A DNA stretch of 64,000 nucleotides from Salinimonas profundi (GTDB lineage Bacteria > Pseudomonadota > Gammaproteobacteria > Enterobacterales > Alteromonadaceae): the NCBI RefSeq assembly GCF_014750655.1, contig NZ_JABBXD010000001.1, positions 419,102 to 483,101 of the forward strand. The letters are read 5' to 3'. Position 1 is the first letter of the stretch, and every line of letters starts with the position of its first letter. Made by a program: the position numbers and the translations under genes. Shown here piece by piece: positions 1 to 64,000 of the stretch. Under the pieces are notes generated by a model that saw only the letters and a list, made by a program, of their open reading frames with translations, had not been told where the DNA came from and did no database searches.

Positions 1-74
1 CGCGCTGCATCCTGCAATATCGGCAGGGTCTCAGTTAACTGATCGCCCAAAATCAGGCGCAATGTTCCGCTCAT
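1..74 (-). CDS. Photolyase-related protein (DPRP / FeS-BCP type), 5' end only
   Basis: Only the first 24 codons lie in the window; the gene runs off the left edge. The reverse strand opens with ATG at 74 and reads MSGTLRLILGDQLTETLPIL. The LRLILGDQL motif is the usual N-terminus of the deoxyribodipyrimidine photolyase-related family (Pfam DPRP), whose studied members are iron-sulfur bacterial cryptochromes and (6-4) photolyases. A GGGAGG ribosome binding site lies 6 nt before the ATG. The start is only 2 nt past the phrB stop, so the two are almost certainly cotranscribed. The [4Fe-4S] cysteines expected near the C-terminus cannot be checked here. Confidence 0.75.
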   Translation of the reverse strand, partial: MSGTLRLILGDQLTETLPILQDAA

Positions 75-76
75 CG

Positions 77-1504
77 CTAGCCTCCCTTGATTTCATCAAA
101 CGCTTCAAGCGCACGTTTGCGACTAGCTTTAAGATCTACCAATGGCTCAGGATAATCCTCTCCCAGGGTTATACCAGCATCCTTTAAAATATCATCAGGC
201 GCTTCCCATGGTTTGTGAATATACTTTTTAGGAAGGTCCTTTAACTCCGGACAGTACTGACTGACATATTCTCCTTCTTTATCAAATTTTTCGCCTTGCA
301 GGACAGGGTTAAACACTCTGAAATAAGGCGCGGCGTCGGCACCAGAACCCGCTACCCACTGCCATCCCGCCGTATTATTCGCTAAATCGGCGTCCACCAG
401 GCAATCCCAGAACCACTGTTCTCCCTGATGCCAGTGCATAAGAAGATTTTTTACCAGAAAAGAACCTACAATCATCCGAACCCGGTTATGCATCCAGCCG
501 CGTTGCCAGAGCTGGCGCATTCCGGCATCAACAATAGGGATGCCGGTCTGGCCTTTTTGCCAGGCCTTCAAGTCCTTCTCGCTGTATCGCCAGTTGAATT
601 TGTCAAACTTGTCATTAAAGTTTTTATCCACCATGTCCGGAAAGTGGTACAGCAGATAATAACTGAATTCCCGCCACCCCAGCTCACTGAGGAAGGTATC
701 AATATCTTTATTTTCACTATCGCCAAACTTGTCTTTGATAGCGTACCAGACCTGATTAGGAGACATCTCCCCCCAGTGCAAGTGCGGTGAAAGGCAGGAG
801 GTGCCTTCTACTGCAGGCAGATCGCGCTGCTCGTCATATTGCTGCGCGGCATCGTTAATAAATGTGCTCAGCCGATCGGCGGCGCCATCCTCGCCAGGTT
901 TCCAGGTTGCCTGAATATCCTCGTGCCAGTTAATGTCTGGCAGCAGCTCAAGGGCATCCAATCCGTCACTTTTATCAGGCACGTCGGCATAGGTAATACG
1001 GGCCGGTGGGGCTTTGGGATAACGAGGCTCTGCCGCCTGCAGGCAGCCTTTTTTATAAAACGGCGTATATACCTTATATGGCGTACCACTTTTCGTTTCA
1101 ATTTTCATTGGCTCCCACAACAGGCTTCCATTGAAACTGTGTACCTTAAAGTCATTGTCCTCAAGTTGCTTTTTCAGCGCCTTATCGCGACGGATAGCCC
1201 AGGGTTCATACAGGCGGTTCCAGAATATATGCCTGGTGCCGAAAGCATCCATTAACTCAGGGATAATATCCTTTGCTTCCCCTTTGAATATTTGCAGATG
1301 CCCATTAAGCCGTTCATCAAGCTTTTTCAGTGATTCGTGCAACCACCATTTGCTGGCCGCTCCCGGTAGTCTGCCGTCGGGCGCGCTCGTGTCGAATATA
1401 TAGACAGGTATGATTTTACCCGCATCACAGGCCGCATTCAGCGCCGGGTTATCTTTTACGCGCAGGTCCTTTTTGAACCACATTATACTTACGGGTACGG
1501 TCAC
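77..1504 (-). CDS. phrB: Class I CPD deoxyribodipyrimidine photolyase PhrB
   Basis: Light-driven repair enzyme that binds cyclobutane pyrimidine dimers and splits them by electron transfer from FADH-. At 475 aa it matches E. coli PhrB (472 aa). The N-terminal alpha/beta antenna domain begins VSIMWFKKDLRVKDNPAL. The C-terminal FAD domain carries the diagnostic stretch NNTAGWQWVAGSGADAAPYF followed by RVFNPVLQGEKFD, close to the E. coli protein, so the flavin-contacting Asn and the dimer pocket look intact. The start is GTG at 1504, with AGAGG just upstream; the next ATG would cut into the first beta strand. It precedes the iron-sulfur photolyase-related gene by 2 nt and diverges from the Cry-DASH gene across 79 bp. 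Confidence 0.93.
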   Translation of the reverse strand: MTVPVSIMWFKKDLRVKDNPALNAACDAGKIIPVYIFDTSAPDGRLPGAASKWWLHESLKKLDERLNGHLQIFKGEAKDIIPELMDAFGTRHIFWNRLYEPWAIRRDKALKKQLEDNDFKVHSFNGSLLWEPMKIETKSGTPYKVYTPFYKKGCLQAAEPRYPKAPPARITYADVPDKSDGLDALELLPDINWHEDIQATWKPGEDGAADRLSTFINDAAQQYDEQRDLPAVEGTSCLSPHLHWGEMSPNQVWYAIKDKFGDSENKDIDTFLSELGWREFSYYLLYHFPDMVDKNFNDKFDKFNWRYSEKDLKAWQKGQTGIPIVDAGMRQLWQRGWMHNRVRMIVGSFLVKNLLMHWHQGEQWFWDCLVDADLANNTAGWQWVAGSGADAAPYFRVFNPVLQGEKFDKEGEYVSQYCPELKDLPKKYIHKPWEAPDDILKDAGITLGEDYPEPLVDLKASRKRALEAFDEIKGG

Positions 1505-1583
1505 GGTAGCCTCTTCTTTTTATGGTCTTTGTTTTGCTCGTATACGTAGCTAGCCATCAAATGATCTAAAATTTCAATGGCCT

Positions 1584-2855
1584 GTGACTACGACTCAACG
1601 TACCGGATTATACTGGTTCACGCGTGATCTGCGCTTGGATGATATGCCTTCGTTAATTAAATTAAATTCAGTTGTCGACAGACTGATTTTAGTTTATTTC
1701 GATAACATGAGTGCGTTGACGCCAAATGCTTTCGGGTGGCCCGCAGTTGGTGAGCACCGGCAGCAGTTTATTCGCCAGGGCCTTGATGACTTGCAGGCAC
1801 AACTATCAGCATTGAAACAGCATCTGGTTATATCAGATGGTGAGCCTGAAACGATACTGCCAGCGCTGTGTGCAAAATACGAAGTCACCGACATTGGTAT
1901 GACCTGCCTGGATGGTGTTTATGAAACAAGACAACGTGAACAGCTAATACAGAATCTTGGCCATATAAACTGGCACATCGATACGAAAGAGACATTATTT
2001 GATGAGCACTCTTTACCCATGGCACTTGCTGACGTGGATAACACCTTTACGCCGTGGCGCAAGAAAATAGAAGGTAACGTTGATGTCATTACGCCAACAG
2101 CACCGCCTGCCCACCTTAAACCCTCGCCGGAACACATCCATGCCGCTGCCCTGCCCGACACGTCGGACGGTAGCATTGCAAAGACCTGGTACGGTGGTGA
2201 GCGTTCTGGTCTGGCACAACTTGATTATTATTTCGAGGAGACAGAAAATCTCTCCCATTATAAGGAAACCCGCAATGGTCTGATGGGATGGGACTTTTCA
2301 AGTAAGTTATCGGCCTGGTTAGCTGCCGGAATGCTGTCGCCCCGGCGTGTGGCGTACCGAATCAAAAATTATGAGCAACATGTTGTTAAAAATGACTCCA
2401 CCTACTGGTTGTATTTCGAACTACTCTGGCGCGAGTTTTTCCGGTTGCAATTAAAAAAGCATGGGCACTTACTGTTTGCTGCCGGCGGCTATAAAAAGCA
2501 TAAGCCCAATAACAACTTCGAAAGCGATATTTATCAGGCTTGGTGCGCGGGCAAAACCGGGTGTGACATAGTGGATGCGGGAATGAGGCAGCTCAACGCT
2601 ACCGGCTTTTTGTCCAACCGGGCTCGCCAGTTGTGTGCCAGCTTTTTTATTCACGAACTCAATCAGCATTGGCGTTATGGCGCTGCGTATTTTGAATACA
2701 TGCTCATCGATTATGACGTTGCCAGTAACTGGGGGAACTGGCTCTATCTGGCCGGTGGCGGCAGTGATCCCCGAGGACAGCGCAAGTTTGATATACAGGC
2801 CCAGACTGAGCGCTATGATCCCGATCGCGCTTATATAACTCACTGGCTGCGATGA
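1584..2855 (+). CDS. DASH-type cryptochrome
   Basis: Flavoprotein of the Cry-DASH group; known members repair CPDs in single-stranded or looped DNA and may act in signalling. The N-terminus GLYWFTRDLRLDDMPSL is the photolyase antenna domain. The C-terminal FAD domain has SHYKETRNGLMGWDFSSKLS, YWLYFELLWREFF and the DASH-like ending GGGSDPRGQRKFDIQAQ. Length (423 aa) is near the usual 430-500. The start is taken as GTG at 1584, which has no convincing Shine-Dalgarno sequence; the start is therefore the least certain part. Its TGA overlaps the ATG of the next photolyase-like gene (ATGA), implying translational coupling. Confidence 0.88.
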   Translation: MTTTQRTGLYWFTRDLRLDDMPSLIKLNSVVDRLILVYFDNMSALTPNAFGWPAVGEHRQQFIRQGLDDLQAQLSALKQHLVISDGEPETILPALCAKYEVTDIGMTCLDGVYETRQREQLIQNLGHINWHIDTKETLFDEHSLPMALADVDNTFTPWRKKIEGNVDVITPTAPPAHLKPSPEHIHAAALPDTSDGSIAKTWYGGERSGLAQLDYYFEETENLSHYKETRNGLMGWDFSSKLSAWLAAGMLSPRRVAYRIKNYEQHVVKNDSTYWLYFELLWREFFRLQLKKHGHLLFAAGGYKKHKPNNNFESDIYQAWCAGKTGCDIVDAGMRQLNATGFLSNRARQLCASFFIHELNQHWRYGAAYFEYMLIDYDVASNWGNWLYLAGGGSDPRGQRKFDIQAQTERYDPDRAYITHWLR

Positions 2856-4318
2856 CTAACGCAGCCATCGATATCGTCTGGCTCAAACGCGATTTACGAT
2901 TGCGGGATCACCAACCGTTAATAGAAGCGGCAAAAAGCCAGAACCCGGTGCTTCTGGTTTATCTGTTTGAGCCTGAGTTACTCAAAGACCCGCATTTTTC
3001 TGCCCGACACTGGCAATTTGTTATCGACAGTATTACCAACCTCAATGCACAGCTCAGGCCAATGAGCACACAGGTCTGGCTGGGATTTGATTCTGCAGTA
3101 TCCGTGTTTGATTATCTTCATAAACGATTCACAATACGTTCCCTGTTTTCGCACATGGAAACAGGCCTGATGAATACCTATACGCGCGACAGAGCAATCG
3201 CTCAATGGTGTGAACGTCATTCAGTAAAATGGCAGGAATATGCACAGTCGGCAGTGATCAGGGGGTTAACCCATCGTCATGACTGGCAAAAACAATGGCA
3301 GGCATTTTATCATCAGCCTTGTAGCGATATACCGCTGGATACTATTAACTGGCAGTATATATCCCAGCCAGAGCCCATGACCCATCCCTTACCGTTGTCT
3401 CAGCTGCAGCGTCAGCCAGGTGGTGAACAGCGCGCCTGGTCGGTGCTTAAGAGCTTTTTTAAAACCCGCTACACCCGCTACCACACCGACATTTCTTATC
3501 CGGAGGCCGCCAGACGTAGCTGCAGCCGTTTAAGCCCCTATATTGCTTTTGGCAACATAAGCACACGACAAATCTATCAGTACGTGAAGACGATCAGTGG
3601 TCGAAATCCTGACCACAAGCTTGCCATTAACGCCTTTTCCGAGCGTATCGCCTGGCATGATCATTTTGTGCAAAAGTTTGAAAGTGAGCATGCCATGCAA
3701 TGGCGCAGTGTAAACAAAGGATACAGCGATTTTGCCTATGAAGACGGTCCTGTGGCGCAGTGGTTGTTTGAAAAATGGCGAAACGGGGAAACCGGCTTTC
3801 CACTTGTTGATGCCTGTATGTGCGCGCTAAACATAACGGGTTACCTCAACTTCAGGATGCGGGCGATGATTGTTAGCTTCGCCTGTCACTGGTTAAACCT
3901 CGACTGGCGACGCGTTGCAGAATATCTGGCAGGACAGTTTCTTGATTTTGAACCCGGTATACATTATCCGCAGATTCAGATGCAGGCAGGCATAACCGGC
4001 ACCAATACCATCAGGCTGTATAACCCGGTAAAGCAATCTAAAGTGCTGGATAGCGACGGTCAGTTTATAAAAAAATGGATCCCGGCACTCATGCACGTAC
4101 CTGGCGCCTACATTCATACACCCTGGAATATTCCCGCCCTGATCCTTACCATGGAGAATATTCATATTCCTGAACGCTATCGACAGCCAATTATTGATAT
4201 GGATGCGCGCGGGCCGATGATACGGAACACATTGTGGGCTTACAGAAAGCGACCAGAGGTTATTGAAGAGTCAGCGCGAATAATTAATCGGCATAGCCTG
4301 CCAAAGGATAAGCACTGA
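2852..4318 (+). CDS. Photolyase/cryptochrome superfamily protein with altered flavin-pocket motif
   Basis: A 488-aa protein with a photolyase antenna domain (DIVWLKRDLRLRDHQPL) and an FAD-binding domain (RLSPYIAFGNISTRQIY, then ETGFPLVDACMCALNITGYL). It belongs to a bacterial photolyase-like subgroup, not to PhrB or Cry-DASH. Where class I photolyases have NNxxGWQW, it reads LDFEPGIHYPQIQMQAG, so the Asn that contacts flavin N5 appears replaced, though LYNPVKQS, equivalent to the FNP region, is kept. I infer a cryptochrome-like or specialised repair role; substrate unknown. It starts inside the Cry-DASH stop codon (ATGA) and converges on the small predicted RHH gene with a 4-nt gap. Confidence 0.82.
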   Translation: MTNAAIDIVWLKRDLRLRDHQPLIEAAKSQNPVLLVYLFEPELLKDPHFSARHWQFVIDSITNLNAQLRPMSTQVWLGFDSAVSVFDYLHKRFTIRSLFSHMETGLMNTYTRDRAIAQWCERHSVKWQEYAQSAVIRGLTHRHDWQKQWQAFYHQPCSDIPLDTINWQYISQPEPMTHPLPLSQLQRQPGGEQRAWSVLKSFFKTRYTRYHTDISYPEAARRSCSRLSPYIAFGNISTRQIYQYVKTISGRNPDHKLAINAFSERIAWHDHFVQKFESEHAMQWRSVNKGYSDFAYEDGPVAQWLFEKWRNGETGFPLVDACMCALNITGYLNFRMRAMIVSFACHWLNLDWRRVAEYLAGQFLDFEPGIHYPQIQMQAGITGTNTIRLYNPVKQSKVLDSDGQFIKKWIPALMHVPGAYIHTPWNIPALILTMENIHIPERYRQPIIDMDARGPMIRNTLWAYRKRPEVIEESARIINRHSLPKDKH

Positions 4319-4322
4319 AGCG

Positions 4323-4583
4323 TTATCGTTTGTGGTCTTTAAGCCATTCATTGAGAAGCTTTATCTGACCACACTTATACGCCGCATACATGACCCGAAT
4401 TGAGTTTGACAACATTTCGTTATCACTCCAGCCGGTCTTGTCTCTCATTTCATCGTAACAACGCATAGCTTCAGGCGACACGTAGCCACGTACCATCTTT
4501 CGTCCAGCTTCGCGCTGCTTTTCCCGAAAGCGGCGCTGCTTGTCGGCATTTGCCTTAGGATTCGCTTTTTTCTTTTCTACCAT
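4323..4583 (-). CDS. Small basic protein, predicted ribbon-helix-helix fold
   Basis: An 86-aa protein I cannot assign to a named family. The N-terminus is very basic (MVEKKKANPKANADKQRRF). A strand-like segment (KMVRGYVSPEA, about 29-39) is followed by two helices (MRCYDEMRDKTG, then SDNEMLSNSIRVMYAAYK). That pattern resembles a ribbon-helix-helix DNA-binding domain with a charged N-terminal extension. No toxin-like partner is adjacent: the photolyase-like gene converges on it 4 nt away, and fabA lies 236 bp upstream in the other direction. ATG at 4583. It could be a DNA-binding regulator, but this is inference. Confidence 0.6.
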   Translation of the reverse strand: MVEKKKANPKANADKQRRFREKQREAGRKMVRGYVSPEAMRCYDEMRDKTGWSDNEMLSNSIRVMYAAYKCGQIKLLNEWLKDHKR

Positions 4584-4758
4584 GGGTCAACGTTAAACAC
4601 TCATCAGGCTGATGTCTATACTACAGGTAAAATTACGCTCGCCCAGCCTTAATTTTGCGTTTGTCTTTGTGAAGCTTTCGTTAAACAACACAGCAGCTGC
4701 TAAAAATACAGTATAAACGGGCGTAGAGTAAAAAAATTGAGAAAATCACTGTTCAGAG

Positions 4759-4787
4759 TTGTTTAGCGTACAAGTGTTCGCTAAATT
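4759..4787 (+). promoter_or_regulatory. fabA promoter
   Basis: TTGTTT at 4759-4764 and TAAATT at 4782-4787 are separated by exactly 17 bp and lie about 33 bp before the fabA ATG. The predicted start of transcription is near 4794. The spacer is filled by the FabR-like palindrome listed separately. The boxes are assigned by eye. Confidence 0.6.
4765..4782 (+). promoter_or_regulatory. FabR-type operator in the fabA promoter
   Basis: The 18 bases AGCGTACAAGTGTTCGCT closely match the E. coli fabA FabR site as I recall it (AGCGTACA-CG-TGTTAGCT). It fills the spacer between the -35 and -10 boxes, so binding would block RNA polymerase. FabR is the TetR-family repressor that senses the unsaturated/saturated acyl-CoA or acyl-ACP balance. 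No fabR gene is in the window. Confidence 0.8.
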
Positions 4788-4819
4788 ATGCCGCTGAATC
4801 CATAATTAGAAGAGAGAAT

Positions 4820-5338
4820 ATGTCTCAACAACAAAATAGCTTTAGTCGTGACGACCTTTTAGCCTGCAGCCGCGGTGAAATGTTTGGCCCTGGCAACAGT
4901 CAGTTGCCCGCCCCTAATATGCTGATGATGGATCGAATCGTTTCCATTAAAGACGATGGCGGTGAATACGGCAAAGGAGAGATTGTTGCTGAACTGGATA
5001 TCCATCCTGATTTGTGGTTTTTTGAATGTCACTTTCCCGGCGACCCGGTCATGCCCGGATGTCTTGGGTTAGACGCCATGTGGCAACTAGTCGGATTTTT
5101 CTTAGGCTGGAGTGGCGGCCCCGGGAAAGGCAGGGCTCTGGGCGTGGGTGAAGTCAAATTCACCGGTCAGATTTTGCCTACCGCGAAAAAAGTGACCTAC
5201 CGGATAAACCTGAAGCGCGTAATCAAACGCAAATTATTTATGGGAATGGCTGACGGTATCGTAGAAGTCGATGGCCGTGAAATTTACTCGGCGAAAGATT
5301 TGAAAGTCGGGCTGTTCCAGGATACATCGAATTTTTAA
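4820..5338 (+). CDS. fabA: 3-hydroxydecanoyl-ACP dehydratase/isomerase FabA
   Basis: Cytosolic hot-dog-fold enzyme that dehydrates 3-hydroxydecanoyl-ACP and isomerises trans-2- to cis-3-decenoyl-ACP, the branch point to unsaturated fatty acids. The active-site stretch [20 protein letters not shown] places the catalytic His at 71 and Asp at 85, matching E. coli His70/Asp84. Length 172 aa equals the family norm. AGAAGAGAG before the ATG serves as ribosome binding site. It is monocistronic: it has its own promoter with a FabR-type operator and ends at a hairpin shared with the convergent rmf gene. FabB is not in the window. Confidence 0.98.
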
Positions 5339-5342
5339 AAAA

Positions 5343-5362
5343 AAGCCCCGAACTCGGGGCTT
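5343..5362. terminator. Bidirectional terminator between fabA and rmf
   Basis: Nine-bp arms AAGCCCCGA and TCGGGGCTT enclose AC. On the minus strand the hairpin is followed by six T residues, a strong terminator for rmf. On the plus strand the downstream T run is weak, so it probably also ends fabA but less efficiently. Confidence 0.85.
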
Positions 5363-5383
5363 ACTTAAACGTCAAAGAGATTT

Positions 5384-5560
5384 TTAACGTACGGCCAGAC
5401 CGACACTGCGGTCTTCTACGGCTTCACGCCATCCTCCCAGCCAATGTGAACGTGTATCAAACGATTGAAATGGACAGTTTTCTTTTGAGCGACCGCTGAT
5501 ACCAGCCTGATACCCTTTCGCATGGGCGCGAGTCAATTTGTCTCTTTTTTGTCGTTTCAT
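5384..5560 (-). CDS. rmf: Ribosome modulation factor RMF
   Basis: A 58-aa protein read from the reverse strand. It begins MKRQKRDKLTRAHAKGYQAG, continues ISGRSKENCPFQSFDTRSHW and ends LGGWREAVEDRSVGLAVR. It is nearly identical in pattern to E. coli RMF (55 aa) with a slightly longer, different tail. RMF dimerises 70S ribosomes into inactive 100S particles in stationary phase. AGAGG lies about 8 nt before the ATG. It sits tail-to-tail with fabA, sharing a terminator; fabA-rmf adjacency is common in gammaproteobacteria. A leftward promoter candidate is listed separately. Confidence 0.97.
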   Translation of the reverse strand: MKRQKRDKLTRAHAKGYQAGISGRSKENCPFQSFDTRSHWLGGWREAVEDRSVGLAVR

Positions 5561-5655
5561 TGATTAGCCTCTTTTGTCAGATTATGCACACAATCAATGC
5601 AGTCACTCCTAAGCTGTTTGGTCGGCGAGTGCTGTTTTTGAATGCGTACCTTATT

Positions 5656-5684
5656 GTGATAGTCACTCGATGCTGAAGGTTCAA
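5656..5684 (-). promoter_or_regulatory. Candidate rmf promoter
   Basis: On the minus strand TTGAAC (5684-5679) and TATCAC (5661-5656) are spaced 17 bp, about 95 bp before the rmf ATG. The -10 match is poor, so this is only a candidate. The remaining sequence to 5791 is AT-rich and holds no gene. Confidence 0.35.
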
Positions 5685-5791
5685 GTAAATTTCACAAAAA
5701 ATTCTCTTGACAGATAATAACCAAATGAAAGCTGGTACTATTTTTTTTTACGGTTATTTTTCAAATGTATAAATAATAAGCGAAACAAAAA

Positions 5792-5823
5792 AGCCCCGGG
5801 GATTTAAATTGTCCAACGGGGCT
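5792..5823 (-). terminator. Terminator of the DUF3466 gene
   Basis: Arms AGCCCCG and CGGGGCT with an 18-nt loop. On the minus strand the hairpin runs straight into TTTTTT. It lies 28 nt past the DUF3466 stop and probably ends the long leftward transcription unit. Confidence 0.75.
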
Positions 5824-5850
5824 CTTTAACAGGTTAAATTACAACCAATA

Positions 5851-7602
5851 TTATCGACGCTGGTAGCGTCTGAAACCAGCAAAACCAAATAATGCTAAAA
5901 GTGCAGATACAGAGAATGCTGCACCACTTCGCTCAAATTTTTCACCTTCAATATCACCGGCATCACCTTCTTCACAGGTTTCTATTTCGCCATTCGGATT
6001 CGGTGTAAGCTTGACAGCAACAACGCGATCTTCAAGATCCTGCTCGCCGTTTTCATCAAGCATCAATTCACCATCAATATATTGCGCAGGACGGCGAATC
6101 AGTGCGTTCGCGATAATTTCGTTGTTATCATTGATATCAATCGCATCGACAAGCAAATATTCACTGTCGCAGCTGGTTAGCCTGTTCAGGTCAACTATCT
6201 CTTCGTCACCGATGGTGTACATAAAGGCGTGGTTTTCAGGATCGCGCCCGGAGATTTGCGGTTCAAACTGTGAAGCGCCCACAATAATATTGTTATTATT
6301 GATGGCGGCAGGCTCCGTTTGTCCGTTTTCAAAAAAGCCCTGCGGGTAGAATGACTCATCGGTATCCAGGTTATAAGCAAACAGGAAGTTACGGGCCACA
6401 CTGTTAGGTTCGCGTGTGACATACCCGGTAACCCAGTTCTGATCGTTAATCGACAGAGCGCGGCTTTGGGCATTGTCATCACGGTTAAGTAACTCGGTCG
6501 TTTCCCCGTTGGCGAATACCGCGGCGACTTCACCGCGTTCCCGGACATTGTTTGCGCCTAAGCGCGCTAGTGTCAGAGTTTTATCGGTCGCAGAGAGACC
6601 AACAGCAATACCGTTGTTATTGATGTCATATGCCCGTCCGTAGTTATAAGCATTTAACTGGTCACCCTCTGGCTCATAAACAAGTGGGTAGCTGACGGTG
6701 TCCACAATTTCACCAGAAGCATTGAGGGTCCAAATGACCGGTCTTATCTGTGAGGAAATCTTTAGCGGATAAACTAAAGTGATATTTCTTCCGGACGGGC
6801 GGCGCTGATAAATGATGTTTTTCAGACAAAGTTCCAGAGGCGTATCGCCGCGAATCTCTTCATCATAGCAATCGTCGATATCTTCTCGTATGGCCTCATT
6901 GAAATCCGTCGTACCGAACCCGGCTACCTGAAACGCGTCATTTACGGCATACGCGGTGGCATAGCCGTTTAACAAGTCATCGGGAGGCGGCAGTCGGATA
7001 GCCTGACCATTCACCTGTGCATACGCTTGCTCGAGGCCTTCACTGATATAAATGTAATCGTCTTCTCCGTCTTCATTGACGATAGGCACTCGAGTAAATG
7101 GCAGTTCAGATGAACCGACAATAAAGTCTCTGCTGATACTGTCTCTGGCTATTGACTCAGCGGTTTGCGTGTAACTGTCCTCACCATCGACCAGGGTGTC
7201 GAGCCCGGGAACCAGCTCTGCGTCGACCGTATCGGTTACGTAGGAACGAAAATCTGCCAGCGCCGGGTAGACCATACTGCCCAGGTTATTGTTACTCTGT
7301 AACGTGTTCACGATGATTTGATAGTCGATGGAGGTAAAGACACCTTGTCTGGCATCTTCAGGGTTCTCAAGTGTAGTCACCGCATCAAAAAAGCCGCTTT
7401 CCTCAAGCAATGCCACATCGATGCGTGGGCTAAATTCCTGTGATACGGCAGTAAGCATCGTACCTGTATTATCAATGGATTTACCAAAATTACTTTTAGC
7501 AATATCGGTTACCGGTAAAGGGGTGACATCGTAAGTGGCAGCCAGTGCTGATGCACTGCCCGTAGCCATTACCATGGCGGCGGCAAGCTGTTTTAATTTC
7601 AT
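5851..7602 (-). CDS. DUF3466 family envelope protein with C-terminal sorting-like tail
   Basis: A 583-aa exported protein of unknown function. The signal peptide is MKLKQLAAAMVMATGSASAL with cleavage near ALA/ATYDV. The body holds repeated segments of the type AINNNNIIVGAS, DINNNGIAVGLS and SINDQNWVTGYV, suggesting a beta-propeller-like array. The C-terminus SGAAFSVSALLALFGFAGFR then RYQRR is a hydrophobic helix plus basic cluster, like a GlyGly-CTERM (rhombosortase) signal but without the usual Gly-rich run. It lies 12 nt after uup and is probably the last gene of the pyrD/rlmL/grx/uup unit. Family assignment is from sequence character and the known association with uup in Alteromonadales and relatives. 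Confidence 0.75.
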   Translation of the reverse strand: MKLKQLAAAMVMATGSASALAATYDVTPLPVTDIAKSNFGKSIDNTGTMLTAVSQEFSPRIDVALLEESGFFDAVTTLENPEDARQGVFTSIDYQIIVNTLQSNNNLGSMVYPALADFRSYVTDTVDAELVPGLDTLVDGEDSYTQTAESIARDSISRDFIVGSSELPFTRVPIVNEDGEDDYIYISEGLEQAYAQVNGQAIRLPPPDDLLNGYATAYAVNDAFQVAGFGTTDFNEAIREDIDDCYDEEIRGDTPLELCLKNIIYQRRPSGRNITLVYPLKISSQIRPVIWTLNASGEIVDTVSYPLVYEPEGDQLNAYNYGRAYDINNNGIAVGLSATDKTLTLARLGANNVRERGEVAAVFANGETTELLNRDDNAQSRALSINDQNWVTGYVTREPNSVARNFLFAYNLDTDESFYPQGFFENGQTEPAAINNNNIIVGASQFEPQISGRDPENHAFMYTIGDEEIVDLNRLTSCDSEYLLVDAIDINDNNEIIANALIRRPAQYIDGELMLDENGEQDLEDRVVAVKLTPNPNGEIETCEEGDAGDIEGEKFERSGAAFSVSALLALFGFAGFRRYQRR

Positions 7603-7614
7603 GTACTATCCTAT

Positions 7615-9555
7615 TTACTGCTGAGTCTCTTCCAGCATGCTTTCTAATTCGTCCCAGCGCGCGTATTTCTCAGTTAACGCGGCCTCGGTTTCTTCCAGCG
7701 TTTTGAGCGTACTGGCAGTGCTATCACTGTCCTGCTTAAAAAATTCGGGAGAGTTTACTTCTTCCTGAAGCGCACTGAGCTTATCTTCCAGCGCCTCTAT
7801 TTGTTGCGGAAGTGTTTCAAGTTCTCTCTGGTCTTTGTATGATAACTTTTTCGGTTTGCTGACAGAAGACTTTGCCTTAGAACTTCCTGATGTCGATTTA
7901 GTTTCATCAGTACGTTGTTTTTGTACTGATTTTTTCTGCGCACTGCGCTGCTTTTCCTGCGCTGTATACCACTGCTCTACATCGGAAAAGCCACCCACAA
8001 ATTCCCTTACCTGCCCGTGGCCTTCAAACACGAGGCAACTGCTTGCTACATTATCAACAAACTCCCGGTCGTGACTTACCAGCAACACTGTGCCCTGATA
8101 CGATGACAGCAGTGTCTCGAGCATTTCAAGGGTTTCGACATCGAGATCATTGGTCGGCTCATCCAGAACCAGTACATTACTGGGTTTTAGCATCAGCTTG
8201 GCAAGCATCAGTCGGTTTTTTTCACCACCTGAAAGCGACTTTACAGGGGCATTGACGCGATCAGGTGAAAATAAATAATCCTGAAGATAGCTGATAACAT
8301 GACGGGGATGGCCATTCACCATCAGATCCCGTTTGCCGTCACCGACGGCATCAATCACGGACTTTTCTAAATCAAGTCCGAAACGATGCTGGTCAAAGTA
8401 GGCTACCTCAAGATTGGTCCCCTGCCTGACCTGCCCATTGCCGGGCGTAAGCTGTCCCAGCAATAATTTTATCAGCGTTGTTTTACCACTGCCATTGGGG
8501 CCAACAAGCGCTATCTTGTCTCCCCGTAACACATTTAAATCAAGATCAGTAACAATGGTTTTGTCTTCAATCTGATAGGACAGATTACTCACCTCGAACA
8601 CCATTTTTCCGGAGCGAACTCCCTGATGCTGGGCGGCAACGACATTGCCCTGCAGTTCACGCCGGGATTTGCGCTCGTCCCGTAGCTTTTTCAACGCCCT
8701 GACGCGACCCTCATTACGCGTCCGTCTGGCTTTGATGCCCTGTCTGATCCAGGTTTCTTCCTGGGCCAGCTTTTTATCAAACTCGGCGTTATGCGTCGCT
8801 TCTACTTCTAAATCGTCCTGCTTTTTTTCCAGGTAACTGTCGTATTCACCCGGATAACTGGTTAATGTGCCGCGGTCCAAATCCACAATTCGCGTTGCCA
8901 TATTGCGGATAAATGCCCGGTCATGACTGACAAAAACAATCGCGCCCTGAAAGTTTACGAGACTTTGTTCCAGCCAGCGGATCATTTCAATATCAAGGTG
9001 GTTGGTCGGCTCATCCAGCAATAACAAATCCGGCGAGCGGACTAACGCTCTTGCCAGTGCGGCTTTTCTTCGCCAGCCGCCTGATAGCGCGGTCAGTGAA
9101 ACGTCCGGGTCAAGCTTAAGCATAGTCAGCGTCTGGGCTATTTGTTGCTCGATCTGCCAGGCATCACGGGCATCAATCTCAGCCTGGAGCTTTTCCAGAC
9201 GAAGCAGGTTTTTATCACTGGGATCGTCGGTGATAAGCCTGGTCAGGTGGTAGTAATCTTTCAGTACCTGACCTATGTCGGCAAGACCCTCTGCCACATA
9301 GTCATACAATGTTACATCTGTGGTCTGCGGCGGATCCTGTTCCAGTCGGGCAACCACAGTTTTATTATCAATGATGCGCTGACCATCATCAGCCATAATG
9401 TCGCCGGCAATAACCTTCATCAGTGTTGATTTGCCGCTACCATTTCGACCCACCAGGCACACGCGCTCGCCGGGCTGAACGACCAATTCCACGCCATTAA
9501 GCAGCGGCGGATTGCCATAGATGACAGTGATATTTTTAAGTTGCAAAATGCTCAT
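7615..9555 (-). CDS. uup: ABC-F family ATPase Uup
   Basis: A 646-aa soluble tandem ABC protein (E. coli Uup 635 aa) that acts on ribosomes or branched DNA intermediates; uup mutants raise precise transposon excision. It has two nucleotide-binding domains: Walker A GRNGSGKST and GPNGSGKTT, signatures LSGGWRRK and LSGGEKNR, Walker B LLLLDEPTN and VLVLDEPTN. Both are intact. An inter-domain linker (residues about 240-310, rich in Arg/Lys) and a C-terminal coiled coil after a Lys/Ser-rich hinge are typical of Uup. There are no membrane segments. The ATG overlaps the stop of the glutaredoxin-like gene by 4 nt. Confidence 0.95.
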   Translation of the reverse strand: MSILQLKNITVIYGNPPLLNGVELVVQPGERVCLVGRNGSGKSTLMKVIAGDIMADDGQRIIDNKTVVARLEQDPPQTTDVTLYDYVAEGLADIGQVLKDYYHLTRLITDDPSDKNLLRLEKLQAEIDARDAWQIEQQIAQTLTMLKLDPDVSLTALSGGWRRKAALARALVRSPDLLLLDEPTNHLDIEMIRWLEQSLVNFQGAIVFVSHDRAFIRNMATRIVDLDRGTLTSYPGEYDSYLEKKQDDLEVEATHNAEFDKKLAQEETWIRQGIKARRTRNEGRVRALKKLRDERKSRRELQGNVVAAQHQGVRSGKMVFEVSNLSYQIEDKTIVTDLDLNVLRGDKIALVGPNGSGKTTLIKLLLGQLTPGNGQVRQGTNLEVAYFDQHRFGLDLEKSVIDAVGDGKRDLMVNGHPRHVISYLQDYLFSPDRVNAPVKSLSGGEKNRLMLAKLMLKPSNVLVLDEPTNDLDVETLEMLETLLSSYQGTVLLVSHDREFVDNVASSCLVFEGHGQVREFVGGFSDVEQWYTAQEKQRSAQKKSVQKQRTDETKSTSGSSKAKSSVSKPKKLSYKDQRELETLPQQIEALEDKLSALQEEVNSPEFFKQDSDSTASTLKTLEETEAALTEKYARWDELESMLEETQQ

Positions 9556-9779
9556 TCAAGAAACCTTTTCAATGCCTGCTGATCAAACGGCCAGCCCAGC
9601 TCTTGCTGTGTATCTGTGCGCTTCAGTACCGGGATACGGGCGCCATACTCATGATACAAAGTGGTGTCGTCACGGACATTGACCAGTGTCACCTGTGGTG
9701 GCGTATCCATACTACGGATCATTGTTAATGCTTTTTGGCACAACGAACAGGCAGGGGCTGTATATAATTCGATTAGCAT
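9552..9779 (-). CDS. Glutaredoxin-like (DUF836-type) thiol protein
   Basis: A 75-aa thioredoxin-fold protein starting MLIELYTAPACSLCQKA, with CSLC as the redox motif and a conserved cis-Pro segment (ARIPVLKR). Such proteins sit next to rlmL and uup in many gammaproteobacteria; the substrate is unknown. A longer start at 9797 would add six residues and overlap rlmL by 25 nt, without a ribosome binding site. The ATG at 9779 matches where the family normally begins, overlaps rlmL by 7 nt, and has GGA about 10 nt upstream. Its TGA overlaps the uup ATG. Confidence 0.85.
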   Translation of the reverse strand: MLIELYTAPACSLCQKALTMIRSMDTPPQVTLVNVRDDTTLYHEYGARIPVLKRTDTQQELGWPFDQQALKRFLE

Positions 9780-11872
9780 TTCTTCATTATCCAGCATTTG
9801 TGTATATTCGGGTGGCGTGAAAAATCGCCGGGAATCGTTTGCGCGCTGATGTTTTCGCAGCTCAGTCCCATGTCGCTGATAGCCTGTTCATCCAGTTTGA
9901 AGCCGCGCTTATTATTTGAAAACACAATTGTGCCGCCGTCATTGAGACACTTATTTGCATCCCGCAACATCGCAATATGATCGCGCTGGACATCCCAGGT
10001 CGCCTGCATTCGTTTTGAATTTGAGAAAGAAGGCGGATCGATGAAAATCAGATCGTATTTTGCAGTGTGAGTAGCAAGCCACTGTGTACAATCAGCCTGG
10101 ATAAATGCATAGGGACCACCCAGCTTGTTTAAACGAAAGTTTTCCCTTGCCCAGTCCAGGTAGGTATTAGACATATCTACTGTACATACAGAACGCGCCT
10201 TACCCAGCGCAGCGGCGACAGACACACTACCGGTGTAAGAGAATAGATTTAACACATCTTTATTCTGTGACAGCTTTTTTATTAGCTGGCGGGTTTCGCG
10301 GTGATCCAGAAACAGGCCTGTGTCCAGATAATCAGTTAAATTCACCAATAAGCGCGCGCCATTTTCATAGATGACTTTTTTAACCCCTTTCTGGTCCATC
10401 TTCTCATACTGAGAAGTCCCCTTCTGGCGGGTTCTGACTTTCAGAGAAATGTTAGAAGACGGTACGCCCGTGACCGCCGGTAAGTGCAAAAGCACTTCCT
10501 GCAGTCGGCGTCGGGCTTTGTTTTCGTCGATATCTTTGGGCGGCGCATATTCCTGCACAACCAGCCAGTCATCATAGCGGTCAATGGCCACATTGTAGTC
10601 TGGCAAATCGGCATCATAAATGCGATAGCAGTTGGTATCCTGTTGTTTGACCCAGCTTTTCATCTTTTTGAGATTTTTACGCAGCCGATTGGCGAACTCA
10701 TGGTTCTCAGCATCGTCTGAAAACTGCTCGCAGTTTTGCTCATCGAGTCGATAATTGACCAGACGACACTCCAGTTTGCCGTTGTTCATAGCGTAATCTT
10801 TTGCTGCGCGCAGTTTCAGAACTCTTAACAGGTCACGGTTACTTGACAGTAACGTGACGTGCCAGCCTTTCCAGGCGGTCTTTAACTGTTTTCCCCATTG
10901 AGAAAACAAAGGTAGCAAATCAGTCAGTTCTCCCAGCCGTTCACCATAGGGGGGATTGGATACCAGATAACCTTTTTCTTTTTCCGGTGGCGCGGCTTTG
11001 GTCGCATCCTGACAGGCAAACTGAATATCGTGAAAAACGCCCGCTTCATCGGCGTTTTTACGTGCAATACTAATCAGTTTTTTGCTGACGTCGCTGGCAA
11101 ATATTGTACCTGATGCAGGCTGTTGTTTGGCCAGGGCATCACCAACCAGTTTATCCCAAAGCGTTGCATCGTGACCCAACCAGCCGTTAAAGCCCCAGTA
11201 AATGCGCTTTATCCCCGGGGCGATATTTCTGGCGATATAGGCAGCTTCAATGGCTACGGTACCCGAGCCACACATCATATCAGCCAGTGGTTTGTGCATA
11301 TCGCTAGTCCAGCCAGATCGCATCAACATCGCGCAGGCAATATGCTCCTTAAGGGGGGCATCGCCGGTTTGCTGACGATAGGCGCGCTGATGCAGGCTGT
11401 TTCCGCTTAGATTAATCCCCAGTGTGACCTGATCACGCTGGCACTTTGCATAAATGGGCAAGTCGGGTTGTCGACGTTCCACTGAGGGGCGCTGTGTACC
11501 CTCTTGCATAAACTGATCGACAATCGCATCCTTAATCTTTACCGCACCAAACTGGGTATTGTTGATAGCCCGATTGGTACCTGAAAAAAGAACACTCAGG
11601 CTGTCTGTGGCACGAAGCTGCTGCTGCCAGTCGATACCATCAGCAATGGCGTAAAGATCGTCGGCTGAATCACATTTTCCCGAATTTAATACCCAGATGA
11701 CGCGATTGGCCAGACGAGACCACAAACACAGCGTGTACGCTTGTTCAAGTGTGCCGGCAAAACTCAGCGCGCCGGGCGACATCTTTATCTCAGCACCCGG
11801 ACACAAGGTAACGATTTCTTCGCGAAGCAATTCATCCAGTCCGCGACTGGTTGTAACTAAAATGGTGTTCAT
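9773..11872 (-). CDS. rlmL: Bifunctional 23S rRNA methyltransferase RlmKL
   Basis: A 699-aa fusion (E. coli 702 aa) that makes m2G2445 and m7G2069 in 23S rRNA with S-adenosylmethionine. The N-terminal THUMP region is followed by the RlmL methyltransferase with catalytic NPPY (LVSNPPYGERLG). The C-terminal RlmK domain has the SAM loop NLFSYTGSVSVAAALGKA and motif IFIDPPSFSNSKRM. Both halves look complete. It lies 33 nt after pyrD and overlaps the glutaredoxin-like gene, so it is part of the pyrD-rlmL-grx-uup-DUF3466 unit. Confidence 0.96.
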   Translation of the reverse strand: MNTILVTTSRGLDELLREEIVTLCPGAEIKMSPGALSFAGTLEQAYTLCLWSRLANRVIWVLNSGKCDSADDLYAIADGIDWQQQLRATDSLSVLFSGTNRAINNTQFGAVKIKDAIVDQFMQEGTQRPSVERRQPDLPIYAKCQRDQVTLGINLSGNSLHQRAYRQQTGDAPLKEHIACAMLMRSGWTSDMHKPLADMMCGSGTVAIEAAYIARNIAPGIKRIYWGFNGWLGHDATLWDKLVGDALAKQQPASGTIFASDVSKKLISIARKNADEAGVFHDIQFACQDATKAAPPEKEKGYLVSNPPYGERLGELTDLLPLFSQWGKQLKTAWKGWHVTLLSSNRDLLRVLKLRAAKDYAMNNGKLECRLVNYRLDEQNCEQFSDDAENHEFANRLRKNLKKMKSWVKQQDTNCYRIYDADLPDYNVAIDRYDDWLVVQEYAPPKDIDENKARRRLQEVLLHLPAVTGVPSSNISLKVRTRQKGTSQYEKMDQKGVKKVIYENGARLLVNLTDYLDTGLFLDHRETRQLIKKLSQNKDVLNLFSYTGSVSVAAALGKARSVCTVDMSNTYLDWARENFRLNKLGGPYAFIQADCTQWLATHTAKYDLIFIDPPSFSNSKRMQATWDVQRDHIAMLRDANKCLNDGGTIVFSNNKRGFKLDEQAISDMGLSCENISAQTIPGDFSRHPNIHKCWIMKKC

Positions 11873-11905
11873 AATGATGCCTTGCCGGCCTGAACCGGCT
11901 GTAAA

Positions 11906-12913
11906 CTAGATTGCGCGGGCAATTGACTTTATCAGTGAAGGACCCTGATAAATAAATGCAGTATAGACCTGGACCAGCGACGCGCCGGCATTGAGCCTGT
12001 CCTGCGCCGCCTTGGCGCTATCAATGCCACCCACGCCAATAATAGGAATTTCTCTGCCTAACGCCTCAGCCAAACGTTGTGTCACTCGCTCTGCCTGTTG
12101 CGTTAATACAGCACCGCTTAAGCCCCCTGCTTCATCAGCATGCTTCAAACCTTCCACCGCATCGCGGCTAAGGGTGGTGTTAGTGGCAATTACGCCATCC
12201 ATCTTAGCATTAAGCAGGGATGCGGCGATGCTATCTATTTGTTCGTCCGACAGATCCGGCGCAATCTTGATGAATAAAGGCACATAGCGTCCGTGTGTTT
12301 CGGTGAGCTTTTTCTGAGCGTCTTTGAGCCCTTTTAACAACGCATCTAACGCATCACCATATTGCAGGTTTCGAAGTCCGGGTGTATTCGGTGAGGAGAT
12401 ATTGACGGTAATATAGCTGGCGTAAGGATACACCTTGTTCAGACAAATCAGATAATCCTCAAGCGCATTCGCCTCTTCAGTATCTTTATTTTTCCCGATA
12501 TTTATACCGATGACGCCTTTAAATTTTGCTTTTTTGACGTTTTCGACCAGGTAATCTACACCTTTGTTATTGAAACCCATGCGGTTGATAATCGCCTGTT
12601 TTTCTTCAATGCGAAATAAACGGGGCTTCGGGTTCCCCGGTTGAGGACGCGGTGTAACCGTACCTATTTCGATAAAGCCAAAGCCCATCGCCGCGAAGGC
12701 ATCAATACAATCGCCGTTCTTATCCAATCCTGCGGCCAATCCAATCGGATTAGGAAAGGTCACACCCGCGACGGTCACCGGCTTTTCCAGCACCGGCTGG
12801 CTATACAACAATTTTGCCGGCGTGTGTTGGGTACGCTTAAGCCACTTTAGGGCAAAGTCATGACTTTTTTCGGGATCACATTTAAGAAGCAGATTTTGGG
12901 CAATGGTCAGCAT
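11906..12913 (-). CDS. pyrD: Dihydroorotate dehydrogenase (quinone), class 2
   Basis: Inner-membrane-associated FMN enzyme of de novo pyrimidine synthesis that oxidises dihydroorotate to orotate and reduces quinone. The protein is 335 aa, near E. coli PyrD (336). Seen are the N-terminal amphipathic helices for membrane contact, the FMN/substrate segment [19 protein letters not shown], the catalytic-serine region [16 protein letters not shown], and the phosphate-binding [12 protein letters not shown]. It is separated from the upstream glutamate dehydrogenase gene by a strong terminator, so it probably starts its own transcript. Confidence 0.97.
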
Positions 12914-12932
12914 ATCACTATAAGCTATAAAA

Positions 12933-12953
12933 AAGCCCTGTCAGACAGGGCTT
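12933..12953 (-). terminator. Terminator of the NAD-glutamate dehydrogenase gene
   Basis: Perfect 10-bp arms AAGCCCTGTC and GACAGGGCTT around one A. The minus strand continues with TTTTTT. It separates gdhB (stop 22 nt upstream) from pyrD. Confidence 0.9.
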
Positions 12954-12975
12954 AGTTTCGTCGAATAGCGCTATT

Positions 12976-15900
12976 CTAATGGTTAGACTTCACGCTTAAA
13001 AGCATCAATTCACGTAATGCCACCGAAAACTTCGCAAAGTCATGTGCAGAGCTGGTCTTAAACTCCGACATCATGTGGTACCAGCGCTTAAGTAATGCTT
13101 TATTATTGTCCATCCAGTTGGACAGAATATTGTCAGCATCAGTGGCGTCCGGTCTGCTTTGCAGCAGGTTTGCAGTGATAGAACGCTGCTGCCAGTCAAG
13201 CTCTTCACGATAGGAAGCCCGGGCTAATGCCTGCCAGTGGTTACTGACTGCCTGATTGTTTATTTGATCCAGGAACCAGTGAAGCTCAAGCTGATTACCT
13301 AGCTGGAAGTACAGCTTGGCAATTACAGACGTATCATGATCATCGGCCTCATCAATCTGTGCGATATCAAGACTTGAGAACAGGTTAGAGAAACTGGCCA
13401 CCTGATAAGCGATGTCATCCGGCACACCTTGTTTGGTCAGCGACTCCGTATTCTGGTTGAGCATAGCAAATTCATCTTCAACCAGATATTGCTCAAGATT
13501 CTTACGCAGATCCTCACAGGTGCCACGGTATGCATCAATGGCTTCCTGTATGCCCAGCGACTGGTTACCATGACGAATGTACCAGCGCGCAGTACGACGC
13601 ATGATTCGGCGGGCTTCTTCAAGCATTTTCAGCTGCAAATCGGCATCAATGGCAGTATCCAGCTGTTCAATGCGACGCCACAACGGACCGATATCAAATA
13701 TACCTTTGACGATGCTATATGCATTGGCAATCTCATCCACCGTTGCACCGGTTTCTTCCTGCATACGGAAAACGAAATTCAGCCCCATGTCGTTAAGCAT
13801 ATTGTTGGTCAGCTTAGTGGCGATGATCTCACCGCGCAGTGGATGCTGCTCCATTTGCGATTTGAATTTATCACGCAGGACAGAGGGAAACGCTTCAACC
13901 AGTAGCTTCTCATGGTAAGGGTTCTCTGTAATGGCCGGAATGTTCAGTTCGTCTTTTAAGACCATTTTGCCATAGGCAATCAGAACGCTTAGCTCTGGAC
14001 GTGTGAGGCCTTTATCTTCGGCAACGCGATCAGAAATCTCATCATCAGAAGGAATAAATTCCAGCTCGCGGTTGAGTCGTCCTTCACGCTCAAGACCATG
14101 GATAAACCGCAACTGCTCCTTGAGTGCAGAATTTCCCGCGCGCTCCGTTATAGAGATAGATTGTGTCTGACGGTAACAATCTTCCAGAACCAATTGCGCC
14201 ACATCATCGGTCATTTCATACAGCAAATTATTGCGCTGCTTGGTGGTCAGGTCACCATTGTTGACCAGACTATTCAACAGAATCTTGATGTTGACTTCAT
14301 TATCCGAGCAGTCAACGCCGCCGACATTGTCGATAAAGTCGGTGTTTACTCTGCCGCCGTTCGCCGCGTATTCGATGCGACCAAGTTGAGTGAGACCCAG
14401 GTTACCGCCCTCGCCTACAATCTTAGCCTGCACATCACGCCCGTTAACCCGCAGATCATCATTCGCTCGATCTCCCACTTCAGCATGGGATTCTTTCTTA
14501 CTTTTTACATAAGTGCCGATGCCGCCATTCCAGATAAGATCAACGGGCATCTTCAGAATATTGTGAATAAGCTCGTTTGGCGTCATGGTCATTTGACGGG
14601 TGCCAAGGCACTTTTTCATCTCTGGCGTAAGCTTGATGGATTTATTAGCGCGGCTGAATACACCACCACCTTTAGAGATGAGCTCTTTGTTATAGTCATC
14701 CCATGATAGCCGTGGATTTTCAAACAGGCGCTGGCGCTCTTCATAGCTTTTTGCCACATCCGGCTCAGGGTCGAAGAAAATATGCAGGTGATTAAAGGCA
14801 GCAATTAATTTGGTGTGTTTTGACAGCAGCATACCGTTACCAAATACGTCGCCAGCCATATCACCGATTCCCACACAGCTGAACTCAGTTGTCTGGCAAT
14901 CAATACCTATTTCACGGAAATGACGTTTTACAGATTCCCAGGCACCACGGGCGGTAATACCCATCTTCTTATGGTCGTAGCCGATGCTACCACCAGATGC
15001 AAACGCATCGCCCAGCCAGAAATTGTATTCATCAGAAATGCCATTGGCAATATCAGAAAATGTTGCCGTGCCCTTATCTGCCGCAACGACGAGATACGGG
15101 TCGTCATCATCCAAACGGACCACTTGTTCTGGCGGAACAATTTCACCATTTACAATGTTGTCTGTGATATCCAGCAGGCTTCGTATAAACGTGCGATAAC
15201 ACGCCTGACCTTCCGCCTGTATTACTTCGCGACTGGCACCGGCGGGTAAATCTTTACACACAAAGCCGCCTTTCGCGCCGACCGGTACGATAACGGTATT
15301 TTTAACTTGCTGCGCTTTAACCAGACCCAGGATTTCAGTACGGAAATCCTCCTGACGATCTGACCAGCGCAGTCCACCACGTGCGACTTTGCCGCCGCGA
15401 AGGTGGACCCCTTCAACCTTGGGTGAGTAGACAAATATCTCAAATTTAGGCAGTGGCAATGGCATCTCGGGGATTTTTTCCGGCGCCATTTTAAATGATA
15501 CATAAGGCTTATCGTTGCCGTTTTCATCATTCTGGTAGAAGTTGGTACGCAAGGTTGCCTGCATCATATCCAGATAACGACGAATAATACGGTCATCATC
15601 AAGGTTGCCAACGTTATCCAGCTGCGACTTAATTTCGTTCAGTACTGTCTCTTCGCGCTTTTTGGTGCGTCTCTTGTTCGGGTTGTAACGAAGCTCGAAA
15701 TACGTGACAAGATGCTTGGCTATCTGCGGATAATTAGAAAGCGTATTGGCAATATAATCACGGCTGAATGAGCTGCCGGTCTGACGCATATACTTTGCAT
15801 ATGCTCGTAAAATGGTAACTTTACGGCCGGTTAGTCCGGCTCCTAGTACCAGGCGGTTAAACGCGTCGTCTTCCAGCAGCTTAGACCAGACTTTGGCAAA

Positions 15901-17814
15901 AGCATTCTGAAACAGGCTTTGTGCCTTTTCCATGTCAAGCTTGTCACCCGCTTTATGCAGCATGGTGAAATCCATGACATAGTTCAATTCACCTTCTGAA
16001 CAGGTAATCTTGAACGGGCTTTCATCAATAACACGCAGCCCGAAGTTTTCCAACATTGGCAAAACATCCGACAAATGAATAGGCTCGGCTTTGTGAAACA
16101 GCTTAAGCTTAACAATGTCGCTGTCCTTGCCTTCTTCCTGCGGACGGTAAAACAACATATCCAGCTTATGCTCGTCATTCAGCGACTCGAGTTTACCGAT
16201 ATCCACCAATGCGGCGCTGGGCAGGTTTTGCTCCATATAACTGCGACTGAAGGCATTGTTGTATTTTCGCTCGAGTGCCTTACCGGTTGCTTCGCCATGG
16301 GCTTGACTGATTGCCGATGCCAGCCTGTCGTTCCAGGTCTTGGTCAGCTCAATAATATTCTGTTCAATTTCTTTCACATCATATTCCGCATTGTTGTCTT
16401 CTACCCGGGCTATGTAATGGGTTCTGGCATAAACAGACTCTGAGAAGAATGTAGTAAATTCAACTTCTTCGGTAGCGCCAAGAGATTCTTTAAGTAGCGC
16501 CTGCGTCTCTTTTCGAAGCTGTGTGTTGTAACGCTCTCTGGGGACAAACACCATGCAGGAGAAAAAGCGTCCGAAGATATCCTTGCGGATAAACAGACGG
16601 GTAATACCCCGCTCCTGCATCTGAAAAATGCCCATTACGATTTGTTTGAGTTCTTCAGATGGGGTTTGCAACAATTCGTCTCTGGGATAGGTTTCGACAA
16701 TATTTACAAATGCTTTATAAGCATGTGTGCCAGGCTCGAAACCGCTTAAATCACAAATTTCCTGAATCTTTTCTCGTAAAATAGGTAATTGCGTTACGCT
16801 GGCGTTATAAAATGATGCAGAGTAGAGCCCTAAGAACCGGTGCTCACCAACAACCTGACCACTCTTGTTGTATACTTTAATACCGACATAATCCATATAG
16901 GCCGGACGATGTACGCGAGAACGTGTGTTCGTTTTAGTCAGCATCAACGGGGAATCGCTCAACGCCTCTTCACGGGCAGATGCCGGTAATTTGGACAAGA
17001 GTCTTTCGCGCTCGCTGATTGAGTTTTTCATCAACCCCAGGCTGCTGTCATTATCCGGGATCCAACGATGATCACCTTCAATCGCCTTCACATTGTAATA
17101 GCGGTAGCCCATCATGGTGAAGTTGTGGTCGGCCAGCCAATCCAAAAACTGTTTGATTTTTTTCTCGCCGGTTTTGCTGGTGGGCCAGTTAAGTTTGCCG
17201 GTGTCGTCTTTGACAGCCTGTAAACGATTCGCCATTTCCTGCCAGTCATTGACGGCCAGAGACACTTCATCGACAACCGAATGTAGCTCTTTCGTCAATG
17301 CCTCAACTTCTTTGCGCGACGTCTGACGATCAATTTCAATAAACAGAACCGTTTCTTTCTGGGTATCCTTGCCGTTTGTGCCCGGCTCCATAAATTCGAC
17401 GATTTGATTATCCTTATCACGTTTCAGACCGATTGGGCTGTGCAACAATAAGTGCGACGTGATCCCCATGCGATTCAAAGACATGCGGACAGAATCAACC
17501 AGAAACGGCATATCTTTTACCACTATTTCGACAATAGTGTGACTGGAATGCCAGCCATGCTTGGCGATCTCCGGGTTAAAAACTTTTATGTAGGGTTTAC
17601 TCTCATCGAAATCATAGAGAATATTCCAAAGACTGAGTGTGGCGCCATAGAGGTCGCTGTCGTTACGGTGCTCCAGATCTTCGTTAGATATATTCTTATA
17701 AAGAAGCTGACCGAACTGTTTCACCAGCGCCTGTTGGTTCGCATCCACCTTTTTATCTATCAGCGAAAAAACGTTATCAAGAAGTACAGAGTGTCGCTTG
17801 GTGGTGACTGTCAT
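12976..17814 (-). CDS. gdhB: NAD-specific glutamate dehydrogenase, 180-kDa class
   Basis: A 1612-aa enzyme that deaminates glutamate to 2-oxoglutarate with NAD+, mainly catabolic. The length and layout fit the large (L-GDH180) class: about 700 N-terminal residues of ACT-like and helical regulatory domains, a central catalytic region, and a long C-terminal helical domain. The catalytic core shows GGLRWSDRQEDFRTEILGL, VIVPVGAKGGFVCKDLP with the expected Lys, and FSCVGIGDMAGDVFGNGMLL. It is monocistronic: 190 bp of upstream non-coding sequence, and a terminator directly downstream. Known relatives are allosterically activated, but no effector can be read from sequence. Confidence 0.95.
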   Translation of the reverse strand: MTVTTKRHSVLLDNVFSLIDKKVDANQQALVKQFGQLLYKNISNEDLEHRNDSDLYGATLSLWNILYDFDESKPYIKVFNPEIAKHGWHSSHTIVEIVVKDMPFLVDSVRMSLNRMGITSHLLLHSPIGLKRDKDNQIVEFMEPGTNGKDTQKETVLFIEIDRQTSRKEVEALTKELHSVVDEVSLAVNDWQEMANRLQAVKDDTGKLNWPTSKTGEKKIKQFLDWLADHNFTMMGYRYYNVKAIEGDHRWIPDNDSSLGLMKNSISERERLLSKLPASAREEALSDSPLMLTKTNTRSRVHRPAYMDYVGIKVYNKSGQVVGEHRFLGLYSASFYNASVTQLPILREKIQEICDLSGFEPGTHAYKAFVNIVETYPRDELLQTPSEELKQIVMGIFQMQERGITRLFIRKDIFGRFFSCMVFVPRERYNTQLRKETQALLKESLGATEEVEFTTFFSESVYARTHYIARVEDNNAEYDVKEIEQNIIELTKTWNDRLASAISQAHGEATGKALERKYNNAFSRSYMEQNLPSAALVDIGKLESLNDEHKLDMLFYRPQEEGKDSDIVKLKLFHKAEPIHLSDVLPMLENFGLRVIDESPFKITCSEGELNYVMDFTMLHKAGDKLDMEKAQSLFQNAFAKVWSKLLEDDAFNRLVLGAGLTGRKVTILRAYAKYMRQTGSSFSRDYIANTLSNYPQIAKHLVTYFELRYNPNKRRTKKREETVLNEIKSQLDNVGNLDDDRIIRRYLDMMQATLRTNFYQNDENGNDKPYVSFKMAPEKIPEMPLPLPKFEIFVYSPKVEGVHLRGGKVARGGLRWSDRQEDFRTEILGLVKAQQVKNTVIVPVGAKGGFVCKDLPAGASREVIQAEGQACYRTFIRSLLDITDNIVNGEIVPPEQVVRLDDDDPYLVVAADKGTATFSDIANGISDEYNFWLGDAFASGGSIGYDHKKMGITARGAWESVKRHFREIGIDCQTTEFSCVGIGDMAGDVFGNGMLLSKHTKLIAAFNHLHIFFDPEPDVAKSYEERQRLFENPRLSWDDYNKELISKGGGVFSRANKSIKLTPEMKKCLGTRQMTMTPNELIHNILKMPVDLIWNGGIGTYVKSKKESHAEVGDRANDDLRVNGRDVQAKIVGEGGNLGLTQLGRIEYAANGGRVNTDFIDNVGGVDCSDNEVNIKILLNSLVNNGDLTTKQRNNLLYEMTDDVAQLVLEDCYRQTQSISITERAGNSALKEQLRFIHGLEREGRLNRELEFIPSDDEISDRVAEDKGLTRPELSVLIAYGKMVLKDELNIPAITENPYHEKLLVEAFPSVLRDKFKSQMEQHPLRGEIIATKLTNNMLNDMGLNFVFRMQEETGATVDEIANAYSIVKGIFDIGPLWRRIEQLDTAIDADLQLKMLEEARRIMRRTARWYIRHGNQSLGIQEAIDAYRGTCEDLRKNLEQYLVEDEFAMLNQNTESLTKQGVPDDIAYQVASFSNLFSSLDIAQIDEADDHDTSVIAKLYFQLGNQLELHWFLDQINNQAVSNHWQALARASYREELDWQQRSITANLLQSRPDATDADNILSNWMDNNKALLKRWYHMMSEFKTSSAHDFAKFSVALRELMLLSVKSNH

Positions 17815-17944
17815 GTATAAACCTTAAGTTTGTCGTAAGTGCGGAAAAACCTTGACCATTTTCGCTAAAACAAACGCGTATTGAAAGACCTGTTTTAACG
17901 TTAAATTAACAGCATAGATAAGTATGCACGAAACACCTATAAAA

Positions 17945-17962
17945 AAGGCCCTTCCGGGCCTT
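17945..17962 (-). terminator. Terminator of the RND transporter gene
   Basis: Arms AAGGCCC and GGGCCTT with a TTCC loop; the minus strand runs on into TTTTTT. It ends the leftward DUF1302-DUF1329-propeller-RND unit 43 nt past the transporter stop. Confidence 0.9.
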
Positions 17963-18004
17963 AAAAGTGCTTACCTATGCAAAAATAATTTTGCTTTCGG
18001 GTGT

Positions 18005-20326
18005 CTAGTCTTCATTACGCTTAAACCAAAGCACCCTGGCCAGTGCCGGTAATACGATAATTGCGCCTAACATGTTCACCAGGAACATAAAGGTTAGCAG
18101 GATCCCCATATCCATTTGGAATTTAAGCGAGGAAAAGACCCAGGTACTGACGCCCACGGCCAGCGTAATGCCTGTGAAAAGCACTGCGCTGCCACGCTCA
18201 CGTAGTGCAGACAGATAAGCTTGCTGCACAGTGTCGCCCTGTTTAAGTCGATAATTCATCGTAGACAGAATGTAAATACCATAATCGACACCAATACCAA
18301 CGCCCAATGCGATAACCGGCAGCGTGGATACGGTCAGCCCGATTTCAAGGAAGGTCATCAATGCCTGTGCCAGTACCGAAACAACATAAAGTGGAATAAC
18401 GACAGACAAGGTTGAACGTAATGACCGGAACGACAACAGGCATAGCAAAATGACCGCGCCGAAAACATATCCCATCATGGGTAGCTGGGCCGATTTAACC
18501 GCTTCGTTGGTTGCAGCCATTACCCCCACCGGACCGGACGCCAGACTGAACTTAAGATCGTCGGTTTCATATTGCTCGCGGTAATCTTTAACCGCGTCAA
18601 CAACCCGCGTAATGGTTTCTGCTTTGTGGTCCTGCATAAATAAAATTACAGGCATAACAGAACAGTCTCCATTGAGCAGCCCTGAGGATGTAGGCACTCT
18701 GGCTATCGCTTGAACCAGTGTTTGCTGGTTACGTGGCAGCACCTGCCACTTTACGTTTCCTTCGTTATAGCCAGCATTTACTACTTTCGCGATAGACGCC
18801 AGTGATGCAGCAGACTGTACGCCCGGTACATTCTCCATTTTCCACTGAAAATCATCAATTGAACGCATCACGTCATAACTGGTACACGCATCGCCGCTGG
18901 TTTCAACCAACACTGACAAATAATCCACAGTAACTTCATACTTATCGGTGATGAGGAATGTATCCTGGTTGTAGCGTGATGATTCATGCAGCGCCGGCGC
19001 ACCGGCATGCAAATCACCAATCTTCATTTGCTGTGACTGATACAAGCCAAAGACTAACAGCAGCGCAGTGATAACAAGAATACTGTATGCCGCTTTTTTG
19101 TGAGAGCACTTGGAAACGAATTGCCAGAAACGCAGCGAATGTGCTTCTTTGCCTTCGAACTTGGCCACATACTTATGGTCAAGCTTCAGGAAGCTCATAA
19201 GCACCGGTAGCAAAATCAGATTTGTCAGAATGATCACCGCCACACCGATACTGGCGGTAATGGCCAGTTCTCTGATTATACCAATATCAATCACCAGCAG
19301 GGTCATAAAACCTACCGTGTCAGATAACAGCGCGATACCGCCGGGAATCAGCAGGCTTCTGAAGGCAAACATTGCAGCATGTTTTGCCCCCGCTCCACCG
19401 ACTGCTTTTTTCTCAACGGCGTTAATCATCTGCACACCGTGAGAGACACCGATTGCAAAGACCAGGAAAGGGACCAGTATAGACATAGGGTCGATACCAA
19501 AGCCCAGCACCGACAACAGTCCCATCTGCCACACAACAGCGATAAAAGAACAGGTAAGCGGTAACACTGTCAGCATGATACTACGGGAAAAGAAGTACAC
19601 CATGATTGCGGTAATCGCCAGAGCAATAGCGAAGAACAGCACCACATCTTTTGCCCCGTCTGCTACATCACCTATCATTTTGGCAAAGCCGATGACGTGA
19701 ATAGAAATCCGGTCATTTTCGAACTGACCGCGAAGCTTCTCTTCTAGTTGTCCCGCCAATGCAAGTGTATCAAGAGGTTCACCGGTTTCAGGATCAAGCT
19801 CAAGCAGTTGTGCAGTGACCATCGCACAACTGTAATCATTTGACACCTGACGACCAACGATATTTGCCTTTTCTATATTTGCCGCAACTTTGTCCAGCGC
19901 TGCTGGATTTTTAGCATCAAAGTCGGCAGGGATCACCGGTCCGCCGGCGAAGCCGCCTTCCACAATTTCCGTAAATCGCGTAGATGGTGAAAATAAAGAG
20001 ATTACTAAAGACCGGTCTACTCCATTAATGAAGAAGAGTTGGTCGTGAACGTTTTTCAGTGTATCGAAGAATTCAGGGTTAAAAATGTTGCCTGTTTCGT
20101 CGCACACAGAAACATACACACTATTTGCACCACCGAAATCCTTACGATGCTGCATATAGGTCTGCATATATTCGTGATTAAGAGGAATATTCTTTTCAAA
20201 ACCGGCATCCAGCCGAATTTGGGTTGATTGGTACCCAAGAAAAATGGTCGCGATGGCGAATAAGGCGATGACGATGATCCGATTAGAAAATATCAGCCTT
20301 TCAAAAAAAGTGGTAATACCCGACAT
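18005..20326 (-). CDS. RND/MMPL-family transporter
   Basis: A 773-aa inner-membrane protein of the RND superfamily (HAE3/MMPL-like size; not the 1000+ aa AcrB type). It has two pseudo-repeats: a TM1 helix near 16-32, a periplasmic loop, a TM2-6 bundle near 215-375, then TM7 near 410-425, a second loop and a TM8-12 bundle from about 620 to the end. The second bundle has GVGIGVDYGIYIL with the Asp-Tyr pair used for proton relay in MmpL proteins; the matching first-half site reads FAIGVSHGVQMI and lacks the Asp. It starts 9 nt after the propeller gene. Substrate is unknown; hydrophobic cargo is inferred from context. Confidence 0.85.
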   Translation of the reverse strand: MSGITTFFERLIFSNRIIVIALFAIATIFLGYQSTQIRLDAGFEKNIPLNHEYMQTYMQHRKDFGGANSVYVSVCDETGNIFNPEFFDTLKNVHDQLFFINGVDRSLVISLFSPSTRFTEIVEGGFAGGPVIPADFDAKNPAALDKVAANIEKANIVGRQVSNDYSCAMVTAQLLELDPETGEPLDTLALAGQLEEKLRGQFENDRISIHVIGFAKMIGDVADGAKDVVLFFAIALAITAIMVYFFSRSIMLTVLPLTCSFIAVVWQMGLLSVLGFGIDPMSILVPFLVFAIGVSHGVQMINAVEKKAVGGAGAKHAAMFAFRSLLIPGGIALLSDTVGFMTLLVIDIGIIRELAITASIGVAVIILTNLILLPVLMSFLKLDHKYVAKFEGKEAHSLRFWQFVSKCSHKKAAYSILVITALLLVFGLYQSQQMKIGDLHAGAPALHESSRYNQDTFLITDKYEVTVDYLSVLVETSGDACTSYDVMRSIDDFQWKMENVPGVQSAASLASIAKVVNAGYNEGNVKWQVLPRNQQTLVQAIARVPTSSGLLNGDCSVMPVILFMQDHKAETITRVVDAVKDYREQYETDDLKFSLASGPVGVMAATNEAVKSAQLPMMGYVFGAVILLCLLSFRSLRSTLSVVIPLYVVSVLAQALMTFLEIGLTVSTLPVIALGVGIGVDYGIYILSTMNYRLKQGDTVQQAYLSALRERGSAVLFTGITLAVGVSTWVFSSLKFQMDMGILLTFMFLVNMLGAIIVLPALARVLWFKRNED

Positions 20327-20335
20327 GACAGCTTC

Positions 20336-21370
20336 TTATTGTAAATTTAATTGTTCGATACCATTAGCGGTAACAGCAATGACTTTATCATTAAACGCTT
20401 CTGCATTTACGATGGCAGCTTTGTTGGCTACCTGCCTTACCGATACGCCTTGTGCAGGCTTACAGTCTGCTGGATTTGCATAGGGGTCATGCTGACTCAC
20501 TGGCAATGGTCTTGACAAAGATACGACCATGCCATTGTTCCCTAGCGCATAAACCGTATTTTCATTATCGAGATAAATGGAATTCAGTGTACTGGTTGAA
20601 CATGTTTTAACATATTCCCAGGTTTCATTGTCGCGCATGACAAAGATGTTTCCGCGTAACCCCACCGTCAGCAATGTCGAATCGTCTAATGGCTTGATAT
20701 CAAAGAACGAACCGGTGTAATCAACCTCGAATCGTTGCCAATTTTGACCAAAGTCATTGCTATGCGCTAACGTACCAGCCTCACCGGCAAGGTAAAGCTT
20801 GTCGCCCACCTGCGTAACCCTGTTTATGTGAGGAAGAATAGAGTTAAGTTCCTGCTCGTAAAAATCCGGGTCTTCTTCTTTAACCTGTTCAAGATACTCT
20901 CTGTCATAAGGGTCAAGAAGCGAAGCATGAAGTTCGGCGTTCCAGCTTGCACCGCCATCTTTTGTTCTGAAAAACATACCGTATGCGCCAACTGCAATGC
21001 CGTGTTCTTTGTCAAAAAACGCGATATCCAGGAATGGGCGCTGTTTTTCTGGTGATTCGAACTGTATTTCCCAGGTATTTCCGTTGTCTGCAGAGTGAAT
21101 AATGGTCGCATCATGACCTGCCGCCCAGATATGATCGTCTACAGTAGCCACAGCTGTCAGCGTCGCGGTAGTGGGAACCTTAGCCTGTGTATAGGTTTCG
21201 CCATCAGAGGAGAGCAAGATATGACCCCGCTCACCCACCATGACAACCTGCTTATCTGCCGTTATATCAAGTAATAACGACTGCTCAACGAGAGGCGCCT
21301 GATACGCATCCTGAGCGAAAATAGCAGTATTGAATGCCAGTGCAGCAAATGCTGCCAGTGGTTTTTTCAT
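20336..21370 (-). CDS. Ycf48/BNR-like periplasmic beta-propeller protein
   Basis: A 344-aa exported protein. The start is set at MKKPLAAFAALAFNTAIFAQ, a clean signal peptide with AGGAAG upstream; a longer start at 21406 would add 12 hydrophobic residues and spoil it. The mature part has BNR/Asp-box repeats (SADNGNTW, TKDGGASW, SNDFGQNW) and repeats such as ITADKQVVMVGERGHILL, as in Ycf48-type propellers. Ycf48 assists photosystem II assembly in phototrophs; here the role is unknown. It lies between DUF1329 and the RND transporter, so I infer a periplasmic assembly or adaptor role. An intrinsic terminator sits between it and DUF1329. Confidence 0.8.
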   Translation of the reverse strand: MKKPLAAFAALAFNTAIFAQDAYQAPLVEQSLLLDITADKQVVMVGERGHILLSSDGETYTQAKVPTTATLTAVATVDDHIWAAGHDATIIHSADNGNTWEIQFESPEKQRPFLDIAFFDKEHGIAVGAYGMFFRTKDGGASWNAELHASLLDPYDREYLEQVKEEDPDFYEQELNSILPHINRVTQVGDKLYLAGEAGTLAHSNDFGQNWQRFEVDYTGSFFDIKPLDDSTLLTVGLRGNIFVMRDNETWEYVKTCSTSTLNSIYLDNENTVYALGNNGMVVSLSRPLPVSQHDPYANPADCKPAQGVSVRQVANKAAIVNAEAFNDKVIAVTANGIEQLNLQ

Positions 21371-21399
21371 AGGAGAAACTTCCTGATATAAGAAGTGAA

Positions 21400-21425
21400 A
21401 AAGCAACCGCTGGTGCGGTTGCTTT
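21400..21425 (-). terminator. Intra-operon terminator between DUF1329 and the propeller gene
   Basis: Eleven-bp arms AAAGCAACCGC and GCGGTTGCTTT with a four-base loop, followed on the minus strand by TTTTTC. It lies 8 nt past the DUF1329 stop and overlaps nothing coding. It should lower expression of the propeller and transporter relative to DUF1302/DUF1329. Confidence 0.8.
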
Positions 21426-21433
21426 ATTAGGTT

Positions 21434-22801
21434 TTAACGCATGCCTTCGCGACGAAGGGCTTGTGGCGTGAATTCAACATCACGTGGACGGATGGTGAAA
21501 TCATAAATTTGCTCTTCGTTATCCAGACCGATGGCTAGGTAACGGCGAGAGTTTAAGTCATGATAAACGTCCAGCGTAGACCATTGGGTAGGCACATCGT
21601 AATAGTTTACGCCGTAAGCAAAAGCTACACGATATAACTCACCACGGTTGTCATACATGTCTGCAACCTGGATCTGCCAGCTGTCTTCGTCGATGAAGAA
21701 GACTCGTTTTTGATAGACGTGACGAAAACCGTCTTTAAGGGTTGCTTCTACAACCCAAACCCGATGCTTTTCCCAACGGGTCAAATCAGGGTTAATATGG
21801 TTTGGCGTCAGGATGTCATCGTAAGAAACATCGTTGCTATGCAACTTGTAGTTGTTGTACGCAACGTACATTTCTTTTTTGCCTTTCAATTCCCAGTTAT
21901 AGCGATTAGGCGAACCGTTGAACATATCGAAGTCATCGGTGGTTCTCAGGCCATCAGCCGCTGTTCCCGGTGTATCATAGGCGATATTCGGTGCAGCCCG
22001 CACACGGCGCTGACCGGTATTGTAGGTCCATGCACGACGAGGCTCTTTTATCTGATCGACAGTTTCATGCACAAGCAATGCAGTCCCAGCCAGACGCGCA
22101 GGCTTGGTCACCTTTTGCTTAAACATAAACAAAATGTTGTCTTCCAGCAGCTCTTCGGGTGTCATTTCAGGCTGCGCATATTTGATAAGCAACTGCTCAT
22201 CGAAGCCGATAACATTATAATCACCGGATGATGTCACAGCAGCCTGACCGCCATAACGCTGCACAGCTTCACCACGATAACGAAGTATATGGTTCCAGAT
22301 TGCTTCCAAACCATTCTGTGGCACAGGAAATGGAATGCCCATTACTGCACCTTTTAAGCCATTACCACCCTCAATCAGCTCAGCACGTGTTGCGTTCTCT
22401 TTGGTTGCCTCATACACAGACTGTGGGTTTGAAGCAGATCGACGTGTTTCATAAACAGGCATCTTGAAGGTTTCAGGGTAAGCTTCAAACAGCTTTTTCT
22501 GACCTTCTGATAAAAACTCAGCATATTCTTTGTAGTTATCAGCAGTGATAGTGAACTTAACGTTGTCGCCTTCAAATGGATCGGGATGATGGTCGCCCAC
22601 TTCAAAACCAGAAGGTGCCTGCGTAATACCACCTGACCAAGCAGGAATACTGCCGTCAGCGTTAGCGGCTTTCTCACCACCAAGTGGTGTCAATGAGTTA
22701 CCCAGCTTATCCGCCTCTTCCTGTGATATTTTTGCCATCACATTAGCACTGGCCAGTGACAGGGAAACCGCTGCTGCAATAAAGCCTAATTTTCTAATCA
22801 T
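21434..22801 (-). CDS. DUF1329 family periplasmic protein
   Basis: A 455-aa exported protein with signal peptide MIRKLGFIAAAVSLSLASANVMA cut before KISQ (first 20 residues shown suffice: MIRKLGFIAAAVSLSLASAN). The mature start LGNSLTPLGGEKAANADGSI then PAWSGG is typical of DUF1329. The family is paired with DUF1302 across many proteobacteria and is thought to have a LolA/LolB-like fold suited to carrying lipid, though no role is proven. It starts 12 nt after DUF1302 and is followed by an intrinsic terminator. Confidence 0.88.
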   Translation of the reverse strand: MIRKLGFIAAAVSLSLASANVMAKISQEEADKLGNSLTPLGGEKAANADGSIPAWSGGITQAPSGFEVGDHHPDPFEGDNVKFTITADNYKEYAEFLSEGQKKLFEAYPETFKMPVYETRRSASNPQSVYEATKENATRAELIEGGNGLKGAVMGIPFPVPQNGLEAIWNHILRYRGEAVQRYGGQAAVTSSGDYNVIGFDEQLLIKYAQPEMTPEELLEDNILFMFKQKVTKPARLAGTALLVHETVDQIKEPRRAWTYNTGQRRVRAAPNIAYDTPGTAADGLRTTDDFDMFNGSPNRYNWELKGKKEMYVAYNNYKLHSNDVSYDDILTPNHINPDLTRWEKHRVWVVEATLKDGFRHVYQKRVFFIDEDSWQIQVADMYDNRGELYRVAFAYGVNYYDVPTQWSTLDVYHDLNSRRYLAIGLDNEEQIYDFTIRPRDVEFTPQALRREGMR

Positions 22802-22813
22802 AGTAAGCGCCCC

Positions 22814-24880
22814 TTAAATTGCGTACTTGATATTGAATGAAACAAAATCGCGATCAGACAACTGATTAGTGGTTCCTACGCCTCCGAAGAAGGTGTTGTA
22901 GGACGCTGTTGCTGACCATCTGTTCAGGTAGTCAAATGTCAGTGAAAGATTGGCTGACTTTCTGTCCTCGATGAACAAGAACAGTGGATCCGGTGTTGTA
23001 CCGTCAACATCGTGGGAAAAAGTCGCTCGGGCACGCAGGTTAACGCCTGCCATGATGTTATTGTAATCAGCCACTGCCAGTAGGCGATAACCCCATGCCG
23101 AATCTGTAGCAAATGGATTTTCTTCAGGACCGTCTGACAACCCTTCATGTAAACCGGTACGCGGGTTGCCACTCTCAGTAGGCTCAAGAGAAGGTGTTCT
23201 GGCCGTACCTGGCGCATTCAGACGAATAACATTCGGATCAGGGAAGTCCATCACGTCCACATAACCGGCCTCGCCCAACAGTACAAAGTTATCACTGCCC
23301 AGCATCGGGCCGAAAACGTGAGATACCGTAAACTGTGCCTGCCAGGTGTCGGAGAAGACAAAGCCTTGTGCTGTCTCGCCCGGCCCGACATTCTGACCAA
23401 TATTATTCAGCTGCGAAATACCCGCTAAATCCGGGCGTAGCCCCGCATTTGCCAATTGCTCAGGCATCCCCATATAAAGCAGCTCAACGTCATCAATCTG
23501 GAGAGGTTCATCCTGACGGTAAGCAAATTCACCGGCCAGGGCTGTGGTACCAATGTTGGTATTAAAGCTTAAGCCGTACAGTTTGATATCTTCAGGATAA
23601 AAGAAACGAGACTCAGTAAAAGCGCCAAGCTCCGTAATGTTGTCGCGTGTGATCGTATTTTGCTGGATAAACGCGATATCCTGCGCAATACCTTCTTGCG
23701 TAAAGTCAGAAGTCACACCGGATATGAGCGGTCGCTGGCTGTGATAGTTGATATGATAAAAGCTGAACTCTGTTTCATTCAACGCTTCGGCAAACCAGGT
23801 AAAGCGTACGCCGTATTGTCCCTGATCATCGGCATCGTAATGTGCCTGATCAGAATAGGCGCGAACAGCGACTTTTGTGGGATAAGCCAGATAAGCCTGA
23901 GAAATTTGTGCCGGATCAGCGCCATTGTTCAGCGCTGCGCCCAGCTGGTTTAATTGTGTTAACAATGTATCAAGGTTGATATCCGGGTTTCCGCTGAAAC
24001 CTAACTGGATATTGTTAAACTGACCACCTTCTCCGGCAAAATCATTGGTGGCAAAGTAACTTCCTGCAACAGGCAGCCAGCTTCGTTCCCATTCATACTG
24101 ATAGTAACCGGAGATACTGACGTTCGGAGTCAAACCCAGTGATGCGTACACCATTCCCACCGGAATAAAGACTTCTTTCAGTTCGGCGCCGGGGGCCTGT
24201 GCACGTGTTACATCTACCGGGTTGGTGGTATTGATACCATGTTGAATAAACGTGCTTTCTCCCCAACTGATTACCTGCTGACCAACACGAACCGTCAGTG
24301 GCTTGTCGCCTACCCACCAGTCGCCGTAGAAGAAAGCATCAAGTAAACGGATGTCAGCACAGAGAAGATCCTTTGCATCAGGATCCTTGCACAAGTCATA
24401 TTCTTGGCCGGTAATGGGATTAGCGTGAGCCGATGTACCATTCTCTTGTTCAAAATCATAAAACCAGAAACCACGGGCAAAAAAGCCGTAGTCACCGAAA
24501 TTAACATCCAGCTCATGGCTGCCAGCGATTTGCGTAGAAAATGCCTCGCCCGGATCATTGGCCAAATTGCCCAGGTCACCGTTAGTAGAATAGGAACCAT
24601 CGCCTGAAAGTGCCCACACGTCGGCACTTGGGTAAATTACGTTAGTAGCAGCGTTATATCCTGACCAGTTAAACTGCGGATGATTGCTGTTACCAATTAG
24701 ACTGTAATCCCTGTCTTCTACACGAATACTCGTGGCCAACGTAAACGTTGAATCGAGTGTGACACTCGCATCGCCAATCTGCCAGCTCGCAGCCTGTGCA
24801 GGCACTGCTGCAATGCCTAACAGAGCAATTACGCCAGCCGCGACAGGTGACTTTTTAAATGCGCGTAACCTTGTTGTCAT
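22814..24880 (-). CDS. DUF1302 family predicted outer-membrane beta-barrel
   Basis: A 688-aa exported protein with signal peptide starting MTTRLRAFKKSPVAAGVIAL and a cut after PAQAA. The mature region has alternating, aromatic-rich strands (DYGFFARGFWFYDF, YGVRFTWFAEALNETEFSFY) and ends RDFVSFNIKYAI, a plausible last barrel strand. DUF1302 is usually encoded next to DUF1329. It is first in the leftward unit, with GGGAG before the ATG and 186 bp of AT-rich upstream DNA. I infer an outer-membrane channel or receptor for a hydrophobic compound; the substrate is unknown. Confidence 0.85.
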   Translation of the reverse strand: MTTRLRAFKKSPVAAGVIALLGIAAVPAQAASWQIGDASVTLDSTFTLATSIRVEDRDYSLIGNSNHPQFNWSGYNAATNVIYPSADVWALSGDGSYSTNGDLGNLANDPGEAFSTQIAGSHELDVNFGDYGFFARGFWFYDFEQENGTSAHANPITGQEYDLCKDPDAKDLLCADIRLLDAFFYGDWWVGDKPLTVRVGQQVISWGESTFIQHGINTTNPVDVTRAQAPGAELKEVFIPVGMVYASLGLTPNVSISGYYQYEWERSWLPVAGSYFATNDFAGEGGQFNNIQLGFSGNPDINLDTLLTQLNQLGAALNNGADPAQISQAYLAYPTKVAVRAYSDQAHYDADDQGQYGVRFTWFAEALNETEFSFYHINYHSQRPLISGVTSDFTQEGIAQDIAFIQQNTITRDNITELGAFTESRFFYPEDIKLYGLSFNTNIGTTALAGEFAYRQDEPLQIDDVELLYMGMPEQLANAGLRPDLAGISQLNNIGQNVGPGETAQGFVFSDTWQAQFTVSHVFGPMLGSDNFVLLGEAGYVDVMDFPDPNVIRLNAPGTARTPSLEPTESGNPRTGLHEGLSDGPEENPFATDSAWGYRLLAVADYNNIMAGVNLRARATFSHDVDGTTPDPLFLFIEDRKSANLSLTFDYLNRWSATASYNTFFGGVGTTNQLSDRDFVSFNIKYAI

Positions 24881-25066
24881 AGTTTTTATTCTCCCAAGTT
24901 GACGTTGTGGAGGCGCTGAAAGGTTAACCTACCATAACGATTAACAAAATCATTACATCATTTTCAACGAATCGCAAGAACTAATCGTACCAGTTAACAA
25001 TTTGATTACGAGAGAGGTTTATTGGAAAGAGACAGGCAAGCTTCTGAATAATATCAAAAAGAAGAA

Positions 25067-25309
25067 TTAGCTGATTTTTTCGAAACGAACAAGCTTATTA
25101 GCCTCATTCACCGTCAGCCGGAAACGGCCGCGTATGCCAGAGGAAGTTACGAAGGGTCGAAGGGAATGACAAGGCACCTGAACACGGTGCCCGCTTTCTG
25201 CAGTGAGGACGATATTAACTCCCGGGCCGCGATACAGTTTTTCGCATTCCTGATAGTCCGCAGCCAGGGAGAAAAAATAGTAGTTATGCGTGCTCACCTG
25301 ATGTCTCAT
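25067..25309 (-). CDS. DUF2835 family small protein
   Basis: An 80-aa cytosolic protein of unknown function. YYFFSLAADYQECEKLYRG and LRPFVTSSGIRGRFRLTV match the DUF2835 family, often found after pepN in Alteromonadales and Shewanella. The start is uncertain: ATG at 25309 (MRHQVSTHNYYFF) overlaps pepN by 26 nt; GTG at 25297 (STHNYYFF) overlaps by 14 nt and fits the family start slightly better. The 99-aa frame from 25366 adds residues unlike the family. Probably translated with pepN. Confidence 0.8.
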   Translation of the reverse strand: MRHQVSTHNYYFFSLAADYQECEKLYRGPGVNIVLTAESGHRVQVPCHSLRPFVTSSGIRGRFRLTVNEANKLVRFEKIS

Positions 25310-27893
25310 AGGCAAGACTTTTAGAGACTTTCTCGAACATATCGCGACTGAGCCCTTTGTGCCCAAGTAGACGATTAAGCTGAGCTTTCATTAATGACTG
25401 ATGTGCCGGGGCATAATTCTGCCATTGAGTAAGAGGCGTTACGACTCTGGCAGCGACCTGCGGGTTAACGGCATCTAACTCCATTAAGTAATCAGTGACA
25501 TATTTATAACCAGCGCCATCGGCCCGATGAAAGCCTGCAGTATTAAAGAAAGCAAAACTCCCCATTACCGCACGCACCCGGTTGGGATTATTAATCGTGA
25601 ACTGGGGATGCTGTTTGAGCAGCGATAACTGACTGAGAATATTTTCTCTTTCTGTTGTGGCATGCAGGCCAAACCATTTGTCCAGTACCAGAGGATCAAC
25701 ATTCCACTGTGATTCGAAGTTTTGCATCAATACTTCAAAAACTTCTGGCAAGATACCCTGCGCAGCTTTCAGTGCTCCCAGCGTATCGGTCATATTGTCC
25801 GCATCTGCATACTGTTGCCTGACCAGCTGCTCGCCATCGTCGGTGCGCGCCAGGTGATTAAGCAGGACATTTTTGCATCGTCTGGCATTTACTGATCGCT
25901 GGTCGTACTGGTAACTACCTGTCTCAATAGCATCGAATACACGTTTGAGCGCTGGGGCAAGCTTTGCTGAAAATGCATCGCAGAATGCTGCGCGCGCTGC
26001 GTTTAAGCTGTTCGGATCTATGTGCTGACGAGTCTGACACAAGGTTTCAAATGTCGGAATCACCAGACACTCCCCCAATAGCTCATGATTTTGCGCTTCA
26101 TCGTTAATAACAGCATTTAACGCATTCCACACCGAATCATTGATATTCTCGCCCTGCCCCTTTTCAAACTCGCCGATACACCAGTTATAGACAGATTGCA
26201 TTGCATCCCAACGATTGAATGCATCTTTGGCATATCTGAATACTTGCAGCATCTGCTGAACACTCAGATTGTTGTTAACCTTTGCCGGCGCTGAAAAATT
26301 GCCCAGAACAACTGGGATTAAGGGTGTGCTGACGCCGGTAAAGTGCAGTGTTATCGATGGCGCATCCAGTAGCAGCATTCCATCTTTTATCTTGCCATCT
26401 TCATCGGTGTAGTGGTTCCCGTTTTCATCAATACAATCAAACGCAACAGGAATAAACAGCGGCACTTTGGTTGCCTGGTCGGCAGTTGCAGGGGTATGTT
26501 GGGTAACGGTAATATCCATTGCCTTCTTTTGTTCGTCAAACATTGTGGTAAGTGAAATGACGGGCGTTCCTGACTGCGAGTACCACTGGGCAAAGTGGGA
26601 TAAGTCAATGTCTGTGGCAGTTTGCATTGCAGCGACAAAATCATCACAGGTCACTGCCTGACCATCGTGGCGGCGGAAATATTCATTCATGCCCTTTCTG
26701 AAGCCTTCTTCGCCCAGCAACGTGTGGAACATTCGAATAACTTCAGCACCTTTGTCATACACCGTAACCGTATAGAAGTTATTCATTTCAATGACTTCTT
26801 CGGGTCGAATGGGATGACTCATGGCGCTGGCGTCTTCGGCAAACTGGTGTTCACGCATCACTCTGACGTGCTTAATACGATTGCTTAGTTCACTGGTCAT
26901 ATCGGCACTGAACTGCTGATCCCTGAATACCGTTAAGCCTTCCTTCAGGCTCAGCTGAAACCAGTCCCGGCAGGTTACGCGGTTACCGGTCCAGTTGTGA
27001 AAATATTCGTGGGCAATAACAGACTCAACATTGAAAAAGTCTTCGTCCGTCGCGCTGCGCTGGTCAGCAAGCACAAATTTGCTGTTGAAAATATTCAGCC
27101 CTTTGTTTTCCATCGCCCCCATATTGAAAAAATCAACGGCTACGATCATATAAATGTCCAGATCGTATTCCAGACCGAATGTGTCCTCATCCCACTTCAT
27201 TGCACGTTTTAAAGATTCGAGCGCGAACTCCCCGCGGGATTTCTTGCCTTTATCAACATACAATTCCAATTTAACCGGCTTGCCGCTTGCGGTTGTGTAA
27301 TCGCCCTCTAAAAGGTCAAAATCACCTGCCACCATGGCAAAAAGATAACTGGGCTTAGGAAACGGGTCCTGCCAGGTTACCCAATGCGTGCCATCATCAT
27401 TATCGCCACGGGCGATGGGATTACCATTAGCCAGAAGCGTTGGATACTGGGTTTTATCGCCGTGTAGTGTGACTTCAAATGTCGCCAGAACGTCGGGCCG
27501 GTCCAGATAATAGGTGATGCGTCTGAACCCTTCTGCTTCGCATTGCGTGCAATAGGTATTCTGGGAAAGGTACAGGCCTTCCAGGGCCTGATTGTTCTGA
27601 GGATCGATGTCATTAACGATGGTCAGGGTAAAATTGTCAGGAACATTTCTGACAATCAGCTTCTCGTCAAGCTGCTCAATGTCATCATACGGTTCGCCGT
27701 CCAGATTAATGCTGATAAGCGACAGCTTATCGCCGTCCAGTTCCAGGTGACGGCTTTGCTCAGTCACTCTGCTTATCTGAAGTTCGCTGGTAATGCGAGT
27801 TGCGGTAGGATGCAAGCGCACATCCATTTTTACATTAGAAATAGTAAACGCGGGCGGCTGATAGTCCGCCCGTCTCTTAGCCTGCATACTCAT
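25284..27893 (-). CDS. pepN: Aminopeptidase N (M1 family)
   Basis: Zinc metallopeptidase that removes N-terminal residues from peptides in the cytoplasm. At 869 aa it matches E. coli PepN (870). It shows the exopeptidase motif MGAMENKGLN and the zinc site VIAHEYFHNWTGNRVTCRDW, with the distal Glu in SLKEGLTVFRDQQF, then the long C-terminal helical domain. The start is placed at MSMQAKRRADYQPPAF because GGGAGG lies just 4 nt before this ATG (10 nt before the next, two codons on); a start at 27938 would overlap nhaC. It follows nhaC by 13 nt and overlaps DUF2835. Confidence 0.97.
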   Translation of the reverse strand: MSMQAKRRADYQPPAFTISNVKMDVRLHPTATRITSELQISRVTEQSRHLELDGDKLSLISINLDGEPYDDIEQLDEKLIVRNVPDNFTLTIVNDIDPQNNQALEGLYLSQNTYCTQCEAEGFRRITYYLDRPDVLATFEVTLHGDKTQYPTLLANGNPIARGDNDDGTHWVTWQDPFPKPSYLFAMVAGDFDLLEGDYTTASGKPVKLELYVDKGKKSRGEFALESLKRAMKWDEDTFGLEYDLDIYMIVAVDFFNMGAMENKGLNIFNSKFVLADQRSATDEDFFNVESVIAHEYFHNWTGNRVTCRDWFQLSLKEGLTVFRDQQFSADMTSELSNRIKHVRVMREHQFAEDASAMSHPIRPEEVIEMNNFYTVTVYDKGAEVIRMFHTLLGEEGFRKGMNEYFRRHDGQAVTCDDFVAAMQTATDIDLSHFAQWYSQSGTPVISLTTMFDEQKKAMDITVTQHTPATADQATKVPLFIPVAFDCIDENGNHYTDEDGKIKDGMLLLDAPSITLHFTGVSTPLIPVVLGNFSAPAKVNNNLSVQQMLQVFRYAKDAFNRWDAMQSVYNWCIGEFEKGQGENINDSVWNALNAVINDEAQNHELLGECLVIPTFETLCQTRQHIDPNSLNAARAAFCDAFSAKLAPALKRVFDAIETGSYQYDQRSVNARRCKNVLLNHLARTDDGEQLVRQQYADADNMTDTLGALKAAQGILPEVFEVLMQNFESQWNVDPLVLDKWFGLHATTERENILSQLSLLKQHPQFTINNPNRVRAVMGSFAFFNTAGFHRADGAGYKYVTDYLMELDAVNPQVAARVVTPLTQWQNYAPAHQSLMKAQLNRLLGHKGLSRDMFEKVSKSLAYETSGEHA

Positions 27894-27906
27894 TCTTCCT
27901 CCCGGA

Positions 27907-29382
27907 TTATGCGTTTGACTCCTTTGTTTCTGTGTCAAAAGGAGGTTTAATTCGAAGAATCTTTATTCCCACGTAGGCGTATATCACGGCCAGCACAGGG
28001 CTTACTACGTTGAAAACGGCATAGAAGATGTACTCAAACGGGTGGACACCCAGCACACCCTGCATGTAAGCACCGCACGTGTTCCAAGGAATCAATGGTG
28101 AAGTGAGCGTACCGCCATCTTCAAGACTGCGAGACAGGTTGAGCTGATGCAGTCCGCGTTTTTCAAATTCCTGCTTATACATACGACCTGGCATTACAAT
28201 GGCCATGTACTGATCAGCGGTAACTAAATTGGTACCAATACAGGTCAGAATTGTGCGACTGATCATATCGCCTGCTGATTTCGCCCCGCGCAAAATGGTC
28301 GTTACACCACGTTTAAGCAGACCAACCTTTTCAAGTACAGCCCCGAAGGACATGGCGCAGATAATCAGCCATATTGTATTTAGCATTGACGACATTCCGC
28401 CCCGGCTCAACAGACTATTTAAATTGTCATCACCGGTAGAAAACGTTACCCCGTCATACAGCGCCTGCCAAACCACCTTTAGCATACCAATGGCTGGCGC
28501 ATCACCCTGTGCCGCCATTTGCACTACGACATCACTTTGAAAAATGACTGCCCAGATTGCGCCTATCAATGCACCGATTGAGACTGCCGGGAATGCGGGC
28601 ATTTTCTTAACCGCTAATGTTAACAGAACAATCAGTGGAACCAGTAAGTGCCAGCCCAGGGTAAACGAATCATCCAACAGCGACTGCATCTGAACGATGC
28701 GCTGTGCTGACACATCCCCTGACTCGTTAAAGCCGAGAAAAACAAACACCACCAGTGCGATGAGAAAGCTGGGGATTGTTGTCCAAAGCATATAACGAAT
28801 ATGCTCGAACAAATCTGTACCGGCCACTGCCGGAGCAAGGTTTGTGGTTTCCGATAACGGGGAGATTTTATCGCCAAAATATGAGCCTGATATAACCGCG
28901 CCAGCAGCAATGGCTGCGGACATTCCCATGCCCGACGCAACACCCATAAGCGCTACCCCCACCGTGGCTGCCGTCGTCCACGAACTTCCGATGCTCATTG
29001 CCACCACCGCGCAAATCAAGCAGGTTGCGGCGTAGAAAAATGATGGGTTAAGCAGTTCTAGTCCATAGTAAATCAGTGTTGGCACTGTGCCTGCCAGCAT
29101 CCAGGTACCTATTAATGACCCGACGGCGAGCAGAATCAGACAGGCGCCCAGTGCCATCGAGATACCGTTGACAATTCCCTGCTCGATATCTTTCCATTTA
29201 TGGCCATTTTTCATGCCGATGATAGCTGCCAGCCCCGTACCTAATAACAGGGCTATCTGGTTGGGGCCAAACGATGAGTTATCGCCAAATAAGTAGACGG
29301 CAGATCCCATCATAATGATGAGGGCGATAACCGGCAGTAAGGCGTCTGTTAATGAGGGGGCTTTTACTTCTTTATTGTTCAT
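27907..29382 (-). CDS. nhaC: Na+/H+ antiporter NhaC family
   Basis: A 491-aa inner-membrane antiporter with about 12 hydrophobic helices; NhaC relatives exchange Na+ for H+, and some exchange malate/lactate or arginine/ornithine. Diagnostic segments include SIGSSWTTAATVGVALMGVA and SGSYFGDKISPLSETTNLAP. The start is set at MNNKEVKAPSLTDALLPVIA; the frame extends to 29469, but the added residues overlap the upstream transporter gene and do not look native. It lies 17 nt after the NSS transporter and 13 nt before pepN. Na+ coupling fits a marine lifestyle. Confidence 0.88.
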   Translation of the reverse strand: MNNKEVKAPSLTDALLPVIALIIMMGSAVYLFGDNSSFGPNQIALLLGTGLAAIIGMKNGHKWKDIEQGIVNGISMALGACLILLAVGSLIGTWMLAGTVPTLIYYGLELLNPSFFYAATCLICAVVAMSIGSSWTTAATVGVALMGVASGMGMSAAIAAGAVISGSYFGDKISPLSETTNLAPAVAGTDLFEHIRYMLWTTIPSFLIALVVFVFLGFNESGDVSAQRIVQMQSLLDDSFTLGWHLLVPLIVLLTLAVKKMPAFPAVSIGALIGAIWAVIFQSDVVVQMAAQGDAPAIGMLKVVWQALYDGVTFSTGDDNLNSLLSRGGMSSMLNTIWLIICAMSFGAVLEKVGLLKRGVTTILRGAKSAGDMISRTILTCIGTNLVTADQYMAIVMPGRMYKQEFEKRGLHQLNLSRSLEDGGTLTSPLIPWNTCGAYMQGVLGVHPFEYIFYAVFNVVSPVLAVIYAYVGIKILRIKPPFDTETKESNA

Positions 29383-29399
29383 TTTTATTAAATCCCGGT

Positions 29400-30734
29400 T
29401 TAAAGCACCGAACGTGCAAACATAACAGCAATAACCACCGGGCAGACAAACCGTACATACCATGGCCATATTTTCCAGAACAGACTATTTTCTGCTCCGG
29501 GACTGCCAGACTTAAGCTCCTGCAAAATGGCATCGCGGCGCCATACCCAGCCCGCAAAGATACAAAGCACCAATCCCAGCAGTGGCTGGCTCCACTGGGT
29601 AGTTGCAGCGATGACCAGGCCAAACAAGCTATCAAAATTCAGAATAATGACAGTACTGCAACCAAATATTATTGCGGTCATTAACCAGACTGCTTTACTT
29701 CTGGCGATAGAGTGACTCTCTACCATGTAGGCGACGGGAACTTCCAACATGGAAATAGATGATGTTACCGCTGCGATGACCATCAGTGCAAAAAAGGCAA
29801 AAGCTATAAATAATCCGACACTGCCAATTGAATCAAACAGCGCTGGCAATACGGTAAAAATGAGCTTATCACCTTCAATAAGCGCACCGTCTGGTGAGAA
29901 AATCTCAACACCATTGTGCAGTGCTACGTACATCGAAGGAATGATAAGCATACCCGCAATAATTGCCACACCAATGTCAACTAAAGCAACAGATGCACCA
30001 ATAGACGGCAGGTTTTCCTCTTTACTGACATAGGAACCATACACCAGCATGGTACCCACACCTAAAGACATTGAGAAGAAGGCCTGTCCCATCGCGCTTA
30101 TTAATAGATCCGGCTCCATCACTCTGGAAAAATCCGGCACCAGGTAAGCGCTCCATCCGTCCACAGCGCCTGGCTGAAAGCTCACATAGACAATCAGTAA
30201 TAAGATAATAATTACCAGTGTGGGCATCAGGCGAACGGACCATTTTTCAATGCCAGACTTCACGCCACCAAGTACAATCATCGATGTCAGAGTCAGAAAA
30301 ATTGCGCAGAAAATCATATTGCGTGGGACAGAAAAGCCCATCAGCCAGTCTGATACTGCCTGAGCGCCTACCATAGAAACGCCCGCATCCGCAAAGTAAG
30401 CCAGCATCCAGCCGCCGACGATGGCGTAAAAAGCTAAAATGAGTGAGACCGTCACACAGCCCCAGATGCCTGTAGCCCGACCAAGGCCGCTATTAGATAT
30501 CTTGCCCAGTGCATCGACCATGTTGGAGCGCGTTGCACGACCGATAATCAGTTCAGCCATTAATACCGGGTACGCCAGTACAAATGCCAAAAGCAAATAG
30601 ACCAGTACAAATGCCGCGCCGCCATTGCTGGCAACTTGTGTCGGAAAGCCCCAAATATTCCCTAAGCCAACGGCAGAACCCGCAGCGGCTAATATGAAGC
30701 CGATACGCGACGAGAATTCACCTCGCATAGCCAT
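29400..30734 (-). CDS. Neurotransmitter:sodium symporter (NSS/SNF) family transporter
   Basis: A 444-aa inner-membrane Na+-coupled transporter, probably for an amino acid. The N-terminus is diagnostic: SSRIGFILAAAGSAVGLGNI then WGFP, with the Na+/substrate-binding Gly and Asn of unwound TM1. Around 11 hydrophobic helices can be counted, as in MhsT- or Tyt1-type bacterial members rather than the 12-helix LeuT. Substrate cannot be read from sequence. It heads a compact leftward set with nhaC, pepN and DUF2835. Confidence 0.9.
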   Translation of the reverse strand: MAMRGEFSSRIGFILAAAGSAVGLGNIWGFPTQVASNGGAAFVLVYLLLAFVLAYPVLMAELIIGRATRSNMVDALGKISNSGLGRATGIWGCVTVSLILAFYAIVGGWMLAYFADAGVSMVGAQAVSDWLMGFSVPRNMIFCAIFLTLTSMIVLGGVKSGIEKWSVRLMPTLVIIILLLIVYVSFQPGAVDGWSAYLVPDFSRVMEPDLLISAMGQAFFSMSLGVGTMLVYGSYVSKEENLPSIGASVALVDIGVAIIAGMLIIPSMYVALHNGVEIFSPDGALIEGDKLIFTVLPALFDSIGSVGLFIAFAFFALMVIAAVTSSISMLEVPVAYMVESHSIARSKAVWLMTAIIFGCSTVIILNFDSLFGLVIAATTQWSQPLLGLVLCIFAGWVWRRDAILQELKSGSPGAENSLFWKIWPWYVRFVCPVVIAVMFARSVL

Positions 30735-30781
30735 GATAATGTTCCTGTTTATTATTGTTTTGAGTGTGCGTAGCCCATAAA

Positions 30782-30806
30782 AAAGGCTGGCTCAACACCA
30801 GCCTTT
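30782..30806 (-). terminator. Terminator downstream of prc
   Basis: Nine-bp arms AAAGGCTGG and CCAGCCTTT with a 7-nt loop and a further short T run (TTTATG) on the minus strand. It lies 16 nt after the prc stop and insulates the NSS transporter gene. Confidence 0.85.
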
Positions 30807-30821
30807 CATGACTATTATTTT

Positions 30822-32861
30822 CTAATTATTGTTAATGGCATACTTGCCTGTATTAAGCATATCAAACGTGATATTTGCCGCTTCATCCAGGAAAGGATCC
30901 AGTTCTTCAACATCGTCCGGTATATCTTCAAGCGACTCAACAGGCTTTTTGCCCATTCTGGCCAAACGCTCGTTCGCGCGGGCTAAATTATGCTCTTCTT
31001 CTTCTTTTTTCTCAGCAAGGCGCTCTGATTTTACCAGCGACACAAAATCGCGATTCTTCTTCTCTTTATAGTCCTCAATATCTTCGTAGATATATTTGAA
31101 CTCAGGGTTTTCCATAATTCGTTTATTATGCTTGGCAGTCAGCACATCAACAGCACTCTGGTCTGCACCGAACGTCGCATAATTAGCACGATCAATACTA
31201 TCCCATGGTAACGCTGTCTCTTCCTGACTTTCGCCCCACTCAGCAGGGTCTATCGGCGATGGGTATTTTATATCCGGCACGACACCCTTATGTTGCGTGC
31301 TACCCCCATTTATTCGATAAAACTTAGCAATAGTGAACTGTACGCTACCAAGCGGATTCTCGTAAAGGTCATAGATGCGACCCAGTCCACGGTGTTGCTG
31401 TACAGTTCCCTTTCCAAATGTCTGTTCGCCGATGATCAATGCACGGTTATAGTCCTGCATTGCTGCTGCAAAAATCTCTGAAGCCGACGCGCTGTAACGA
31501 TCGACCAGAACGGTCAATGGTCCTTCATAAGCCACTTCACCATCGGTATCACGGTTTACGCTGACCTTGCCCTCGCCGTAGCGAATCTGTACAACGGGCC
31601 CTTTTTCTATAAACAAACCGCTCAGCAACGTGGCTTCGGTTAACGAGCCGCCACCGTTACCACGCAAGTCTACGATGATACCCTTGACGTCTTGCGCATT
31701 GAGTTTATCGATTTCCTTACTGACATCAGCGTGAAGGTTGTTATAGAAACTTGGAATAGTTATAACACCCAGTTTTTCACCTTCATGCGGACCATTATCA
31801 GGGACGTAGATTTCTGATTTTGCAGCACGGTCTTCAAGTTTTATCTTGTCACGAGTAAGGTTCACCACAGACATTGATTTACTTTCACTGGCCCCTTTTT
31901 GAATTTGCAACCTAACCGTTGAGCCCTTAGGCCCTTTGATAAGATCAACAACTTCATCAAGTCGCCAGCCTACAACATCCACAAACTCTTCGTCATCTTG
32001 TGCAACGCCAATGATTTTATCTTCAGGCTTTAATGCCTTGGATTTATCTGCAGGGCCACCGGGAACGATGCTTTTAATAACGGTGAAGTCTTCTTCACTT
32101 TGCAATACCGCACCGATACCTTCAAAAGACAGGTTCATCTCCATTTGAAAACGATCGGCATTGCGCGGTGAAAGGTAACTGGTGTGCGCCTCAATACTTC
32201 TGGCGAAACTGTTCATGACAGTCTGAAAAACATCTTCGCTTTGAGTCTGTTTAATCCGTTTGATTGCACGGTTATAACGCTTGGTCAGCAGCTCTTTCGC
32301 TTCATCCCAGGTTTTATCCGCTAAAATCAGATTCAGCGCATCGTATTTAACACGCTGACGCCATAATTCATTCAGCTCTTTTTCTGATGTTGCCCAAGTG
32401 GCGTCTTCTCTGTCGTAATAGAATTTGTCATCCGATTTCTCAAAGTCAAACTCTTCATCCAAAAGCGAAAGTGCATATTCATAACGCTGCATTCTGCGTT
32501 CGGAGGCCTGATTGAAAATATCGTATGCGACTTTCAGATTTCCGCGAGACAGTGCCTCGTCAAAATCATCCTGGTAGCGCTTAAAATTTTCAACATCAGA
32601 CTTCAATAACACCTGTTTATTGTTGTCGATTGCTTTGAGAAAACGATTGAAGATTTTTTCAGACAGCGCATTATCCAACGCAATTTCCTTGTAGTGCGCT
32701 CTGGTAAACAGTGCACTCACCCTCTTCGCAGCAACGCTATGCTGAGTTTCCTGTTGGAGAATGGGTAACTCTTCAACGTCAGGCGTAGTGGTGACAGCCC
32801 CTGCTCCAACACCCATAGTCAGAAATGCAGTGGCAATGGAAATACGAAGGATATCTTTCAT
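30822..32861 (-). CDS. prc: Carboxy-terminal processing (tail-specific) protease Prc
   Basis: Periplasmic S41 serine protease that cleaves proteins with non-polar C-termini, processes FtsI, and degrades peptidoglycan hydrolases with NlpI in E. coli. Length 679 aa versus 682. It has a signal-like start (ISIATAFLTMGVGAGA), a PDZ domain (about 235-330: FEGIGAVLQSEEDFTVI, GPADKSKALKPEDKIIGV), then the catalytic region with VDRYSASASEIFAAAMQDY holding the Ser and GEQTFGKGTVQ holding the Lys of the dyad. It lies 3 nt after proQ, the same order as in E. coli. Confidence 0.96.
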   Translation of the reverse strand: MKDILRISIATAFLTMGVGAGAVTTTPDVEELPILQQETQHSVAAKRVSALFTRAHYKEIALDNALSEKIFNRFLKAIDNNKQVLLKSDVENFKRYQDDFDEALSRGNLKVAYDIFNQASERRMQRYEYALSLLDEEFDFEKSDDKFYYDREDATWATSEKELNELWRQRVKYDALNLILADKTWDEAKELLTKRYNRAIKRIKQTQSEDVFQTVMNSFARSIEAHTSYLSPRNADRFQMEMNLSFEGIGAVLQSEEDFTVIKSIVPGGPADKSKALKPEDKIIGVAQDDEEFVDVVGWRLDEVVDLIKGPKGSTVRLQIQKGASESKSMSVVNLTRDKIKLEDRAAKSEIYVPDNGPHEGEKLGVITIPSFYNNLHADVSKEIDKLNAQDVKGIIVDLRGNGGGSLTEATLLSGLFIEKGPVVQIRYGEGKVSVNRDTDGEVAYEGPLTVLVDRYSASASEIFAAAMQDYNRALIIGEQTFGKGTVQQHRGLGRIYDLYENPLGSVQFTIAKFYRINGGSTQHKGVVPDIKYPSPIDPAEWGESQEETALPWDSIDRANYATFGADQSAVDVLTAKHNKRIMENPEFKYIYEDIEDYKEKKNRDFVSLVKSERLAEKKEEEEHNLARANERLARMGKKPVESLEDIPDDVEELDPFLDEAANITFDMLNTGKYAINNN

Positions 32862-32864
32862 GTA

Positions 32865-33530
32865 TTACGACCTCTTGGAGCCAGCCAAACGTAAAGCGTC
32901 CGAATTCACTTTTACTACCATCCCGGTATCTAGCTGAACATGGATGCCATCTTTGGCTACTTCAGTAATGACGGCAGGCATTGGCGCCTTGCCCAACTTA
33001 ACCGTAACTCTTGTCCCGGCATGAAGATCTGATTCGGACAATTTTGCCGGGGGAGTCTTCATTGGTCTATCAGATTTCGGTTTAGTTCCCTTTTTTGCTT
33101 CGCCAGTACGCTTGGTTGACGTGGCACCTGGCTTAGCGTTGTTACGACGCGGCGGGCGTTTTTCACCGTCCTGCTGTTGCCTCGCTTTGCGTTTCTCCGC
33201 TGCTTTTGCTTTGCTCTCGTCAAGTTGCTGCTTGGCGTGGTCAGCGTGCTCTTTTTCAATCTGAGCATCCTGATTGCCATCCAAGTCAACGCGATATGCG
33301 CCTTCTTTGATGCTATGCAGATAACGCCAACTGTTAGTGTAGTGTCTTAATGTAGAGCGTAGCAGAGTTTTGCTGACTCGCTCTTCATCTTCTAATCTTG
33401 TTGCCAATTCCTGAAAAATACCAATTTTCAGTGGACGCGCTTCGCCCTCGGTAGAAAAACAGTGTGGGAAACGTTCCGCCAAAAAGGCAATCACTTCTTT
33501 ACTGTTAGAAAACTTTTCTGCTGATTCCAT
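32865..33530 (-). CDS. proQ: RNA chaperone ProQ
   Basis: A 221-aa RNA-binding protein (E. coli 232). The N-terminal FinO-like domain (1-115) contains ALRHYTNSWRYL-type sequence (TLRHYTNSWRYLHSIKEGAY) and binds structured RNA 3' ends and sRNAs. A Lys/Arg-rich linker (about 115-160) is followed by a C-terminal Tudor-like domain (GTRVTVKLGKAPMPAVITEV). It precedes prc by 3 nt, as in E. coli. ProQ may act on the candidate sRNA near 39.4 kb, which is speculation. Confidence 0.95.
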   Translation of the reverse strand: MESAEKFSNSKEVIAFLAERFPHCFSTEGEARPLKIGIFQELATRLEDEERVSKTLLRSTLRHYTNSWRYLHSIKEGAYRVDLDGNQDAQIEKEHADHAKQQLDESKAKAAEKRKARQQQDGEKRPPRRNNAKPGATSTKRTGEAKKGTKPKSDRPMKTPPAKLSESDLHAGTRVTVKLGKAPMPAVITEVAKDGIHVQLDTGMVVKVNSDALRLAGSKRS

Positions 33531-33545
33531 TAAATTTAACGCTAG

Positions 33546-33836
33546 TTAGTAAAAATCCGAATTATCCGCATCATCCCAAGTTGCCAGCGTGTGGTCAACC
33601 CAATCCAGCAATTCATCATCGTCAATGTCCAATAAACTGGCATTTTGGTGCCACTCTTCCCATGTGTAGTGTAATATTCGTTCAAGCCTGCCTGTATCGA
33701 TGTCTTCATCGGCTTTATCATACATGGCATGCAGAATGAAATTTAAACGCTCCGCCGCCTCATGAGGATCTGAATGGTGGTCATCCATATCTTCGGGGGT
33801 AGCCAGTACCACATGAATGTCTACATTATCTTTCAT
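33546..33836 (-). CDS. Acidic small protein of unknown function between msrC and proQ
   Basis: A 96-aa, strongly acidic cytosolic protein that I do not recognise. It starts MKDNVDIHVVLATPEDMDDH and ends WVDHTLATWDDADNSDFY. It is predicted to be mostly helical with many Asp/Glu and few Lys, and has no membrane segment, Cys or known motif. Its ATG overlaps the msrC stop (4 nt) and its stop lies 15 nt before proQ, so it is embedded in the SIMPL-msrC-proQ-prc unit. A role linked to ProQ or Prc is possible only by context. Confidence 0.7.
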   Translation of the reverse strand: MKDNVDIHVVLATPEDMDDHHSDPHEAAERLNFILHAMYDKADEDIDTGRLERILHYTWEEWHQNASLLDIDDDELLDWVDHTLATWDDADNSDFY

Positions 33837-34288
33837 GCCTGGGTTGCTTCCAGCGTATGTGCTATTTTCTCAAGTCCGGTTTTATCCACATCAGTAAAAC
33901 GTCCATATTCAGGGCTGTCTATGTCCAGTACGCCAATCAGTTGGTCATTCACAATTAGAGGAATAACAATTTCTGAATTCGACGCGGCATCACAGGCAAT
34001 ATGGCCATCAAATGCATGGACATCCTCAACCACTAGCGTATTTCGTTTTGCCGCCGCGGTGCCACAAACGCCCTGATTCATTGGGATGCGAATGCAGGCA
34101 GGCTGCCCCTGAAACGGACCAAGCACCAACTGCTCTTCTTTATAAAGGTAAAAACCGGCCCAGTTTACTTTTTCAAGATGATTAAACAGTAGCGCACTGA
34201 TATTCGCCATGTTGGCAATCAAATCTTTTTCACCACTCACTAGCGCTTCAGCCTGTGCGGCTAACCGTTCATACTCATTTTGTGACAC
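33833..34288 (-). CDS. msrC: Free methionine-(R)-sulfoxide reductase MsrC (GAF domain)
   Basis: A 151-aa cytosolic GAF-domain enzyme that reduces free methionine-R-sulfoxide with thioredoxin. The three cysteines fall at 65, 75 and 99 (PACIRIP, GVCGTA, HIACDA), the same spacing as Cys84/94/118 in the E. coli enzyme. Catalytic acidic residues in VLDIDSPEYGRF are present. It starts with GTG, sharing one base with the TAG of the SIMPL gene, and ends inside the start of the acidic 96-aa protein. In E. coli msrC (yebR) also lies beside proQ. Confidence 0.93.
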   Translation of the reverse strand: MSQNEYERLAAQAEALVSGEKDLIANMANISALLFNHLEKVNWAGFYLYKEEQLVLGPFQGQPACIRIPMNQGVCGTAAAKRNTLVVEDVHAFDGHIACDAASNSEIVIPLIVNDQLIGVLDIDSPEYGRFTDVDKTGLEKIAHTLEATQA

Positions 34289-35022
34289 TATTGTTCTCCG
34301 TTTTTAACTGCATCTAACGCGAAAATCACATTCACATTTGCTTCAATCTGTTGCTGCCCCGGCATTGCCGCAGATTCGTCAGCCATCGCCATTCTTGTCT
34401 TTGCCGAGGAAAATACCATACCACCATGCTGCTGGGTAACGCTGATTACACTGCCAACACGTACATCCAGCTCAGCAGCTATCAGGCCTGCCCGTGATTT
34501 GGAATCACTAATGGCATTTATCAAGGCTTGTTGATAGGCATCCTGCTGACTTTGTGAAACAAGTTCAAATTGGCTTATCCGTGTTACGCCCCGCTTGAGC
34601 GCACCATCAATAATACGATCATACTGGTCAATCTGGTTATGCGTAACCGAAACCTCTCTGGAAAGAACAAAGCCCTCCTGCTTACGCCCCTGCGCACTAT
34701 TCTCATACCAGGGCGAAAGCCTTATCTGCATGGACTGAATATTTTTGGCAGGCACACCCTGGTCCATTAAAAACGTGGTTAGCTGATTCAGGTCATTCTG
34801 AAGTTGCGTATTGAGTTTACTGACAGTTTCACCTTTTTGCTCCAGGATAAAAGTTACGCTAAAAGCATCCGGGGTAACTGCAACACTGCCGGTGCCCTGC
34901 ACCTGAATCTGCGCTACGGGCTGCATTGTATTTTGCTGTTGCGCGATACTGGCTGCAGAAAATACCATCGTCATGATTGCCAGTGCGCTGTTAAGAATGT
35001 ACCTGATAGCCGGCGTTCGCAT
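34288..35022 (-). CDS. SIMPL-domain (DUF541, YggE-like) periplasmic protein
   Basis: A 244-aa exported protein with a signal peptide (ILNSALAIMTMVFSAASIAQ) and a SIMPL domain: IQVQGTGSVAVTPDAFSVTF, IQSMQIRLSPWYEN and AELDVRVGSVISVTQ. E. coli YggE is linked to lower oxidative stress and some family members form large oligomeric channels; a specific role here is unknown. It directly precedes msrC with a one-base TAGTG overlap, which fits an oxidative-damage theme. Confidence 0.85.
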   Translation of the reverse strand: MRTPAIRYILNSALAIMTMVFSAASIAQQQNTMQPVAQIQVQGTGSVAVTPDAFSVTFILEQKGETVSKLNTQLQNDLNQLTTFLMDQGVPAKNIQSMQIRLSPWYENSAQGRKQEGFVLSREVSVTHNQIDQYDRIIDGALKRGVTRISQFELVSQSQQDAYQQALINAISDSKSRAGLIAAELDVRVGSVISVTQQHGGMVFSSAKTRMAMADESAAMPGQQQIEANVNVIFALDAVKNGEQ

Positions 35023-35069
35023 ATGTATTGCTCCTGTTTTATTTAACTACGTGTTTTCGCATTGGTGCG

Positions 35070-35092
35070 ATTGGTACTATGCCGTTACCAAT
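35070..35092. repeat. Inverted repeat upstream of the SIMPL gene
   Basis: Arms ATTGGTA and TACCAAT separated by 9 bp, in the 93-bp gap between the SpmA/B-like gene and the SIMPL gene. A partial extra copy (ATTGGTG) lies just to the left. No T run follows on either strand, so an operator is more likely than a terminator. Confidence 0.4.
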
Positions 35093-35115
35093 GTGAACAA
35101 TGTATGAATGAACAC

Positions 35116-36345
35116 TTAACCAAAAAACCAGTAACTGACTGTTATTGCAGTAAGTATACCGGCAGCGTCGGCGGCCAGACAGCAAACTACCGCATGTCGG
35201 GCATGTTTTATCCCAACAGCGCCTAAATAAACGGCCAGTACATAAAACGTGGTTTCAGTGGAGCCCTGAAGTACTGAGGCCAGGCGACCTGCAAAGGAAT
35301 CTGCACCCTGAAACTGCATAGTTTCTATCATCAGCGCTCTGGCACCACTCCCGGACAGCGGTTTCATCAACGCTGTTGGAATGGCTTCAACAAAGCGTGT
35401 ATCGCCGCCCAGCATAGCAACCAGTGTAGCAAGTATATCTGAAACATAGTCCAGCACACCGCTGGCACGCAACATACCAATTGCAATTAGCATCGCCAGC
35501 AAATAAGGGATTAGGTAGACGGCAACCTCGAAACCCTTTTTAGCGCCATCAATAAATAACTCATAGGTATTGAGTTTCTTCCGGTAGCCCGCCAGCAGCA
35601 CGGTAATCACAAAACTTAACAGTAAAAAATTAGCCACAACGGAGGACTGGCTGGCTAACTGGTCTGCCGCAAGTGTTGAAAAGTAAAGCACTACCGCCGT
35701 CAGGGCGGCAAATATGGCGGCGGCGTACAGCACAATAACTTTATCAAAGAGGTTGATTTTCTGTACCATGGCCGTGACCAGCACGCCGGCAAGTGTCGAT
35801 GCACTGGTAGCAAGTAATATAGGTATAAAAACATCGGTTGGCTGCGCTGCGCCCTGCTCCGCACGATATAAAAAGACAGCAATCGGAAACAGCGTCACAG
35901 AAGACGTGTTGAGGACCAGAAATAAGATCTGGCTGTTTGTCAGTGTATCAGGCTTATTATTGAGCTTTTGCATATCCTGCATGGCGCGAATGCCGAACGG
36001 CGTTGCAGCGTTATCCAAGCCCATTACATTGGCTGACAAATTCATGGTGATACTGCCTAATGACGGATGGTCACGGGGGATCTGCGGCATAATCCTGCAT
36101 AGTAGTGGCGATAGCAGACGTGCAAACTTCTGAATCATTCCTGATTTTTCAGCAACCTCAAAAATGCCCAGCCAGAAAGCGAGCACACCGATAAGCCCAA
36201 TCGCAATATCTACACTGAGCCCTGCCATACTGCTTACGGCTGTCATGACCTGTTCAAACCCGGCACTGCCGGCACCGGTCAAGGCCTGAGCACAGGTTGC
36301 GATAAATGCCGTAAGAATAAAGGATAGCCAAATTTTATGAATCAT
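35116..36345 (-). CDS. Fused spore-maturation-like protein (SpmA-SpmB, nucleoside recognition domains)
   Basis: A 409-aa inner-membrane protein with two Gate/nucleoside-recognition domains. The N-half resembles SpmA (AIGLIGVLAFWLGIFEVAEK, LSANVMGLDNAATPFG); the C-half resembles SpmB (YLIPYLLAMLIAIGMLRASG, TALMKPLSGSGARALM, LQGSTETTFYVLAVYLGAVG). In sporulating Firmicutes these are two genes acting in spore core dehydration; many non-sporulating gammaproteobacteria carry fused forms with unknown transport roles. The N-terminus (MIHKIWLSFILTAFIATCAQ) is a first TM helix or signal anchor. It stands alone, diverging from the SatD-like gene. Confidence 0.88.
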   Translation of the reverse strand: MIHKIWLSFILTAFIATCAQALTGAGSAGFEQVMTAVSSMAGLSVDIAIGLIGVLAFWLGIFEVAEKSGMIQKFARLLSPLLCRIMPQIPRDHPSLGSITMNLSANVMGLDNAATPFGIRAMQDMQKLNNKPDTLTNSQILFLVLNTSSVTLFPIAVFLYRAEQGAAQPTDVFIPILLATSASTLAGVLVTAMVQKINLFDKVIVLYAAAIFAALTAVVLYFSTLAADQLASQSSVVANFLLLSFVITVLLAGYRKKLNTYELFIDGAKKGFEVAVYLIPYLLAMLIAIGMLRASGVLDYVSDILATLVAMLGGDTRFVEAIPTALMKPLSGSGARALMIETMQFQGADSFAGRLASVLQGSTETTFYVLAVYLGAVGIKHARHAVVCCLAADAAGILTAITVSYWFFG

Positions 36346-36445
36346 TACTGCTTGTTGTTCATTGTTCTTTTGGGCAGTGTATCAGAAAGTGCACAAAACC
36401 CTATGACCCTCTCAGCAGGGGCAACCTCTGAGGCTTGCAAAGATT

Positions 36446-36469
36446 AAAGCAAGTATATAACCTTGCTTT
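36446..36469. promoter_or_regulatory. Palindromic operator over the -10 region of the SatD-like/DUF3307 module
   Basis: Perfect 8-bp arms AAAGCAAG (36446-36453) and CTTGCTTT (36462-36469) flank TATATAAC, which contains a good -10 element (TATATA). A further CTTGCAAAG lies at 36434-36442. Transcription would start near 36466, 30 nt before the ATG at 36498. A protein bound here would block polymerase. The SatD-like protein ends in a helix-turn-helix, so autoregulation is the simplest idea. Confidence 0.6.
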
Positions 36470-36497
36470 GTAATGAGTGAAAAGGAAAAGACAGGCA

Positions 36498-37127
36498 ATG
36501 ATTGCGGTGATGAATGTCGATTTAGTGGGGTCGAGTCAGCTGACACCCGCTAACTACGCCAGCATGCTTCAGGCACTGGAAAATTATCTGGAAACGATAA
36601 AGCAACAGTACAACGTTATCTATTCTGTTTACAGGGGCGATGAGTTTCAAATTGCCACGCGGCAAGCAGACATTGCGGGAAAGCTTTTACTGGAAATCAA
36701 ATTATGGCTCGCCAGCGAGCGCGCCGGCTTACCTTTGCAAAGTACCATCAGTCTTGCATTTGGTCCTGGTACAGTTACCGGTAACGACCCGGGTAAAAAT
36801 AATGGTGATACTTATATTTTAGCCGGCAGAACGCTTGATTCGCTTAAAAGTGGTCAGCTCATGATTAATGTGGCTGATAAAAAAATGTCTGCCCTGACGA
36901 TTATATGTCACCAGCTCAGCTATATATTAAACCGGTTAAACACCAGTCAGATGAGTTTGTTGTATGACTACGTGACCAATGACTTTCCCACACATCAGTC
37001 TCTGGCAGAAAAATTATCTACTTCACGTCAGAACATCAGTGAGCGACTGCGCGCGGCCGGCGCAGAGCTGTTGCCGGAATTTATAGCCTATACCCAAGAA
37101 TTAATCTGCGAGGATGGATCCGTATAA
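36498..37127 (+). CDS. SatD-like protein: nucleotide-cyclase-like domain plus C-terminal HTH
   Basis: A 209-aa protein resembling the SatD family. Motifs follow the order of class III nucleotide cyclases: MIAVMNVDLVGSS with Asp8 (compare ADIVGFT), hairpin YSVYRGDEFQIA with Asp48 (compare GDxF and GGDEF), then ISLAFGPGTVTG (compare IGIHTGPVVAG) and GDTYILAGRTLDSLKSGQLM (compare GDTVNLAARLQS). Both metal-site Asp positions seem kept. Residues about 167-187 (SLAEKLSTSRQNISERLRAA) look like a helix-turn-helix. ATG at 36498 has AAGGA upstream; a GTG at 36477 lacks one. TAA is followed directly by the DUF3307 ATG. Catalysis is unproven. Confidence 0.7.
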   Translation: MIAVMNVDLVGSSQLTPANYASMLQALENYLETIKQQYNVIYSVYRGDEFQIATRQADIAGKLLLEIKLWLASERAGLPLQSTISLAFGPGTVTGNDPGKNNGDTYILAGRTLDSLKSGQLMINVADKKMSALTIICHQLSYILNRLNTSQMSLLYDYVTNDFPTHQSLAEKLSTSRQNISERLRAAGAELLPEFIAYTQELICEDGSV

Positions 37128-37856
37128 ATGACAGTTTTATTGTTATTACTCACCGCCCATTTTATCGGCGATTTTTACTTACAGCCGCGCGCATGGATAG
37201 AAAACCGACACGCCAGAGGTATCAGAGCCAGCGCGCTATATAAGCACAGCGTAATTCATTTTGCGTTAGCAACACTGGCGCTATGGATAGCAGATGCCGG
37301 CTTTGTAGCTGCCATCGTGTGGGGGCTGTTTATTGCGCTGACCCACTGGTTGATTGACTGGGCAAAATCCGGCCATCACAGTCTCATCGCGTTCATTATC
37401 GACCAGCTGGCACATATTCTTGCAATCCTGACAGTGACTGTGCTGCTAACAGGTGTTACCAAAGCACAGCTAAGTGCAATGGCTGCTATGTTGATAGAGC
37501 CTGACACACTACTATGTATGCTTGGCTATATTATTGTGCTTAATCCCGCCAGTATTCTTATTGCTCAGGTGCTGGCGCGACACACAAAAGTTCTCGCCAC
37601 CGGTGAAAATCAGAGCCTGGGAGATGCTGGTCGCTGGATTGGCTATGTAGAACGCGTACTGGCGCTGTCTTTTATACTGGTAGGTCAGTATACCGGGCTC
37701 GGATTTCTGGTTGCCACGAAAACCGTCTTTCGGGTAGGTGATCTCTCTAAAGCCAAAGACATGCGATTGACAGAGTACATGATGCTGGGAACATTATTCA
37801 GTTTTGCACTGGCACTGATTGTTGGCTGGATTATCATCGCTATCGTACCCGCCTGA
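37128..37856 (+). CDS. DUF3307 family integral membrane protein
   Basis: A 242-aa protein with about seven hydrophobic helices. The N-terminus LLLTAHFIGDFYLQPRAWIE is characteristic of DUF3307. Polar residues cluster in or near the helices (HFIGDFYLQP, YKHSVIHF, THWLIDWAKS, QLAHI), a pattern that could form a metal or ion site, as in YdjM-like membrane hydrolases; that comparison is inference. It begins immediately at the SatD-like stop (TAAATG) with GAGGAT upstream, so the two are coexpressed. SatD-like and DUF3307 genes are, to my knowledge, often neighbours in bacteria, which suggests a shared task. Confidence 0.82.
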   Translation: MTVLLLLLTAHFIGDFYLQPRAWIENRHARGIRASALYKHSVIHFALATLALWIADAGFVAAIVWGLFIALTHWLIDWAKSGHHSLIAFIIDQLAHILAILTVTVLLTGVTKAQLSAMAAMLIEPDTLLCMLGYIIVLNPASILIAQVLARHTKVLATGENQSLGDAGRWIGYVERVLALSFILVGQYTGLGFLVATKTVFRVGDLSKAKDMRLTEYMMLGTLFSFALALIVGWIIIAIVPA

Positions 37857-37873
37857 CAGGAGATTGCGGGTAC
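37845..37873. repeat. Hairpin between DUF3307 and the convergent aminotransferase gene
   Basis: Perfect 8-bp arms GTACCCGC and GCGGGTAC with a 13-nt loop; the left arm lies inside the last codons of DUF3307. Neither strand has a T run after it, so it may be a weak or factor-dependent termination site for both genes. Confidence 0.4.
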
Positions 37874-37906
37874 GACACTTCAAGGCATTATGAAAACAAC
37901 CCGGCG

Positions 37907-39025
37907 TTAGCGGATAACCTTGCTAATACTGGCCACACAATGATCAATGTTGCGGTCCTTACAGGCAAACCCCATCAACCCTATTCGCCAGACTTTACCG
38001 GCAAGGTCGCCCAGCCCGGCACCAATTTCAAGATTAAATTCATCAAGAAGCTGCTTTCTGACTGCTGCATCGTCAACCCCGTCAGGAATAGTAACGACAT
38101 TAAGCTGTGGCAACCGATACGCTTGATCAACGGCAAAGCTGATGCCTAAATCAGTCAGTCCCTTGTACAGCTTTTCATGCCCCTGTTGATGGCGTTGCCA
38201 CGCCTGAGATAACCCTTCTTCTTTCAACATTAGCAGTGACTCATGCAACGCGTACAGGCTATTGACAGGTGCAGTGTGATGATAGGCCCGCTTACCTCCC
38301 TTGCCCCAATATCCCATAATAAGGTTCATATCCAGAAACCAGCTTTGCACCGGCACCTGACGATTCTGAATACGCTCTACAGCACGCGGACCAAATGAAA
38401 CTGGCGATATTCCGGGCACACAGCTCAGACATTTTTGCGAACCTGAATAAATCGCATCAATGCCCCATCCGTCCACATCAACCTCGATACCACCCAGCGA
38501 CGTCACCGCATCAACAATACTCAGGCAATCATATTGCCGGGCCAACTGGCACAACTGCCGGGCATCGTTTCGCACGCCTGTTGAGGTTTCAGCATGAACA
38601 AATGCTAAAATCTTTATATCCGGGTGTGCGTTTAGCTCATCTTCGACCTTTTGCAGGTCGGTCTGCGTGCCCCAGTCGTCTTCAACAACCAGCGCCTGAC
38701 CACCACAGCGAGTCACATTCTCAACCATGCGCTGGCCAAATACGCCATTTACACACACCAGCACCTTATCACCGGGTTCGACCAGATTGGCAAAACAGGC
38801 TTCCATCCCTGCCGAACCCGGCGCCGACACCGGCATGGTAAGCGGATTGTCAGTTTTAAAGGCGTATTGCAGCAAACCTTTAATATCATCCATCAGGTCG
38901 ATAAAAAGCGGATCCAGATGCCCGACCGTTGGCCGCGCCATGGCATTAAGTACCCGTTGACTGACATCGGAGGGACCAGGGCCCATCAGTGTACGTTCAG
39001 GTGGGATAAAAGTGGCGTGATCCAT
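37907..39025 (-). CDS. Class V PLP aminotransferase (alanine/serine-glyoxylate aminotransferase type)
   Basis: A 372-aa cytosolic PLP enzyme. The start PPERTLMGPGPSDVSQRVLN is typical of alanine-glyoxylate/serine-pyruvate aminotransferases; AFVHAETSTGVRND, SIVDAVTSLGGIEVDVDGWG and YSGSQKCLSCVPGISPVSF carry the cofactor Asp and the Schiff-base Lys (SQK). It moves an amino group from alanine or serine to glyoxylate or pyruvate; the preferred pair cannot be set from sequence. AAGGAA precedes the ATG, and a 16-bp palindrome lies just upstream. It stands alone. Confidence 0.88.
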   Translation of the reverse strand: MDHATFIPPERTLMGPGPSDVSQRVLNAMARPTVGHLDPLFIDLMDDIKGLLQYAFKTDNPLTMPVSAPGSAGMEACFANLVEPGDKVLVCVNGVFGQRMVENVTRCGGQALVVEDDWGTQTDLQKVEDELNAHPDIKILAFVHAETSTGVRNDARQLCQLARQYDCLSIVDAVTSLGGIEVDVDGWGIDAIYSGSQKCLSCVPGISPVSFGPRAVERIQNRQVPVQSWFLDMNLIMGYWGKGGKRAYHHTAPVNSLYALHESLLMLKEEGLSQAWQRHQQGHEKLYKGLTDLGISFAVDQAYRLPQLNVVTIPDGVDDAAVRKQLLDEFNLEIGAGLGDLAGKVWRIGLMGFACKDRNIDHCVASISKVIR

Positions 39026-39039
39026 AACGGTTCCTTAAT

Positions 39040-39055
39040 ACGTTCATGTGAACGT
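39040..39055. promoter_or_regulatory. 16-bp palindrome upstream of the aminotransferase gene
   Basis: Perfect 7-bp arms ACGTTCA and TGAACGT around TG, 15 bp before the ATG. The position fits a repressor site at or just downstream of the promoter. The regulator is unknown. Confidence 0.5.
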
Positions 39056-39302
39056 TGATTGTGACAACATATGGGAAAAAGCTCAATGCGCCTATTGTGA
39101 CTATCAATCGAATGAATACCACGATAAAACAACATGTTGATCCATAAAGACAGATACGCGTAATGGAATTTGTGAATAAATTTTGTGCTTCTTGAATATG
39201 GATTTGTAAAGTGATCGGACCGGCTTAGAAAACGCTTGTCGCGGTTCACGATTTGAAATACATTTGACGCAGTTGGGTGTAAAAAAAATTCATAAAAATT
39301 TG

Positions 39303-39332
39303 TTTATAAATTGAGCAATTTTGGTCTACTAT
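39303..39332 (+). promoter_or_regulatory. Promoter of the candidate sRNA
   Basis: TTTATA (39303-39308) and TACTAT (39327-39332) are 18 bp apart in an AT-rich stretch. The predicted start of transcription is close to 39339. No coding sequence follows on this strand before the terminator at 39412. Confidence 0.5.
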
Positions 39333-39338
39333 TAATAG

Positions 39339-39440
39339 GCTGTAAACAATTGCATGTACTTCTCCCTTTGCAAAAGTTAGCGCACGGCTCAGCAATGAGC
39401 CATTCCCCTAGGCCCAGAACGCAAGTTCTGGGCATTTTTT
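39339..39440 (+). ncRNA. Candidate small regulatory RNA, about 100 nt
   Basis: A plus-strand transcript bounded by the promoter above and a strong intrinsic terminator, with no open frame and minus-strand genes on both sides. The 5' part contains an unpaired CU-rich stretch (CTTCTCCCTTTGC, 39359-39371) that could pair with Shine-Dalgarno sequences. A hairpin GGCTCA-GCAA-TGAGCC follows (39386-39401), then the terminator stem GCCCAGAAC-GCAA-GTTCTGGGC and ATTTTTT. Both loops are GNRA-type GCAA. This layout (seed, stem, terminator with U tail) is that of Hfq- or ProQ-bound trans-acting sRNAs. I do not recognise a named family. Confidence 0.6.
39412..39440 (+). terminator. Intrinsic terminator of the candidate sRNA
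   Basis: Nine-bp perfect arms around a GCAA tetraloop, followed by ATTTTTT on the plus strand only. On the minus strand the stem is followed by CTAGGGG, so it does not serve the carbonic anhydrase gene. Confidence 0.88.
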
Positions 39441-39456
39441 ATGGGCGACAAAAACG

Positions 39457-39996
39457 TTATAAATAAGCAGCAGGATCTCTGGCAAGTTGCAAATTTTCTA
39501 CAAAATTCTGACCGTTTTCCACATAGTGCTCTGCCGATTTTTCAAGCATACCTTCCGCGTCTTTTCCCAGCGTTTTAATCACTTTTCCTGGTGAGCCAAC
39601 GACCAGCGAATAGTCAGGAATCTCCATATTCTCAGTAATCAGCGTATTGGCCCCAATTACACAATACTTTCCGATTTTTGCGCCGTTTAAAACCACGGCA
39701 TTAATGCCTATCAGGCTGAAATCGTCAATGGTACAGCCATGCAGCATGACTTTATGCCCCACGGTCACCCCTTTGCCAATATGCATTTTTACACCGTGAT
39801 CGGTATGTAACACACAGCCATCCTGTATATTGGTTTTTTCGCCTATAACGATACTGTCGCAGTCCCCACGGATCACTGCATTGAACCAGACACTGACATT
39901 GTTGTGTAACGTGACATCACCAATGACGTGCGCGCCGGGCGCAATATAAACCTGCTTTCCGATTTGAGGGGCTTTATCTTTAAGTTGATAGATCAT
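39457..39996 (-). CDS. Gamma-class carbonic anhydrase-like protein (YrdA family)
   Basis: A 179-aa left-handed beta-helix trimer protein. Hexapeptide repeats run throughout (VYIAPGAHVIGDVTLHNNVS), and the metal-binding histidines are seen in DGCVLHTDHGVKMHIGKGVT and VGHKVMLHGC. The family includes active gamma carbonic anhydrases and relatives without proven activity (E. coli YrdA). It is last in the rlmJ-kinase-tesB-carbonic anhydrase set, 5 nt after tesB. Confidence 0.9.
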   Translation of the reverse strand: MIYQLKDKAPQIGKQVYIAPGAHVIGDVTLHNNVSVWFNAVIRGDCDSIVIGEKTNIQDGCVLHTDHGVKMHIGKGVTVGHKVMLHGCTIDDFSLIGINAVVLNGAKIGKYCVIGANTLITENMEIPDYSLVVGSPGKVIKTLGKDAEGMLEKSAEHYVENGQNFVENLQLARDPAAYL

Positions 39997-40001
39997 AACA
40001 A

Positions 40002-40862
40002 CTACTTATCCTTTTTACGAATCATGCCTTCTTGCATGGTGGTGGCAATAAGCTCTCCGGCCCGGTTGAAAATCTGTCCTTTCACGATGCCGCGGCTGTT
40101 GCCAGAAAAAGGACTGTCCATGGCATACAACAGCCAGTCATTTAAATTGACCGGGCGGTGAAACCACATTGCATGATCAATGGTAGCCATACGCAGGCCC
40201 TTATCAGAAACCGCAATGCCGTGAGGCTGAAGTGCAGTACTTAAAAAATGATAATCCGATGCATAAGCCAATGTAGCCTGATGCAACCCAAGGTTGTCGT
40301 CCATTTCATCCCGGACTTTCAGCCAGACATGCCGTACCGGCTCCCTGGCCTGCCCCTTAAATGAATTTGCAGCATCCACAGTGCGGATATCGATGGGCTT
40401 ATGATAGCTGAGCGCTTCCTGCATGCTGGTTGACAATTTGTCGTAGTTTTTTTCGTAAAATGTAATATCGGAATCCAACGATTCCGGGTCGGGCACATCA
40501 GGCATATCGGCGTACTGATGTGTCATGCCGCCCTCGACAGTCTGGAAAGAAGCGGTCATATAAAATATATTGCGGCCATCCTGAATGGCTTTTACCCGTC
40601 TGGCGGAAAAGCTGCGCCCATCGCGGACAACTTCAACATCATATACGACCGGCTTTTTGGCATCACCGGGCAATAAAAAATAGGTGTGAAAAGAATGAAC
40701 CACGCGATCGTCTTCTACTGTGTTGTGAGCAGCTGCAAGCGCCTGTCCCAGCACCTGACCGCCAAACAGTGCCCGGAAACCGAGATCCCAGCTTTGCCCT
40801 CGAAACAAACCTTTTTCGATGGACTCCAGTTCAAACAACGAGGACATTTTAACCTCAGACAT
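40002..40862 (-). CDS. tesB: Acyl-CoA thioesterase II TesB
   Basis: A 286-aa double hot-dog cytosolic enzyme (E. coli TesB 286 aa) that hydrolyses medium- and long-chain acyl-CoA to free acid and CoA. It shows FRGQSWDLGFRALFGGQVLG, VVHSFHTYFLLPGDAKKPVV, the catalytic Asp region ATIDHAMWFHRPV and GIVKGQIFNRAGELIATTMQ near the end. It follows the kinase gene by 7 nt. No acyl-CoA synthetase is adjacent, so its pathway partner is not evident here. Confidence 0.96.
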   Translation of the reverse strand: MSEVKMSSLFELESIEKGLFRGQSWDLGFRALFGGQVLGQALAAAHNTVEDDRVVHSFHTYFLLPGDAKKPVVYDVEVVRDGRSFSARRVKAIQDGRNIFYMTASFQTVEGGMTHQYADMPDVPDPESLDSDITFYEKNYDKLSTSMQEALSYHKPIDIRTVDAANSFKGQAREPVRHVWLKVRDEMDDNLGLHQATLAYASDYHFLSTALQPHGIAVSDKGLRMATIDHAMWFHRPVNLNDWLLYAMDSPFSGNSRGIVKGQIFNRAGELIATTMQEGMIRKKDK

Positions 40863-40869
40863 GGTTTAT

Positions 40870-42714
40870 CTACTCCATTTCACTAATAACTTTGGGATTA
40901 CGGGGATAGTATTTTTCCGGTTGCTGCGCCTTATGCTCAAAAAAGCGCGTATCTTTATAGGGCAGCTTCATGAATCCTGAAATTCCCAGTCCGCGAATCC
41001 TGGGTACCGCTTCTACAATATCGGCTAATAACTGTTCAAATTGTGCTTTCTGACTATGATCAAGCAACATGTAATAACTATGGATTTTCAGATGAGCAGG
41101 CAGTGCCTCAAAGATAATACACCCTGTATGATGAATAGTATTGAGTTGCTCAAGGCGTTGCATTATCGCGTCCGGCAACTTAAGTAATTCATCGGGATCT
41201 TCACCATCTTCAAAATATGAATGCGTTCGACTGGTATCCTTTACTGCCGGCGTGCGGGAAAGTTCAAAAGGAATGCGACACGTCGTATCCGGAAGGAAGG
41301 CTTCATCAGCAGAGTCGCGTTCAATATGGATAGTATCTTTTGCATTGAACATACAACATTTAAAAATACCAGAGCGATGAATGGCGCGGGCCAGATTAAT
41401 CACATTATTCACAGACTGCTCAAATGCCGCCTGCCTGTTCACATCGTAAAGATTCAGACTGGAGTCGACATAGACGCCATCTGGCTCCCAGCGAATAGCC
41501 ATGCCCCCTACTACGGGAAACTTGCCTAACCGGCTGACGGCGGCAATAAAACCTTTTTCAGTTTCACCCATGCCCATCAGATAATTTTTATAATATCGCT
41601 CAAACTGCGCATCATTGATGTATTTAAGTTGCGCATCAGCTTCAGGCGCATGCTGGCGAAGGTAAGATTTTCGTGAGCTGTAAACGACGGTTTCGATGTC
41701 TTTATGCTCACTGCCTACCCAGACCGGTATCAACGGTGCCAGTTTTACCGGCACATCATCACCAAATACCATTTGATTTAACACATGCAAATGGGCAAAC
41801 AAATAATCGGCACCCGAGCGCTGGTCACGTGGATTATCACTGAGCATATACGACAAAATATTAGCCAGCATTTTCGGCAAGCCCAGCGACTGTGGCGTGA
41901 TGACTTTACGTCCGAACCGGCTCGACTGGCCTGATGCCAGCGCGTAAATAGTACTGGCCAGTCCCTGTTCATCAAATCTGGGGGATGACAGCGCGCCATT
42001 TAACTGCTCGTCCCCGATAAAATAGACATCGCCCAGCCTTGCATTGGTTTGCTGCATGTCCGAAGACATCAGGTCCATGACATTGGAAACAACGAACTGC
42101 CCTTCATTGTCCAGCTGCGCAAACACCGATGAGCCCCAGTCGATAAGCTGCACTCGCTCGCTGAGGGGGTCCCAGACCAGATTGGACGGTTTAATATCGC
42201 CATGCACAATCGGCTTAGGTTCTTTGTGTTGGGTATTACTGCGCAACGCAATAAGGATATGGGCCAGTTGTACAGTGATCTTAACAATAATACGCGCGGG
42301 TAACGGGCCGACCTGAAGGCTAAGCTGTTCAAGATCATCGCCTTCTGCACGCTGCATAACTAATATTGCCTGCTTCCTGACCTGCTGAAATGCAACAAGG
42401 GGCGGCACATTGGGGTGGGTGACCTGAGACAACATGAAAGCCTCATCTTCAAGGCGGTCTCTGACATGCTGAGGCAATGTGATTCTGGAAAATTTAAAAA
42501 CATGTCGGGCACCGGATTCAGCCACGCCAGCGAACACAAAACCAAACGCACCTTTGCCTATCAGGCCAATCTCGGAATATCCCAGCTGTGAGAGCTGCTC
42601 AATACAGAGATTAACCCAGTCTTTTAGCTTCTTTGCATCAGCATGACTGAGCAAATAAATAGACTGCTCTTCCGGGATATAAAAGTGTTTGAGTGCAACC
42701 GCTTGGACAGTCAT
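40870..42714 (-). CDS. Atypical eukaryotic-like Ser/Thr protein kinase with unknown C-terminal domain
   Basis: A 614-aa cytosolic protein without membrane helices. The kinase domain covers about 48-330: Gly loop GKGAFGFV (53-60), VAIK-like Lys74 in HVFKFSR, catalytic loop HGDIKPSN (171-178; Asp173, Lys175) and DWG (192-194) where most kinases have DFG. The Arg before the catalytic Asp is missing (HGD), as in some small-molecule and RIO-like kinases. The C-terminal about 280 residues (VGGMAIRWEPDGVYVDSSLN, GCIIFEALPAHLKIHSYYML) match nothing I know. ATG at 42714 overlaps the rlmJ TGA; the 42774 start would run into rlmJ by 64 nt. Confidence 0.75.
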   Translation of the reverse strand: MTVQAVALKHFYIPEEQSIYLLSHADAKKLKDWVNLCIEQLSQLGYSEIGLIGKGAFGFVFAGVAESGARHVFKFSRITLPQHVRDRLEDEAFMLSQVTHPNVPPLVAFQQVRKQAILVMQRAEGDDLEQLSLQVGPLPARIIVKITVQLAHILIALRSNTQHKEPKPIVHGDIKPSNLVWDPLSERVQLIDWGSSVFAQLDNEGQFVVSNVMDLMSSDMQQTNARLGDVYFIGDEQLNGALSSPRFDEQGLASTIYALASGQSSRFGRKVITPQSLGLPKMLANILSYMLSDNPRDQRSGADYLFAHLHVLNQMVFGDDVPVKLAPLIPVWVGSEHKDIETVVYSSRKSYLRQHAPEADAQLKYINDAQFERYYKNYLMGMGETEKGFIAAVSRLGKFPVVGGMAIRWEPDGVYVDSSLNLYDVNRQAAFEQSVNNVINLARAIHRSGIFKCCMFNAKDTIHIERDSADEAFLPDTTCRIPFELSRTPAVKDTSRTHSYFEDGEDPDELLKLPDAIMQRLEQLNTIHHTGCIIFEALPAHLKIHSYYMLLDHSQKAQFEQLLADIVEAVPRIRGLGISGFMKLPYKDTRFFEHKAQQPEKYYPRNPKVISEME

Positions 42715-43580
42715 GATGCTTCTTGCTTTAACCATTGCAGCGAAAAGCGGGCGTCCGGGCCTATCGCAAGACATGCTTCTTTCATCGCCTGAGTAAGATG
42801 TTCATCAAGTTGCCAGGCTGGATTTATAATACACACGCCCGAACCATACATACCCGCATCGGGCGTATTTTCAGTTACCGTAAGCTCGGCTTTGAAACAG
42901 TTTTTACCTAATTTAGCAATATCCTGTACCATTTCCTGACACAGTCCGGCTTTTTCTTTTGCCCGTTCGGACAATAACGGATACCAGACCACTGCCTGCG
43001 CATTTTGCCACCGCTGTAACACGGTCGTAAGCGTTGTCTTTACCTGCCCGTATTCATCTTTAACTTCATAGGGTGGATCGATAAGTATCGCGCCGCGGTT
43101 AGGTGTTGGCGGCGTCATGGCGATCAGTCCTTCCAGTCCGTCCCGGTGGTGCAAATGAATACTTCCATTCTGGCCGTGCGATGAACCAAACGATGCCAGA
43201 TTGCTTTGCAAAGCAGGAAATTCAGCAGGATGTAATTCCATCATATGCGCAGCATCCTGAGCCCGCATCGCACGTGCAGCCAAGCCGGGAGAGCCAGGAT
43301 AAATACCCGCCTCCATCATAGGTTGCACAATTGCCATGTAGTCGGACAGCAAAGCGCTGGCTGGCTCAACGTCATCCAGTCTGGCTATTCCGCTATCATA
43401 TTCGCGGTTTAGCATCGCCTGCTCGCTGTCAAGCGCGTACTGGCCAGCGCCCGCATGAGTATCAAACAGGACAAATGGTTTTGTTTTGCGTTTTAAATGA
43501 GAAATGACACCCAGCCAGGCGAGGTGTTTAAGAACATCGGCATGATTGCCTGCATGAAATGCGTGACGGTAACTAAGCAC
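42711..43580 (-). CDS. rlmJ: 23S rRNA (adenine(2030)-N6)-methyltransferase RlmJ
   Basis: A 289-aa SAM-dependent enzyme (E. coli 280 aa) that makes m6A2030 in 23S rRNA. The start MLSYRHAFHAGNHADVLKHL is nearly invariant in RlmJ. The catalytic motif IDPPYEVKDEY (DPPY type) is present, with the SAM loop in FDTHAGAGQYAL. The gene heads the operon; its TGA overlaps the kinase ATG. Confidence 0.96.
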   Translation of the reverse strand: MLSYRHAFHAGNHADVLKHLAWLGVISHLKRKTKPFVLFDTHAGAGQYALDSEQAMLNREYDSGIARLDDVEPASALLSDYMAIVQPMMEAGIYPGSPGLAARAMRAQDAAHMMELHPAEFPALQSNLASFGSSHGQNGSIHLHHRDGLEGLIAMTPPTPNRGAILIDPPYEVKDEYGQVKTTLTTVLQRWQNAQAVVWYPLLSERAKEKAGLCQEMVQDIAKLGKNCFKAELTVTENTPDAGMYGSGVCIINPAWQLDEHLTQAMKEACLAIGPDARFSLQWLKQEAS

Positions 43581-43677
43581 AAAAATCCCTGCGAAAAAGC
43601 CTATCTTGCTATATTACCTTTGCCAGGGAGCAAATACCAAGAGCACATAACAAAATGCGCCCCTGGTACATTACAGG

Positions 43678-45351
43678 TTATCTCAAATGCATGAGCATAC
43701 TGGTTGGATTCGACAGATAACTGCACCACAGATTATTGAACCTGACCATGGTTGCACCGTCAATTATCCGGTGATCACCTGACCAGTTCACCTGCATGAG
43801 GTGTTGCGCCATAACATTACCGTTTTCATCAAAGCGCGGTAACTTTTGTGTTTTACCCAATGCCACGATGGCGGCTTCAGGTTTATTGATAACCGGTGTT
43901 GCCGTCATACCACCAATCGCACCGATATTTGAAATACTGATGGTGCCGCCTTTAAGCATATCACCGCCCAGTTTCCCTTCTCTGGCTTTATCTATAATGT
44001 CCTGCATTTGCTGAGCAATCTCAAACAAGCTCAAATCCTGAACACGTTTGATATTAGGCACCAGCAGACCAATTTTTGAATCAACCGCAAAGCCGATATT
44101 GTGATCATCGAAGTAGGACAACTCCGTGGCATCATCGTTTAGCTGGCTGTTAATAATCGGAAACTCAGTCAAAGCCAGCGACAGCGCTTTTACAAAAAAG
44201 GGCATAAAGCTCAGCTTCACATCTTTTTCAGCAAATACCGGTTTCAATTCGCTGCGCAACGTCATAAGCGCATCCATTTGCAACTCATCGCTCACCGTGA
44301 AATGAGGAATGGTTTGTACTGATGCGGTCATTTGTTTAGCCATTGCAGCACGGATACCTTTGACCGGCTCTGTGGTGATACCACCAGACGGCTTGGCGGT
44401 ACTTTGTGCAGGTTGCGAAGACGCTGCTTTATCCGCTTTATCCTCGTCCCTGGCAGGCGATGTGATATCCAGCACATCCTGCTTAAGGATACGGCCTTTT
44501 TTACCTGAACCTTCCACGTTAGTCAGATCAATGTCTTTTTCTCTGGCTACACGGCGAACGGCCGGGCTGGCCAACACACGTCCGGGAATTTCAACCGGTG
44601 GCTCAAAGTCGCCATCGGGCCATTTTTGCTCCTGAGACTTTGAGACATTGCTTGTCCCACCGGCAGAGGCAGACTTATCCGATGGCGTGGCTTTGCTGGT
44701 CGACTCTGGCTGTGCCTGGGAAGGCGAATCCCCTTCTCCTTCAACTACCAGAGCAAATAAGGGCGCGTGTACTTTTGCAATATCACCCTGCTGATAGTAC
44801 AGCTCGTGCACCTCACCTGCATGCTTAGCCGGAATCTCCACCATGGCTTTATCTGTCATGACTTCAACGACAGGCTGGTCTTCTTCTATGGTATCGCCTT
44901 TAGCGACATGCCATTTTACAATCTCGCACTCAACAATACCCTCACCAATATCAGGCAGAATAAAATCTTCAATCTGCCCCTTACCAGTGCTTGCTTCCTG
45001 CGCCTCATCCTTTGCCGCGTTATTTTCACGGCCCGGCACTTCCTCTTCCGCGGTAGGTGCCTGCGCTTTTTCGTTTGCTGAAGATGCCGGCGAGTCAGCA
45101 GTGCTTTCATCACCTTCAACATCCATTGCAAAAAGAGGCTCATGCACTTTGGCAATGTCGCCGACTTTATAATGCAGCTTTCTCACTACACCTGCGTGCA
45201 TTGCCGGGATCTGAACAGTTGCCTTGTCAGTCATTACCTCAGCAACAGGCTGATCTTCTTCAATGGTGTCGCCCTCAGCAACCAGCCATTCAAGCAATTC
45301 ACACTCTACAATTCCTTCACCGATATCCGGTAAAATAAATTCTGTTGTCAT
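43678..45351 (-). CDS. bkdB: Branched-chain 2-oxoacid dehydrogenase E2, two lipoyl domains
   Basis: A 557-aa dihydrolipoyl acyltransferase, core of the BCKDH complex. Two lipoyl domains start FILPDIGEGIVECE, with lipoyl-Lys in MTDKATVQIP (Lys43) and MTDKAMVEIP (Lys168). A peripheral-subunit-binding domain follows (VLASPAVRRVAREKDIDLTN), then the catalytic domain, ending with WSGDHRIIDGATMVRFNN, which carries the active-site His and Asp. Linkers are rich in Ala/Ser/Glu. Two lipoyl domains are more than the one usual for BCKDH E2. It follows E1beta by 9 nt; no E3 is nearby, so a shared lipoamide dehydrogenase encoded elsewhere is likely. Confidence 0.92.
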   Translation of the reverse strand: MTTEFILPDIGEGIVECELLEWLVAEGDTIEEDQPVAEVMTDKATVQIPAMHAGVVRKLHYKVGDIAKVHEPLFAMDVEGDESTADSPASSANEKAQAPTAEEEVPGRENNAAKDEAQEASTGKGQIEDFILPDIGEGIVECEIVKWHVAKGDTIEEDQPVVEVMTDKAMVEIPAKHAGEVHELYYQQGDIAKVHAPLFALVVEGEGDSPSQAQPESTSKATPSDKSASAGGTSNVSKSQEQKWPDGDFEPPVEIPGRVLASPAVRRVAREKDIDLTNVEGSGKKGRILKQDVLDITSPARDEDKADKAASSQPAQSTAKPSGGITTEPVKGIRAAMAKQMTASVQTIPHFTVSDELQMDALMTLRSELKPVFAEKDVKLSFMPFFVKALSLALTEFPIINSQLNDDATELSYFDDHNIGFAVDSKIGLLVPNIKRVQDLSLFEIAQQMQDIIDKAREGKLGGDMLKGGTISISNIGAIGGMTATPVINKPEAAIVALGKTQKLPRFDENGNVMAQHLMQVNWSGDHRIIDGATMVRFNNLWCSYLSNPTSMLMHLR

Positions 45352-45360
45352 TCCGGGCCC

Positions 45361-46338
45361 CTAGTACTTCAGTGTACGTTTGATGGCTTCGTACGTTTTA
45401 AGCTCATCTGGCATATATTCTTTTTCGTGTGCCAGCGGATACGGTGTATCCAGGCCGCAAACACGCGCGATGGGCGCTTCCAGATACAAGAAGCAGCGAT
45501 CCTGAATAGTCGCTGCCACTTCACTGGCAAACCCACCGGTCAATGGCGCTTCATGGTTAATCAGCAGGCGACCAGTCTTCATCACAGACTCTGCCACTGC
45601 ATCGGCATCCCACGGTAAAATGGAACGAAGATCAATGATTTCACAAGAGACACCGTCTTCCAGCGCCATGTCCGCTGCTTTTTGCAATATCTCAATCTGT
45701 GCGCCCCAGCCCAGCAGCGTAATATCGCTTCCTTCCTGCACGGTATCGGCTTTACCTAAAGGCAATTCATAATCTTCTTCAGGTACATCGCTCACCGATG
45801 CGCGGTACAAACGCTTAGGCTCTAAAAACAGCACCGGGTTATCGTCACGAATAGAGGCTAACAGCAAGCCCTTTGCCTGATAAGGGTTGCGCGGGATAAC
45901 AATTTTCAGACCCGGACAATGTGCAAAAAACGCCTCCGGTGACTGACTGTGGTAGTGACCACCGGCGATCCCCCCACCATAAGGGGTTCGGATAGTCAGT
46001 GTGCCGCAGGAAAACTGACCGCCTGAGCGATAACGGAACTTTGCAGTTTCGTTCACAATCTGGTCAAACGCCGGAAAGATATAGTCACCGAACTGAATTT
46101 CCGCAACCGGCACTGAGCCCTGTGAGGCCAGACCATTTGCAAAACCGATGATGCCCTGCTCTGTCAAAGGCGTGTTAAAACACCGGCCCCGACCATATTT
46201 TTCCTGTAGATTACTGGTGGCTCTGAATACACCGCCGAAATGACCCACATCTTCACCGAAAACCATGACGCGTTCGTCCTGATCCATCACGGTAATCAGG
46301 GCATTATTAATTGCTTGTAAGAGATTCATTTTCGCCAT
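45361..46338 (-). CDS. bkdA2: 2-oxoisovalerate dehydrogenase E1 subunit beta
   Basis: A 325-aa subunit that pairs with E1alpha to decarboxylate 2-oxo acids from Val, Leu and Ile with thiamine diphosphate. It shows [38 protein letters not shown] with the TPP-contacting Glu, and [19 protein letters not shown]. The length is standard. Its ATG shares a base with the E1alpha TAA, implying coupled synthesis of the two E1 subunits. Confidence 0.95.
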
Positions 46339-47525
46339 TACTTCACTCTCCCTGATGTTTTTGGATAGGCGTCGGGATACTGGCGGATATGGTCTTTTAG
46401 ATTATCCAGCTGCTCTTTTAAATGCCATGGCACTTCATCGTAGACGTCACTGACGATATCTTCGATGGGATTGATTGACACTTTTTCTGCTTCTTTAAGT
46501 GCTTTGAGCACTTCCTGACGCGTCTCATCAATGAGCTGCTTGTTGGCCGCTTCATCATACCAGCCTTTTTGCTGCAACCATTTGGCCATGCGTTGAATGG
46601 GATCTTTAGCACGCCATTTATCTTCTTCTTCGCGCGAACGGTAGCCCGTCGGATCATCAGAAGTAGAGTGCGCGGCAAGGCGGTAGGTCATTGCTTCAAT
46701 CAATACCGGACAGCGCTCTTCCAGTGCCAGCTCCCGGGCACGTTTGGTGGCAGCAAATACAGCCAGAGGATCGTTACCGTCTACGCGGATTGTTTTCACG
46801 CCGTATCCCAGACCACGCGAGGCGATGCCGTCACCGGCAAACTGTTCTGCGGCCGGCGTTGATATGGCATAACCATTATTACGACAAAAGAAAATGACCG
46901 GGCACTTCAACACTGCAGCCATATTCAGGCCCGCATGGAAGTCTCCCTCTGATGCCGCGCCTTCACCGAAATAACAGATAGTAATGGCATCGTTACCGGC
47001 CATTTTCTGTCCATAGGCGTAACCTGCAGCCTGTGGGATCTGCGTGCCTAGCGGTGACGAGATAGTCATAAAGTTAAGTGCCTTATCACCATAGTGAATG
47101 GGCATCTGACGGCCTTTATTAGGATCTTTTTCGTTACTGAACATCTGGTTCATGAACTGAGAGGTGGTATAACCTCTATAGGCCAGCGCGCCCTGTTCAC
47201 GATATTGCGACATAATCATGTCGTCCGGTGATAATGCAGCAGCACTGCCGACAGCTGCCGCTTCTTCGCCGGTAGAGGCCAGATAAAAACTGATACGTCC
47301 CTGACGCTGTGCACCAATCATACGCTCATCCAGGACCCGGATGTATTCCATGGTGTCATATATTTTACGGGCGACGTCTTCGCTAAGCGCAGGTTCCTGT
47401 GCCTCATCGTGCAGCGTGCCATCAGGCTTAAGGATTTGCAGCATGGGTATATCAATCAGACCATTTTCAATAATATGGACCTGATGGGTGGTTTCTACCC
47501 GTGCCAGATGATTTCTGTCTTGCAC
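46338..47525 (-). CDS. bkdA1: 2-oxoisovalerate dehydrogenase E1 subunit alpha
   Basis: A 395-aa TPP-dependent E1alpha. The cofactor motif [20 protein letters not shown] to NNGYAISTP is intact, and [20 protein letters not shown] is the phosphorylation-loop-like segment seen in mitochondrial homologues. It starts with GTG, with GAGAGGG 8 nt upstream. It heads the E1alpha-E1beta-E2 operon. The upstream intergenic region carries a dyad at 47592-47625, a possible regulator site. Confidence 0.95.
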
Positions 47526-47591
47526 TGTGAATCCCTCTCGTTGAGTTGAGGTAAAAAACGACTATGTAATGATGGTCTATGCTAGAGCATG

Positions 47592-47625
47592 TTCGATTTA
47601 CAGACCTTGCTATTTACGAATCGAA
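47592..47625. repeat. Inverted repeat upstream of bkdA1
   Basis: Arms TTCGATT and AATCGAA separated by 20 bp, 67-100 bp before the bkdA1 start. The half-site spacing is long, so this could be a bipartite regulator site or chance. Confidence 0.35.
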
Positions 47626-47667
47626 ACACGACAAAAGAAAATACTTTATCCTTTAATCATGGCTATG

Positions 47668-47687
47668 ATTAGGATTACCGTCCTAAT
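47668..47687. promoter_or_regulatory. Perfect palindrome A upstream of the subtilase
   Basis: Seven-bp arms ATTAGGA and TCCTAAT around TTACCG. It shares geometry (7-6-7) and the core TTACCG/CGGTAA with palindrome B. The centre lies 78 bp from that of B. Confidence 0.5.
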
Positions 47688-47745
47688 AATTTAACCAGCC
47701 ATTAAACAATCTCCATATTATTTAACATTTTCATCCTTTTGGGAC

Positions 47746-47765
47746 TGATTACGGTAATGTAATCA
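47746..47765. promoter_or_regulatory. Perfect palindrome B upstream of the subtilase
   Basis: Seven-bp arms TGATTAC and GTAATCA around GGTAAT. It is centred roughly 75 bp before the predicted subtilase transcription start, a position suited to an activator. Confidence 0.5.
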
Positions 47766-47814
47766 ATACCGTCCAATTTGATGTTGGATTATTCATCAAC
47801 TATTCATGTCTGAA

Positions 47815-47824
47815 CTGGTATAGT
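47815..47824 (+). promoter_or_regulatory. Extended -10 element of the subtilase promoter
   Basis: CTGGTATAGT gives an extended -10 (TGg-TATAGT) with only a poor -35 (TCAACT, 17 bp upstream). Such promoters usually need an activator, which fits palindrome B. Transcription would start near 47831. Confidence 0.4.
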
Positions 47825-47862
47825 GAATTAATAATCGATTCATCAGTTTATGGAGTTTCACT

Positions 47863-50800
47863 TTGACGTCGATGATGACCACACTTGCGAGCCTGCTGCT
47901 GACAGCAGGGATGACAGGAAGCGTTACCGCACAGCCCACTGACTTTAGGCCTTTGCACCCTACCTCTCAGGGAAAGGCAACCAGTTATAATCAGGTACGG
48001 CCCAACAGTATGGATGCTGACGACAGGTCGCAGGTTTATATTGTTCGGTTTGAAGCCCCCTCTGCCGTGCAATATCATCAGAATATTATCCAGCCTGCAA
48101 AAAATCAGCTAAACGCGCTGGTCCCGTACACGTCATCTGAACCTGTGAGTCAAAGCAGTAATGTAATCGAGTACGTCAATGCACTCCAACAGAAACAGAA
48201 ACACCTTCTTGATGCCATGCGCAGTAAGATAGGTAATTTTACGGTACTCAACCAGTATCACTACGCCATCAATGGTGTAGCAATAAAAGCAAGTGCGGAA
48301 CAAGCTAGGCTGTTGCGCAGCGTTGACGGTATTAAAACTATCGAAGCAGACGCCGTTCGCACCCTTGAGACGGATACCGGGCCATTGCTTATTGGTGCCG
48401 ATAATGTCTGGGCTGGCACAGCAGGAAGCACCCCAGCGACATTCGGTGAGGGGGTGACCATCGCCGTGCTTGATACCGGTATCAATACCGATCATCCCTC
48501 CTTTGCTGATATCGGCGGCGATGGCTACGACCATACTAATCCACTGGGCTCAGGTAATTATCTGGGTGATTGTGCCAGAGGGTCTGCGCAATTATGTAAT
48601 GATAAGCTAATCGGCGTTTACAGTTATCCGGCAATTACAGAGGTCTACACTGACACCGATGTGTTTGAAGAGGCGCTGCCGCAAAATGGCGAAGACTATA
48701 ACGGTCATGGCACTCACGTGGCCGCTATTGCCGCCGGCAATATTCTTAGCGATGTGGCTGAAGTGTTGCCTGATGCCGGCCAGACACAAAGTGATGGCAT
48801 CGAATCGGGCTTTATCTATGAGCAGATTTCCGGTGTGGCGCCCCATGCAAATATCGTCTCGTTCCAGGTATGTCTGCCCGGCGAGGACGACGATACTTAC
48901 AATGGGTGCTACGACTCTGTCATTGCCAAAGCCATAGAAGATGCAATTGCCAGTGGTATTGTTGATGTCATCAATTTTTCTGTTTCCGGCGGTGGCGATC
49001 CCTGGACCGGCGCGGTAAACGAAGCATGGCTGGCGGCGCACAGTGCCGGCATTTTTACCTCTCATTCTGCCAGTAATTCCGGGCCTGATGACTTTACTAC
49101 AGAGAAACAATCCCCCTGGATGACCGTAGTCGGCGCCACAACACACGGGCGTCTGGTGGACTACGAAAAACAAATTCAGAATTTTTCAGGTGGCACATTT
49201 ACGCCTGCTCCGATGACCGGCTCCAGCAATACCGGGCAGATTCGTGCCCCGGTCATTTATGCCGGTGATGTTCCCAACCCGAATGATCCCGGCAATGATC
49301 CGGCACAATGTCTTGAGCCCTACCCTCAAGGTACATTTAATGGCGAAATAGTGGTGTGTGACAGGGGCGATATCGCCCGTATTGAGAAGGCAAAAAATGT
49401 TGCTGCCGGCGGTGCTGGCGGATATGTGCTGGCAAATACAGAAGGCGGCGCGACCAATCTTGCCAATGACACCTACGTAATCCCCGGCATTCATATTGAT
49501 GCGCAGGATGCGGAAACCTTACGAAGCTGGCTCGCTTCAGGCAGCGAGCATATAGCGACAATTACCGCCGCAGATGGGGGTATTTCAGTAGATCCAGACG
49601 CTGCCGATATTGTTGCTGATTTTTCCTCGCGTGGGCCAAACTCATTAATCAGTACACTGACGCCCCATCTGACTGCACCCGGCGTAGACATATTTGCTGC
49701 GTTTTCTGATGAGCATTTTGGTCATGACATAACAGGCCCGGCACCGGCAGACTTTGCCTATTTGTCAGGCACATCTATGGCAAGTCCACATGTAGCCGGT
49801 TCGGCTGCACTGATTAAAGCGGCGCATCCTGACTGGACCCCTGATGAAATTCGTTCTGCCATGATGTTAACTGCACAAACAGCCGTACAGACCGGTAACA
49901 GCGGCCGCGCAGCCAGCTGGTTTGATATGGGCGCCGGACGCGTTCAGATTGATGCTGCCATGCAAAGCTCTCTTATTATGAATGAAACAACGGCACGATA
50001 CCGCAATGCAGATCCTTCTTTGGGCGGCGAGCCTCGCAGTTTGAACATGCCTGCAGTGATAGATAGCGAATGTTTCAATCGGTGCACCTGGCAACGAACG
50101 GTAACGGCCACGCATGATGGTAGCTGGACCGCTCAGGCAAGCAGTGATGGCAATGCCTTCTCTGTTTCTGTGTCGCCGACTGCTTTCTCACTGGCTGCAG
50201 GTGAGTCACAAACGCTCACCATTGCAATGGACACCGAGTCGCTGAGCAACAATCAGCGAGGCATCGGGCAAATAAGTCTTACCGGTAACGATAATGCCAT
50301 ACTCCATATTCCGGTGGTGGCGTTTGCCAGTAATGGCACTATCCCGGATGCAATTGATATCGAAGCGCATCGTAATTTTGACAGCTTGCTGATTGAAGAT
50401 GTGTACACCACAGAAATCAGTCAACTCACTGCGTCGTCTTATGGTTTCACGCCGGCGACAAAAACCGTTGAAACCCTGGCACCTGATTCCGATAACAGCG
50501 AGCTGTTGGACGATACCAGTGATGGTGTATATATGCTGCCTTTGACACTGGCCAGCTCTGATATACGTCTAGTGGCAGAGATCACCGACTCTAGCGCCGA
50601 CGATATGGACTTATTCGTTATTTATGACCAAAATCAGAATGGCATACCGGAAGTGTCGGAGATAATTGCAGAAAGTACCTCATTTAACGTCACCGAGTAT
50701 ATTAGCCTGGAGCGCCCACAGCCCGGAGACTATTGGGTGGTCGTTCAGAACTGGGCCGGTTCGGGCGCTTCACAGGATGATTTTACACTTTATACCGGTG

Positions 50801-52347
50801 TGTTAAGTAATGCACTTAAATCGAATCTTATAGTAGAGGGGCCCGAATCGGTCGCAGCAGAAGAAGAGTTTGATTTGCGTTTGACCTGGGCATTACCTGA
50901 GGCAGTCATTGGCGATCGCTACTATGGTGCCTTCGCGCTTAGCAGTGATGCGAACGCCACCGCTGATGTGGGTTTTAGTACAGTGGATTTAGTCAGAGAT
51001 CGGGATGACGTCTATCTTACCACTGAGGCGCCTGCCAGAGTGTCTGTGGGAGATATTATTCCCTTTACCGTTAATGTAATAACCAATGATACTAACCAGG
51101 ATCGTAACTACGTCATTGATGTAACCCTGCCAGATTCTCTGGCGTTGGACACCAGCAGTGTAACGGGCGCCTCGTCAGTTTCTGACAATCAGATTGTCTG
51201 GGAAGTCACGCAAACAGCAGTAGAGACGCCTGAACAGCAGGTGGCCATCACCACTGCCGCTACAGACCTGCAATGCCAGGATGGTGCTGACCAGCTGGAG
51301 CCGTTTTTCTCCTGGACACCCGATGCACCCGATGCCCGACAATTTAAAACGTTTACCACCCCTGTATCCTATCTGGGCCAGACACAGACACATGTGACGG
51401 TGACGCAGAACGGCAAGGTGAATTTTGATCCTACGATGTCTCTTCAGACCATTGAGCAAACCGGGCTTGAAACTATTTCTGCACTTAACCAGATAAGCCC
51501 GTTTTATATACCGTCGGATGCAGCCACAGGCATGGCTACCCGGATGGTCAAAGATAGCCAGAATAACTCAGTGATCCAGTGGCACGATACCCAGTCGGAA
51601 CACAAAGCGGCGCTGTTGCTGCGCGCAGGAAATGATACGACTCTACCCTCTATCGTGATGGCGTTTGATGAGGCAAATTCCCTGGCGCCTGCGACCGCGG
51701 TTAACAACGGAAAACCTTTGTGGCAACCAGTATCGGTAACCACGCGTCAACGTGATGCTGTCTGTGTTTATCCGTTGAACGCCGCAGTTCAGGTAGTAGC
51801 ACAGCTACAATTCGAGGCGCGGGTAACGGATGCGGCAGCTCCTGGCCCCTTTGATATTCAGGTGGTATCTGCCATTACAAATGTCGAAGGCACTCGCGAA
51901 GAACGGGCTGCTCAGTTTACCGGCGTACAGATCGAAGCGGTTCCGCAGGTCGCAATTAATGGTGGCGCTGTAATAGCCATAACAGCTGGTCAGTCCCGAC
52001 AAATCAGTGTTACTGCAACGGATGCCAACGGCGATAGCTTGCAATACCAGTGGACGCTGAGCAGCGCGGCAAACGCCACACTGTCTAACGCGACAACGGA
52101 TACCGTAACGCTTGTCGCCCCGCAGGTAAGTGAGCCAACGGATTTGTCGCTACAGGTAACCGTGACAGATAGCTTTGGCAATCAGGCGTCTGATACAACC
52201 ACCGTATCGGTATCACCTGCAACAACGCAAAACCGCAATCAGAATAGTGGCGGCGGTGGCGGCACTGTTCAGGGGTATATTTTACTTATTCTGTGTGTGA
52301 TGGCGCTGTTACGCAAAATAAATGCTAATGCTAGTCGTCGGCACTGA
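47863..52347 (+). CDS. Secreted subtilisin-like protease (S8) with PA domain and GlyGly-CTERM tail
   Basis: A 1494-aa exocellular or surface protease. Order: signal-like segment (LASLLLTAGMTGSVTAQ), I9-like propeptide (about 45-165), S8 catalytic domain with Asp204 (VLDTGINTDHPSF), His282 (NGHGTHVAA) and Ser638 (SGTSMASPHVAGSA), an inserted PA domain (IVVCDRGDIARIEKAKNV), then Ig-like beta domains. The C-terminus NSGGGGGTVQGYILLILCVM plus a basic end is a GlyGly-CTERM signal, processed by rhombosortase and exported by type II secretion in relatives. TTG at 47863 has GGAG 7 nt upstream; ATG at 47872 is spaced too far. The N-region lacks Lys/Arg, which is odd. It converges on the SRAP gene with a 17-bp overlap. 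Confidence 0.92.
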   Translation: MTSMMTTLASLLLTAGMTGSVTAQPTDFRPLHPTSQGKATSYNQVRPNSMDADDRSQVYIVRFEAPSAVQYHQNIIQPAKNQLNALVPYTSSEPVSQSSNVIEYVNALQQKQKHLLDAMRSKIGNFTVLNQYHYAINGVAIKASAEQARLLRSVDGIKTIEADAVRTLETDTGPLLIGADNVWAGTAGSTPATFGEGVTIAVLDTGINTDHPSFADIGGDGYDHTNPLGSGNYLGDCARGSAQLCNDKLIGVYSYPAITEVYTDTDVFEEALPQNGEDYNGHGTHVAAIAAGNILSDVAEVLPDAGQTQSDGIESGFIYEQISGVAPHANIVSFQVCLPGEDDDTYNGCYDSVIAKAIEDAIASGIVDVINFSVSGGGDPWTGAVNEAWLAAHSAGIFTSHSASNSGPDDFTTEKQSPWMTVVGATTHGRLVDYEKQIQNFSGGTFTPAPMTGSSNTGQIRAPVIYAGDVPNPNDPGNDPAQCLEPYPQGTFNGEIVVCDRGDIARIEKAKNVAAGGAGGYVLANTEGGATNLANDTYVIPGIHIDAQDAETLRSWLASGSEHIATITAADGGISVDPDAADIVADFSSRGPNSLISTLTPHLTAPGVDIFAAFSDEHFGHDITGPAPADFAYLSGTSMASPHVAGSAALIKAAHPDWTPDEIRSAMMLTAQTAVQTGNSGRAASWFDMGAGRVQIDAAMQSSLIMNETTARYRNADPSLGGEPRSLNMPAVIDSECFNRCTWQRTVTATHDGSWTAQASSDGNAFSVSVSPTAFSLAAGESQTLTIAMDTESLSNNQRGIGQISLTGNDNAILHIPVVAFASNGTIPDAIDIEAHRNFDSLLIEDVYTTEISQLTASSYGFTPATKTVETLAPDSDNSELLDDTSDGVYMLPLTLASSDIRLVAEITDSSADDMDLFVIYDQNQNGIPEVSEIIAESTSFNVTEYISLERPQPGDYWVVVQNWAGSGASQDDFTLYTGVLSNALKSNLIVEGPESVAAEEEFDLRLTWALPEAVIGDRYYGAFALSSDANATADVGFSTVDLVRDRDDVYLTTEAPARVSVGDIIPFTVNVITNDTNQDRNYVIDVTLPDSLALDTSSVTGASSVSDNQIVWEVTQTAVETPEQQVAITTAATDLQCQDGADQLEPFFSWTPDAPDARQFKTFTTPVSYLGQTQTHVTVTQNGKVNFDPTMSLQTIEQTGLETISALNQISPFYIPSDAATGMATRMVKDSQNNSVIQWHDTQSEHKAALLLRAGNDTTLPSIVMAFDEANSLAPATAVNNGKPLWQPVSVTTRQRDAVCVYPLNAAVQVVAQLQFEARVTDAAAPGPFDIQVVSAITNVEGTREERAAQFTGVQIEAVPQVAINGGAVIAITAGQSRQISVTATDANGDSLQYQWTLSSAANATLSNATTDTVTLVAPQVSEPTDLSLQVTVTDSFGNQASDTTTVSVSPATTQNRNQNSGGGGGTVQGYILLILCVMALLRKINANASRRH

Positions 52348-53044
52348 TGATGTTACTTTCACCTATCGGCTGGTAAGTGGAAGGTTTGTCGATGGGTACG
52401 GCATTTAATGGCTGGCGAATTTTAGGTGTCAGCAGATAGTTAAGCGTGCCTGATGTCATCATTGGGTTGAGCCAGTCCTGCATGCTGCCATCACTGGCAC
52501 TAAGCATTAACGGGCTGGCTTTTTTATGGATATGCTGAAATTTATCATGAGGCGGCAGCGTAACCACTGAGCATGAGTATTCTGTCAGTGACTGGCCCGA
52601 ATCCGTAGTGTAATGCCAGGTCCGATAGAGACCGCCCAACGCCAGCGCGTCATCTTGCGGCACCATCATATCGTGATAATATTTTTTACCTTCAATATTG
52701 ATGGTTTCACCGAAACCGCTGGCGGGAATTATACAGCGCTGGTTTCTGTAGGCCTGATAACCGGCACTGCCGCGTTTGTTCAGTTTATCGTAACGGGTGT
52801 TAAAAGAGGTATACCGGGATGGTTTGAAGGCACCCTCCGGGGAGGCTTTTTCCAGTAATAACCACCAAATGGCATTCACCATCTGACGTTTATCATCGGC
52901 AGCGTTGAAAACCACCGATACCCTGTCGGTGGCACCTATGAAACGGGAAAATTGCATCCCCTCTTCTGGCCAAAATTGTATATCAAGTTGTTCACACAGG
53001 GCTCTAACACCGGCAGAGTCGGTAACATTAATTCTTCCACACAT
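52331..53044 (-). CDS. SOS response-associated peptidase (SRAP, YedK/HMCES family)
   Basis: A 237-aa protein of the family that crosslinks to abasic sites in single-stranded DNA through Cys2 (MCGRINVTD, present). RCIIPASGFGET holds the conserved Glu, and HKKASPLMLSASDGSMQDWL is the His-containing segment, more divergent than in YedK, where HDRMP is usual. The N-terminal half and FNTRYDK region resemble the family. It lies 20 nt after rmuC, so both may respond to DNA damage. Its 3' end overlaps the convergent subtilase gene. Confidence 0.87.
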   Translation of the reverse strand: MCGRINVTDSAGVRALCEQLDIQFWPEEGMQFSRFIGATDRVSVVFNAADDKRQMVNAIWWLLLEKASPEGAFKPSRYTSFNTRYDKLNKRGSAGYQAYRNQRCIIPASGFGETINIEGKKYYHDMMVPQDDALALGGLYRTWHYTTDSGQSLTEYSCSVVTLPPHDKFQHIHKKASPLMLSASDGSMQDWLNPMMTSGTLNYLLTPKIRQPLNAVPIDKPSTYQPIGESNIISADD

Positions 53045-53064
53045 ACACCCATACCTCCTGTTGG

Positions 53065-54561
53065 TTAGGGCAATGATGAGCGCGCAGCGTCCTCCTCAAG
53101 CGAGTCATCGTCTGAATCCATCGCCCCGCGAATCATCTCGTCAGATAAACGCTTGCTTGGTTGTACGCCAAGCCCCCGAAATTGTTCGACCTGCCTGACC
53201 AGATTGCCCCGCCCGGTAGATAATTTCCCCAGAGCACCGTCAAAATGCTTCTGCGTTGCTTCCAGGGATTTACCAATTTTATCCATATCAGCAACAAAAC
53301 CGGTGAATTTGTCGTATAGTCGCCCGGCCTGCGCTGCAATTTTTTGCGCATTCTGGTTCTGGTATTCATACTGCCAGATATTGTTAATCGTTCGAAGCGC
53401 AACCAGAAGGTTGGTCGGGCTTACCAGCATGATATTGTGGTTAAGCGCCAGGGTCACTAAATCCGGCTCTTCTTCAATTGCCAGTAAGAATGCCGGTTCA
53501 ACCGGTATAAACATCAGTACATAATCAAGGGTTTTGAGCCCTGCCAGTTCCTGGTAGTCTTTTGCGCCCAGCCCTTTAATATGCCCTTTTACCGAGCTGA
53601 CATGTTCTTTAAGAAGCTGGCTGCGTTGAACTTCATCTTCTGCGTTAAAATAGCGCTCATACGCCGCCAGACTCACTTTTGAGTCAATAATGACATCTTT
53701 ATCATTGGGCAGATGGACGACCACATCGGGTTGTTGTAACCGGCCATGGTCGCTTCGCAGTGACACCTGCGTTTCGAATTCATGCCCTTCACGCAGCCCT
53801 GATTCTTTTAAAATACGCTCCAGGACTACTTCACCCCAGTTACCCTGTTTTTTATTATCACCCTTTAGCGCCATGGTAAGAGCTGACGCTTCTTCGGTAA
53901 TGCGCTGATTTAATTCTTTGAGCGACAGTATTTCGGTTTTCAGCGACGCGCGTTCCTGGCCTTCACGGTTGTACTGATCACTGATTTGTCGCTTAAAGCT
54001 TTCCAGTTGTTCTTTAAGCGGGTTAATCAGTGCGTCCATGCCGGATTTATTCGTCTGGGTAAACGATTCGCTTTTTTCGGTGAAAATCTTATTGGCAAGA
54101 TTCTCAAACTGCGTTTGCAGACGCTGCTCGGCTGCTTCAAGCATGGCTATTTTTTCATCGTTAGACTGTGCGCTTTGTTTGAAACTGGCAGACTGCGCCT
54201 CATGACGTGCGTTAAGTTGTGAGTGTGCCTGCTGAAGATCCTTCAGCTCCTGGCGCTGGGCTGCATAATCTGACTCAAGACGCGCCAGCTGAGCGGCCTT
54301 TTGCCCCAGTTCACCGATTTGGTTTTGTGCATCGAACAGCCGTTCCTGCGAAACGGCCAGTTCGTCCTGCTTTGCCGAAAGCTGTCGGTTAAAATATAAC
54401 TCGGCCTGCTCAGTTTGTTGCTGCAACAGGTGGTTTTGTTCGGTCAGCGAATTCCGCTCAAGCGAAAAGCGACGCTGGCAAAGCCAGTATGTGACAAGCG
54501 CGCCGCTTACTAATCCCGCCAACGCGCCACTGCCGATAAGCGTCAATGCTTCTGTATTCAT
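53065..54561 (-). CDS. rmuC: DNA recombination protein RmuC
   Basis: A 498-aa protein (E. coli 475) with an N-terminal membrane anchor (LIGSGALAGLVSGALVTYWL), a long coiled coil (about 30-200) and a C-terminal nuclease-like domain: GNWGEVVLERILKESGLREG, VVHLPNDKDVIIDSKVSLAA. RmuC limits inversions at short inverted repeats, and related proteins act in defence against foreign DNA. The PD-(D/E)xK-like DSK motif is present. It sits between fumarase and the SRAP gene on the minus strand, and a terminator separates it from fumarase. Confidence 0.95.
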   Translation of the reverse strand: MNTEALTLIGSGALAGLVSGALVTYWLCQRRFSLERNSLTEQNHLLQQQTEQAELYFNRQLSAKQDELAVSQERLFDAQNQIGELGQKAAQLARLESDYAAQRQELKDLQQAHSQLNARHEAQSASFKQSAQSNDEKIAMLEAAEQRLQTQFENLANKIFTEKSESFTQTNKSGMDALINPLKEQLESFKRQISDQYNREGQERASLKTEILSLKELNQRITEEASALTMALKGDNKKQGNWGEVVLERILKESGLREGHEFETQVSLRSDHGRLQQPDVVVHLPNDKDVIIDSKVSLAAYERYFNAEDEVQRSQLLKEHVSSVKGHIKGLGAKDYQELAGLKTLDYVLMFIPVEPAFLLAIEEEPDLVTLALNHNIMLVSPTNLLVALRTINNIWQYEYQNQNAQKIAAQAGRLYDKFTGFVADMDKIGKSLEATQKHFDGALGKLSTGRGNLVRQVEQFRGLGVQPSKRLSDEMIRGAMDSDDDSLEEDAARSSLP

Positions 54562-54587
54562 TCTTTTTATGTCCGATAAAACAAAAA

Positions 54588-54612
54588 ACGGGCACTTGTC
54601 TCAAGTGCCCGT
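54588..54612 (-). terminator. Terminator of the fumarase gene
   Basis: Eleven-bp arms ACGGGCACTTG and CAAGTGCCCGT around TCT. The minus strand continues into TTTTTTG. It lies 22 nt past the fumarase stop and insulates rmuC. Confidence 0.92.
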
Positions 54613-54634
54613 CTTATCCTACACCAGCAAAAGC

Positions 54635-56164
54635 TTATTTAGCCAGTTCGCTGTCCAGTTCTTCTATTTTCGCTTTCCAGATTGCCGGGCCGGTTTCGTG
54701 TGCATTGGCGCCGGTGCTGTCTACCGCAACGGTAACCGGCATGTCTTCTACTTCAAATTCGTAGATAGCTTCCATACCTAAATCTTCAAATGCCACAACC
54801 CGCGACTTTTTAATCGCTTTGGAAACCAGATAGGCAGCGCCGCCTACGGCCATCAGATACACCGCTTTGTGTTTCGCGATGGAATCCACCGTTGCCGGGC
54901 CACGTTCTGCTTTACCAATCATGCCGATAAGGCCGGTTTGCTCCAGCATCATATCGGTGAATTTATCCATGCGGGTTGCTGTGGTAGGCCCGGCTGGTCC
55001 AACAACCTCCTCGCCTACAGCATCCACAGGGCCGACGTAATAAATGAAGCGGTTAGTCAGGTCTACCCCGTCAGGCAGCCCTTCGCCATTTTCCATCATC
55101 GTCTGAATACGTTTGTGCGCAGCGTCGCGACCGGTAAGCATTTTGCCGGATAACAATACCGTCTCACCCACTTTCCAGTCCAGAATGTCATCTTTGGTCA
55201 CTTCATCAAGATTAACGCGACGGGTATTTTCACCAACTTCCCAGGTTACCTCAGGCCACTCTTCAAGCTTAGGCGCCTTCAGTTCAGCAGGCCCGCTGCC
55301 GTCAAGATGAAAGTGGGCATGGCGAGTCGCCGCGCAGTTAGGGATCATTGCAACAGGCTTCGAGGCTGCGTGGGTAGGCACCGACATGATTTTCACATCC
55401 ACCACGGTGGTCAGACCGCCAAGGCCCTGCGCGCCAATACCCAGGCCATTTACACGCTTGAAGATATCCAGGCGAAGTTTTTCTTCGGTCGTTTCGGGCC
55501 CGCGTTCCATCAGTTCGTGGATATCTACCGGATCCATGAGGCTTTCTTTGGCCAGTACAGCTGCTTTTTCAGCGGTACCGCCAATGCCTATCCCGAGCAT
55601 CCCCGGTGGACACCAGCCCGCGCCCATTGTCGGCAATGTTTTTACTACCCACTCTGCGATATCATCGCTGGGGTTTAGCATCACCATTTTAGATTTGTTT
55701 TCAGAGCCACCGCCTTTGGCTGCGATCATCACCTCTACCTGATCACCGGGCACCATATCAATATGCACCACAGCAGGGGTGTTGTCTTTGGTATTTTTTC
55801 GTGCACCTGCCGGGTCAGCAACAATAGAAGCACGCAGCGGGTTGTCAGCATTGGTGTACGCACGGCGTGTGCCTTCGTTAACCATTTCCTGAACAGTCAG
55901 ATCCGTTTTATCCCAGCTTACGCCCATACCGATTTTGACAAAACAGGTCACAATGCCGGTGTCCTGACATAAAGGGCGGTGACCCTCTGCAGACATTCTT
56001 GAGTTAATCAGAATCTGGGCCATGGCATCTTTAGCCGCCTGACTTTCTTCTTTCAGGTATGCCTTTTCAACCGCTTTGACATAATCCAGAGGGTGATAAT
56101 AGGAAATAAACTGCAACGCATCTTCGATGCTATCGATAAAATCTTGCTGACGGATAACGGTCAT
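54635..56164 (-). CDS. Fumarate hydratase class I (iron-sulfur)
   Basis: A 509-aa [4Fe-4S] enzyme that hydrates fumarate to malate in the TCA cycle. It has the fused alpha and beta domains of FumA/FumB-type class I fumarases. Cluster cysteines are visible in RPLCQDTGIVTCFVK, MGAGWCPPGMLGIGIGG and MIPNCAATRHAHFHLDGSG, and the substrate motif VGPAGPTTATRMDKFTDMML is intact. Oxygen-labile in relatives. It is monocistronic and diverges from pabB. Confidence 0.95.
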   Translation of the reverse strand: MTVIRQQDFIDSIEDALQFISYYHPLDYVKAVEKAYLKEESQAAKDAMAQILINSRMSAEGHRPLCQDTGIVTCFVKIGMGVSWDKTDLTVQEMVNEGTRRAYTNADNPLRASIVADPAGARKNTKDNTPAVVHIDMVPGDQVEVMIAAKGGGSENKSKMVMLNPSDDIAEWVVKTLPTMGAGWCPPGMLGIGIGGTAEKAAVLAKESLMDPVDIHELMERGPETTEEKLRLDIFKRVNGLGIGAQGLGGLTTVVDVKIMSVPTHAASKPVAMIPNCAATRHAHFHLDGSGPAELKAPKLEEWPEVTWEVGENTRRVNLDEVTKDDILDWKVGETVLLSGKMLTGRDAAHKRIQTMMENGEGLPDGVDLTNRFIYYVGPVDAVGEEVVGPAGPTTATRMDKFTDMMLEQTGLIGMIGKAERGPATVDSIAKHKAVYLMAVGGAAYLVSKAIKKSRVVAFEDLGMEAIYEFEVEDMPVTVAVDSTGANAHETGPAIWKAKIEELDSELAK

Positions 56165-56317
56165 GTCGTCCTCTTTAACTCGTCGGTTCGTGGTGTGTGC
56201 TTTTCAAAAATGCGTATACTAGCGTATCTCGCACTGCGGCACCAACAAAACGCAGTACGGTAGTCAAATTGAACACCGGCCTTGCAGGCCCGAAAAAAAG
56301 AGAATCTGAAAGCTGTT

Positions 56318-57724
56318 ATGAACGACAAGGTAGAGCGCACGCTGCTGATTGAACCGCTTGACTATGAACAAGACACGTTTTACACCCTATTTGCGCAGGT
56401 TGAGCAACAGCCGTATTCAATGTTGCTGGATAGCGCGGCAGATACTGACGGTCGCTATCATATTATGGTCTGGTCACCACGCTGGATCGTGACCGCAGCC
56501 AATAGCAAAGTGGTCGTGCGCGACTGTCATACTGATGAGACTGAAATAAAAAACGATGCCCCGCTGGCGTGTGTCGATGCCCTGATGAAAGCCACCATGG
56601 CTGAAAATACCGTTCGCACAGATAATCAGACACTTTACGATGCCCTGCCCTTTGTTGTGGGTGCTGCGGGCTTATGTGGTTATGATCTTGGTCGTTACTA
56701 TGAAACGTTACCGGATAAAAACCTCACCCCATATGCGTGTCCGGATATGGCGATTGGTATTTTTGAGCAGTCTGTTATTGCCGATACGCACACCGGAAAG
56801 CTGTATCATTGCCGCTTTAGCGATATTCCACCGTTATCTGAACAACTGGCAGAAATAACTACTCCTCCTGAGGCTACCACTCCCTTCAGACTGACCAGTG
56901 ACTGGGCGTCGAATCTGACGCAACAGCAGTATAATGACGCGCTATCACGTATCCACCAGTACATTGTGGCTGGTGACTGTTATCAGATAAATATGGCGCA
57001 GCGTTTTTGCGCGAAGTACACCGGCAGTGAATGGCAGGCGTACGAAGCGCTGCGGGAGCAAAACAACACTCCATTTTCAGCGTTTATCCGCTTGCCCGAA
57101 AGCTGTGTGCTGAGCATTTCGCCCGAGCGCTTTTTAAGTGTCAGAAATAACCAGGTACAGACTAAGCCTATTAAGGGTACCCGCCCGCGCTTTAACGATC
57201 CTGATAAAGATGCAAAAAGCGCTGACGCACTACTTAATGCTGAAAAGGATCGCGCGGAAAACCTGATGATAGTGGATCTGCTCAGAAACGATTTGAGTAA
57301 ACATTGTAAGGCGCACAGTGTAAATGTACCGCATTTATTTGCGCTGGAATCGTATGCCGCCGTGCATCATCTGGTCAGCACCGTTGAAGGTACATTGAAA
57401 GAGGATGCATCAGCACTGGATTTATTGGCCGGCGCCTTTCCCGGTGGCTCTATTACAGGGGCACCCAAAATCCGGGCGATGGAAATAATTGAAGAACTGG
57501 AGCCAGACCGGCGAAATATTTACTGTGGCAGTATCATGTATTATGGAATTAAGCGGGATATGGACTCAAGTATTACCATTCGAACGTTATTAGCCGAAAA
57601 CAACCATCTGTATTGCTGGGCGGGCGGCGGTATTGTACTTGATTCACATGCACGTGAGGAATATCAGGAAACCCTGGATAAGGTTTCCCGTATCCTTCCT
57701 GCACTGGAAAACTATCGTGAATAA
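56318..57724 (+). CDS. pabB: Aminodeoxychorismate synthase component I PabB
   Basis: A 468-aa chorismate-utilising enzyme that, with PabA, makes 4-amino-4-deoxychorismate for folate synthesis. It shows YNDALSRIHQYIVAGDCYQI, QINMAQRF, KPIKGTRPR with the catalytic Lys, PGGSITGAPKIRAMEIIEEL and GGGIVLDS. It starts at MNDKVERTLLIEPLDYEQ; the frame opens at a TTG (56282), but the added residues are unlike the family. A gene product of this size lacks a PabC or PabA fusion. It overlaps nudL by 8 nt. Confidence 0.94.
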   Translation: MNDKVERTLLIEPLDYEQDTFYTLFAQVEQQPYSMLLDSAADTDGRYHIMVWSPRWIVTAANSKVVVRDCHTDETEIKNDAPLACVDALMKATMAENTVRTDNQTLYDALPFVVGAAGLCGYDLGRYYETLPDKNLTPYACPDMAIGIFEQSVIADTHTGKLYHCRFSDIPPLSEQLAEITTPPEATTPFRLTSDWASNLTQQQYNDALSRIHQYIVAGDCYQINMAQRFCAKYTGSEWQAYEALREQNNTPFSAFIRLPESCVLSISPERFLSVRNNQVQTKPIKGTRPRFNDPDKDAKSADALLNAEKDRAENLMIVDLLRNDLSKHCKAHSVNVPHLFALESYAAVHHLVSTVEGTLKEDASALDLLAGAFPGGSITGAPKIRAMEIIEELEPDRRNIYCGSIMYYGIKRDMDSSITIRTLLAENNHLYCWAGGGIVLDSHAREEYQETLDKVSRILPALENYRE

Positions 57725-58286
57725 GGCAGAGTTTATCCATCGGTTTCAGCATGCGCGGCAGGTCAGTCTGGAGCCTGATTACCCGCTCACACGAAAAGGT
57801 CGCAGTGCAGCGGTGCTGATCCCCATGCTGGATTTTGATGACGGTATGCATGTCATTTTGACAGAACGGGCTCATCACTTACGTCACCATGCCGGTCAGA
57901 TTAGTTTCCCTGGCGGCGGCTATGAACCGCAGGATGAATCCCTGATCGATACGGCACTGCGAGAAGCGTTTGAGGAAGTGGGACTGCCGCCTTCACATGT
58001 TCAGGTTATTGGGGCAATGCCCGACTATCGCACCATCAGCGGCTACCACATCAAGCCTGTGGTTGGCTTTGTTCAGCCCGGATTTGAATACCGTATTGAC
58101 CCGAATGAAGTAGCCAGTGTTTTCGATGTGCCATTATCACATCTAATGGATAAAAAGAATCACCTGGTTCACCATATCACACGCAATCATCAGCAATTTC
58201 CGGTCTATTTTATCCCCTGGCAACAACGCATGATATGGGGTGCGACTGCTGCCATATTGCGGAACCTGGCTCACCACCTCGGCTAA
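57717..58286 (+). CDS. nudL: NUDIX hydrolase, CoA pyrophosphatase-like (NudL)
   Basis: A 189-aa enzyme likely to cleave CoA to phosphopantetheine and 3',5'-ADP. The Nudix box GGGYEPQDESLIDTALREAF then EEVGL is complete, and the upstream LRHHAGQISFPGG is the NudL/CoA signature. The start is GTG at 57717, giving VNKAEFIHRF, as in E. coli NudL; the frame extends to 57633 but those residues lie in pabB. The pabB-nudL-sdaA order matches the E. coli chromosome (pabB-nudL-sdaA), supporting the call. Confidence 0.92.
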   Translation: MNKAEFIHRFQHARQVSLEPDYPLTRKGRSAAVLIPMLDFDDGMHVILTERAHHLRHHAGQISFPGGGYEPQDESLIDTALREAFEEVGLPPSHVQVIGAMPDYRTISGYHIKPVVGFVQPGFEYRIDPNEVASVFDVPLSHLMDKKNHLVHHITRNHQQFPVYFIPWQQRMIWGATAAILRNLAHHLG

Positions 58287-58342
58287 AGTGAACGAATGTT
58301 TCATTCTGGCACTACAAGATTATCAAGATTTGTTTACATTGA

Positions 58343-58375
58343 ATTAGCTTTTCTCATCTGCTGATTAGCTTTTCT
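58343..58375 (+). promoter_or_regulatory. Twin direct repeats upstream of sdaA
   Basis: Two identical 12-bp copies of ATTAGCTTTTCT begin at 58343 and 58364, exactly 21 bp apart (two helical turns), 68-100 bp before the sdaA ATG. Same-face spacing suggests binding of a tandem regulator, perhaps Lrp-like or amino-acid responsive. Confidence 0.55.
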
Positions 58376-58442
58376 GTATTGTAGTTGTAGCAACATACAG
58401 GCAAGATCACACAAGATTCTTATTGGGGATAGAACCAGATTT

Positions 58443-59813
58443 ATGATTAGTGTATTTGATATGTTCAGTATCGGAATTGGCCCATCCAGTTCACATACCG
58501 TGGGGCCGATGCGAGCCGGTGCAGAGTTTGTATCAGAACTAGCGCAGGATGGCGTACTGGAAAGTATTGATGGCATCAAGGTTGAGCTGTTTGGCTCACT
58601 GGGACAGACCGGTAAAGGTCACGGTACCGGCAAAGCTGTGATCCTCGGGTTGTTGGGCGAGTCGCCAGAAACCATTGATGTTGACAGTATCGATGTCACC
58701 CTTGAAGGCATTCACGACAGTCAGAAAATTCTGCTTAACGGTACACACGAAGTTAAGTTTCCAAATAAAAATGCGATAGTATTTCACCGTCGCAAAACCT
58801 TGCCGCGCCATGCCAATGCACTGACATTTTACGTGTATAAAAATAAAGAACTCGTGCGCGAGCAAACCTACTACAGCATCGGTGGCGGCTTTGTGGTGCG
58901 ACACGAAGATTTCGACGAGACCAAAGAGCACGCAATGTCGGTGCAGGAAAAGGTGCCCTATCCGTTTAAAACGGCTGAAGCACTGATTGACCTTTGCAAA
59001 ACGAACGGCATGCGTGTCAGCTCTTTGATGCTTAAAAATGAAGCCGTGCATCGACCGGTTCATGAGGTTCAGGATAAGCTGTTTGAGATCTGGCAGACCA
59101 TGAAGTACTGCGTGCAGCGCGGTATTGAAAGCGAGGGGATCCTGCCGGGCGGGCTTAAAGTCGTTCGTCGTGCACCGGCTCTGTATCGTCGCCTGCAAAC
59201 CGAGCACACATCAGATCCCATGCAAACGATGGACTGGGTGAATCTGTTTGCGCTTGCCGTGAATGAGGAAAATGCGGCAGGCGGTCGCGTTGTTACGGCT
59301 CCCACCAATGGTGCTGCGGGAATTATTCCGGCGGTATTACACTATTTTGATAAGTTCATCAGACCGGTTGATACCGAGACGGCAGCCCGATTCTTACTCA
59401 CGGCCGGGGCCATTGGTATTCTTTATAAAGAAAATGCCTCTATTTCCGGTGCCGAAGTGGGCTGTCAGGGCGAAGTCGGCGTGGCCTGTTCAATGGCTGC
59501 TGGTGCACTGACGGAAATCATGGGCGGCTCCATTCTGGCCGTAGAAAACGCCGCTGAGATTGGTATGGAGCACAACCTGGGCCTGACCTGTGATCCGGTG
59601 GGCGGTTTGGTGCAGGTACCCTGCATTGAGCGTAATGCCATGGGTGCCATTAAAGCGATCAATGCATCCAGACTGGCTATGCGCGGCAGTGGTGAGCACA
59701 AAGTGTCGCTGGATAAGGTAATTAAAACCATGCGCGATACCGGCAACGATATGAAAACCAAATACAAAGAGACCGCCCGTGGCGGCCTTGCGGTTAATAT
59801 TATCGAGTGCTGA
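58443..59813 (+). CDS. sdaA: L-serine ammonia-lyase (iron-sulfur) SdaA
   Basis: A 456-aa [4Fe-4S] enzyme that deaminates L-serine to pyruvate and ammonia. The N-terminus [20 protein letters not shown] is invariant in the family; SSSH binds serine carboxylate. The C-terminal domain has [15 protein letters not shown], the cluster cysteines in [19 protein letters not shown] and [20 protein letters not shown]. It has its own promoter region (156 bp after nudL) with twin repeats. Converges with cysB. Confidence 0.97.
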
Positions 59814-59820
59814 TAATCAA

Positions 59821-60895
<1,075 letters not shown>

Positions 60896-60953
60896 CACCT
60901 ATTCTTATATCAAAAATATAGGCATTTATTCAATTTTAAGTTGATACCAGTAT

Positions 60954-61688
60954 ATGCGCCAACAGAAGTATAATGACGCCGTGATGCAGGACTTTGAAGC
61001 CGCCCCGCCCCAGAAAATAGAGTTTTCCTCTGTGCTCGCCGCTGCCGTGCACGACATGAAAAATTCGCTGTGTTTACTCATTCAGTCAATTGAACAGTTA
61101 TCTGACAGCATTGATGCTGCAAACATCGCCGCCAGTAAACATGTCGCAGATGTTCATTATGAAGCCAGCCGGCTCAACACCAGCCTTGTACAGATTCTGT
61201 CGTTATACCGTGCACAGCTTGAAACGCTGCCCATAACCGTTGATGAGCATTTTGTCGCTGACGTCATTGAAGATGTGCTGAACGCGGTAAAGCTTTCCGT
61301 TAATCAGCGCAATTTCAGCGTCACCATCGATTGCGACCCGGACCTGGCCTGGTATATGGACGGTGAGCTGATTTATTTACTGGTTAATGATGCCGTCATC
61401 AATGCCCTTCGCTACGGTAATCACGCTATTCATGTAAGTGCCAGAGTGGCCGATAACAATCTGATCATACAGGTTGAGGATGACGGGCACGGTTATCCCG
61501 ATACCATGCTGGCACAAAGCACCCGGGCCCTGAGCTCCACAGCGGTCAGCCAGGGACGTACCGGATTAGGTCTTTATTTTGCCCGTCTTATTGCCAACGC
61601 CCATAACCGACACGGTCTGCGTGGTGAGATTACCTTGCAAAATGGTGGAAAACTTGGCGGGAGTGTTTTTATGGTAAAAATACCGTAA
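60954..61688 (+). CDS. Orphan soluble sensor histidine kinase
   Basis: A 244-aa cytosolic protein without membrane helices. A HisKA-like helix carries VLAAAVHDMKNSLCLLIQSI with phospho-acceptor His33. The HATPase_c part has N-box NDAVINALRYG, G1 VEDDGHGYP and G2 GRTGLGLYFARLIANAHN. There is no sensory domain beyond the first 25 residues and no response regulator beside it, so the partner must be elsewhere. It diverges from cysB. Next is a membrane coiled-coil gene, 78 nt on. Confidence 0.82.
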   Translation: MRQQKYNDAVMQDFEAAPPQKIEFSSVLAAAVHDMKNSLCLLIQSIEQLSDSIDAANIAASKHVADVHYEASRLNTSLVQILSLYRAQLETLPITVDEHFVADVIEDVLNAVKLSVNQRNFSVTIDCDPDLAWYMDGELIYLLVNDAVINALRYGNHAIHVSARVADNNLIIQVEDDGHGYPDTMLAQSTRALSSTAVSQGRTGLGLYFARLIANAHNRHGLRGEITLQNGGKLGGSVFMVKIP

Positions 61689-61766
61689 ACTCTGCCGTTA
61701 TAATAAAAAAGACTGTCCTGTGCCTGCGTGCCGGAGACAAAGTGAAAGCGAACGGAACCAATATCC

Positions 61767-62525
61767 ATGTTCACCATAATCATCATAATGATCGTTGTGC
61801 TTATCATAGCGGCCATCTTTATCAATGCTTTTCAGCAACACCGTGCCAAAATGGACGCAGAGCGCCGTGCTGAAGTATCTAAGCAGCGTAATATCATTGA
61901 TGAAACTGAAAACATCATTATGGCGTGTTCAAATATGCCGGTATCAGCTCGCCTGATGCAGGTCCTTCACCGTCGAGTCTACAACGCCCTCAAAGCATTA
62001 AATGATGCCGGTGCAGGCAATAATGATATTAAACAGCGTCTGGAAGATGCCGAAGATCGCACGCAGGGTGACGCGGATGCCAATGAAAAGATGAGCGAAT
62101 TTTCGTTGCCGGATAATGATCGTCTGATTATTCAATATATTCAGGCGGTTAAAAAGTTACGCGTACTGCTTCGCTCAGAACACTCAAAAGGCAAAGTGGA
62201 TACCCGTACGTTCATCGAAGAAGACAAAGCGCTGGAGCGCTTACAGCTTAAAACTAACGTAGAAACACTGATAAAGCGTGGTCGTGCGGCTATGCAATCG
62301 GGCATGCTAGGATCTGCCCGCCAGTACTTTGAAAAAGCCATCAGCGCGTTGGAAAATCAAACCCAGCGTGATGAATATATCGAGTCCCGCTTAAGACAAC
62401 TAAGCCAGTGGCTTGAAAGCATTCAGGACAACCTGAAGTCCGCGAATGCGGAAGACCGCGCCAAGCGCAAAGAAGAAGAGCGCGATGAACTGGATGAGTT
62501 ATTCGCGCCCAAGAAAAAATGGTAA
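61767..62525 (+). CDS. Membrane-anchored coiled-coil protein of unknown function
   Basis: A 252-aa protein that I cannot name. One N-terminal TM helix (MFTIIIIMIVVLIIAAIFIN) is followed by a basic segment and long charged helices (about 24-240; for example QRLEDAEDRTQGDADANEK and LGSARQYFEKAISALENQTQ). The segment IKRGRAAMQSGMLGSARQYF resembles a TPR-like pair. The C-terminus ends DELDELFAPKKKW. The cytoplasmic domain may scaffold other proteins. It follows the histidine kinase gene by 78 nt and ends abutting the convergent LysR gene with no gap. Confidence 0.7.
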   Translation: MFTIIIIMIVVLIIAAIFINAFQQHRAKMDAERRAEVSKQRNIIDETENIIMACSNMPVSARLMQVLHRRVYNALKALNDAGAGNNDIKQRLEDAEDRTQGDADANEKMSEFSLPDNDRLIIQYIQAVKKLRVLLRSEHSKGKVDTRTFIEEDKALERLQLKTNVETLIKRGRAAMQSGMLGSARQYFEKAISALENQTQRDEYIESRLRQLSQWLESIQDNLKSANAEDRAKRKEEERDELDELFAPKKKW

Positions 62526-63410
62526 TTACAGACACGTCGCGTGGCATTGTTCCCACAATGCCTGCGCTGCTACTGAAAAGCTCTGTCGATCTGCGCGAAT
62601 CATACCTACCCGTTTAACCAAAGGGGCGTTACGCAACGCCACACACACCAATCCGTTACGCTGCATTTGTGCCTGACAAAGCTGCGGTACCACCGATACG
62701 CCCAGTCCCTGTGCAATTAGTTGGCCGACTGAGCCCAACTGTCCGGTTTCTGCCACGATATTGAGCGCGCCATACCTGTGCGATATCTGTTCGGTCCATT
62801 TTCTGACTGCAGAACCGCGGTTCATGGCGATTACCGGGCTTTGCAATAACGCTTCAAATGAAATGGTTTGCTCTGATGCCAGTGGGTGTTCAGGGTATAA
62901 AACGGCCACAAAGGCATCGTCAAATAACGGAGTAAATGTCAGTCCTTCTGTATTTTCAGGCTCAAAGGTAAAGCCTATTTCAGCCCGGCCGGCGAGCACT
63001 GCGTCAATGGTATCTTCCATTACCACATCCATTATCCGTAGCCGGATATTGGGGTAAGCCGCGTGGTACGCTTTGAGCAAGGTGGGCAGACGTGATTCGG
63101 CAAACGATGGCATGGCGGCAATGGTCAGCCTGCCCTGTCGCACTGCAAACAAATTTTGCATTTCCTCAAACGTATCATCCCACTCATTAACCAACCGGCG
63201 GGCACTGGGTAACAACGTTTCGCCTTCAGGGGTTAATTGCACACGACGTGTGCTTCTGCTGAATAACTTTCCGCCTAGTTGCTCTTCCATTTTTTTTATC
63301 GCACTGGATAGCGCAGGCTGTGTGAGATGCAGCTTTTCTGCTGCCTCGGCGAAGGTGGATGATTCAGCGACGCTTAAAAACGCCACCATGTTGCGGTATG
63401 AGACAGCCAT
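62526..63410 (-). CDS. LysR-family transcriptional regulator
   Basis: A 294-aa regulator with N-terminal HTH: YRNMVAFLSVAESSTFAEAA, EKLHLTQPALSSAIKKMEEQ. The effector-binding domain follows (LTIAAMPSFAESRLPTLLKA, VSVVPQLCQAQM). It diverges from the 3-oxoacid CoA-transferase gene across 103 bp of AT-rich DNA with a direct repeat, so it probably controls that operon. Ligand unknown; a ketone body or acyl-CoA-related metabolite is inferred. Confidence 0.88.
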   Translation of the reverse strand: MAVSYRNMVAFLSVAESSTFAEAAEKLHLTQPALSSAIKKMEEQLGGKLFSRSTRRVQLTPEGETLLPSARRLVNEWDDTFEEMQNLFAVRQGRLTIAAMPSFAESRLPTLLKAYHAAYPNIRLRIMDVVMEDTIDAVLAGRAEIGFTFEPENTEGLTFTPLFDDAFVAVLYPEHPLASEQTISFEALLQSPVIAMNRGSAVRKWTEQISHRYGALNIVAETGQLGSVGQLIAQGLGVSVVPQLCQAQMQRNGLVCVALRNAPLVKRVGMIRADRQSFSVAAQALWEQCHATCL

Positions 63411-63440
63411 ATTGATAAAAATAATTTATTAATATTGATA
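63409..63440. repeat. Direct repeat in the LysR-scoA divergent region
   Basis: ATATTGATA occurs at 63409-63417 and 63432-63440, 23 bp apart, in AT-rich DNA. The first copy overlaps the LysR start codon. This may be part of the LysR regulator's binding region, though the low complexity makes chance possible. Confidence 0.3.
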
Positions 63441-63513
63441 TAAAATTAATTTTACAAAATTTTTGCAAGCACAGATACTCTTATTGTCTTTAATTCACAC
63501 AAAGGAGCGTCAG

Positions 63514-64000
63514 ATGTCAGGTTTCGATAAGGTCGTGACCAGTTACGAAGAAGCAATGGAAGGACTCACCGATGGCATGACAGTTATTGCCGGCGGCTTC
63601 GGACTATGCGGAATTCCTGAGGGGCTAATTGGTCAGATCAAAACCATGGGGGTCAAAGACCTTACCGTGGTATCCAATAACTGTGGCGTGGACGGTTTTG
63701 GCCTGGGCATTTTATTAGAAGATCGCCAGATTCGAAAAATGGTGTCTTCCTACGTTGGCGAAAATGCATTATTTGAAAAACAATTGCTGGCCAATGAACT
63801 TGAAGTTGAACTGACACCGCAAGGTACACTGGCAGAAAAAATGCGCGCTGGTGGTGCCGGCATTCCGGCCTTTTACACGGCAACCGGATACGGCACGCCG
63901 GTTGGTGAAGGCAAAGAAGTAAAAGAGTTTAATGGTCGCCCCTACATACTTGAAGAGTCCATTACCGGTGACTTTGCCATTGTGAAAGCCTGGAAAGCCG
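63514..64000 (+). CDS. scoA: Succinyl-CoA:3-ketoacid CoA-transferase subunit A, 5' part
   Basis: The first 162 codons lie in the window; the frame is open to the right edge. [20 protein letters not shown] and [20 protein letters not shown] with [14 protein letters not shown] are typical of subunit A of SCOT/AtoD-type enzymes, which transfer CoA from succinyl-CoA to acetoacetate in ketone body use. AAGGAG lies 8 nt before the ATG. It should be followed by subunit B outside the window. It diverges from a LysR gene likely to control it. Confidence 0.93.

Follow-up and report, generated by a model that had tools for sequence, protein, structure and literature searches.

The locus described here was identified as the Alteromonas counterpart of sdsR (RyeB), with the general mode of action of SdsR, and this reading is given a probability of about 0.93. 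The candidate small RNA proposed in the earlier note, which was unaware of any known family, is real, but its kind is already known: it is a stress-linked regulatory RNA. SdsR is a widely conserved, RpoS-controlled small RNA, and the functional papers cited here concern enteric bacteria. Beyond the family label, two additional features are suggested by the sequence, namely a displaced CU-rich segment and a predicted Fis-like site over the promoter. While the label itself is ordinary, a short follow-up would be worthwhile for the relocated CU-rich patch and for the putative operator.

The whole stretch of DNA analysed, of 64,000 nucleotides, is called the window. Considering all of it, two Rfam matches only were above the cut-off, RF00111 on the plus strand and RF00101 on the minus strand, both at the sRNA locus. 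The match to RF00111 (SdsR/RyeB; window positions 39345-39441, plus strand; Rfam 15) scored 54.6 bits against a curated cut-off of 38, with an E value of 3.1e-7. Its alignment ran over the full length of the covariance model (positions 1-100 of 100), identity being densest in UUAGCGCACGGCUC..GAGCCAUU.CCCUA. A match to NmsRb (19.5 bits versus a cut-off of 52) was discarded as chance level. The source genome contains a single RF00111 match. Besides the score, the core, the second hairpin and the terminator of the family were all present, as were, judged by sequence signs alone, the marks of an RpoS-type promoter (C at -13, G or T at -14). That the gene is of the trans-acting type, as the earlier note had claimed, is supported by this match, since it covers the full length of the model and published work shows enteric members of the family to act in trans.

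Compared to SdsR/RyeB of Escherichia coli and Salmonella, the likeness comprises the core TTAGCGCAC, the hairpin GGCTC..GAGCC, the CC-rich linker, the terminator, the sigmaS-type -10 and a length of about 100 nt. As to the differences, in the 5' part the 27 loci of the family here called f18, which are enteric-type by their sequence alone, read ..AATGCCAACTTTTAGCGCAC, whereas Alteromonas reads C(T)TCTCCC..GTTAGCGCAC; and Alteromonas has the predicted Fis-like block over the -35 region. According to passages of PMC10954441, PMC6610125 and PMC4014581, enteric SdsR is RpoS-dependent, accumulates under RpoS once growth stops and forms Hfq chimeras with many mRNAs, and its loss carries a competitive cost in stationary-phase Salmonella. 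The features of the locus are summarized in Table 1.

Table 1. Features of the sdsR locus and its neighbours, in window coordinates.
Feature	Position	Strand	Basis or remark
SdsR sRNA, putative transcript of 102 nt	39339..39440	+	RF00111 match; start G39339 inferred, 7 nt past the -10
Weak 5' hairpin TTGCA/TGCAA (helix 1), CU-rich loop inside	39350..39373	+	Fold; 74.1% of genus cells paired
Unpaired CTTCTCCC, candidate seed	39359..39366	+	TCTCC conservation; predicted unpaired 0.99 here
Family core TTAGCGCAC	39377..39385	+	Invariant in 55 genus rows except C39385; present in other-family loci too
Hairpin 2 (helix 2), 6 bp, GGCTCA-GCAA-TGAGCC	39386..39401	+	99.7% of cells paired, 48 distinct rows
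Single-stranded CC-rich linker ATTCCCCTAG	39402..39411	+	Alignment; unpaired mean 0.91 for ATTCCCCT
Rho-independent terminator (helix 3)	39412..39440	+	99.8% of cells paired, 48 distinct rows
SigmaS-type extended -10 TCTACTAT, T(-14) C(-13) TACTAT	39325..39332	+	Sequence signs
Predicted Fis-like operator GTTTATAAATTGAGC	39302..39316		Spans about -37 to -23 relative to the putative start, over the -35 region; 15/15 consensus
Class-V aminotransferase gene	37907-39025	-	Upstream of sdsR
Hexapeptide-repeat protein gene, then TesB-type thioesterase gene	39457-39996 (hexapeptide gene)	-	Downstream, convergent

The 97-nt RNA folded better than all of 200 dinucleotide shuffles (z -3.84), and for positions 39340-39441 z was -4.28. 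The terminator is formed by a 9-bp stem, GCCCAGAAC-GCAA-GTTCTGGGC (39412-39433), and a six-T run on the plus strand (39435-39440). A terminator scan by itself was not significant (2 found versus 3.0 in shuffles); the significance of the locus comes from the Rfam match and the conservation. Several structural claims made beforehand were borne out, namely the 6-bp hairpin, the strong terminator with its T run on the plus strand, where there is no gene to terminate, and the exposed segment, which is CTTCTCCC and is predicted to be unpaired. The third, weak 5' hairpin, which closes around the CU-rich stretch, had been missed. As to the two GCAA caps, the first is conserved (the loop of hairpin 2 is GCAA in 47 of 55 genus rows and GNRA in 53), while that of the terminator is incidental, its loop being variable (GCAA in 3 of 55). 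One plus-strand open reading frame of at least 20 aa spans the sRNA (39311-39466, 51 aa, TTG start); it runs through promoter and terminator and looks spurious.

The distribution of the family was studied in draws from genus, family and order, which overlap; scoring used the stricter filters, which lose weak matches. RF00111 was found in all 59 genus genomes, each above the cut-off, in 168 of 196 family genomes (159 above) and in 195 of 394 order genomes (181 above), the order draw including family genomes. No match was obtained in 28 of the 196 family genomes, which means either filter loss or absence. A pattern scan of named genomes (44 stretches) placed the core variant in Alteromonas and its relatives. 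From 64 genus entries, 62 with the core by pattern were retained, corresponding to 56 distinct sequences, 55 of them aligned (L200 omitted). Two entries were dropped. L180 has a hairpin variant outside the pattern, although by eye both the GTTTATA block and the CU motif are there; L201 is a second match below the cut-off and devoid of the core. Counts of Fis-like sites refer to 54 genus promoters, with L149 left out as it came without upstream sequence. For the rest of the family 61 loci were used, 30 of them chosen as the best RF00111 scorers, several per genus. All loci were oriented by the core before alignment, and rows of mixed orientation were not used.

Across the 55 genus sequences the core, the second hairpin and the terminator were near-invariant. 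The earlier note had said that its proposal would fall if related genomes did not keep the hairpins and the seed; this was looked into, and both are kept. It should be taken into account that most pairs of helices 2 and 3 are invariant, so what is seen for these helices is conservation and not proof by covariation. In helix 1, one pair varied, being GC in 18 of the 48 distinct rows and AU in 15. For the whole structure the covariation was modest and the shuffle controls were mixed: values as high as the observed ones were reached by 4 of 500 shuffles for the covariation score, by none of 500 for double-changed cells and by 23 of 500 for cells paired, while for pair types they were reached by 401 of 500, i.e., the result was no better than shuffles. 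A single conserved 5' hairpin as a general feature was rejected, since the folds differ between clades.

Concerning the promoter, no sigma70-type promoter was listed on the plus strand at the locus, and the promoter-like sites in 3 kb numbered four, versus 5.0 in shuffles. Instead of the promoter-like pair of boxes claimed before, a sigmaS-type -10 is apparent, with the signs of RpoS promoters described in a passage of PMC5001712 (C at -13, G or T at -14), and the promoter can be taken as sigmaS-like rather than as a sigma70 pair. The sequence CTANNNT occurred 25-80 nt 5' of the core in 55 of the 56 distinct genus loci, L200 being the one without it. The spacing from GTTTATA to the -10 (CTAYNNT), tested unanchored, was 24 nt in 46 of the 56. 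In the others it was 19 nt in three, 14 nt in one (an earlier CTAYNNT; by eye there is another at 24) and 23 nt in one, and one locus was without CTAYNNT and four without GTTTATA.

A passage of PMC4278767 gives GnTYAWWWWWTRAnC as the consensus for Fis of E. coli. The block at 39302-39316 fits it in 15 of 15 positions and is the only such match in the 64,000-nt window. Its centre would lie near -30, over the -35 region, if transcription starts at 39339. Among the 54 genus promoters, the fit was 15/15 in 34 and at least 14 in 48, with all six key positions (1, 4, 5, 11, 12 and 15) fitting in 49. With the stricter consensus used at first, a site scoring at least 13 was present in 47 of 54 promoters, versus a mean of 2.7 and a maximum of 10 in shuffles. 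As a background, 7 positions per strand of the window score at least 14 and 48 score at least 13. AT-rich DNA can look like Fis sites. In the rest of the family, a score of at least 12 near the -10 was reached with the stricter consensus by 13 of 61 loci, so the Fis-like block is shared by Alteromonas with some neighbours. The genome encodes Fis, RpoS and Hfq, each above its curated cut-off.

It seems somewhat more reasonable than not to interpret, from the pattern of conserved bases, that the protein acting at 39302-39316 is Fis and that it controls the promoter. The competing interpretation, which keeps a substantial though smaller share of probability, is that the block is bound by another regulator (e.g., ArcA- or CRP-like) or constitutes an UP or -35 element. 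It would account for an AT-rich block at a fixed spacing to the -10, whose halves, by eye, resemble direct repeats in some relatives; the Fis site is itself a prediction. It accounts less well for the fact that constancy is highest where the Fis consensus is specified, at the six key positions among others, and that the first G and the last C are kept in 52 and 53 of the 54 promoters, respectively. A comparable arrangement is that of the lapF promoter of Pseudomonas putida, sigmaS-type and with a GnTYAWWWWWTRAnC-type site over it, which is repressed by Fis and activated by RpoS, according to a passage of PMC4278767; that promoter drives a protein gene, whereas here an sRNA is concerned and Fis binding is predicted. 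Among the matches listed in the literature on SdsR and Fis, none reported Fis control of SdsR in its title or in the start of its abstract.

The other additional feature is the place of the CU-rich segment. Of the 56 distinct genus loci, 48 have TCTCC within 44 nt 5' of the core, while shuffles gave a mean of 3.8 and a maximum of 10. It is also there in 14 of the 61 loci from the rest of the family (shuffles, mean 1.55, maximum 5), but in none of the 27 f18 loci. A looser CU motif was found 5' of the core in 50 of 56, 17 of 61 and 0 of 27 of the same loci, respectively, and in one of four loci of two further families, so the genus loci devoid of the looser motif and of TCTCC were six and eight. 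In other genera of the family the patch lies at varying distances. Kinship inflates these counts, yet the motif is constant while flanks and spacing vary. The mean predicted probability of being unpaired was 0.85 for the motif (50 of 55 rows carrying one), while the core had 0.45 and the linker 0.91.

The idea that enteric SdsR is in general devoid of the CU motif was wrong: in the f18 loci it is absent 5' of the core and present in the loop of hairpin 2. In or at this loop, the looser motif was found in 23 of the 27 f18 loci and TCTCCCAA in 20; the loop shows TCTCCC in L032-L051 and others. The motif occupied the loop in 5 of 61 other family loci and in none of the 56 genus loci, in which the loop is mostly GNRA. 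No locus among 148 had the motif in both places, although the lineages are few and this is a description rather than a test. Its occurrence in the f18 loop indicates that the patch is relocated, rather than new, in the genus. In Salmonella SdsR, the G26C change spoils the annealing to ompD, according to a passage of PMC4911921. Counted in the f18 loci from the inferred first G, G26 falls in AATGCCAAC, 9 nt 5' of TAGCGCA, a position roughly equal to the place of the Alteromonas CU-rich segment, which supports the earlier guess of a pairing site there.

The CU-rich segment is probably the seed of this RNA. A quite conceivable, although clearly less favoured, alternative is that it has to do with a nuclease or with Hfq, or that it arises as a side effect of the 5' hairpin. 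This agrees with the failure to find a conserved target, described below, while it is opposed by the location of the motif in loops or unpaired stretches and by the recurrence of CTTCTCCC at other distances from the core, between different flanks, in L076, L078, L081, L012 and L027, none of which belongs to the genus.

Pairing of the candidate seed with Shine-Dalgarno regions had been anticipated in the earlier note, which advised target prediction; pattern searches of the own genome and 59 genus genomes yielded no conserved target of the CU-rich segment. Its complement, GGGAGAAGT, has 10 sites in the own genome, versus 34 for the reversed control, a low count that possibly means avoidance or mere composition. 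The surroundings of all ten sites were inspected, those of five together with the nearby ORFs. One of the ten sites is the sRNA's own antisense. Another (L205) is 36 nt 5' of an ATG opening a 232-aa frame, with a terminator-like hairpin in between, and another (L208) is 46 nt 5' of the ATG of an S8 subtilase ORF. The subtilase was rejected as a genus-wide target: GGGAGA was kept in 6 of 30 loci, the own genome included, all of them among the eight best matches (the 30 loci came from 40 matching genomes, and each start was placed at the earliest in-frame M, which need not be the real one). In six of the eight genomes that match best (L242-L246 and L249), the subtilase leader keeps GAAGAGCGAGGGAGA 36-47 nt 5' of the ATG. 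The arrangement GGGAGA-N3-9-ATG was in mild excess (120 versus 79 in the control). Among the matches listed for GGGAGAAG-N1-7-ATG in the 59 genomes, GGGAGAAGAATATG was a recurrent form; it was rejected as a start site, as 14 of the 15 cases fetched sit in one coding frame reading LGEEYVG, and the remaining one (L310) precedes a 387-aa ORF. In three Alteromonas genomes fetched (L318-L320), GGGAGAAGAAGCATG, a Shine-Dalgarno sequence complementary to CTTCTCCC, precedes a 501-aa ORF.

The mechanism proposed is that of a sigmaS-driven, Hfq-dependent and Fis-repressed sRNA with its own placement of the seed. In fast growth, a Fis dimer bound over the -35 region would block the polymerase and keep the promoter shut; as growth slows, falling Fis and rising RpoS would act together on the promoter, and the sigmaS-RNA polymerase of Alteromonas would make the RNA of about 100 nt. 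The terminator with its U-tail would provide the Hfq-binding 3' end, and the RNA would base-pair with several mRNAs, altering their translation or stability, with the CU-rich 5' loop segment presumably pairing with GGGAGA-like (Shine-Dalgarno-like) sequences. A broader and more tentative proposal, which we hold to be possible rather than probable, is that the patch has moved from the hairpin-2 loop (enteric) to the 5' hairpin loop (Alteromonas), leaving a GNRA tetraloop behind and replacing the enteric 5' pairing region, so that the scaffold would stay fixed while the pairing module shifts along it, and Fis gating of the promoter would link the RNA with the handover from Fis to RpoS. As all the Alteromonas genomes searched have a copy, with a displaced CU patch and a conserved, predicted Fis-like operator, it can be tested directly how one sRNA scaffold alters pairing and timing between lineages.

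Concerning the antisense strand, RF00101 (SraC_RyeA) matched the minus strand at 40.2 bits, just above its cut-off of 37, and it also matched five of seven further loci chosen for this check. These matches would fit a functional RNA made from the opposite strand (RyeA/SraC type), or an antisense pair of SdsR and RyeA like that of E. coli. Read-through antisense RNA could also arise from the convergent gene at 39457-39996, as no minus-strand terminator is listed between it and SdsR. A functional RNA of RyeA type, alone or as a pair with SdsR, is nevertheless unlikely. The RF00101 match is not independent, and is to be expected from that of RF00111, because the two models cover a single conserved stretch, each on its own strand. 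The 120 nt 3' of the T-run show no conservation past the first few bases in the 55 genus loci, and promoter-like sites on the minus strand of that region occurred in 3 of 55, below the number in shuffles (mean 6.1, sd 2.3). A conserved RyeA promoter within 120 nt downstream was accordingly rejected, the sigma70 promoter proper to SraC/RyeA not being found there, and in this the locus differs from SraC/RyeA. A mere terminator ending a longer transcript is a highly improbable explanation of the locus, as both flanking genes are on the minus strand and neither needs the strong terminator present, and as a promoter at fixed distance is conserved together with the invariant core.

The neighbourhood of sdsR is conserved in the genus. 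In 61 genus loci (from 57 genomes, four fetched twice; 1.6-6 kb each), the aminotransferase gene was upstream in 59 and the TesB gene downstream in 59, while the hexapeptide gene was present in 40, which suggests its loss in some species. In the 61 other family loci, the aminotransferase, TesB and hexapeptide genes were found in 9, 18 and 17, respectively. None of the window neighbours was found in 32 loci from three other families (27 of f18; four of f6, two of which are one place; one of f10). These neighbours differ from the enteric context of sdsR, which is yebY/pphA according to passages of PMC5913331 and PMC6610125. Farther from the sRNA, the TesB gene adjoins a 634-aa ORF with a Pkinase domain (40870-42774, minus strand), and a 216-aa ORF on the plus strand (36477-37127), with no Pfam match at E 0.001, is directly followed by a DUF3307 gene.
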